A DNA stretch of 33,087 bases from Planctomycetales bacterium (GCA_027451885.1 DAIDHX010000293.1:1-33087); one strand, 5' to 3'. Numbered from the stretch's first letter, positions 1 through 33,087 are shown. A program made the numbers and translations. The notes: a model not told the origin generated them from the letters alone.

Positions 1-851
1 GGTAAGCGATCCCGAAACATCGCCTGGCCAGTCGGGTCGGCAAAAGGGGTAAGCGTGCTCATCCTGGGCTCGATCAGACGGAACAGGACGTTGTATGGAA
101 ATCGATCGACCGAGGCGTATTGCTCGAAGCGAATGTTCGGTGTGCCGGTCGAAGGGTCGGGATCGCCCAGGGTCACGCTCCCCAGCCGGCCGCCGATGCT
201 CGCTTGATGCTCTGGTTTCTTTGCGATGGGTAGATCCGTGCCCAAAAGGTCGACCAGGCTCTGAACGATGCTTTCGGGTAGCGCTTTGAGCTGGGTGCCC
301 AGCACGATGGTGCCGGTTGCTCCCGCGGCCGCGAGCAGCGCGGGTTTAGGCAGGTCGTGCGATTCGGAAACCACATTCCCCGCACCATCCAACCCACGGA
401 TCTCGAGCTTAAGGGCAACAGCGTCCGGCGTGGTGGCCGGCAACCCGATCGAAAACATCCCCCGGGCATCGGCGGGCGCGACGGGATCGAGCACCGCCGG
501 CGATCCACTCATCTGCGAGAGCCGCACAAACACGGCCACGCCAACCGCGGGGCTCGCCCGATCCGGCTGCACAATCGCCCCTGAGACCAGCGGCGGCCAG
601 ACCGAATTCAAAAGCGCTCCAAACGCCTGATGAAAGTCCGCCAGGCCTTCCGTGAAGTGGGTTGCCGCCTTGAGCCTATCCTGCACCAGAAGTTCGCGTA
701 TCGCTTTCTTTTGCTCCTCCGTGGGATTCGAATCCTCCGGTTTGATGCCGAGCCACGGCATCGTCCTTGACACGTCCGCCAGCACAGCCGCGACCTGTCC
801 GTCGGAAAGGGGCGCGTGATTCAAACCAGAAGCGGGCGATTGATCTGCCAT
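1..851 (-). CDS. hypothetical protein, 3' part cut by the window edge
   Basis: The frame begins with an ATG at 851 and stays open for 283 codons to the left edge, so the C-terminus lies outside the window. The start is supported by an AGGA about 9 nt upstream. The product begins MADQSPASGLNHAPLSDGQ. Its first 85 residues look helical and charged. From about residue 90 there is a beta-sandwich-like pattern (SGAIVQPD, PAVGVAVFVRLS, DARGMFSIGLP) that resembles carboxypeptidase-regulatory-like or Ig-like repeats. There is no signal peptide or membrane segment. The gene lies 69 nt downstream of the next minus-strand small gene and probably shares its transcript. I do not recognise the family; the fold remark is inference from pattern only. 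Confidence 0.75.
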   Translation of the reverse strand, partial: MADQSPASGLNHAPLSDGQVAAVLADVSRTMPWLGIKPEDSNPTEEQKKAIRELLVQDRLKAATHFTEGLADFHQAFGALLNSVWPPLVSGAIVQPDRASPAVGVAVFVRLSQMSGSPAVLDPVAPADARGMFSIGLPATTPDAVALKLEIRGLDGAGNVVSESHDLPKPALLAAAGATGTIVLGTQLKALPESIVQSLVDLLGTDLPIAKKPEHQASIGGRLGSVTLGDPDPSTGTPNIRFEQYASVDRFPYNVLFRLIEPRMSTLTPFADPTGQAMFRDRL

Positions 852-920
852 CGTCAAGATCCTCAGTACGAATGCTTTGCGCGTCATCCCCCTGGGAATA
901 GCGCAGGAAGAGTGGGAAAC

Positions 921-1337
921 CTACGCTGAGATAAAGACAGGAAGATCGATCCGCCCAAGCTCCTTGCGGTCCTGACCGAGCGCAACGGCCCGCAACAGAC
1001 AGCGCCCGTTGAAAGTGGAGGGGGAAGCGATCGCCCCGGTGAAGTGGGCGCGGCCGCTGCCATCATCCGTGCCGTCCTCGTCGTACTGGGAACCGAGTGT
1101 CGCCGCGGCTCGCGCGAGCTCCATCTCCGTGGTCGCGCCGCCGTCGTTCTGCCGCCTCACAAGCAAGATCCGTGCAGCCTGCACGTAATACGCGATTCCG
1201 GGCATCCAGCGCGCCTCGAAGGCAACCGGGATCATCGCGCCTGGAGCGAACTGGAGAATCGCTCCGGGATCCGCCACCGGATCAGAAAAAGCAACCTGGA
1301 CCGTAGGAGATGATTGGGAATCAGCCAGCAGGCTCAT
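921..1337 (-). CDS. hypothetical protein, 138 aa
   Basis: A small soluble protein beginning MSLLADSQSSPTVQV. It is predicted to be beta-rich (VQVAFSDPV, MIPVAFEARW, AYYVQAARILLVRR, CLLRAVALG, GRIDLPVFIS) and has an acidic loop YDEDGTDDGSG near residue 85. There is no signal peptide, membrane segment or catalytic motif. The start has a GAGG about 9 nt upstream. It is followed after 69 nt by the open-ended hypothetical gene, so the two are probably co-transcribed and may act together. The AT-rich stretch just upstream (about 1435-1472) could hold the promoter, but I see no clear -35/-10 pair. Function unknown. Confidence 0.7.
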   Translation of the reverse strand: MSLLADSQSSPTVQVAFSDPVADPGAILQFAPGAMIPVAFEARWMPGIAYYVQAARILLVRRQNDGGATTEMELARAAATLGSQYDEDGTDDGSGRAHFTGAIASPSTFNGRCLLRAVALGQDRKELGRIDLPVFISA

Positions 1338-1473
1338 ACACGGGTTCCTCGATTGCGGATCACGCGAGATCAGAAGGAGTCAGCCAATCGCTAACCCCTC
1401 AATCCGCGTTTCACCCACGTTCGCGAAACCGCTTTTCCGATTAATTAAGCAATGAAAGAATTGATATTATGCA

Positions 1474-3024
1474 CTAAGGGATCCGTGCCGCGATGTCCCC
1501 CGAGGAGGCCCGGACGCGTTTCCAGAAGCGGTACTGGCCGGACGTAAGACGAGGGGTTTCCACCTGTTCGAAGCCAAGCGCACGAAGGCGTTCGGGATTG
1601 ATGTAGGGGCAGAAGTCGTCGTCGAGATCGATGACGTAGTCGGCCGATTCGACCTCGGAGCGCACGAGCTCGAGCCTGCGTTCGGTGTAGACGCCGCGTT
1701 CGGGGCAACCGTCCTTCTCGGCCGATGCGTTGTAGCCAACGTAGCCCTTGGCGTAGAGGGCGATCGTGGGATCTTCTGGGCAGACGACCTTGCCTGGCAG
1801 GCTTTTGGCGAGCGTGACAGCGCCCTTGTAATCGGCGTCGAAGGGGGAGCGTGGGGTCACGATACCGCTGGCGCGATTGATGCGCGGGAACGCGGTTGTG
1901 AGCATGAGCAGGGCGACCAGAGCCGCGGCGGCGAGCCGGGCGACCCGAGGCCGCGCGGGCGCATCGATCCAGGCGCCCAGCCGAGGCAGCCGAAGCACGC
2001 AGAAACCGACCATCGCGAACAGGGCGGGGAGCAAGCTGTTCGGCCAGCCGCCGACCTTGGAATGCGCGATCGCGCTCCAGGGAAGCATGACGGCGAAGAT
2101 GGCGAGCAGCCAGCGCACCCTGGGATCGGCACCTCGATCGCGGCCGAAGTCGCGGGCGATCCACTCGCCAAGAAGCAAGAGAAACAGCGGCGAGTCGACC
2201 AGGAACTCCCAGCAATACTTGGGCACACGATCCCAGCGCACGAGATAGGAGCCGGGCAGCTCGAGCATGTAATGGTAGACGGCGGGCCAGCCCAGCCGGA
2301 GCACGGTCGGCACCACGAACGCCGTGGCGAGCGGGATCGCGGCGAGCAGGATTTCGCGCCAGCGCGGCCAGCGGCCTCGAAGCACAAGCGCGACCGCGGG
2401 TACGGCGGCGAAGACGAAGCTGATTTGCTTGAAGAAAAAGCCGAGCACCAGCAGGAGGGTGCCGGCGATCACGGCCGCGAGCCGGGTTCGCTCCACGCCC
2501 AGATAAAGCAACACGATCGCGAGCGCTGAGCATAAAAGCGCGGACATGTCGGGGCGATTCTCGGCGAAATAATGGCCGCCCCGATGGTCGACCCCCAGCA
2601 CGATGGCAACGGCGATCGGCAAGAGCCAATCCAGGCGATCGCGGCGGCAGACAATCACAATCAGCGCGACCACGCCCAGGCCGGAAAGCAACGTCATCAG
2701 CCGGCCGGAAATGTTGTTCGGGCCGAGCGTTCGAAAGAGCCTTCCCTGCACCCACGGCACGAGTGCGCCATACATGTGCGTGGCATGAGCGCTGGGGCCG
2801 AGCTCGTAAACCGGCATCCCCTGCACGCTGCGGTAACCTTCGACCACCTCAAGGGCTTCCCAGGCGTTGCGAGGCGCGGGGGCAAGAAGCAGCCGGCCGG
2901 TGTTGAACGCCATGAGCCCGATGATGATCGCGGCGGCAAGAAGGACTGGCCCCCGGCAAATCCAGGCAAACCGCGCTGGGGTCAAGCGCTCGAGCAATCC
3001 CGCTTCCATGGCTGCCTCGCGCAT
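1474..3024 (-). CDS. polytopic membrane protein, GT-C/ArnT-like glycosyltransferase family (putative)
   Basis: The product has 516 residues and about ten to eleven hydrophobic helices, for example around residues 27-48, 110-125, 133-145, 157-173 and 183-200. The architecture fits polyprenyl-phosphate-sugar-dependent GT-C glycosyltransferases (PMT/ArnT, GT39-like): one N-terminal helix, then a large first outer loop (NAWEALEVVEGYRSVQGMPV, then a Tyr/Gly/Pro-rich stretch), a helical bundle, and a soluble C-terminal domain of about 130 residues. In that family the first loop carries acidic catalytic residues; here the candidates are the Glu residues near position 56. The C-terminal part reads like a periplasmic substrate-binding region (YNASAEKDGC). 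The start at 3024 has GGGAG 9 nt upstream; an ATG at 3009 with its own GAGG is an alternative. The family assignment comes from architecture, and the substrate is unknown. Confidence 0.75.
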   Translation of the reverse strand: MREAAMEAGLLERLTPARFAWICRGPVLLAAAIIIGLMAFNTGRLLLAPAPRNAWEALEVVEGYRSVQGMPVYELGPSAHATHMYGALVPWVQGRLFRTLGPNNISGRLMTLLSGLGVVALIVIVCRRDRLDWLLPIAVAIVLGVDHRGGHYFAENRPDMSALLCSALAIVLLYLGVERTRLAAVIAGTLLLVLGFFFKQISFVFAAVPAVALVLRGRWPRWREILLAAIPLATAFVVPTVLRLGWPAVYHYMLELPGSYLVRWDRVPKYCWEFLVDSPLFLLLLGEWIARDFGRDRGADPRVRWLLAIFAVMLPWSAIAHSKVGGWPNSLLPALFAMVGFCVLRLPRLGAWIDAPARPRVARLAAAALVALLMLTTAFPRINRASGIVTPRSPFDADYKGAVTLAKSLPGKVVCPEDPTIALYAKGYVGYNASAEKDGCPERGVYTERRLELVRSEVESADYVIDLDDDFCPYINPERLRALGFEQVETPRLTSGQYRFWKRVRASSGDIAARIP

Positions 3025-3364
3025 CCGAGCAAGCTCCCGAAATCGAAGGTGATCCGTCGCCGTTCGAGCCCCATCTTCGCCTGTTGCAAGCAGAGCGCAG
3101 CCGCGAACGCCTCAAGCTTCGTCGGGGCGCCTGCGGGTGGCCATGAGGGGGCGAACCGGGGCCAAATCCATGGTGCGTCTCGTCCCTGAAACCTGGTGAC
3201 AGACTTCCGAGCCACATGAGTTTTAACTCCAATCGCACGGACGGGCAACGGGAGTTTGCGGGGTGGAGTTGTTGCAAACGTGCAGCCCGGCCAGGAATCG
3301 CCCTGCGCTTTTCGAGGCGTTCCCGGCGGCAATCGCCCTGGGTTGCAAGCCACCGGGGGTGGGC
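3025..3364. other. intergenic region, no gene seen
   Basis: These 340 bases lie between two minus-strand genes. All frames give low-quality translations without motifs or plausible codon use. A GTTCGAG-CCCC sequence near 3062 resembles a tRNA T-arm, but no acceptor or anticodon stems match it. The region presumably holds the 3' end of the VOC transcript and the promoter of the membrane-protein gene, but no convincing element is visible. Confidence 0.6.
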
Positions 3365-3745
3365 CTAGCCAGGAGCCGAAGTGGCGTGATTCTGGTGGTA
3401 AACCTCGATCAGAAAGGCGTCAGGCACCTGAAAGTAGAAGGTCCACGCACCGTGGAATTCACGCGGTGGCTTCTGAGCCAGGCCGTCCGCCTTGAGCCTG
3501 GCGTAGAGCGCATCGACCGCCTCGCGATCCGGCTGGCCAAAGCCAATGTGAAATGCACCCGGGTAGTCGACCTGGCTCTCCCGGCCAAAATTGCTGAGGG
3601 CCAGGGCGAATCCTGAGTCGTCGATGAGCAAGGCGAAGATGCCTGGACCGCGCTCGACGACCTGCCGGAACCCAAAATAGGTTTGAAAGAGTTTGCTGGC
3701 CGCGCCCACGTCCGGCACGGGAAGATTGACATGGTCGAGGGGCAT
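3365..3745 (-). CDS. VOC family protein (glyoxalase/dioxygenase fold)
   Basis: A 126-residue protein with one vicinal-oxygen-chelate module of two beta-alpha-beta-beta-beta repeats. It opens with the hallmark PLDHVNLPVPDVGAASKLF and has GAFHIGFG in the second half. The likely metal ligands of the family are visible: His5, His66 and Glu114 (in FLIEVYHQ). The length is typical of a single VOC domain working as a dimer. Members include glyoxalase I, fosfomycin-resistance enzymes and extradiol dioxygenases. The sequence does not say which, and the pocket residues are not diagnostic. The gene stands alone: it is 362 nt downstream of the VWA operon and 340 nt upstream of the membrane glycosyltransferase-like gene. 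Confidence 0.88.
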   Translation of the reverse strand: MPLDHVNLPVPDVGAASKLFQTYFGFRQVVERGPGIFALLIDDSGFALALSNFGRESQVDYPGAFHIGFGQPDREAVDALYARLKADGLAQKPPREFHGAWTFYFQVPDAFLIEVYHQNHATSAPG

Positions 3746-4107
3746 TCTGTCCGTCCTTGTGCAAGAGAGGTTGGTGGTTGGGCCGAAAGCGCCCGGCCCG
3801 GCAGACCCGCGCGGACTCCGTTAGACGTCAGCAAGCAAGACCAGCATCATGCGCAAGGCCAGGATCATCATGCCGTTTCCTGCCGTTCGACATCCCGGCA
3901 ACAAACCCAGCCGGGAACAAACCCGGATCGACCCTGGCGAGCCGGCCGGGATGAATCCCCCGGTGCCAGAAGACAGCCGCGGAACTCCCGGGCGCTGACC
4001 TTCGTGGCCGCGTGACACGGGGTATTCGCGGGAGAGCCGGGAATCTCAAGCGGGCACCCAAAAAAGGCAGTCCGTGGAGGCGCAGGGGCGCGCGTTGAGG
4101 GTCTCGG
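3746..4107. other. intergenic region between the VWA operon and the VOC gene
   Basis: These 362 bases contain only short, low-complexity frames with no recognisable protein. The region holds a small direct repeat (3895-3924, listed separately) and several GGG/CCC-rich inverted stretches around 3943-3962. The promoter of the VOC gene is expected at the low-coordinate end, but I cannot point to one. Confidence 0.55.
3895..3924. repeat. short direct repeat, two 14-mers at 16-bp period
   Basis: CCGGCAACAAACCC is followed after two bases by CCGGGAACAAACCC, differing at one position. A related GC-rich motif follows at about 3943-3960. It could be a weak operator or just local duplication; function unknown. 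Confidence 0.4.
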
Positions 4108-6387
4108 TCACACCCAGCCGTGCCGCTTGCGCAGATACCACTCGATGGTGAGCAGCAAGGTGAACAGGATCAGGAACGGCCAGTTGTCCCACACCTTGTA
4201 CTCGGTCGGGGTGGAATATTCTGTGAAGCTTGCGCGATCGAGCCCGCTCAGGTGCGTGCCCAGGCGTTCGGGGCTCACGAGCTCGCCGCCGGTCATTTCC
4301 GAAATCTCACGCGCGAGCTTGAGATCCGCCGAGGGATTCTCGAGCTCGCGATCTTCCTGGTAGACGAGAAACCGAGCCGAGTCGTGGCCGATTTCCTTGC
4401 CGTCCTTTTCGGCGGTGACGGTGACGGTGTATTTCCCCGGCTTGCCCGCATATTCCGTGGCGTAGATGGATCCTTTGCCCTCGTCTCCCTGCGTGGGTAT
4501 TTCGAGCGGTTGAGACGCGGCGTTGGGCTCTTCGCGCTCGTAGTGCGCCTTGTACTGCACGCCGGGGACGATGGTTCCCTTGGCGTCGCGTGCGACCGCG
4601 CGGAGATCGAGCTTTTCGCCAACCGCGATTCTGCGTTTCTCAAGCGTGAGCGTCACATGTTCGCCGGCGTCGTTTTCCTTGTGGGCGAGCCAGAAGATCA
4701 CTTGCCGCCAGAAGCGGCGATGCGCGAGCCGGCCCTGCTCGCTGGAACGAGCCCAGACCCAGGTCTCGCCCGCAAAGGCGATCGACCGGCCGGTATCGCC
4801 GCCGATCCGCAGGCTGAGCATGAGCGGTTCGGCGACTGGCGGCGGGCTTGTGGCCAGGATCGATGCGCCCAGCTTGGGCTCTCCCAGATGATTCATGCCC
4901 TGCATCGGGAACATCTCGTTCCAGATCCGCGTGCTCTCCTCGCGCGTCGCGCCCACCTGGAGCAGAAAGCCGTCGAGCCCCAGCGGGCTGGGGGTGAACT
5001 TGACGCCGACCTCGGGCTCGAGCTGGCCGTCCCCTTGATGAATCGTGGTGGGCAGGATTGAGGCGATCTCGGTGTCGGCCCAGCCGCCGTCGCCAAAGCT
5101 CGAGTGGCCGCCCAGCATCATGAAGCCCGCCCCCTTCCGCACCGCGTCCGCCAGGAGCTTGTGCTGCCTGGGCGTGAGATAGTCCGCGGAGAGATCGCCC
5201 AGGATGTAGACGTTGTACTTGCCGGGGATGAACTCGGCGTCATCGACCTGGCTCCTGTCGCCGTCGGCCCGCGCATGCAGGCGAATGCCCTCGACCTGGA
5301 TATCGGGCGAGGTCTCCACCGAACGCATCAAATAGAGATAGTCCCAGCCTAGCCCGCCCCCTTGCAGGAAAAGCACATTCAGCCCGCCGGCGAGCACGGT
5401 CACGAACGTGCTCACCTCGTTATTTGTTTCCACGAGCTCGCCATCGCGCTTGACCACGCGCAGGGTGAGCAGCTTTTCGCCGGGCGATTTGGGCACGAAC
5501 TTGAGGCCCGGGATCGGGATCACCTGCGAATCATCAGGCGCCTTGATCCTGGTCTTCGCGACGGGGGCGGATTCGCCTTCGACCAGCAGCTCGACATCGA
5601 GCATCTGGTTGGCGAAACCGCGGGCGACCAGGCTGCCCTTGACTTCGAGCTCGTTTTTCACGAACACGGTGGGGCTGGTCAGAATGTCGCGCATGGCAAG
5701 ATCGCGCGAGCCAGCGCCCGCGTTCTCGGTGCCGATGCCCACGGTCGTCACCGGCGTGCCCAGGCCCTTGTAGCGTTCGGCCGCGATCCGCGGGTTGAGG
5801 CCCGTGTTCGAGCTAAAGTCCGACAGGATGACGAGCCGGGCCAGCCGCTTGTTCGTGCCTTCCTGCTTCTTATGGACATCGATCATGGCCGAGCCGAGGG
5901 CGGTTTCGCGCCCCCTGGGGGGAGTGAGATCGCCCGGTTTCGGATCGGCGACCTTGGAATCGAACTCGTAAACCTTGACCTCGAGATCTTTCTCGAGCCC
6001 CTTCACCCCCTTGAGGCCGCGATCGAGCGCATCGAGCGCGATCTCCGCGCGGGACTTGCCGCCGATCTCATCGCCGATCCGCATGCTCGAGCTGGCATCG
6101 ACGAGAAAGACCAGGGAGGCGGCCTGCTTTTTCTTTTCCTTGAGGATCACCGAGGGGCGAAGGGCGGCCAGAAAGCAAAGCAGCAAGGCGGCGAGCCGCA
6201 GTCCGACGGCCACGTACTGCCAGCGCCCCGCGGCGGCGTTCAGCCGCTTGCGATACGCCCAGAGCGTGAGCCAGAGCACCGACAGCGAGATCGCCGCCAG
6301 GATCCACCAGGGCGCAATGGGAGTGAAGCTCACGCCAAATCCGGGCGCGTTCGCGAGCTCGCCCATCGACGTCGCCGCGCGGTCCAA
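4108..6387 (-). CDS. membrane-anchored VWA-domain protein with GATase-like domain
   Basis: The protein has 759 residues. Two N-terminal membrane helices (about 24-44 and 58-77) are followed by a von Willebrand A domain with the MIDAS sequence DASSS (Asp97, Ser99, Ser101). Beta-sandwich segments follow, then a class-I-glutamine-amidotransferase-like region (about 330-470, with GKYNVYILGD and GAGFMMLGGHSSFGDGG). Another beta-rich region and a C-terminal membrane helix (WPFLILFTLLLTIEWYL) complete it. The GATase-like region shows no clear catalytic Cys. The start is a TTG at 6387 chosen because AGGAG sits 9 nt upstream; an ATG at 6366 has no ribosome site. It is the last gene of the moxR operon, 13 nt after the BatA-like gene. 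It probably acts at the cytoplasmic membrane as a metal-dependent assembly or sensing partner of the MoxR ATPase. The client is unknown. Confidence 0.9.
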   Translation of the reverse strand: MDRAATSMGELANAPGFGVSFTPIAPWWILAAISLSVLWLTLWAYRKRLNAAAGRWQYVAVGLRLAALLLCFLAALRPSVILKEKKKQAASLVFLVDASSSMRIGDEIGGKSRAEIALDALDRGLKGVKGLEKDLEVKVYEFDSKVADPKPGDLTPPRGRETALGSAMIDVHKKQEGTNKRLARLVILSDFSSNTGLNPRIAAERYKGLGTPVTTVGIGTENAGAGSRDLAMRDILTSPTVFVKNELEVKGSLVARGFANQMLDVELLVEGESAPVAKTRIKAPDDSQVIPIPGLKFVPKSPGEKLLTLRVVKRDGELVETNNEVSTFVTVLAGGLNVLFLQGGGLGWDYLYLMRSVETSPDIQVEGIRLHARADGDRSQVDDAEFIPGKYNVYILGDLSADYLTPRQHKLLADAVRKGAGFMMLGGHSSFGDGGWADTEIASILPTTIHQGDGQLEPEVGVKFTPSPLGLDGFLLQVGATREESTRIWNEMFPMQGMNHLGEPKLGASILATSPPPVAEPLMLSLRIGGDTGRSIAFAGETWVWARSSEQGRLAHRRFWRQVIFWLAHKENDAGEHVTLTLEKRRIAVGEKLDLRAVARDAKGTIVPGVQYKAHYEREEPNAASQPLEIPTQGDEGKGSIYATEYAGKPGKYTVTVTAEKDGKEIGHDSARFLVYQEDRELENPSADLKLAREISEMTGGELVSPERLGTHLSGLDRASFTEYSTPTEYKVWDNWPFLILFTLLLTIEWYLRKRHGWV

Positions 6388-6400
6388 GTGGTGGAGCTCC

Positions 6401-8611
6401 TCAAGCCGCCCGGGACGCCTGCGCTCGCGAGGCGTCCTTGTAAAACAGATTCGACAACGTATTTTCGAGCGTGATCACAAGCAGGATCAAGAAGAGCAGC
6501 CACGGAAAGATCTCGTGGCCGAAGCGCATCGTGCGCTCGCTTTCCTTGAAGGTTTGCACATTGTCCGCAAGCTGGTAACCGTCCTTGCCGAAGATCACGT
6601 TCAGATCGGCAGTTTCGAGCGCCGCGAGATGGCTTTCCGATCGGGGGGGATTCACCGAAAAGCCAAGCGCCTGGGTCTGGTTGTCCGCCCCAATGGCCGT
6701 GAGCTTCCACTGGCCGATCCCGCGCGGGGAGAGCACCTCGATAAACCGGTTGCTGGGGGAGGGCTTGAGCTCCTCGGTCGTCTTGCCGTCGGGACTGGTC
6801 AGCAGGAATTTCGAGAATCGAGTCTGGGGATCGAGCGGAACCACCGCGCTTTCACCCGCCTGGAACGACAACGGCTCGTTGCGCGTGCCGGCCAGATAGG
6901 TCACTGATCGATCCATCATGACCAGAAAGGACCAGCCGGACGACGGGCTCGGAAACAGGTTCCAGAGATTGGGATTCTGCCGCGGATCGCCGGTCGCGGT
7001 TGGGAGCTGGGAAAGCGGCGTCGTCCACAACAGGACCTTGCCCGACCGCGCGCCTTCGAAGACCCGTTCCAGCAGCGCAGGGTCTCCATTGCTGTAGGAG
7101 ACGAGCACATGGGACGCACCCTCGGTTGGCTCAACTTTCCAGTACCGCACCACGGGCACAAGCGCCAGTTCGCCCGCGAGCTCCTTGCCGTACTCCTCGA
7201 AGAGCGGGTGAGTCAGATCGCCAACCTTGCCCATGACCATGTTGGGCGGGGCAAGAATGCGTGCGGCGAGTTTCGCTGGCAGCACCTGGCTGGGGATCGA
7301 AGCGTTGTAGTTTTCGAGATTCACGCGATTTCCCAGGCCGACGACGAGCCCGCCCCCCTCGCGGACATACTGGGCGAGCATGCTCCAGCCGGCGTCGTTG
7401 AGCTTTTCGGCATTGAGCAGGAAGACCGCGGCGTAGCCCCCCAGGCCGTCGCGGTGCTGCTGGGCCAGCTCGGCGGCACGTGTGCGTTCCACGCGCACCG
7501 GGCGGGTGACAGCGCCCGGGTCGGAATCGAGCGCGGCGGCAACGAATTCGGCGTCGAGTGCTGTGTCGGAAACGAGCAGGACCTTGAGCGGCGGCCGCAC
7601 CCGGAAGGTGAAGTAGATCCGATCATCAGCCGCGAGCGGGTCGGGCGCACCGGTCAGGCGGAATTCCGCGCGATGCACCGCCCCCGCGCCGAACCGCGGC
7701 GGCGTTTGAAACTGAACCTCCGCCTGGCCATTCGCGGCAAGCTTGACCTGCTGCTCGCCCCGCTTCTGGTCGTCGAGATAAAACTCCACGGTCCGCTCCA
7801 GCGGCTCCGTCCCCTGGCTACGCACCACGGCCTTGATCGTGAGCGGCTCGCCGTCGGTCGCGATGTTCGACGACGGCTGCACCTCCTCAAACGCGAGATC
7901 CTTCGGCGTCTTGGGATGCAGGCTCATCACGAAGGTGGCCGTTTTCGAACTCGGTCCCTTCGCCTTTCTGGACAGATCGAGCCCCTCGGCCGGCTGATCC
8001 GGCAGCCACGAGGTTCGCGCCAGATCGGTGAGCACATAAACCACGTGGATCGGCCGGTCGCTTTCCGCGATGCCCGCGTAAGCCTGGCCGACCGCCGCGT
8101 TCATGGGGCGGTTGACCGGCTGGATGGTAAGGCCGTCAATGATTTTGAGGGCGGCCGAGGCGGGCAGGCCGGAGGGTGTGCCGGGCGTGGATGAGTCGAC
8201 CACGAAGACCTGGCTCCCTTCGGGCAGCTTGGCCAGAATCTCGCGCGCTCGGTCCTTGGCCAGGTCGAGGCGTGACTTGTCTTCCTCGACGTAGCTCATC
8301 GAGAGCGAGGTATCGAACACGAGCCCAAGCGCCAGCGGGGCGGACTCATCACCGAGAGGGGCCTCGGAGTAAAGCCGCGGCCGCGCCAGCGCAAGCGCCA
8401 TGAGTGCGATGATCAGCATGCGCGCCAGAAGCAGCAGCCAGTTCTTCACGCGCAGGCGCTTCTTGGTTTTCTTCTGCCGTTCCTTGACGAGCTGGAGCGC
8501 GGGGAAGATCACATGCTTCGGCGTCTGCCGCATGAAGAGATGCAGGATGACCGGGATCGCGGCGAGCGCAGCCCCCGCCGCCAGACCCGCGTGCAAAAGC
8601 GACATCTCCAC
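6401..8611 (-). CDS. BatA-like membrane protein with VWA domain
   Basis: The product has 736 residues. Residues 1-80 match the aerotolerance-regulator (BatA) N-terminal region: a first helix, the basic stretch KKTKKRLRVKNW, then the helix LLLLARMLIIALMALALARP. A VWA domain follows with MIDAS sequence DTSLS (Asp100, Ser102, Ser104). After that come a beta-sandwich region (about 230-320), a GATase-like segment (YVREGGGLVVGLGN) and a C-terminal helix (FPWLLFLILLVITLENTL). The GTG start at 8611 is preferred because GGAGGG lies 6 nt upstream, directly after the DUF58 stop codon. An ATG two codons later is the alternative. The gene sits 12 nt after DUF58 and 13 nt before the other VWA gene. Its domain order resembles that neighbour, suggesting an old duplication. 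Confidence 0.92.
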   Translation of the reverse strand: MEMSLLHAGLAAGAALAAIPVILHLFMRQTPKHVIFPALQLVKERQKKTKKRLRVKNWLLLLARMLIIALMALALARPRLYSEAPLGDESAPLALGLVFDTSLSMSYVEEDKSRLDLAKDRAREILAKLPEGSQVFVVDSSTPGTPSGLPASAALKIIDGLTIQPVNRPMNAAVGQAYAGIAESDRPIHVVYVLTDLARTSWLPDQPAEGLDLSRKAKGPSSKTATFVMSLHPKTPKDLAFEEVQPSSNIATDGEPLTIKAVVRSQGTEPLERTVEFYLDDQKRGEQQVKLAANGQAEVQFQTPPRFGAGAVHRAEFRLTGAPDPLAADDRIYFTFRVRPPLKVLLVSDTALDAEFVAAALDSDPGAVTRPVRVERTRAAELAQQHRDGLGGYAAVFLLNAEKLNDAGWSMLAQYVREGGGLVVGLGNRVNLENYNASIPSQVLPAKLAARILAPPNMVMGKVGDLTHPLFEEYGKELAGELALVPVVRYWKVEPTEGASHVLVSYSNGDPALLERVFEGARSGKVLLWTTPLSQLPTATGDPRQNPNLWNLFPSPSSGWSFLVMMDRSVTYLAGTRNEPLSFQAGESAVVPLDPQTRFSKFLLTSPDGKTTEELKPSPSNRFIEVLSPRGIGQWKLTAIGADNQTQALGFSVNPPRSESHLAALETADLNVIFGKDGYQLADNVQTFKESERTMRFGHEIFPWLLFLILLVITLENTLSNLFYKDASRAQASRAA

Positions 8612-8623
8612 GCCGAGCCCTCC

Positions 8624-9523
8624 TTACGCGCGCGCCTGGCGGGTGAGCAGATAACTCATGAGCGCCTTGTCGAACGCCACCCCCGTGTGCAAGGGAACGT
8701 AGTCAATCCGGGCGCGGCGGCAATCTCCCTTGAACAGCTCGCGGAACCGCGATACCTCCTCCAGGTAATCGGCCCGGATCGCGTCGCCGTCGACCTCGAT
8801 CGTCTCGCCCGTCTCATTGTCCTCGAGCAAGAGCATTCCCTCAAACGGAAACTCCGCCTCGGCCTCGTCCAGAATGTGAAAGACGATCAGGTCATGGCCG
8901 GCGAAGCGCAGGCGGTGGAACGCCTTGAGGATCGATTCGTGATCGCCGAGCAGGTCGCTGAAGAGCATGACCAGGCTGCGATGCTTGAGCATGCCCGCCA
9001 CCTGGTGCAGGCTGGCGCCCAGGTCGGTCTCACCCTCGGGTTTGAGCCGGGCGAGCAACGACAGAATATTGCCAAGCTGCGACCGCTTGCTTGCCGGCGC
9101 CAGGCTTTGGCGCACCTGCTTGTCAAAGGCAATCAGGCCGACCGGGTCCTGCTGGTGGATCATCAGATAGCCAAGCGCAGCGGCCAGGCTGATGCCATAT
9201 TCGAACTTGGTGAGCTCCTGGCGGTAGGTGTAGCCCATCGAGCCCGAAAGATCCATCACCAGGTACCCGGTGAGGTTGGTCTCGGCCTGGAATTTCTTGA
9301 CATAGAAGCGATCCGTCTTGGCAAAGACGTTCCAGTCGATGTCGGAGATATTGTCGCCGGCGGAATACTTGCGATGCTCGGAGAACTCGACCGAAAAGCC
9401 CTGAAAGGGGCTGGCATGCAAGCCGGCGATGAATCCCTCGACAATGAACCGGGCGCGGAGATCGAGCCGGGAGACCTGCCGGATCACCTCGGGCTTCAGA
9501 TATTTTTCCGCCGTCCCCGCCAC
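8624..9523 (-). CDS. DUF58 domain protein (VWA-like)
   Basis: The protein has 299 residues. It carries the DUF58 signature around residues 49-75 (SEHRKYSAGDNISDIDWNVF, then AKTDRFYVKKF). A VWA fold follows with an intact MIDAS: DLSGS (Asp91, Ser93, Ser95), Thr166 in GETDLGA and Asp190 in LFSDLLGD. No membrane segment is present. DUF58 proteins are routine partners of MoxR AAA+ ATPases and BatA-type membrane proteins. Here the gene is 47 nt after moxR and 12 nt before the BatA-like gene, so co-transcription is very likely. Its presumed role is metal-dependent protein binding that links the ATPase to the membrane VWA proteins. That role is inferred from family context. Confidence 0.95.
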   Translation of the reverse strand: MAGTAEKYLKPEVIRQVSRLDLRARFIVEGFIAGLHASPFQGFSVEFSEHRKYSAGDNISDIDWNVFAKTDRFYVKKFQAETNLTGYLVMDLSGSMGYTYRQELTKFEYGISLAAALGYLMIHQQDPVGLIAFDKQVRQSLAPASKRSQLGNILSLLARLKPEGETDLGASLHQVAGMLKHRSLVMLFSDLLGDHESILKAFHRLRFAGHDLIVFHILDEAEAEFPFEGMLLLEDNETGETIEVDGDAIRADYLEEVSRFRELFKGDCRRARIDYVPLHTGVAFDKALMSYLLTRQARA

Positions 9524-9570
9524 GGTTTTGCTCCTTCAGGTTGATCTCGATCGCCCTTCGACCGGGTTCG

Positions 9571-10611
9571 TTACGCTCCCGCCGGCTTCGCGGGCCGCTC
9601 ATACTTGGGCGTCTCGGGCTCGCGAATCTCCGTGACCAGGCGGCGGACCAGGGAGTCGGTCGTCTGCCCTTCCGCCTGGGCCTGGAAATTCGTGTTCACA
9701 CGATGCCTGAGCACCGGCACGGCCACCTTGCGAATATCGTCGATCGACACGCTGAAGCGGCCATCCATCGCGGCCATCGCCTTGCCGGCCAGAATCAGGT
9801 TCTGGCCCGCGCGCGGACCAGCGCCATAATCGACCAGATCCTTGATGAACTGCGGGGCCTTCTCGTCGTCCGGGCGCGTCGCACGCACGAGCCGGGTCAC
9901 GTAATCCACGGTGTATTCCGAAACCGGCACCGACATCACCAGCCGCTGCAAGTTCACAATCGCCTTGCCTGAAAGCACCTTCTTGAGCTCGGGCGTTTCG
10001 CCCCGCGTCGTCGCCAGCAGGATTTTCTTCTCCTCGTCAAGTGAGGGATAACCCACGCGGACGTCGAACATGAACCGGTCGAGCTGAGCTTCCGGAAGCG
10101 GGTAAGTTCCTTCCTGCTCGATCGGGTTCTGCGTGGCGATCACGAAGAACGGCTCGGGCAGGTGCATTGTTTCCTGGCCGACCGTCACCTCACGCTCCTG
10201 CATCGCCTGCAGCAAGGCCGCCTGCGTCTTGGGGGGCGTACGGTTGACCTCGTCCGCCAGGATGATGTTGGAAAAGATCGGCCCAGGCACAAACCGAAAC
10301 GCCCTGCGTCCCGCCTCCGGCTCCTCGAGCACGTTGGTGCCGGTGATGTCCGTGGGCATGAGGTCGGGTGTGAACTGGATCCGTTTGAAGCCGACATCCA
10401 GGATCCGCGCGATCGAGCTGACGAGCAGCGTCTTGGCCAGGCCGGGAACACCCACAAGCAGCACGTGCCCGCGGGTGAAAATGGCCGCCAGGATGAGCTC
10501 GATCACCTCGCGCTGGCCGATGATCACCTTGCCAAGCTCGTTGATCATCACGTCGCGCGAGTTGCGGAATTCGTCCAGTAATTGCGAGATTCGATCGCCG
10601 GTCGTTGACAT
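9571..10611 (-). CDS. MoxR-family AAA+ ATPase
   Basis: The protein has 346 residues. Walker A is GVPGLAKT (54-61), the form typical of MoxR proteins. Walker B is ILADE (117-121), followed by the MoxR hallmark NRTPPKTQAALLQAMQERE. Sensor 1 lies in IATQNP (158-163), the arginine finger in EAQLDRF (Arg179), and a winged or lid region occupies the C-terminal third. MoxR ATPases act as chaperone-like machines that mature or insert metal cofactors or assemble envelope complexes together with VWA proteins. It is the first gene of the moxR-DUF58-BatA-VWA operon. The 933-nt gap upstream contains a perfect hairpin 41 nt before the start codon. The specific client is not evident from the sequence. Confidence 0.96.
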   Translation of the reverse strand: MSTTGDRISQLLDEFRNSRDVMINELGKVIIGQREVIELILAAIFTRGHVLLVGVPGLAKTLLVSSIARILDVGFKRIQFTPDLMPTDITGTNVLEEPEAGRRAFRFVPGPIFSNIILADEVNRTPPKTQAALLQAMQEREVTVGQETMHLPEPFFVIATQNPIEQEGTYPLPEAQLDRFMFDVRVGYPSLDEEKKILLATTRGETPELKKVLSGKAIVNLQRLVMSVPVSEYTVDYVTRLVRATRPDDEKAPQFIKDLVDYGAGPRAGQNLILAGKAMAAMDGRFSVSIDDIRKVAVPVLRHRVNTNFQAQAEGQTTDSLVRRLVTEIREPETPKYERPAKPAGA

Positions 10612-11544
10612 GCGCGGTGTTGGACCTGTCCCAGAAGAGAACTGTCAAGGACCCCGACCCGAGTCGGGGCGCGGAGAAACGCCTGGCGAACTCCATCCGT
10701 CGCGACGAGCGCGAAACGCACGAATGCCCTGAGGCGTATCGAGCCGCGGCCGTCCTCTGCGAGAAGTCCTCCCCTATCTTAGAAGTCAGTGGCGCAGGGA
10801 TTCAAGCGCGCTCCATCCGCACCCGCCGCACTTGGCCCAGGAAGTCCGCGCGACCCACACCAGAACCCCAAAGCCCCCAGACCTCGCCTTTTGCCATTCC
10901 CGGGAGGCCGCAGGGACGCGCTGCCCTTGATCCGGGCAGTCTGCCCGCCGCTGCAACAGCGATCGACCGGCAACCGGATCACGCCGCCGCGCCCGCCCGA
11001 TTCTGCCCAGGAACGGAGTCTCAGCAATAAGTCGCATTGTGCCAGGACATTGAAGCAGATCAAGCATCCGGCTCAGGAGGCCGATTGGGCGACGATCCTC
11101 GAGCTTGGCCCCTGAATTGCAATGGAGTGCCAATGTGGTTGCCGGCTTTGGTGTCGGCTCACGGAACTTTGCCCCCCGAGGCCCGATGGTTTTGAGAACT
11201 CGAAACAACGTCGTTCCTCTGTCGATTTCCAACCAACCTTTCCGATGGTGCGGGGTCACTCCGGTGTGATTGCCGCGATTTCACGGCCCCACCTCTCTCG
11301 CATGGGGGCCTCCGGTCCAGCGTGATCGGCACAACCTGGGTTTCGTTGCATTTGTAGCCGCTTGATTTCGCGTATCCCCGTCCTGGATCGCGCGGGACCG
11401 GCGCTGCCGCGGCTGTGGCCTCGCGTGCGAAGGCGTCCCTCAGGGGCGTTTCCGCGCTCAGCGGGCGCACAGCAGCGGTCCTTGCTCGTCTGGCAAGGAG
11501 CAGCCTGGCTTCGCCGCGCGCCTCTTCGTGGAGCTTCACTCAAA
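10612..11544. other. long divergent intergenic region, no convincing gene
   Basis: These 933 bases separate moxR (minus) from the hypothetical gene at 11545 (plus). Frames exist on both strands, the longest at 10786-11259 on the minus strand. Their translations are rich in Arg, Pro, Ser and Gly with no motif, signal or membrane pattern and no third-position bias, so I do not call them. The region must hold the promoters of both flanking genes. It may also hold remnants of a degraded gene. Besides the hairpin at 10652-10669, I see no structured element. Confidence 0.6.
10652..10669. promoter_or_regulatory. perfect inverted repeat upstream of moxR
   Basis: CCCCGAC-CCGA-GTCGGGG is a perfect 7-bp stem with a 4-nt loop, located 41 bases upstream of the moxR start codon. 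It could be an operator or a stem in the 5' leader. There is no T-tract in either direction, so it is not an intrinsic terminator. Function is unproven. Confidence 0.4.
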
Positions 11545-12645
11545 ATGAGCTTAACATCGCTGCTTCGTGGAATTGTCGCCTTGCTTGTGATCTGGACCAT
11601 GGCCGGGCTTTCGCTGGGATTGCTGGGCAAGCGCGTCTCGGTGCCGGAGCGGTACAGGCCGGTCTCGGCCGCGGACCAGGATGCCGTGCTCGCGGGTTCG
11701 TCGCCGCGTTGCGAGGGGTCCACGGTGCTGGTCGACCGCCGCACCGGCGCGGTTGAGCCGATCAAGCTGCCCGAGGGCGAGCGCTGGAGCTTGCTCGCGG
11801 CGTGCCCCTGGCGCGATGCCGAGGGCCGCTTGCTCGCGGCGGGGCGATGGGCACGCTCGGCGATTGACTCGAATGAGTCCGCGTTCCTCGGGCTGGGCGT
11901 GATCTCCTTGCCACAAGGAGAGGTCGTCGCGCGCCTGGCGCTCGACCTGCTGCCGACGGGGCGGCCATGCTGGCTGCCGGACCAGCCGGGCGCTCTGCTC
12001 TTCCCCGCGGGGGATGGCAAGCTCTATCGCACACGCTCGCCCCTGATCGGCGACCAGGCCGAGACACCCTCCCCGCGCCTCGGCAGGCGCAGCCTGGGAC
12101 AAAGCGCGGCCGAACCGCTGGCGTGGCTGGTCGAACCGCCGTTCCCGGATCCGATCGTCGTGAACGATCCGGTGATCTCCACCGATCCTCGCCTGCGCCG
12201 CTTCGTTTTCGCGGCCGTGAGCGTGCAGGGCCCGGCAGCGGATTCTGGCCCCGCGCGGCGGATGTATCGGCCCTCGAAGCTGTGGTGGCTCGAGCTCTCC
12301 GAAGACGGCCGCGCCATCCAGGCCGCTGGACCACTGCGAGCGGGCGCCTGTGCAGCGGATTCCGAGGTCGGCGAGCGCCATCCCAATCTGGCAATCGACA
12401 ACCACGGCATCCGCCTGGTCTTTCTGGAGCGCACCCTCGGCGATCCGGCCGTCCGGCTCCGGCACGCCACGCTGGTGCTCGATGCGCGCACCGGCAAGCC
12501 GCGGCTTGAGAACGTGGCCGATGCGCTCACCACGCCGCCGAGCCTGCTGGCGTGCGCGCCGCTCCTCGTTGCAACCGACGGCCGGAGCGTCTTCGGACTC
12601 GATCGCCGCGGCAAACATGCCAGGCTCCTGCTCGGCAGCTTGTGA
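11545..12645 (+). CDS. signal-anchored hypothetical protein, 366 aa
   Basis: The chosen ATG at 11545 starts directly with a hydrophobic segment (LLRGIVALLVIWTMAGLSLG), which suggests an N-terminal anchor or signal peptide. The same frame is open further upstream to 11362, but that extension is Arg/Pro-rich and implausible. The rest is about 340 residues of repeating beta-hairpin-like blocks (VLVDRRTGAVEPI, WWLELSEDGRAIQ, LVLDARTGKPRLE, VFGLDRRGKHARL), as in periplasmic beta-propeller proteins. No catalytic motif is seen. It precedes the DUF4159 gene by 145 nt on the same strand and may be its partner. I do not recognise the family; the propeller idea is inference. Confidence 0.75.
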   Translation: MSLTSLLRGIVALLVIWTMAGLSLGLLGKRVSVPERYRPVSAADQDAVLAGSSPRCEGSTVLVDRRTGAVEPIKLPEGERWSLLAACPWRDAEGRLLAAGRWARSAIDSNESAFLGLGVISLPQGEVVARLALDLLPTGRPCWLPDQPGALLFPAGDGKLYRTRSPLIGDQAETPSPRLGRRSLGQSAAEPLAWLVEPPFPDPIVVNDPVISTDPRLRRFVFAAVSVQGPAADSGPARRMYRPSKLWWLELSEDGRAIQAAGPLRAGACAADSEVGERHPNLAIDNHGIRLVFLERTLGDPAVRLRHATLVLDARTGKPRLENVADALTTPPSLLACAPLLVATDGRSVFGLDRRGKHARLLLGSL

Positions 12646-12790
12646 CAGCGCGGCCGAGCGGATCAAGCCGGCGGCAAGACGGCGCGCGCCCCCAGGGCGA
12701 TCAGGGGCGTCTTGTCGCCGCCTGGATGCTTGTGACATGCTAGGTTAAGGGGTCAAGATTTGTCTCCTTGCCCGTCCGAGCTCGAGGCCG

Positions 12791-15088
12791 ATGCGCAATT
12801 CGTTCCGCGTGATTTTCCTGCTGGGGACAGTTGTGGCCGTTGCTCTCGCGCCCCTGTTCGAACCCAGCGCCCGGGGTGCGGTCACGGCCGAGCAGGTGGA
12901 ACAGGCGATCCGCGATGGCGTGCGGTTCTTGAAGAGCAAGCAGCGCCCCGATGGGTCGTGGTTTGAAATCCAGGCCGATGCTCCCACCGGAGTGACCAGC
13001 CTGGTCACGCTGGCGTTGCTCACGGCGGGCGAGAGCCCGCGCTCGAAGGAGATCCAACGGGCGCTGGATTTCCTCCGTGCCAAGACGCCCGGCGAGCTGC
13101 GGAACACCTACGCGATCTCGCTCCAGACCATCGTGTTCGCCACCGCGGAGCCGGAGCGTGATCAGGCGCGAATCACGGCGAACGTGGAGTGGCTCGAAGG
13201 GGCTCAGATTCTCGCCAACGATCCGGTCCCCTGGCCTGGCTCCTGGAGCTATGACGACACCAAGCGCGGGCGGCCTGGCGACGGCTCGAACTCGCAATAC
13301 GCGCTCTTGGCCCTGAACGCCGCCGCCGAGGTGGGCGTTGCGGTCAAGCCGGAAGTCTGGGCCCGCGCCCGCGAGTACTGGGAACGGTCCCAGAAAGGCG
13401 ACGGGAGCTGGGCCTACCACCCCGATTCGGGCGCCTCGACCGCCTCGATGACCTGCGCGGGGATCGCAAGCCTGATCATCTCCGGACTCGCCCGATACCA
13501 GGACCAGGAATACCTCCGCGGCGATCTCATCGTCGATTGCGGCAAGGGGGGCGTGAACCGCCGAATCCGCCTTGGACTCGACTGGATGGCAAACCACTTC
13601 GCCGTCGGCCAGAACCCAGGAATCGGCCAGCAATGGCGGTTCTATTATCTGTACGGGCTCGAGCGCGCGGGACGCATGGCCGGCGTGCGGTTCCTCGGCC
13701 GCAACGACTGGTACAGGCTGGGCGCCGAGCGGCTGGTCCACGAGCAGAACCGGCTCGAAGGCGCCTGGCGCGGCGTGCTCACCGAGGAAGATCCCATTCT
13801 CGCCACCAGCTTCGCGCTCCTGTTCCTGGCCAAGGGACGCGCGCCTGTGCTCGTGCACAAGCTCTTCCACGGACCCGGCAGCGACTGGCAGAACGACCCA
13901 GATGACGTGCGCAACCTGGTCTCGATCGTCTCTCGCGACTGGAAAACCCTGCTCACCTGGCAGGTCGTCGATCCCGAGCACGCCACCGTATCCGAGCTCC
14001 TCCAGGCGCCGATCGCCTACATGAGCGGGCACAAGCCGCCTGAGCTTTCGCTCGAGGCCAAGCGCAGGCTGCGCGACTACCTGGAACAGGGAGGGTTTCT
14101 GGTCGCTGACGCTTGCTGCGGCAGCCCGGAATTCAACCGCGGCTTTCGCGACCTGGTGCACGACCTGTTCCCCGAGGAGCAATACAAGCTGCACCCGCTC
14201 TCCGAGGACCACCCCATCTGGCGCGCGCATTATCGCCTCTCGCCCGACCTGCACCCGCTCTGGGGCGTCGAGCACGGCTGCCGCACCCTGATCGTCTATT
14301 CCGAGCTCGACCTTTCCTGCTACTGGAACCAGGCCGAGCGCAGCCCGACCTCGCCCGCGGTGATCAAGTCGATGAAGATCGGCCAGAATATCGTGGACTA
14401 CGCCACTGGGCGGGAAACGCCGGCCGACAAGCTCACCATCCGCAAGGCGCGGGAGATGCAGACAAGCGCCCCCAGGCGCGGCGCCATGCGCATTGGCAAG
14501 CTCAAGTACGCCGGGGACTGGAACATCGCGCCGCTCGCCGTGCCCAATCTCATGGACGCGCTCCGCAAGCCGCCGTTCTCGTTCGACGTCACGGTCGAGC
14601 AAAAAGATCTCTTCCCGCGCGATCCAGATATGATTTATTACCCCCTTATCTATCTCCACGGCAGGGCCGCGATGGCGTTCGACCAGGACGATCTGGCCGC
14701 CCTGCGCAGGCACATTGACCCAGGCGCGGGCACGTTGTTCGCCGACGCCGCCTGCGGCAGCCCGGCGTTCGACGCCTCGTTCCGCCGCTTCATCTCCCAG
14801 CTCTTGCCCAAGCATGCACTTGTGCCGATCCCCAGGGATGATCCGCTCTTCACGCGTAAGGTGGGCGCGGATCTTTCCGAGGTCGAGTACACCAGGGCCG
14901 CGGGCGGCGGCAAGGGGCCGCCCAGGCTCGAAGGGATCAAGATCAACGATCACTGGGTCGTGATCTATTCCAGGTTCGACATCGGCTGCGCCCTCGAGCG
15001 CCAGACCGGCCTCGAATGCAGCGGCTACACCCACGAAAGCGCGGTTCGCATCGCGGCCAATGTGGTCATCTATTCAACACTGCCCTGA
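12791..15088 (+). CDS. secreted alpha-toroid protein with two DUF4159 domains
   Basis: The protein has 765 residues. A signal peptide (RVIFLLGTVVAVALAPLFEP) probably ends near ARGA at 27-30. Residues about 35-340 form a prenyltransferase/squalene-oxidase-like alpha-toroid with QW-type motifs (KQRPDGSWFE at 50-59 and QKGDGSWAYHP in a later repeat). The catalytic DxDD of cyclases is absent, so it is probably a binding scaffold. Two DUF4159 domains follow, at about 345-560 and 570-765. Each contains the block LxxxxxxGxLxADAxCGSPxF: first as GGFLVADACCGSPEF, then as GTLFADAACGSPAF. DUF4159 is GATase-like and is often encoded near MoxR/DUF58/VWA operons, as here. GAGG lies just upstream of the ATG. 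Function is unknown; a periplasmic role is inferred. Confidence 0.9.
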   Translation: MRNSFRVIFLLGTVVAVALAPLFEPSARGAVTAEQVEQAIRDGVRFLKSKQRPDGSWFEIQADAPTGVTSLVTLALLTAGESPRSKEIQRALDFLRAKTPGELRNTYAISLQTIVFATAEPERDQARITANVEWLEGAQILANDPVPWPGSWSYDDTKRGRPGDGSNSQYALLALNAAAEVGVAVKPEVWARAREYWERSQKGDGSWAYHPDSGASTASMTCAGIASLIISGLARYQDQEYLRGDLIVDCGKGGVNRRIRLGLDWMANHFAVGQNPGIGQQWRFYYLYGLERAGRMAGVRFLGRNDWYRLGAERLVHEQNRLEGAWRGVLTEEDPILATSFALLFLAKGRAPVLVHKLFHGPGSDWQNDPDDVRNLVSIVSRDWKTLLTWQVVDPEHATVSELLQAPIAYMSGHKPPELSLEAKRRLRDYLEQGGFLVADACCGSPEFNRGFRDLVHDLFPEEQYKLHPLSEDHPIWRAHYRLSPDLHPLWGVEHGCRTLIVYSELDLSCYWNQAERSPTSPAVIKSMKIGQNIVDYATGRETPADKLTIRKAREMQTSAPRRGAMRIGKLKYAGDWNIAPLAVPNLMDALRKPPFSFDVTVEQKDLFPRDPDMIYYPLIYLHGRAAMAFDQDDLAALRRHIDPGAGTLFADAACGSPAFDASFRRFISQLLPKHALVPIPRDDPLFTRKVGADLSEVEYTRAAGGGKGPPRLEGIKINDHWVVIYSRFDIGCALERQTGLECSGYTHESAVRIAANVVIYSTLP

Positions 15089-15100
15089 GCCAAAAGGACC

Positions 15101-16507
15101 TCAGAAGAGCAACCGCGCACCCCCCTGCTCGACCGCGCGCACCTGCGCGATGTAGGCGTCGCAGTCGAACTTGCGCCTCATGCCCGACTCGCTCATGAAG
15201 CGAATCGTGCCGAAGATCGGCCGCTCCGGCCAGGGGCGGTCATGCTTGCCGCCGATCGCCCACGCCACGCCGGTGTAGCCGTTCGGATCGCGCCCGTCCA
15301 TTTCATAGCGGTCGTTCAAATCCAGCGCGATGCCATAAGCGGTCTCGGCGTCCGGCGTCCATTCCAGGATCTTCTTGGCCCAGTACATACGCAAATAATT
15401 ATGCATACGGCCCGTGAGAACCATCTCCTTCTGCGCGGCGTTCCAGATTGGGTCATGGGTCGCGGCGGCTTCGAGCTGGCTTGCCGTGTAGAGCGCCGGC
15501 CGGGGGTCTTGCCGGTGTTTTTCGAGCGTGAGCCTGGCCCATTCGGGGCAGCCTTCGAGCCGGTCGTAGAGCGGGTTCCGGGCGGTGAAGTTGATGGCAA
15601 GCTCCCGGCGGACGATGAGTTCCTCCAGGTAAACGTCCCTGGCGTCGTCGGCCGCGGCACTGTCGCGCACGGCAAGGGCGATCGCAAGCGGGCTGATCTG
15701 TCCAAAATGCAAATGGGCCGAGAGCTCGCTCGTCATGTAGGGCGTCGGCAGGTTCCGATCGGTCGCGTACCGCCGCAGGCGCTCGGCCAGGAACCGGCCG
15801 AGCCGGGCCTGCGCCTCGACGGACCCGCCGCGGTAACCCGGCAACTCGCTCGCGCCCGCGACCCCGAGCGTCTCGAGCAGTCCATCCACGTCGAGCTCGA
15901 CCCCGCTCGCGGGCGCGGGATCGGGGAACGCGATCTCGGCGGAGGGGTTGGGCAGCGGCTTGAGATAGGTGTCGAGCAGGCGGTGGATCTTGGGCCGGAT
16001 CGTTCTGGCCGCGTATTCTTCCTTAGGAAAGTGAGACGTGGGCACAACCACGTCGCCATCGACAAACCGGAGCGGGCACCTGAGCTCCCGCGCCACCCGC
16101 GCGCGCCAAAGCGTGCCTGGGCGCACGGGATTCTCATCGCCGATCACCATCGCCGGCCGGAGCTTCAGGGACCACCGGAGCACGACCTCGTCCGGTGCGC
16201 CCAGGTCGAGCAGAAACCGTACCCCGCGCTTTTGGAGCTCCGCCGCCGCGTCGACCAGCCCTTCGAGCAGGAAGCGATAATGCCTTCTTTGCGCGTGCGG
16301 ATACGCCGCGGTGAGCCCAAACACCACCGCAACCGGCAGCCCAAGTGCGTTCCCAAGTGCGATCGCCAGGTTGAGCGCGGGATTATCGCGCCCGCGCTGG
16401 CTGCGCTGCATCCAGTAGAGGATGCACCGGCCCTCGGGATCGGGATCGCCCGGCCTCGCCACCCGCACGCGAGGATGCTCCGCCAGCAGCTTGCCCACGC
16501 GATCCAT
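15101..16507 (-). CDS. class II CPD photolyase (deoxyribodipyrimidine photo-lyase)
   Basis: This enzyme uses blue light and FADH- to split cyclobutane pyrimidine dimers in DNA. The 468-residue product matches class II photolyases. It has YWMQRSQRGRDNPALNLA (31-48) in the antenna/Rossmann domain, signature 1 as LEELIVRRELAINF (294-307), TGRMHNYLRMYWAKKILEW (365-383) in the FAD domain, and signature 2 as GKHDRPWPERPIFGTIRFM (420-438). In signature 2 the usual FGK is FGT and the usual final MN is MS; both look like tolerated variants. The size is typical. It converges with the DUF4159 gene, with only 12 nt between the stops, and is the only repair gene in view. Confidence 0.96.
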   Translation of the reverse strand: MDRVGKLLAEHPRVRVARPGDPDPEGRCILYWMQRSQRGRDNPALNLAIALGNALGLPVAVVFGLTAAYPHAQRRHYRFLLEGLVDAAAELQKRGVRFLLDLGAPDEVVLRWSLKLRPAMVIGDENPVRPGTLWRARVARELRCPLRFVDGDVVVPTSHFPKEEYAARTIRPKIHRLLDTYLKPLPNPSAEIAFPDPAPASGVELDVDGLLETLGVAGASELPGYRGGSVEAQARLGRFLAERLRRYATDRNLPTPYMTSELSAHLHFGQISPLAIALAVRDSAAADDARDVYLEELIVRRELAINFTARNPLYDRLEGCPEWARLTLEKHRQDPRPALYTASQLEAAATHDPIWNAAQKEMVLTGRMHNYLRMYWAKKILEWTPDAETAYGIALDLNDRYEMDGRDPNGYTGVAWAIGGKHDRPWPERPIFGTIRFMSESGMRRKFDCDAYIAQVRAVEQGGARLLF

Positions 16508-16737
16508 GATCTCGATCCAGAAGACCCCAGCCCAACCGAGCGCTGCACAACTTCAATCAACGGAGGTTGGTGTAGGTCGTTTACCGGAGGCAATCAAGGG
16601 ACCGGGACACGAATCGCAGGCTGACGCGCGGCTCCCGACCCCACGCCGCGAATGGCCGTCGCCAGCCGTCCGTCCAGGAGACAACGGGCCTCGCCGCGCG
16701 TGCCCAGGCCAATTCCCAGGTCCACCGTGCGCGAAGG

Positions 16738-17175
16738 TCAGGGGGCCTGGAACAACCGCTTCGCCCGCCCTCCTGGCTCGACCCGAACCATCGAGATGTT
16801 CGGCTGGGCCTTCGCGGTGCCGCTGTTGAGGGTGATCGAGCTTGCTCCGTTCTGGTCCATAAGCGCGATGGTCGAGTGGTCTGCGCTCGTGAAATACATC
16901 GCGTTCGAGCCCGTGTCTGGATACTGGAGACGCATCCCGGGGAACTTGTTGTCGATCATCCCCAGGATCACGACCTCGTGGCCTTTCGCATCGCGGATCA
17001 CGATTCTCCTGGCCTCGATCTGGTCCGCCTTCAAGACGTTGCTCCGCTGCGCGGCCATGAGCCCCAGACAGGCCAGGACCAGCGCCGTGCACGCACCAAA
17101 ACGCCTCCAGCGGCGGTTCACGATTTCCAGCCGGGCGATTCTCTGCTCAAGGCGGGTCATTGCGTCATCGCTCAT
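16738..17175 (-). CDS. small coiled-coil/TM protein of unknown function
   Basis: The start is the ATG at 17175 because AAGGGA sits 6 nt upstream. An adjacent ATG at 17178 and a GTG at 17193 are in the same frame. The 145-residue product opens with a short coiled coil (MTRLEQRIARLEIVNRR), then one hydrophobic segment (FGACTALVLACLGLMAAQ). A beta-repeat-like exported domain follows (KADQIEARRIVIRDAKGHEV, VILGM, STIALMDQNGASSITLNSG). The alternating D/N-G-x-x-x-hydrophobic pattern resembles other exported planctomycete proteins with unknown roles. No catalytic residues are evident. It faces the inositol-phosphate synthase gene across a 510-nt divergent gap. Confidence 0.75.
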   Translation of the reverse strand: MSDDAMTRLEQRIARLEIVNRRWRRFGACTALVLACLGLMAAQRSNVLKADQIEARRIVIRDAKGHEVVILGMIDNKFPGMRLQYPDTGSNAMYFTSADHSTIALMDQNGASSITLNSGTAKAQPNISMVRVEPGGRAKRLFQAP

Positions 17176-17685
17176 CATATGTCCCTTCGTCACCTTGTTG
17201 CCGTGGAAGATCAGGGGGTAAGCCCACCACCCGTACGTGCATGATACTGGGCCATGGAACGTCTTGAAAGCGGCATCGGGTCTCGATGCGAGCGGCTTCT
17301 CCCCGTGGATCGGGCCAGGTCAAGGCGTCTCTTCCTCCGCTCGAACCATGGTCTCAGATCGACCAGCCGGCCGCATCAACCGGTATGGTCCTCCAAGCGC
17401 GGCTCATTTTGGCGGGGCGGACGCCTTTGCAACACGCCCCCCCGGACCAACTTGATGCACTGCCTGGCGATTCCGGACCGCCTGATCGCATGCACACTCA
17501 GGCGCCAGGCGCGTCGGAATCAAACGCACTGCCGTTGTACGCGGTGGGGTCTTGTCTTCATACTAAAGGTCGTGCGAGCATCGCGGTGCTCGGGCTCGAC
17601 GTCGGATCGGCCCGGTTGGCCGCGATCAACCCACCTGGATCATTCCCGCCGCGGTCGCCGCGCTTTGCCCTGTTGGAAGCACCTG
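17176..17685. other. divergent intergenic region upstream of the inositol-phosphate synthase gene
   Basis: The synthase frame is open upstream to 17254, but this 144-codon extension is Arg/Ser/Cys-rich and has no homology-like pattern. A synthase of normal length begins at 17686. I see no other gene. A sigma70-like element lies at 17535-17564. Confidence 0.6.
17535..17564 (+). promoter_or_regulatory. possible sigma70-type promoter
   Basis: TTGTAC and CATACT are separated by 18 nt, about 120 nt upstream of the inositol-phosphate synthase start codon. Each hexamer matches consensus at four positions. It is the best candidate in this gap for driving the four-gene block, but it is unproven. Confidence 0.3.
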
Positions 17686-18897
17686 ATGGCACAGAATCGT
17701 GTGGGTCTCTGGCTGATTGGCGCCTTTGGAGGCGTCGGCTCAACCGTCGCGCTTGGGCTCTGCGCGATGGCTCGCGGCCTCGTGGGCGAAACCGGGCTCG
17801 TGTCCTCGTTACCACTCTTTGAAGGTCTGCCGCTGCCGGCCGCGGGCGATTTCGTGATCGGCGGGCACGAGATTCGCAAAACCACGTTCGAGGAAGCGGT
17901 CGAGGAATTCCGCGCTGCCTCCGGCGTGTTCGAGCGCGACTGGATCACCGCCTGCCGGGCGGAGCTCGACGAGGCCAGCCGCCGCGTCCGCCCCGGCACA
18001 ACCCTGGGCGCGGGGCCCACGATCCAGAAGCTCTCAACCTGGGCGCCTGATGACAGCGGCCTCTCCCCCCGCGCGGTGATCGATCGCCTGGGCGCGGATC
18101 TCGACGCCTTCGCAAGCTCCGAGAAGCTCGAGCACGTGATCGTGCTCAACGTGTCCTCGACCGAGCCGCCGTTCCCAGCCGGCCCCGCCCTGGAACATTA
18201 CAGCGCGCTCGAGCAGGCCCTCAAAACCAGCAAGGATCCGGTCGCCCCGGCGAGCACGCTCTATGCCGTGGCTGCGCTCGAGCGGGGGTACACGTACATC
18301 AATTTCACCCCCAGCCTGGGTGCTTCGTGCCCGGCCCTGGCCGAGCTTGCCGAGTCGACGAACGCACTCGTGGCCGGCAAGGACGGCAAGACGGGCGAGA
18401 CGCTGCTGAAAACGGTGCTCGCCCCCATGTTCGCCCAGCGCAACCTTCAGGTAATGAGCTGGGTGGGGCACAACATCTTCGGCAATCGCGACGGGATCGT
18501 GCTCGAGGACCCGGTGAACAAGTCGTCCAAGGTGGTGACGAAGGACCGCGTGGTCACGGGCATCCTGGGATACAAGCCGGCAACGGTTGTCTCGATTGAA
18601 TACGTACCCGACATGGGGGACTGGAAGACGGCGTGGGATCATATTCATTTCACCGGGTTCCTGAATTGCAAGATGACGCTGCAATTCACCTGGCAGGGGT
18701 GCGATAGTTTGCTTGCCGCGCCCCTGGCGATCGACCTGGCGCGGCTCGCCCATCTGGAACGGCTTCGCGGCGGCCGCGGCCTCATGCGCCATCTGGCCTC
18801 GTTCTTCAAGAGCCCCGAAGGCGTCGAGGAACACGACTACTTCAAGCAATTCGACCTGCTGGCCGACTACGCCCGCAAGGCACGCGAGACGCGCTAG
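17686..18897 (+). CDS. inositol-3-phosphate synthase (myo-inositol-1-phosphate synthase family)
   Basis: Family members convert glucose-6-phosphate to myo-inositol-3-phosphate using NAD+. The start at 17686 gives 403 residues, with GGAAG about 8 nt upstream. It has the NAD-binding glycine loop GAFGGVGST (12-20) right at the N-terminus. Other conserved blocks are INFTPSLG (205-212), KDGKTGET (232-239; family DDxKSGQT), HNIFGNRDG (262-270; family NxLGNNDG), KSSKVVTK (279-286), EYVPDMGDWKTAWD (305-318) and CDSLLAAPLAIDL (339-351). All core blocks are present, so it should be active, but it is divergent. Substrates may differ from glucose-6-phosphate. It heads a plus-strand block with TIM-barrel and UbiA-like genes, the next gene being 42 nt downstream. 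This context suggests its product feeds a specialised metabolite or lipid rather than general inositol supply. Confidence 0.92.
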   Translation: MAQNRVGLWLIGAFGGVGSTVALGLCAMARGLVGETGLVSSLPLFEGLPLPAAGDFVIGGHEIRKTTFEEAVEEFRAASGVFERDWITACRAELDEASRRVRPGTTLGAGPTIQKLSTWAPDDSGLSPRAVIDRLGADLDAFASSEKLEHVIVLNVSSTEPPFPAGPALEHYSALEQALKTSKDPVAPASTLYAVAALERGYTYINFTPSLGASCPALAELAESTNALVAGKDGKTGETLLKTVLAPMFAQRNLQVMSWVGHNIFGNRDGIVLEDPVNKSSKVVTKDRVVTGILGYKPATVVSIEYVPDMGDWKTAWDHIHFTGFLNCKMTLQFTWQGCDSLLAAPLAIDLARLAHLERLRGGRGLMRHLASFFKSPEGVEEHDYFKQFDLLADYARKARETR

Positions 18898-18939
18898 GCC
18901 GTCTCGCCCCCGCGCCTGACCTCCCAAAGCGAGCATCGC

Positions 18940-19788
18940 ATGCAACTTGCCTTCAGCACCAACGCCTACCTGACACACTCCTTCAGCCAGGCGGCCCTTC
19001 GCATCGCCGGGCTCGGTTACGCCGGGCTCGAGCTCATGGCCGACGTGCCGCACGCCTGGCCCGCCTGCCTGCTCGCCGAGCAAAAAGCCGCGATCCGGGC
19101 CGCCATGGATCGTAATCACCTCAAGTTTTCGAATGTAAACGCGTTTATGATGAACGCCGTTTCCGACCATCGGCAGCGGTACTGGCACCCCTCGTTCATT
19201 GAGCCGGACAGGCACTATCGCCAGGTGCGGATCGACCACACGTTCCGCGCGCTTGACCTGTGCGCGGAGCTGGGTGCGCCGCATATCACCACCGAGCCGG
19301 GCGGGCCGCTCGAGCCCGGCCAATCGCGGGCCGAGGCCGTCGATCTCTTCGTCGAGGTCCTCGAGCCGCTGGTGGATCACGCCGCGAAACGCGGGGTGAT
19401 GCTGCTCGTTGAGCCCGAGCCGGGGCTCCTGATCGAAACCACCGAGCAATATCGCGAGATCGCCGAGCGGATCGCATCCCCCGCGCTTGGCCTGAACTTC
19501 GACATCGGCCACGCCTACTGCATGGGGGAGGATCTGCCGCGGCAGATCGCCCGCATGAAGGAGCATACGCGGCATTATCACCTGGAGGACATCGCCGCGA
19601 CGCGCGTCCATCACCACCTGGTTCCCGGCATGGGCGCGATCGATTTTGCCGAGGTGATCGCCGCCATCCGCGGCACAGGCTACGACGGCTGGCTGACGGT
19701 GGAGCTCTATCCGTTCACCGAGGATCCGGACGCCGCGGCCAGGCAAGCGCTTGATGTGCTGCGCCCGCTGGTCGAGGCCAGGCGGTGA
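18940..19788 (+). CDS. sugar phosphate isomerase/epimerase-like TIM-barrel protein (copy A)
   Basis: A 282-residue xylose-isomerase-like (AP-endonuclease-2 family) TIM barrel. Probable divalent-metal ligands are Glu158 (LLVEPEPG), Asp188/His191 (FDIGHAYC), His214 (HYHLED), and Glu255 (LTVELYPF). A His-rich loop HHHLVPGMGAIDF (224-236) closes the site. Members isomerise or epimerise sugars, ketoses and inositol derivatives such as inosose. The neighbouring inositol-phosphate synthase makes a cyclitol or polyol substrate attractive, but this is inference. The stop overlaps the GTG of the UbiA-like gene by 4 nt, indicating translational coupling. It shares many blocks with the TIM-barrel protein at 20735, so the two are paralogues. 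Similarity to EboE-type proteins of ebo clusters is possible but not proven. Confidence 0.9.
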   Translation: MQLAFSTNAYLTHSFSQAALRIAGLGYAGLELMADVPHAWPACLLAEQKAAIRAAMDRNHLKFSNVNAFMMNAVSDHRQRYWHPSFIEPDRHYRQVRIDHTFRALDLCAELGAPHITTEPGGPLEPGQSRAEAVDLFVEVLEPLVDHAAKRGVMLLVEPEPGLLIETTEQYREIAERIASPALGLNFDIGHAYCMGEDLPRQIARMKEHTRHYHLEDIAATRVHHHLVPGMGAIDFAEVIAAIRGTGYDGWLTVELYPFTEDPDAAARQALDVLRPLVEARR

Positions 19789-20711
19789 GAGCGGATTCGA
19801 GCGCGAGTTCGCGGGTGCGGGGCTGGATCGAGCTTGTACGGCTGCCGAACGTCGTCACCGCGGCGGCGGACAGCCTCGCCGGCTGGCTGCTGGCCGGGCA
19901 TGGGCTCTCGGCTGTCGACGGCTGGCTCCCCCTGGGCGCTGCCTCGATGCTGCTCTACGCTTCCGGCGTGGGCTTGAACGACGTCTTCGACCACAAGATC
20001 GACGCCATCGAACGCCCTGGCCGGCCCATCCCCTCGGGGCGCGTGCCGCTCAGGACCGCGGCCTGGATCTTGAGCGCGGGGCTCGCGGCAGGCGTGGCCG
20101 CCGCCGCCCTCGCGGCAATCCAATCCGCGGCCGTCGCCATTCTGCTCGCCTGCGCGATCCTGGCTTACAACGGCGGACTCAAAAAGACCTGGTTAGGCCC
20201 CCTCTCGATGGGTGCTTGCCGTGGGTTGAACTTTCTCATGGGCGCTGCGCCCGCGGACGGGATCGGCGGCCCCGCCTGCTGGGGTTATGCCGCGGCCTTC
20301 GCGCTCTTTGTGGCGGGCATCACCGCGGCCAGCCGCGCGGAGGTCTCCGGCGGCCGCCTCGCCTGGCTTCCGTTCGGCGTCGCACTCGAAAACCTCAGCC
20401 TGCTGCTGTTCGCCGGCCTGGCGCTCGCACCCAGGGCCTTCTTGAATCCAACCGCCAACCGCGGGCGCGTGCCGCTCGAGGGCGTCGTGCTGCTTGGCTT
20501 GCTCGCGCTCGTGCTCAATCGGGCCGGGTTTCGCGCACTCAAACACGCCACGCCAGGGCTCGTGCAAGCCTTCGTCAAAACCGGAATCCTCAGCCTCGTC
20601 TGGATCCACGTGAGCGTGGTCGCGGCCATCCGCGGACCGATCGCAGCGATCCCGCTCACTGCGCTCTGGATCGTGGCGTTTCTCCTGGCACGCAGGCTCT
20701 ATGCCACCTGA
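19785..20711 (+). CDS. UbiA-family prenyltransferase, EboC-like
   Basis: The GTG start at 19785 overlaps the preceding stop codon (GTGA). The 308-residue product has about nine membrane helices. The first Asp-rich motif of UbiA enzymes is intact: NDVFDHKID (65-73), then ERPGRPIPSG (76-85). This binds the Mg-diphosphate of a prenyl donor. The second Asp-rich motif is not recognisable; its position is held by YNGGLKKTWLGPLSMGACRG. That resembles the UbiA-like EboC proteins of ebo clusters more than ubiquinone or menaquinone enzymes. It lies between two TIM-barrel genes and downstream of an inositol-phosphate synthase, so it may transfer a prenyl chain to, or move across the membrane, a polyol-derived molecule. 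The family is firm; the acceptor is speculation. Confidence 0.92.
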   Translation: MRADSSASSRVRGWIELVRLPNVVTAAADSLAGWLLAGHGLSAVDGWLPLGAASMLLYASGVGLNDVFDHKIDAIERPGRPIPSGRVPLRTAAWILSAGLAAGVAAAALAAIQSAAVAILLACAILAYNGGLKKTWLGPLSMGACRGLNFLMGAAPADGIGGPACWGYAAAFALFVAGITAASRAEVSGGRLAWLPFGVALENLSLLLFAGLALAPRAFLNPTANRGRVPLEGVVLLGLLALVLNRAGFRALKHATPGLVQAFVKTGILSLVWIHVSVVAAIRGPIAAIPLTALWIVAFLLARRLYAT

Positions 20712-20734
20712 CCACGCACGGAGAGGCTCATTCC

Positions 20735-21589
20735 ATGCGGCTCGGCTATAACACGAACGGTTTACCCCATCACAGGCTGCTCGACGCCATCGCGCTGCTG
20801 GCCGATCTGGGCTACCAGAGCGTGGCCATCACGCTCGACGTCGGCGCCCTTGACCCCTATCAGGACCCCAGCGACCTCAACCGCCAGATTCTGGCCGTGC
20901 GGCGGGCACTCGAGCACGCCCAGCTTCGTTCCGTCATCGAAACAGGCGCCCGCTTTCTGCTCAACCCGCGGCAAAAACACGACCCCACCCTGCTCGATCC
21001 CGACCCCGCAAGGCGCACGATCCGCCAGGATTTTCTGATCCGGTCGATCGCGATCGCGCGGCAACTTGGCTCGGATTGCGTCTCCCTCTGGTCCGGCAAA
21101 GCCCCCGATGACCCGCCCGCCGAAGTCGCCCTGGACCGCCTGGTGCAGGCCCTCGAGCCAGTACTCCACTCCTCGGAAGCACAGGGCGTGCCCATCGCCT
21201 TCGAACCCGAACCAGGCATGTTCATCGACACGTTGGCCTCCTTTCGCCAACTCGACGAACGCATCGCCCAGCCCTGCTTGCAACTCACCGTCGACCTGGG
21301 GCACGTGCACTGCCTGCGCGAGGGCCCCTGGGAAATCGTCCTACCCCCCTGGCGCGGACGCATCCTCAATATCCACATCGAGGACATGGTTGAAAACGTC
21401 CACGAGCACCTCATGTTCGGTGACGGAACCATGGACTTTCCACGCATACTTGCAGTCTTGCGTGATATCGAATATCGTGGTAGCCTTCATGTCGAGCTGA
21501 GCCGCCATGGCCACATGGCGGCCGAAGCCTCCGCGCGTGCGATGGAAGCGCTCCGCCAGGCCCTCGCCAGCCCGGGCGTGCGATCCTGA
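20735..21589 (+). CDS. sugar phosphate isomerase/epimerase-like TIM-barrel protein (copy B)
   Basis: The ATG at 20735 has GGAGAGG 8 nt upstream. The frame is open further upstream only as noise opposite the UbiA gene. The 284-residue TIM barrel has the same metal-site layout as copy A: Glu157 (AFEPEPG), Asp187/His190 (VDLGHVHC), His214 (NIHIED), His223/225 with Asp234 (GDGTMDF) and Glu254 (HVEL). The N-terminus LGYNTNGLPHH differs from copy A, pointing to a different substrate. It ends the four-gene block; a new promoter and hairpin lie downstream. The likely role is isomerisation or epimerisation of an intermediate of this pathway. EboE-like trafficking proteins are an alternative assignment. 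Confidence 0.9.
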   Translation: MRLGYNTNGLPHHRLLDAIALLADLGYQSVAITLDVGALDPYQDPSDLNRQILAVRRALEHAQLRSVIETGARFLLNPRQKHDPTLLDPDPARRTIRQDFLIRSIAIARQLGSDCVSLWSGKAPDDPPAEVALDRLVQALEPVLHSSEAQGVPIAFEPEPGMFIDTLASFRQLDERIAQPCLQLTVDLGHVHCLREGPWEIVLPPWRGRILNIHIEDMVENVHEHLMFGDGTMDFPRILAVLRDIEYRGSLHVELSRHGHMAAEASARAMEALRQALASPGVRS

Positions 21590-21699
21590 GCGCCGGGTCG
21601 CTGGGATAGAAATCACCGGCACTTACGCGGATTCGGATTCGTACGGCGGCCTTTGCACATGAAATCTACGTTTCGAATTCAACAAATTTGACCGAATGC

Positions 21700-21728
21700 T
21701 TGAGTTTGGCCTGGACGGGGGATACAAT
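21700..21728 (+). promoter_or_regulatory. sigma70-type promoter
   Basis: TTGAGT, 17-nt spacer, TACAAT. The -10 matches the consensus at five of six positions and the spacing is ideal. Transcription should begin near 21735 and cover the small lipoprotein and the DUF1559 gene, giving a leader of about 100 nt. Confidence 0.65.
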
Positions 21729-21741
21729 ATCGTTCTAGTAA

Positions 21742-21774
21742 GGATTGGCGTGCCGAAGAAGGCCACGCCGATCC
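21742..21774 (+). promoter_or_regulatory. leader stem-loop just after the predicted transcription start
   Basis: GGATTGGCGTGCC pairs with GGCCACGCCGATCC around a GAAGAA loop. The stem has about 13 bp, with one G-U pair and a one-base bulge. No T-tract follows, so it is not a standard terminator of the upstream block. It would form at the extreme 5' end of the mRNA and could stabilise it or regulate translation. Confidence 0.5.
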
Positions 21775-21833
21775 CTCTCTCTGTTTGCGTTAATCATCAC
21801 CACGTATCAGACCGTGCTGGAGTGAGCCCCAAG

Positions 21834-22064
21834 ATGCGGCATCGTTCGACTTGTGCTCAGTTGGGCCTGTTTTGTCTTGCATCCGTGATTGCAGTTGTCT
21901 CCTCCGGTTGCTCGGATTCGGCCGTCTCTCCCCCGGCCGACAAGGCAGCGATGAAGGAGGCGGTCCTCAAGGCTGACGACCGTCCTGGTGCCGCTGGTAA
22001 AGCAACGAGAAGCATCAAGGGTCGTGTCCTGGGCAAGGGCGTCGGCGAAGCCGCTCCCAAATAG
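21834..22064 (+). CDS. small lipoprotein
   Basis: The start at 21834 gives 76 residues: a basic N-terminus, a hydrophobic core (LGLFCLASVIAVV) and a lipobox VSSGC, so Cys25 should be lipidated and the protein membrane-anchored in the periplasm. The mature part is short, Ala/Lys-rich and low in complexity (DKAAMKEAVLKADDRPGAAG) with no known domain. The frame extends upstream to 21696, but that would overlap the promoter and hairpin and add an implausible leader. The DUF1559 gene follows 75 nt later in the same transcription unit. Its role is unknown, perhaps as an accessory to the pseudopilin-like neighbour. Confidence 0.75.
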   Translation: MRHRSTCAQLGLFCLASVIAVVSSGCSDSAVSPPADKAAMKEAVLKADDRPGAAGKATRSIKGRVLGKGVGEAAPK

Positions 22065-22139
22065 CTCAGCCGACGTTTTCCCCCTGTGTGTTGTTTTCAT
22101 TTGCCCGCAAGGGCGTTTCCTTGACTTAGGGAGAAGCAT

Positions 22140-23255
22140 ATGAGTGAAGCACGTAGGCCTGCTCGTCGCGGGTTTACCCTGATCGAGCTCCTGGTTGTGA
22201 TCGCCATCATTGCCGTGCTCATTGCCTTGCTCTTGCCCGCGGTTCAGTCCGCTCGTGAAGCGGCCCGCCGCGCGCAGTGCATCAACAACCTCAAGCAACT
22301 CGGCCTCGCCTGCCATAATTACATTTCGGCCAACAATTCGTTCCCCATGGGGATTCAGTATCAGGCCGATCCGCTCTATCCTCCACAGTCCTGGTGCTAT
22401 ACCTCAGGCAGTTGGCTGGTCTCGATCTCGCAGTATCTCGAGCAAGGCAGCGTGTTCAACTCTGTGAATTTCATGGTCAACATGTACACGGTGCAGAACA
22501 CCACGGTCTCCGCGGTGGGCATCAGCAGCCTGTGGTGCCCGAGCGATCCAATCATCACGGGTCTTACCTACACCTACCCGGCTGGGAGTGTTGTCTCGAC
22601 CCCGCTCACCATGAAGTACACCTCCTACGCCGCCAACGCCGGCGACTTTCTTCAGTATTATGGGGCCTATATCACGTCTCAGCAAGCAGCCACCGCTTGC
22701 CAGATCATGACGGGTCCTCCGGCCAACCAGGCCAATGGGATCATCTTCATGCTCAGCAGTGTATCCATCGCGAGCGTGACCGACGGCACCAGCAATACCA
22801 TGCTGGCTTCCGAACGGGCCCATGGTAAGTTCCCCTCCCAGGACCTTTACTGCTGGAACTGGTGGACCTCGGGCAACTACGGCGACACGATGTACACCAC
22901 GTTCTACCCGATGAACCCGTTCAACAAGATTCCGGACTTCTGCTGCCTGGATAGCTCACCGGATGCCTATGTTGCCTCAGCGGCCAGCTTCCATCCTGGC
23001 GGTGCGAACTTCGCCTTCGCCGATGGCTCCGTCAAGTTCCTCAAGGACTCCATCAGCACCTGGCAAATCCAGCAGGGTGGTGGTACCGGCGTGAGCTTCT
23101 CCGGCGGCAACGGCAACCCGATCGGCGTCACCCGGTCCTCGGGGCCTACCCCTCCCAAAGGAACCTTCATCTTCACTCCGGGCATGTATGTCGGCGTCTA
23201 CCAGGCGCTCGCAACCCGGAATGGTGGTGAGGTGATTAGCTCCGACCAGTATTGA
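22140..23255 (+). CDS. DUF1559 protein with prepilin-type N-terminus
   Basis: The 371-residue protein has a class III prepilin signal: a basic leader ending RRG, cleavage before Phe12, then FTLIELLVVIAIIAVLIALL with Glu at position +5 of the mature protein. A prepilin peptidase should cleave and methylate it. The C-terminal region carries the DUF1559 H-x9-DG motif (His285 to Asp295-Gly296, HPGGANFAFADG). The middle is beta-rich and rich in Asn, Thr, Ser and Tyr. DUF1559 proteins are heavily expanded in planctomycetes and are thought to be exported pseudopilin-like surface or secretion proteins; the exact role is unsettled. GGGAG lies just upstream of the ATG. A strong terminator follows 35 nt after the stop. 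Confidence 0.96.
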   Translation: MSEARRPARRGFTLIELLVVIAIIAVLIALLLPAVQSAREAARRAQCINNLKQLGLACHNYISANNSFPMGIQYQADPLYPPQSWCYTSGSWLVSISQYLEQGSVFNSVNFMVNMYTVQNTTVSAVGISSLWCPSDPIITGLTYTYPAGSVVSTPLTMKYTSYAANAGDFLQYYGAYITSQQAATACQIMTGPPANQANGIIFMLSSVSIASVTDGTSNTMLASERAHGKFPSQDLYCWNWWTSGNYGDTMYTTFYPMNPFNKIPDFCCLDSSPDAYVASAASFHPGGANFAFADGSVKFLKDSISTWQIQQGGGTGVSFSGGNGNPIGVTRSSGPTPPKGTFIFTPGMYVGVYQALATRNGGEVISSDQY

Positions 23256-23290
23256 TCTCGCCTGATTGGCAACCGATCGAGATGTACCGA

Positions 23291-23325
23291 GACAGCCAGA
23301 GCCCTGCTCTGGCTGTCTTTTTTTT
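23291..23325 (+). terminator. intrinsic terminator after the DUF1559 gene
   Basis: A perfect 12-bp stem (GACAGCCAGAGC / GCTCTGGCTGTC) with a CCT loop is followed by eight T residues. It lies 35 nt after the DUF1559 stop codon and closes the lipoprotein-DUF1559 transcript. Confidence 0.93.
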
Positions 23326-23418
23326 GTTTCCGAATCTTCTCGTCGACACCCACTTGCCGCTAATTTGAATACATCATGACTGTTCGATCCATCGCACCCA
23401 CGAATCCCTTTATTCGGC

Positions 23419-25326
23419 ATGTGGCGTAGAGCTCATTCCAGCTTGTGGGAAATCCCCCCGCTTCTGGGCTTTGCCACCATTTGCGGTCTGGCTGGCGGAC
23501 TCCTGGATTCCGTCTGGCGTTTGACCTTGCAGTCGGTGGCGCCGCGTGGGCATTTGATCACGCTGCACCGCGACTTCGCGTGGCTTGATCCGCTCGTTTG
23601 CGCGGTGTTGTTCCCGATCTGTGCGCTTGTTGTGTACCTGCCTTTTGCCGCCTGGCCAAAGCTTGCCAGCAAGATCTCGGCTCGGGTTTGCATTGGGCTT
23701 GGGCTCGCCCCCGTGTTCATGCAGTCGATTCCTGGGATCTATGAAGAGGCCTGGCTGGTGTTCTGCCTGGGTCTGGCGAGCCTGGTTGCGCCTCGTATTG
23801 AGTCAGCGCTTGGGACGCGGCGACGGCGGACGGCCACGGCCGCGGGATTGCTTGTGGCGGTGGGCTGCGTGGCTGGAGTCCGTTTCGCACGTGATTGGAA
23901 GGGCCGTCGAGACGAGTCGGCCCGCGCGTTACCAGCCGCGTCCGCGCTGAACGTGCTCTTGATTGTGCTCGACACGGTGCGGGCGGACGGCGTGAGCGAA
24001 CCTGCGAGCCCGCGGATGGTGACGCCTGCGCTTGCCTCCCTGGCGTCGCGTGGGGTGCGGTTTCGCAATGCGCGCGCCACCGCACCCTGGACGCTCGCCT
24101 CGCATGCCAGTCTTCTCACCGGCCGTTTACCGAGCGAGGTTGGAACAGACTGGATGACGCCGCTGGCCAGGCCCTCGCCAGCGCTTGCCGAGGAGCTTGG
24201 CGCGCAGGGCTATCGCACCGCGGGGTTCGTGGCCAACGCGGGGTATTGCAACAGGCATACCGGGCTCGCATCGGGATTCACCCATTACGAAGATTACCCG
24301 CTCCATCTGGGCGGAATCGTGCGTTCCTCCGAGCTCGTGCAACGTTTCCTGATCTCGGCATCCGAGTTATCGGAATCGATTCACGACTGGGCGGCGGCCT
24401 GGGTCTTCGACCCCGAGCGCAAATCCGCCGCGACCATCAACGCCCAGTTCCTGGGCTGGCTCGACCGCCGAGACTCCTCGAACCGACCGTTTTTCGCCTT
24501 CCTCAACTATCTTGACGCCCATGCGCCTTACCAGCTTCCGCGGGGCGCTTCGCCGCGCATGCCGATTCTGGAAGATCCCACACGGCTGGAGCGGCTGATC
24601 ACGCTCTGGCCGACTCTGGATCGCTCCACGCTCGACCCACGCATGATCTCCCTGGCCCGGGCATCCTACGACAACTGCATCGCCGAGCTCGATCATCAGC
24701 TTGGCCGGCTCTTCGACGCGCTCAAACGCCGAGGATTGCTCGAGCGCACGATCGTGATCGTGACCTCGGATCATGGCGAAGGATTTGGGGAGCACGGCCT
24801 CTTCGACCATGGCGACAGCCTTTATGACAGCGAGATCCGCGTTCCGCTGATCATTGTTCCGCCGGGGGGGCTCGCGCGCCCAATCGTGATCGACGAGCCG
24901 GTAAGCCTGCGCGACATTCCCGCGACGATTCATGAGCTGGTCAGCCCGGGGAGTGATTCGCGTTTACCGGGCCGGTCGCTGGCACGCTTCTGGAAATCGG
25001 ATGCATCGGACGGCGGGGACGAGGAACCCGCGATCTCCGAGCTGGCATCACCCAACCCGACCGACCCCAACTGCGGGCGCTCGCCCGCGACGTCCGGCCC
25101 CCTTGTGTCGCTGGCGCAAGGACGCTTCGTCTATATTCGGAACGAACGCACGCAGTCGGAGCAGTTTTTCGACGTGGTGGATGACCCGCGGCAGCTTTCC
25201 AACCGCGCGGCTGATCCGAGATTCCAGGATGTGCTCTCTCGTTTTCGCGCCTGGAGCGTGGTCCAGCTTCCTCGCGCGCGCTTGACAAGGGTCGTCTCGG
25301 CCCAGCGTCCGCCAGGCTTGGAGTAG
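23419..25326 (+). CDS. membrane-anchored sulfatase-like (alkaline phosphatase superfamily) protein
   Basis: The 635-residue protein has four or five N-terminal membrane helices within residues 12-155, then an alkaline-phosphatase-fold domain from about 177. Metal-site blocks are LLIVLDTVRADG (Asp185, Asp190), LDAHAPY (His369) and TSDHGEGFGEHG (Asp451, His452). The nucleophile block reads APWTLASHASLLTG: the Cys/Ser of formylglycine sulfatases (C-x-P-S-R) is Thr225 here and the Arg is His229. That argues against a classical sulfatase and for a Thr-based phospho- or phosphonate-transfer enzyme such as a phosphoglycerol or phosphoethanolamine transferase. The substrate is not deducible. No ribosome-binding site is obvious before the ATG at 23419. 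It is preceded by a terminator, so it has its own promoter. Confidence 0.88.
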   Translation: MWRRAHSSLWEIPPLLGFATICGLAGGLLDSVWRLTLQSVAPRGHLITLHRDFAWLDPLVCAVLFPICALVVYLPFAAWPKLASKISARVCIGLGLAPVFMQSIPGIYEEAWLVFCLGLASLVAPRIESALGTRRRRTATAAGLLVAVGCVAGVRFARDWKGRRDESARALPAASALNVLLIVLDTVRADGVSEPASPRMVTPALASLASRGVRFRNARATAPWTLASHASLLTGRLPSEVGTDWMTPLARPSPALAEELGAQGYRTAGFVANAGYCNRHTGLASGFTHYEDYPLHLGGIVRSSELVQRFLISASELSESIHDWAAAWVFDPERKSAATINAQFLGWLDRRDSSNRPFFAFLNYLDAHAPYQLPRGASPRMPILEDPTRLERLITLWPTLDRSTLDPRMISLARASYDNCIAELDHQLGRLFDALKRRGLLERTIVIVTSDHGEGFGEHGLFDHGDSLYDSEIRVPLIIVPPGGLARPIVIDEPVSLRDIPATIHELVSPGSDSRLPGRSLARFWKSDASDGGDEEPAISELASPNPTDPNCGRSPATSGPLVSLAQGRFVYIRNERTQSEQFFDVVDDPRQLSNRAADPRFQDVLSRFRAWSVVQLPRARLTRVVSAQRPPGLE

Positions 25327-25374
25327 CCCACAAAGTCTTTTGAAGCAGAGGGTTATGGCACTGCCAGTTTGGCA

Positions 25375-25402
25375 TTGTACAACTGTCATTTTGGAGTAGA
25401 AT
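25375..25402 (+). promoter_or_regulatory. sigma70-type promoter for the efflux operon
   Basis: TTGTAC, 16-nt spacer, TAGAAT, in an AT-richer patch about 110 nt upstream of the TolC-like start codon. Five of six -10 positions match consensus. No operator-like inverted repeat is obvious next to it. Confidence 0.5.
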
Positions 25403-25510
25403 CCGGGCCGGGTGTGTGTCAGAATGGCCTGGACGGGTGGATGCCGAGGCGAGAGTTGTCGGCGGGCTCGGCGAGCCGGGAAGCGCAGGGACGCGCGAAG
25501 GGCAGAGTGA

Positions 25511-28321
25511 ATGAGTCGTCGGCTAGCGAGAATCGGCTGGGCGCGGTTGTGCGCGTTGACCCTGGGGGTGTGCGCTGTGTTCGGGTGCACGCGTTCGTAC
25601 TACCACGACTACGCCGATAACGATGTGTACCGCATTTTGAAGTCGCGCCTGATCGACTGGCGTTGGCGGTTGCCGGAGCGTCCCGTGGAGGCCGATCCGC
25701 GGTCGCGGATGGCGGATCGTACCGACCCCAACCACACGCCGATCATCCCCGATGAAGCCGCAGCGCGGAGGTACCAGGTTTCGTCGCGTTTTCCCTTTGA
25801 ATACATCGGCTGGCGCAAGCGAGGCACAGCGCCGATCGAGGACCTGAACTGGCAAGGGGCTGTCTCGTTGGAACCGGACGGCAAGCTGCTGCTCGGCCGC
25901 GACTCGATCATGCGGCTGGGGATGCTGAACAGCCGCGACTACCAGTTTCAGTACGAGAATCTCTATCTTTCGGCCCTGAATCTGACGCTTGCGCGGTTCC
26001 AGTTCATGGTCCAGGGTTATAGCAGCTCAGCGCTGACGTATTTGCCGCTGACGGGGGCGGGTTACATTCCTCCGGTGACCTCGGGCGAGGTGACGGCCGG
26101 GGTGACGGGCGCATCCACAAGCGCGCTGACCTCGACGGCGACGGGTGCGGCATCGAGCGGGAGCACGGCGGGCTCCACGGGCGGATCAAGCTCCACGAGC
26201 ACGAGCGGCTCAAGCGCGACCGCGAGCGCGACTTCAGGGTCAAGCGCCGGCAGCACGGCGGGCGCGCAGACCGCCGCGCGAACAGCCGGGCGCACGTTCG
26301 CCTCGAACGCCACGAGCACCACGCCGAACCTGAACAATCAGCTCCAGGCGCTCACCACCAACGGCTTTTCGCTCAACCTGATGACGGGCGCCCAGTTGCT
26401 CGTGAACATGGCGAATCAGCTTGTGTTTCAGTATTCGAACCACGGCATGCAGATCGCCTCGCCCAATCTCACGATCAATTTCATCCAGCCGCTGTTGCGG
26501 GGCGCGTGGGCGCGCATCGTGACCCAGTCGCTCTCGCTCCAGGAGCGCGAGGTGCTCTACACCATGCGCTCATTTGCCGAGTTTCGCCGCCAGTTTTACG
26601 TGGGGCTGATCACCGGCTCGGGCGGGACCTCGACGTCCGGGTATCTCGGGCTCGTCTCGCAGCTTCAGGCCATCCGCAACGCACAGGCCAATTTGAACTC
26701 CTACAGGCAGAATCTCGACATGTACGAGGCCGAGATGCAAGCCGGCCTGCGGACTGTGCTTGAACGCGATCAGCTTGCGCTCAATTACCAGACGACCCAG
26801 GCCGCGCTCTTGCAGCAGCAGGCCGCGCTCCAGACCGCGCTTGACGCCTTCAAGATCTCGCTGGGCTTGCCCCCCGAGATGGACGTGCGCATCGACGACT
26901 CGGTGCTCGACCCCTTCCTGCTCGCGGATGAACGGCTCAATCTCTTGCGGTTTGAGAACGACGACCTGCTCATCCGCCTGGTGCAAAGCAAGGAGCCGCC
27001 GCGGCAGGAGCTGCGCGACATCGCGACCGAGCTCAGCACGGCCTACGCCCTGCTGGAAGCCGTCCATGACGAGCTCCGTGAAGAGATCCACCGCTGGCGG
27101 GCGCGGCTCGACCGCGAACTCAAGGACGGGCTCAAGGAGCCCGATCTCGAGCACAAAAAGGAAATCTTCGCGCGCGAAGATCGGCTCTCGCAGGAGATCC
27201 TGGCGACGATCCAGGACACCGACGCCAGCATCGACAGCGACCAGGACGCGCTTGAAACCTTCCTGGCCAGGCTCGAGACCACGCCGATCGCCGAGGCGGT
27301 TCCCCAGCTTCGCGACCTGATGACCAAGCGGTTCCGCGACCGGCTCTCCAATGTCTACGTGGCGCAGACGCAGACCCGCGTATTCCTGATCGAGCTCAAG
27401 CCGGTGGATCTGACGGTCGATCAGGCGATCCAGGTCGCGCTTGGGAACCGGCTCGACCTTCAAAACGCGCTGGCCCAGGTGACCGACGCCTGGCGCCAGG
27501 TTGAAGTCGACGCCAACTCCCTGCGCGGGTTCTTGAACTTCGTTTATACCGGTAGTTTCAACTCCGCGCCGAACCACGCCACGCTCTTCCGCTTCGACGC
27601 CTCGAGCACGGTGCAATCGTTCGGTCTCCAGTTCGATGCGCCGATCAATCGCCGGGTCGAGCGCAACCAGTATCGAGCCGATCAGATCACGTACCAGCGG
27701 GCGCGCCGTGCTTACATGCTCGCCCGCGATACCGTCGTGCAGGAAATTCGTCTCGATACCCGCCAGCTCGCGCTTGCCAGGCGCACCTTCGAAATCAATC
27801 GCGAGCAGATCATCTCCGCCAGCCGCCAGCTCGAGCAGGCGGAATTCGCGCTTCGCACTTCCACCGACACCACTGCGCCCGTGACGCTCAACCTGCTGAA
27901 CGCGCTTTCGGGCGTGCTTTCCGCGCGCAACTCGCTGATCCAGAGCTGGGTGAATTACGAGACGGCCCGTTTTTCGCTCTACCGCGACTTCGACCTGATG
28001 GACATCGACTCGAACGGGGTTTGGACCAATGAAGACGACCCAACCGCCATCCAGATCGCCCTCCGAAACGCCAACCGAGCTCCCGCCTACAGCCTCGGAG
28101 TTCCCGCCCAGTTCCCCGACCTCTCCCCCGGCCGAAGCTCGAACAGCATCTTCTACATCGACACCGAGCCCGGCGGCCGAGCCGGCGGAGTCCCCGATCG
28201 ACTCGACGAGACCGAGGGACCACTCGGCCCTCGCGGCGACGTCGAGCGCGTCCCACCCCCGCCCGTCCCCGCTCCTGCCGCCGCCCCCAGTCCCTTTGCG
28301 CCAGGTCGTCCGGGGCCGTAG
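25511..28321 (+). CDS. large TolC-like outer membrane efflux lipoprotein
   Basis: The 936-residue product starts with a lipoprotein-type signal (LCALTLGVCAVFGC, Cys26). The TolC fold is visible as beta-strand segments and long helices with the usual internal repeat: residues about 310-460 (SLSLQEREVLYTMRSF, EAEMQAGLRTVLERDQLALN) and 630-830 (QAIQVALGNRLDLQNALAQV, RTFEINREQIISASRQLEQA). Ordinary TolC homologues have 450-500 residues. Here extra length comes from an N-terminal domain, a Ser/Thr/Gly/Ala-rich insert (about 191-272), a coiled-coil insert between the halves (about 500-620) and a Pro-rich tail. It should form the outer-membrane channel of the export system encoded with the adaptor and permease downstream. 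AAGGG lies 9 nt upstream of the ATG. Confidence 0.9.
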   Translation: MSRRLARIGWARLCALTLGVCAVFGCTRSYYHDYADNDVYRILKSRLIDWRWRLPERPVEADPRSRMADRTDPNHTPIIPDEAAARRYQVSSRFPFEYIGWRKRGTAPIEDLNWQGAVSLEPDGKLLLGRDSIMRLGMLNSRDYQFQYENLYLSALNLTLARFQFMVQGYSSSALTYLPLTGAGYIPPVTSGEVTAGVTGASTSALTSTATGAASSGSTAGSTGGSSSTSTSGSSATASATSGSSAGSTAGAQTAARTAGRTFASNATSTTPNLNNQLQALTTNGFSLNLMTGAQLLVNMANQLVFQYSNHGMQIASPNLTINFIQPLLRGAWARIVTQSLSLQEREVLYTMRSFAEFRRQFYVGLITGSGGTSTSGYLGLVSQLQAIRNAQANLNSYRQNLDMYEAEMQAGLRTVLERDQLALNYQTTQAALLQQQAALQTALDAFKISLGLPPEMDVRIDDSVLDPFLLADERLNLLRFENDDLLIRLVQSKEPPRQELRDIATELSTAYALLEAVHDELREEIHRWRARLDRELKDGLKEPDLEHKKEIFAREDRLSQEILATIQDTDASIDSDQDALETFLARLETTPIAEAVPQLRDLMTKRFRDRLSNVYVAQTQTRVFLIELKPVDLTVDQAIQVALGNRLDLQNALAQVTDAWRQVEVDANSLRGFLNFVYTGSFNSAPNHATLFRFDASSTVQSFGLQFDAPINRRVERNQYRADQITYQRARRAYMLARDTVVQEIRLDTRQLALARRTFEINREQIISASRQLEQAEFALRTSTDTTAPVTLNLLNALSGVLSARNSLIQSWVNYETARFSLYRDFDLMDIDSNGVWTNEDDPTAIQIALRNANRAPAYSLGVPAQFPDLSPGRSSNSIFYIDTEPGGRAGGVPDRLDETEGPLGPRGDVERVPPPPVPAPAAAPSPFAPGRPGP

Positions 28322-29873
28322 GCTCAGGCGGTTCGCCAGCCGGGTGCTCGGGACCCTCACCGTCGCCGCCACGGTCTGCGCGGGAGGTTACTACGCCGTC
28401 TCTTCCTCCTGGAACGCCGGCAAACGGGCCGATGCCCCGCTTACCTCCCAGATCCGCCGCGCCACCTTGCGCATCATCGTGACCGAGCATGGCAATCTTG
28501 AAAGCTGCGTCACCGTTGACGGCATCTGCGAAGTCAACGCTAACCAGGTCAAGATCATCAGCCTGGTCCCCGAGGGCACAAAGGTCAAAAAGGGGGACAT
28601 CGTTTGCAAGTTCGACTCATCCGACATCGACAAGAACATCTCCCAGCAAGACGTGAAGGCCAAGCAGGCGTTCGGGAAGATCGAGACAAGCGCGCAGGAG
28701 CTGGAGATCCAACGCAACAAGGGAGAGAGCGACATCATCGCCGCCAGGGTGGAGCTCACGCTCGCCGAGCTCGACCTCGAGAAGTACCAAAAAGGGGATT
28801 ACCCGGCCGAGACCACCAAGCAAAAGGGAGATATCGGCCTCAAGAAGAAGGACTTTGAAGAGGCCAAGAACAAGCTCGACCAGTTCCAGACGCTCATGAA
28901 GAAGGGCTTCAAGACGCCCGAGCAGGTGCGGATTCAAGAAGCCGACGTGGCCCGGATGAAGTTGCAATACGAATCGGCGGAGCTCGAGCTCAAGGTCAAG
29001 CAAACCTATGAGTACAAGCGCAAGACGACGGAGTTCAGCGCCAAGTCGGAGCAGGCGAGGAAAAAGGTGGAGCAGGCGCAGGCGACATTGAAGGCGCAGG
29101 TTTCGAAGGCGCGGAGCGAATACGAGGCGGCCAAGGCGACCTTCGACATCGAGCAGCAACAGCTCAAGGAGTATCTCAAGCAGAAGGACAAGACGATCAT
29201 CCGCGCGGGGCAGGATGGCATCGTCGCCTATGCCAATCAGGCGTGGTATGACTCCAGCCGGCAGATTCGCGAGGGGGCGACGGTGTATTCGCTCCAGAAG
29301 GTTTTCAGCCTTCCCGACATGACGCGTATGCAGGTTAAAGTGAACATTCATGAATCCTTGATCAAGAAGATCAAGCCGGGCCAGACGGCGGAGATCCGCA
29401 TCGAGTCGTTCCCGAGCATTGTCTTCCGCGGGACCGTGAAGACGGTCTCGCAGCTTGCGGATTCCACCCGGCCGTGGCTGACGGGCGGGGTGAAGCAGTA
29501 TCCCACGGTGGTGGAGCTGGACACGCTCGAGGGCCAGGACCTGAAGCCGGGGATGACGGCCGAGACCCGGATCATCGTCGGCGTGCTGAACGACGTGCTC
29601 GTCGCCCCCATCACGGCCATCGCCGAGCACAAGGGGGCGTACTTCGCGTTTGTGGTGAAGCCCGATCGCATCGAGCGCAGGCCGGTCAAGATCGGCGAAA
29701 ACAACGAGAGCCACGTGCAGATTCTGGAAGGGCTCGCGGTCGGCGAGGTTGTCGCGCTCGATGCGCGCACGCGGGCGGGCGTGGAATTCAAGCTCGACGA
29801 TGAGAAGGAAAGCGCGGGGACGGAGCCAAAAACCAGCGCTTCAAACGGGGCAGCCGCACCCGCTCCCCAGTGA
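28296..29873 (+). CDS. periplasmic adaptor (HlyD/MacA-type membrane fusion protein)
   Basis: Adaptors of this type join an inner-membrane transporter to a TolC channel. From a TTG at 28296 the product has 525 residues: a basic N-terminus, one membrane helix (VLGTLTVAATVCAGGYYAV), a lipoyl half (VPEGTKVKKGDIVCKFDSSD), a very long coiled-coil hairpin (about 112-305), the second lipoyl half (KTIIRAGQDGIVAYA), a beta-barrel (IKPGQTAEIRIESFPSIVF) and a membrane-proximal domain. The start is uncertain. An ATG at 28029 would add 89 Pro/Ser/Thr-rich residues, but it would overlap the TolC-like gene by 293 nt, and third-position GC bias there favours the TolC frame. A GTG at 28344 is another option. 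The permease gene follows after 42 nt. Confidence 0.85.
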   Translation: MRQVVRGRRLRRFASRVLGTLTVAATVCAGGYYAVSSSWNAGKRADAPLTSQIRRATLRIIVTEHGNLESCVTVDGICEVNANQVKIISLVPEGTKVKKGDIVCKFDSSDIDKNISQQDVKAKQAFGKIETSAQELEIQRNKGESDIIAARVELTLAELDLEKYQKGDYPAETTKQKGDIGLKKKDFEEAKNKLDQFQTLMKKGFKTPEQVRIQEADVARMKLQYESAELELKVKQTYEYKRKTTEFSAKSEQARKKVEQAQATLKAQVSKARSEYEAAKATFDIEQQQLKEYLKQKDKTIIRAGQDGIVAYANQAWYDSSRQIREGATVYSLQKVFSLPDMTRMQVKVNIHESLIKKIKPGQTAEIRIESFPSIVFRGTVKTVSQLADSTRPWLTGGVKQYPTVVELDTLEGQDLKPGMTAETRIIVGVLNDVLVAPITAIAEHKGAYFAFVVKPDRIERRPVKIGENNESHVQILEGLAVGEVVALDARTRAGVEFKLDDEKESAGTEPKTSASNGAAAPAPQ

Positions 29874-29915
29874 GCGCAGCCACGTGACTCGCACCCAGGC
29901 CAGCCGCCGGGAGCC

Positions 29916-31214
29916 ATGAGCACCATGCATTTTCATCGCATCTACACCGCCGTTGTGCTCGCGCTTCGCAATCTCACACTGCACAAGCTGCGGGTTTTCC
30001 TCACCGTGCTGGGGCTGATCTTCGGCGTTTCGTCCGTCATCGCCATGCTGGCGATCGCCGAGGGAGCAAGCCTGGAAGCCCAGCGCCAGATCGCGGCCCT
30101 GGGCGCAACCAACGTCATCGTGCAGAGCAAAAAACCGCCGAGCGACGTCAATCCCTCAAAAAACCAGGATTCCGAGAGCTACATCCTCCCCTTCGGAGTG
30201 ACCTACGCCGACTTCGAGCGGATCATCGCAACCATCCCCACCGTGGTCCAGGCCACCCCGCTGCGCGAGTTCCGCAAAAACGTGCGCCATGTCGACAAGG
30301 AAATCGAGGCCCGCATCGTGGGCGTGAATCCCGACTATCTCAAACTGATCGGCCAGACCGTGGCCCAGGGCCGATTCTTCACCGACGCCGATCTGATTCG
30401 CACCGAGAACGTGTGCGTGATCGGGTCGGAGACCGCCGAACGACTTTTTCCCTATGGCGAACCGGTGGGCAAGACCATTCGGATCGACGAGCAGCATTAC
30501 TTCATCGTGGTCGGCGTGACGCCCTATAAAACGCCCTCGGGAGGCGCAGGGAGCTCGCTTTCCGCACAGGACTTCAACAAGGACGTCTACATTCCGCTCA
30601 CCACCGATCGCTCGCGGTTCGGCGAGGTGATTGAAAACCAGAAGCAGGGCAGTTTTTCCGCCGAGCGGATCGAGCTGTCGCAAATCACCGTGACGGTGGC
30701 CGCGATGGAGGAGGTGAAGCGCACGGCCGCCGCGCTCGAGAGCATGCTCAAGCAGTTTCATCCCAAGGGGGATTACGCGATCACGGTGCCGCTGGAGCTG
30801 CTGGAGAAGGCCGAGGCCACCAAGCGTATCTTCAACATTGTGCTGGGTTCGATTGCCGGGATCTCGCTTTTGGTGGGGGGGATTGGGATCATGAACATCA
30901 TGCTGGCGACGGTCTCCGAGCGCACGCGTGAGATCGGGATTCGCCGCGCCATCGGCGCCCGGCGCAGGGATATCGTGAACCAGTTCTTGATCGAGACGAC
31001 GGTGATGTCGTCCGCGGGAGGACTGGTTGGCGTTGTGGTGGGGCTTGCCGTGCCTCCGGTGGTCTCCCAGTTTTCGGGGATTCCCGCCGTGATCCGACCC
31101 TGGTCGCCGATCGTGGCGTTTCTCATCGCCGTGGGCATCGGCATTGTCTTCGGCGTCTATCCCGCGCGGCGCGCGGCGATGCTCGATCCGGTCGAGGCGC
31201 TCAGGACGGAATAA
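29916..31214 (+). CDS. ABC transporter permease, MacB/FtsX type
   Basis: The 432-residue protein has the MacB-like layout: helix 1 (VFLTVLGLIFGVSSVIAMLA), a large periplasmic domain (about 50-295), then three helices. The MacB/FtsX block SERTREIGIRRAIGARRRDI follows helix 2, and YPARRAAMLDPVEALR ends the protein. Such permeases work with an ABC ATPase and couple to TolC through a MacA-like adaptor. Both partner types lie directly upstream, but no ATPase gene or fused ATPase domain exists in this window, so it must be supplied from elsewhere. Cargo of this class ranges over peptides, lipoproteins and small amphiphiles; the sequence does not decide. An ATG at 29925 is an alternative start. Confidence 0.93.
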   Translation: MSTMHFHRIYTAVVLALRNLTLHKLRVFLTVLGLIFGVSSVIAMLAIAEGASLEAQRQIAALGATNVIVQSKKPPSDVNPSKNQDSESYILPFGVTYADFERIIATIPTVVQATPLREFRKNVRHVDKEIEARIVGVNPDYLKLIGQTVAQGRFFTDADLIRTENVCVIGSETAERLFPYGEPVGKTIRIDEQHYFIVVGVTPYKTPSGGAGSSLSAQDFNKDVYIPLTTDRSRFGEVIENQKQGSFSAERIELSQITVTVAAMEEVKRTAAALESMLKQFHPKGDYAITVPLELLEKAEATKRIFNIVLGSIAGISLLVGGIGIMNIMLATVSERTREIGIRRAIGARRRDIVNQFLIETTVMSSAGGLVGVVVGLAVPPVVSQFSGIPAVIRPWSPIVAFLIAVGIGIVFGVYPARRAAMLDPVEALRTE

Positions 31215-31231
31215 GCCCGCGAGCAGAATCG

Positions 31232-31265
31232 CCCCAGGCGCCTCGCGCTTGCAGCCGCGCTGGGG
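31232..31265. terminator. possible terminator-like hairpin between convergent genes
   Basis: CCCCAG and CTGGGG flank a GC-rich centre in the 51-nt gap between the permease and csrA stop codons. No T-tract follows on either strand, so this is only a weak candidate. Confidence 0.25.
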
Positions 31266-31493
31266 TCAAGCGGCCGGTCCAACCGCTTCCACCAGCAGCT
31301 CAGCAGCACGCGGCGGCGCGGCAAAATTTGCCGCGTGCGCGTCCGCTTCGCAGAGCTCCTCACGCAACACCTTCACAGACGAAGGCGCCTCAATCCCCAA
31401 CCGCACGTAATCTCCGCGATGACCAAGCACGGTCACGCGAATTCCGCCCGCGATCACAATCGACTGATTCGACTTGCGGCTCAAAACCAACAT
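31266..31493 (-). CDS. csrA: carbon storage regulator CsrA
   Basis: CsrA is a dimeric RNA-binding protein that represses or stabilises mRNAs by binding GGA motifs in leaders. The 75-residue product starts MLVLSRKSNQSIVIAGG and continues IRVTVLGHRGDYVRLGIEAP and VKVLREEL, which are the five-strand core. The RNA-binding residues Leu4, Arg6 and Arg44 are all conserved. About 20 Ala-rich residues follow the core. The start at 31493 is fixed by GGGAGA 7 nt upstream. A longer reading to 31565 would overlap this site and lacks the CsrA N-terminus. It is 64 nt downstream of the BON-domain gene and is probably co-transcribed with it. No fliW or flagellar gene is nearby. Confidence 0.95.
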   Translation of the reverse strand: MLVLSRKSNQSIVIAGGIRVTVLGHRGDYVRLGIEAPSSVKVLREELCEADAHAANFAAPPRAAELLVEAVGPAA

Positions 31494-31557
31494 GGCAAAC
31501 TCTCCCTTCGGATATGCGATGTTATTCACGAGGCGACGCTGCCCGCGCTGGAAGGAT

Positions 31558-31869
31558 TCAGACAAACTGGGACCGATCGGACGCGAACGCCGATCGCCCC
31601 GTCGTCCGTCGTGGCTGAGCCACGGCGATCCGATTCACGATCACCCGCACCCCGGACACACCTGCGACAATCTGCTGCGCAACCTGCTTCAGATAGTGCG
31701 AAGGGAGCCGGCCTTCCAGGATGAGCGCATCCCCGGAAGCCGTGCACGTGAGATCCTGAAACACGGAATAGCCGCTGCCACAAAGCCGCTCAGCAGCGAT
31801 CCCAGCGAGAGCCTGGCCGGGAGATGTGGAGGGAACTCGATCTCGAACTTCCTCATCAAGGCGGTGCAT
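31558..31869 (-). CDS. BON-domain protein
   Basis: The chosen ATG at 31869 has GGAG 8 nt upstream; a longer frame to 31971 has no such site. The 103-residue product has a short charged N-terminus (MHRLDEEVRDRVPS) and one BON domain: an amphipathic helix (AAERLCGSGYSVFQDLTC), the strand pair ASGDALILEGRLPS, the helix HYLKQVAQQIVAGVSGV and the strand VIVNRIAV. BON domains bind phospholipids or act in envelope and osmotic-stress proteins, but this copy has no signal peptide, so it appears cytoplasmic. It lies upstream of csrA on the same strand. Its role beside csrA is unknown. Confidence 0.85.
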   Translation of the reverse strand: MHRLDEEVRDRVPSTSPGQALAGIAAERLCGSGYSVFQDLTCTASGDALILEGRLPSHYLKQVAQQIVAGVSGVRVIVNRIAVAQPRRTTGRSAFASDRSQFV

Positions 31870-32000
31870 GCCGACAACTCCAGCATCTCGGGTGGACGAA
31901 TCCTTGAGAAACCTGGCTGGCGCGGCGGTCATGACCGCGGGCGGACTTCGCGTATGGCCGTGCCCCGGCAAACTCCAGAAACCTCAACGCCGGGCGCAAC

Positions 32001-32040
32001 AAAAAAACCCCAGTTTCGCGAATACTTCGCGGAACAGGGG
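32001..32040 (-). terminator. strong intrinsic terminator (minus strand)
   Basis: On the minus strand CCCCTGTTCCGCGAA pairs with TTCGCGAAACTGGGG around a GTA loop and is followed by seven T residues. The stem has 14 pairs with one mismatch. It lies upstream of the BON-csrA pair, so it either ends a separate short RNA or acts as an attenuator in that operon's leader. Confidence 0.8.
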
Positions 32041-32080
32041 CTTTCATAGCCTTCACGACTTGCCGATCGTGAGCAAGTAC
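32001..32080 (-). ncRNA. candidate small RNA or attenuated leader upstream of BON-csrA
   Basis: A promoter-like element (32115-32087) would start transcription near 32080, and the terminator ends it at 32001, giving about 80 nt. It would fold into a 5' hairpin (TCACGA / TCGTGA with an 8-nt loop, about 32053-32072) and the terminator hairpin. It contains no start codon with a ribosome site. It lacks the repeated GGA motifs of CsrB-type RNAs. Existence is predicted only from these signals. Confidence 0.4.
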
Positions 32081-32086
32081 AACTGG

Positions 32087-32115
32087 AAGTTATCGAACCT
32101 CGACGAATGTGTCAA
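32087..32115 (-). promoter_or_regulatory. promoter-like element upstream of the candidate small RNA
   Basis: TTGACA (perfect -35) lies 17 nt before TAACTT, a weak -10 matching three positions. It is well spaced relative to the terminator downstream. It could alternatively drive the BON-csrA operon through the attenuator. Confidence 0.35.
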
Positions 32116-32179
32116 CGGCTTTTTGCGCCAATTTTGGGAACGAGCCGTCGCCAAATTCGCTGGGGGTGATCAAGCGTTC

Positions 32180-32244
32180 CAGGACAGGGCTTTCCAGGAC
32201 AGGTCTCCCAGGACAGGCATACTCACAGGGCTTCTCAGGACAGG
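32180..32244. repeat. CAGGACAGG short repeats, four copies
   Basis: The 9-mer CAGGACAGG occurs at 32180, 32195, 32209 and 32236, at intervals of 15, 14 and 27 bp. The spacers are partly similar (GGCTTTC, GGGCTTCT; GCATACTCAC, GCATGCTCAC). This looks like a short-unit array grown by slippage or a dispersed intergenic repeat family. Confidence 0.75.
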
Positions 32245-32646
32245 CATGCTCACGGTCGCTCTGGATCAGGCGCAAGGAAACGCGCGCCTGCGTGCCGTGC
32301 TCGGGCGGCGGATCGGGAACGAAGACCCGTCAAGGCCATGACCGACGGGGCCCTCCTACTTCTGATTTTCGTTAGAACCCGCAGTCCCCGCGCAGACCAA
32401 CCGGGCCAAGCAGAGATCGGGGGGATTCTGATTCGAGCCGAGCCAACGTGCGTTAGATTCATGGTGAGAAGAACCCGGAAAGGCGTCTGAGCCTTCCAGC
32501 TTCCGGCTTTCACCTTCCACGACTCACGCGACGCACCTCGGCGGTTCCCGAGTCGATCCATCCGAAAAGCCGACGCGGGGCGGGCCTGCGCACCTGGCCT
32601 GCGTTTCGTGTTTGTATCGTGACCGGCCGGGCCGCGGCGATCAGGG

Positions 32647-32765
32647 CGGACCTGGCACGAATGCACGCACTTGCTCGCGCTGCGTGCTCGTACTGGGACT
32701 GGCTGGGCCAAGGCAGGAAGGTCGGACCGGGCACGAATGCATGCGCCGTCGCGCGCTTCGTGCTC
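32647..32765. repeat. imperfect direct repeat of about 43 bp at 76-bp offset
   Basis: Copy 1 (32647-32689) and copy 2 (32723-32765) share CGGACC-x-GGCACGAATGCA at the start and CGTGCTC at the end, with a variable centre. Both would hold the same Thr/Ala-rich reading if translated, but no gene is evident. It is probably part of a dispersed intergenic repeat family. Confidence 0.6.
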
Positions 32766-32834
32766 ATATCGGCGGCGCAGTCGAGAGCGTCATTTCCACG
32801 CCGACGAAGCGCGCCAGAAATCGAGCCCAGACGC

Positions 32835-32897
32835 GTCAGAAAGTGATGCCAAAACTTGTCAGAAAGTGATGCCAAAACTTGTCAGAAAGTGATGCCA
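32835..32897. repeat. 23-bp tandem repeat, 2.7 copies
   Basis: The unit GTCAGAAAGTGATGCCAAAA-CTT occurs at 32835 and 32858 without mismatch and as a partial 17-bp copy at 32881. It lies about 75 bp from the group II intron 3' end, in what would be the intron's 3' exon flank. Confidence 0.9.
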
Positions 32898-32974
32898 CAT
32901 CCGCTGCGCAGAATCGCGTCAAGGCTCTCTGTAACATGAATCCAGAAAAGGAGAACCGTCGACTGGTCGAGTAG

Positions 32975-33087
<113 letters not shown>

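Follow-up and report, generated by a model that had tools for sequence, protein, structure and literature searches.

A four-gene block in a Planctomycetales bacterium as the probable core of a variant ebo pathway fed by inositol phosphate

What would an inositol-phosphate synthase do beside a membrane prenyltransferase and two TIM-barrel proteins? A four-gene block of 3.9 kb raises this question in the stretch of DNA analysed here, 33,087 nucleotides from a Planctomycetales bacterium (the window). The ebo/EDB cluster, eboABCDEF, occurs in cyanobacteria, Bacteroidota, Pseudomonas, and eustigmatophyte plastids. Our analysis indicates that the block probably makes up the core of an ebo variant that takes in inositol phosphate rather than the EboD product. 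The four genes are as follows.

INO1, 17686..18897, plus strand: 403 aa, 1L-myo-inositol-1-phosphate synthase (PF07994 and PF01658)
TIM1, 18940..19788, plus strand: 282 aa, xylose-isomerase-like TIM barrel (PF01261, 2.8e-45)
UbiA, 19785..20711, plus strand: 308 aa, EboC-like membrane prenyltransferase, with a GTG start that overlaps the TIM1 stop
TIM2, 20735..21589, plus strand: 284 aa, xylose-isomerase-like TIM barrel of a PF01261 subfamily

Open reading frames, Pfam matches, and conserved catalytic residues confirm an earlier note's description of four successive plus-strand genes with intact motifs. INO1 and TIM1 are separated by 42 bases, TIM1 and UbiA overlap by 4 bases, and UbiA and TIM2 lie 23 bases apart. 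This spacing resembles that of an operon; a pattern scan gave nothing decisive. Linkage was counted over 24 genomes of the same family (probably Isosphaeraceae) that possess both INO1 and UbiA. INO1 is less than 3 kb from TIM1 in 22 of the 24 and TIM1 less than 1 kb from UbiA in 22, while the distance from UbiA to TIM2 is below 1.5 kb in 18; all three limits hold together in 17, with several of the misses due to split contigs. Because this linkage recurs in same-family genomes, the block is no chance neighbourhood. The genes stay together in their own family, where the scattering that the note had named as evidence against its proposal is not seen, though in other families the pathway genes are mostly scattered. 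A published survey found clustering in none of three planctomycetes, two of which had no eboD (PMC5133447), and the family-level clusters revise its report on clustering.

Profile searches place the UbiA protein with EboC, the family to which the earlier note had tied it. Its best NCBIfam match is EboC (NF035940; 3.1e-54, 184 bits, below the cut-off of 250), and the next-best model is the actinobacterial SCO3242 family. An origin in quinone or heme biosynthesis, the outcome against which the note had set its proposal, is not seen: the corresponding models (UbiA, MqnP, and CyoE) match far worse, at 1e-4 to 1e-6 versus 3e-54 for EboC. That cut-off does not mark the limit of the pathway, because the same model gives only 89 bits for a UbiA protein from an annotated Azospirillum ebo cluster. 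The first motif, NDxxDxxxD (N65, D66, D69, and D73), is invariant across 12 relatives; the second reads T..SR.E where an Asp-rich motif would be expected, with a T and an E that the other aligned ebo-cluster proteins have too. By sequence, the nearest solved structure is the archaeal DGGGP synthase 6m31, which shares the first Asp-rich motif but reaches only 50 bits; the UbiA protein stays below the equivalog cut-offs of such models. The one EboC homologue with an assayed activity, Ubi-297 from a Maribacter ebo cluster, is a membrane farnesyltransferase that acts on quinolines; it was described with an EboD-type cluster, and the acceptors tested were aromatic compounds, not cyclitols (PMC9235831).

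Its two Pfam domains mark INO1 as a genuine inositol-1-phosphate synthase. It scores above the cut-off for both Pfam MIPS models (PF07994, 4.7e-42; PF01658, 1.2e-34), has an intact glycine-rich NAD loop (WLIGAFGGVGS), and carries K286 and K375, which correspond to the lysines that entries 3qvw and 3qvx of the A. fulgidus enzyme replace by alanine. The Archaeoglobus fulgidus enzyme is also its closest solved relative (1u1i, 1.3e-85). With the mycothiol INO1 model TIGR03450 it reaches 34.9 bits versus a curated cut-off of 638. A single INO1 copy was found in the genome. The established product of the MIPS/INO1 family is inositol 1-phosphate.

TIM1 and TIM2 belong to distinct PF01261 subfamilies, and each has the metal-site residues E/D/H/E; as its third ligand, TIM2 has His in the window, where many actinobacteria have Gln. 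TIM1 is 42% identical to the haloarchaeal protein TIMa and lies with this cluster protein on one side of a branch with support 86. TIM2 is 43-45% identical to a Streptomyces ebo-cluster protein, and it groups with the actinobacterial ebo-cluster TIM barrel on one side of a branch with support 100. In predicted models, the nearest fold is D-tagatose 3-epimerase for TIM1 (pLDDT 92.7) and UlaE for TIM2 (pLDDT 95.5); the models and fold searches place both barrels among sugar epimerases, nearest to ketose 3-epimerases, and name no substrate. Matches of the barrels to IolE, IolO, and epimerase models are weak, and all of them lie far below curated cut-offs, with TIM1 reaching at most 75 versus 300 bits (IolO) and TIM2 less. 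The earlier note had associated the TIM barrels with EboE. Neither qualifies under the EboE model NF035939, to which TIM1 scores 26 bits versus a cut-off of 250 and in which TIM2 is not listed at an E value of 0.01.

Two ebo partners are encoded elsewhere in the same genome. An EboB-like TatD gene (G000:C279:4835-5635) reaches 490 bits against a profile built from the TatDs of the clusters, which gives a single EboB-like match in 58 of 59 genomes; in 18 family members, the EboB-like gene is less than 12 kb from EboC. An EboF-like phosphodiesterase (G000:C221:24019-25395; 481 bits; PF01663, 7.5e-50) is 50% identical to a Streptomyces cluster protein. Both genes are on contigs other than that of the four-gene block, leaving the core genes spread over three contigs. 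The genome has no match to EboD (a sugar phosphate cyclase, NF004852), which is above cut-off in 20 relatives, and no EboE (NF035939), of which true members occur in 17 relatives. EboA (NF035938) was absent from this genome in a search that covered 36 relatives and detected EboA in three positive-control plasmids; among relatives of the same class, only four have it. The note's list of missing genes (eboA, eboB, eboD, and eboF) holds for the window only; genome-wide it fails for the EboB-like and EboF-like genes.

A sulfatase gene downstream of the block (23419-25326) was considered as EboF and rejected: it has no match in the loci of relatives, and the EboF-like gene lies on C221 instead. About 30 bases separate the latter from CcsA/ResB-type cytochrome c biogenesis genes that run in the same direction (L226:6011-12318). 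In some same-family genomes, a second, divergent NPP-type gene lies directly downstream of UbiA or TIM2 (L042:9118-10329, L043, L041, and L038); its product is 35-37% identical to Streptomyces EboF, and an EboF-like gene is present elsewhere as well. An MFS gene adjoins the EboB-like gene of the present genome; a search of the other loci compared did not reveal it there. In three relatives of the same class (G040, G057, and G049; loci L094, L126, and L127), the gene beside EboE encodes a related MFS transporter (39% identity), a candidate exporter.

The distribution of these genes was tabulated over 59 Planctomycetia genomes. EboB-like (58/59), EboC (58/59), and EboF-like (57/59) genes form a near-universal core. 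INO1 is found in 39 genomes, TIM2 in 38, and EboD in 20, with no TIM2 outside the INO1 genomes. INO1 alone occurs in 38, EboD alone in 19, both in one, and neither in one. With TIM2 included, the patterns are INO1 and TIM2 (37), EboD only (19), INO1 without TIM2 (1), all three (1), and none (1). In the sole INO1 genome without TIM2, the contig is 4,044 bases long and breaks off close to UbiA; the genome with none of the three, G031, is incomplete and is missing EboC too. EboD accompanies INO1 and TIM2 in G020 only (L117 and L070), where the EboD locus has 65% GC versus 60-61% for the other pathway loci and is possibly a contamination. A second exchange concerns EboE: TIM1 is present in 39 genomes and EboE in 17, never together, and the three genomes with neither are 77-89% complete. 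Score separation was wide in these assignments: for TIM1 the limit was 1e-50 and the weakest match 6e-112, and for EboD they were 1e-70 and 1e-136. INO1 with TIM2 thus stands in for EboD, and TIM1 for EboE.

The two exchanges are separate, because all four combinations of the D module (EboD or INO1 with TIM2) and the E module (EboE or TIM1) exist. Both D states occur within four families and both E states within two, even within one genus (g23). Fisher values for these associations, which ignore kinship, range from 1e-12 to 1e-15. Kinship was taken into account on a tree of EboB and EboC, which are themselves two genes of the pathway. Five well-supported independent pairs on this tree differ in INO1; TIM2 follows INO1 in all five, and EboD is opposite in four. 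EboE is opposite to TIM1 in five of eight pairs, and the other three do not differ. Paired sign tests give 0.06-0.125, where about five switches put 0.05 out of reach. In EboD-type planctomycetes, no EboD was recognised beside EboC in the ORF lists; it is located elsewhere. The exchange of INO1 for EboD may explain why two of the three planctomycetes studied earlier had no eboD (PMC5133447).

The EboC-like UbiA protein, the EboB-like and EboF-like partners in the genome, and the way the genes travel together across genomes favour the ebo-related pathway that the earlier note had proposed. Its other suggestion, a compact independent pathway, gives way to a block whose partners lie on other contigs, with INO1 and TIM2 for EboD and TIM1 for EboE.

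Loci from a wider range of taxa add support. In a genome collection, 80 EboC loci were found by a DNA pattern that favours some EboC forms; these lean to actinobacteria and include some planctomycete genomes from the 59. INO1 with TIM2 is present in 54 of these loci and EboD in 2, and none combines EboD with INO1/TIM2; likewise, EboE is present in 50 and TIM1 in 11, and no locus has both. Annotated plasmid clusters were retrieved with INO1 and EboE queries, a UbiA query giving two halophiles only. EboD-type clusters that list no INO1 come from Azospirillum, Deinococcus, Mycetohabitans, Aureibacter, Salipiger, and Ketogulonicigenium, and INO1-type clusters that list no EboD come from Streptomyces and haloarchaea.

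Compared with classic ebo/EDB clusters, the present genome shares the EboC-type UbiA, the EboB-type TatD, the EboF-type phosphodiesterase, and the predicted cyclitol and prenyl chemistry; it differs in the absence of EboA, EboD, and EboE, with INO1 and TIM2, and TIM1, as substitutes, and in its dispersal over three contigs. The actinobacterial cluster, with its SCO3242-family prenyltransferase, combines INO1, UbiA, and TIM2 with EboB and EboF partners as here (INO1-UbiA-TIM barrel-EboA-TatD-EboE-NPP on Streptomyces plasmids, the barrel being a relative of TIM2). Unlike the present genome, it has EboA and EboE, and TIM1 was not found in those loci. At 12 actinobacterial loci a single fusion protein combines TIM2 with EboA, in agreement with a fusion reported previously (PMC5133447). 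The haloarchaeal plasmid cluster (TatD-TIMa-UbiA-TIMb with INO1 and NPP) resembles the block in its INO1, UbiA, and two TIM barrels, of which TIMa is a relative of TIM1, and EboA is not annotated there; it differs in that TatD and NPP are linked and the second barrel, TIMb, is outside the TIM2 group. This third TIM-barrel group adjoins INO1 and UbiA at loci that lack TIM2, which come from haloarchaea (L072-L074, L164, and L166) and one Myxococcales bin (L168:7952-10549), and it may replace TIM2. In Desulfosarcina (L156:2464-13042), TatD, INO1, TIM1, UbiA, NPP, and TIM2 share one strand and span about 10.6 kb, and within this set TIM1-UbiA-NPP-TIM2 form a tight group. Desulfotignum (L155) has TIM1-UbiA-NPP-TIM2 with INO1 on the opposite strand. 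Both organisms are possible experimental systems.

We propose the following scheme. INO1 would convert glucose 6-phosphate to 1L-myo-inositol 1-phosphate, and TIM2, most likely, would epimerise or isomerise this product or its keto form, because of its fold (UlaE/tagatose epimerase) and its pairing with INO1. Together they would supply the cyclitol that is otherwise made by the sugar-phosphate-cyclase-like EboD in classic clusters, and TIM1 would perform the step carried out elsewhere by EboE. EboC, to judge from its family and one farnesyltransferase relative, would attach a prenyl chain to the polyol in the membrane, and the EboB-like TatD hydrolase and the EboF-like phosphodiesterase may trim or dephosphorylate, before or after prenylation. 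What results is probably a membrane-located prenyl cyclitol, in line with the proposal made for the classic pathway from EboD (PMC5133447). A prenyl-linked cyclitol is a plausible product here, and we infer that it would serve as a membrane carrier or a protective lipid, the carrier role being taken from Nostoc, where the ebo phenotype is the export of a scytonemin precursor; in Pseudomonas, it is a factor that protects against nematode grazing (PMC6282210).

Several points weigh against this scheme: the independent switches number only about five, G020 has both EboD and INO1 with TIM2, the genes are mostly scattered outside the Isosphaeraceae, haloarchaea pair INO1 with TIMb, and the assayed EboC relative farnesylates quinolines. 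Replacement of EboD does not prove that the product is the same, and the modules may give different head groups. The strongest alternative takes up this point: EboD would lead to a C7 cyclitol and INO1 with TIM2 to a C6 inositol derivative, with the shared EboB, EboC, and EboF prenylating either. Cyclases related to EboD use sedoheptulose 7-phosphate (PMC5133447), whereas INO1 uses glucose 6-phosphate, and the switch is complete nearly every time. On the other hand, the switches between EboE and TIM1 are independent of the D module, in all four combinations, and no EboC or EboB alignment column separates the module types in all four families that have both, a weak test that weakly favours the same product from both modules. 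We give two head groups appreciable credence, if clearly less than we give the variant ebo pathway itself. A somewhat less likely alternative, though compatible with the variant pathway, is that the genes move an unrelated metabolite to the periplasm, with the cyclitol part as carrier or cofactor only. The Nostoc phenotype is one of export; a transporter is not in the conserved set, and the MFS gene beside the EboB-like gene has no counterpart at the other loci compared.

It is very improbable that INO1 works in general inositol metabolism, towards inositol lipids or osmolytes, and simply happens to lie beside ebo-like genes. By sequence and conserved lysines it is a normal MIPS, but it travels with TIM2 and is part of ebo clusters in Actinomycetota, Gemmatimonadota, Desulfobacterota, and Halobacteria. 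It is also missing from all EboD genomes but G020, and its presence in Planctomycetia therefore tracks the ebo pathway. Least likely of all is an inositol-breakdown operon with the barrels as IolE/IolO-type enzymes, since the barrels match the enzyme models far under curated cut-offs, INO1 is biosynthetic, other catabolic genes are absent from the block, and a membrane prenyltransferase fits such an operon poorly.

The preferred reading thus adds an INO1-type variant to a known, widespread, and poorly understood pathway. The literature that we found establishes no natural product or substrate for ebo and holds no paper tying INO1 to ebo genes. INO1 has a known product, and its near-exclusive swap with EboD points to a substrate of the ebo pathway and offers an initial clue to what that pathway builds. 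Taken further, the chances are about even that this is a modular prenylated-cyclitol lipid pathway in which the ring step and the isomerase step were exchanged independently and repeatedly, and to which inositol 1-phosphate or the TIM2 product would be the first known chemical entry point.

Two other features of the window may be recorded. An open reading frame at 12791-15088 (plus strand), antisense to a long minus-strand frame, has weak matches to squalene-cyclase-like toroids, and its neighbourhood is common to four relatives (L031, L032, L034, and L035). At 25511-31214 there is an apparent tripartite export set that comprises an OEP-domain protein of 936 aa, an RND-type adaptor, and a MacB-type permease.
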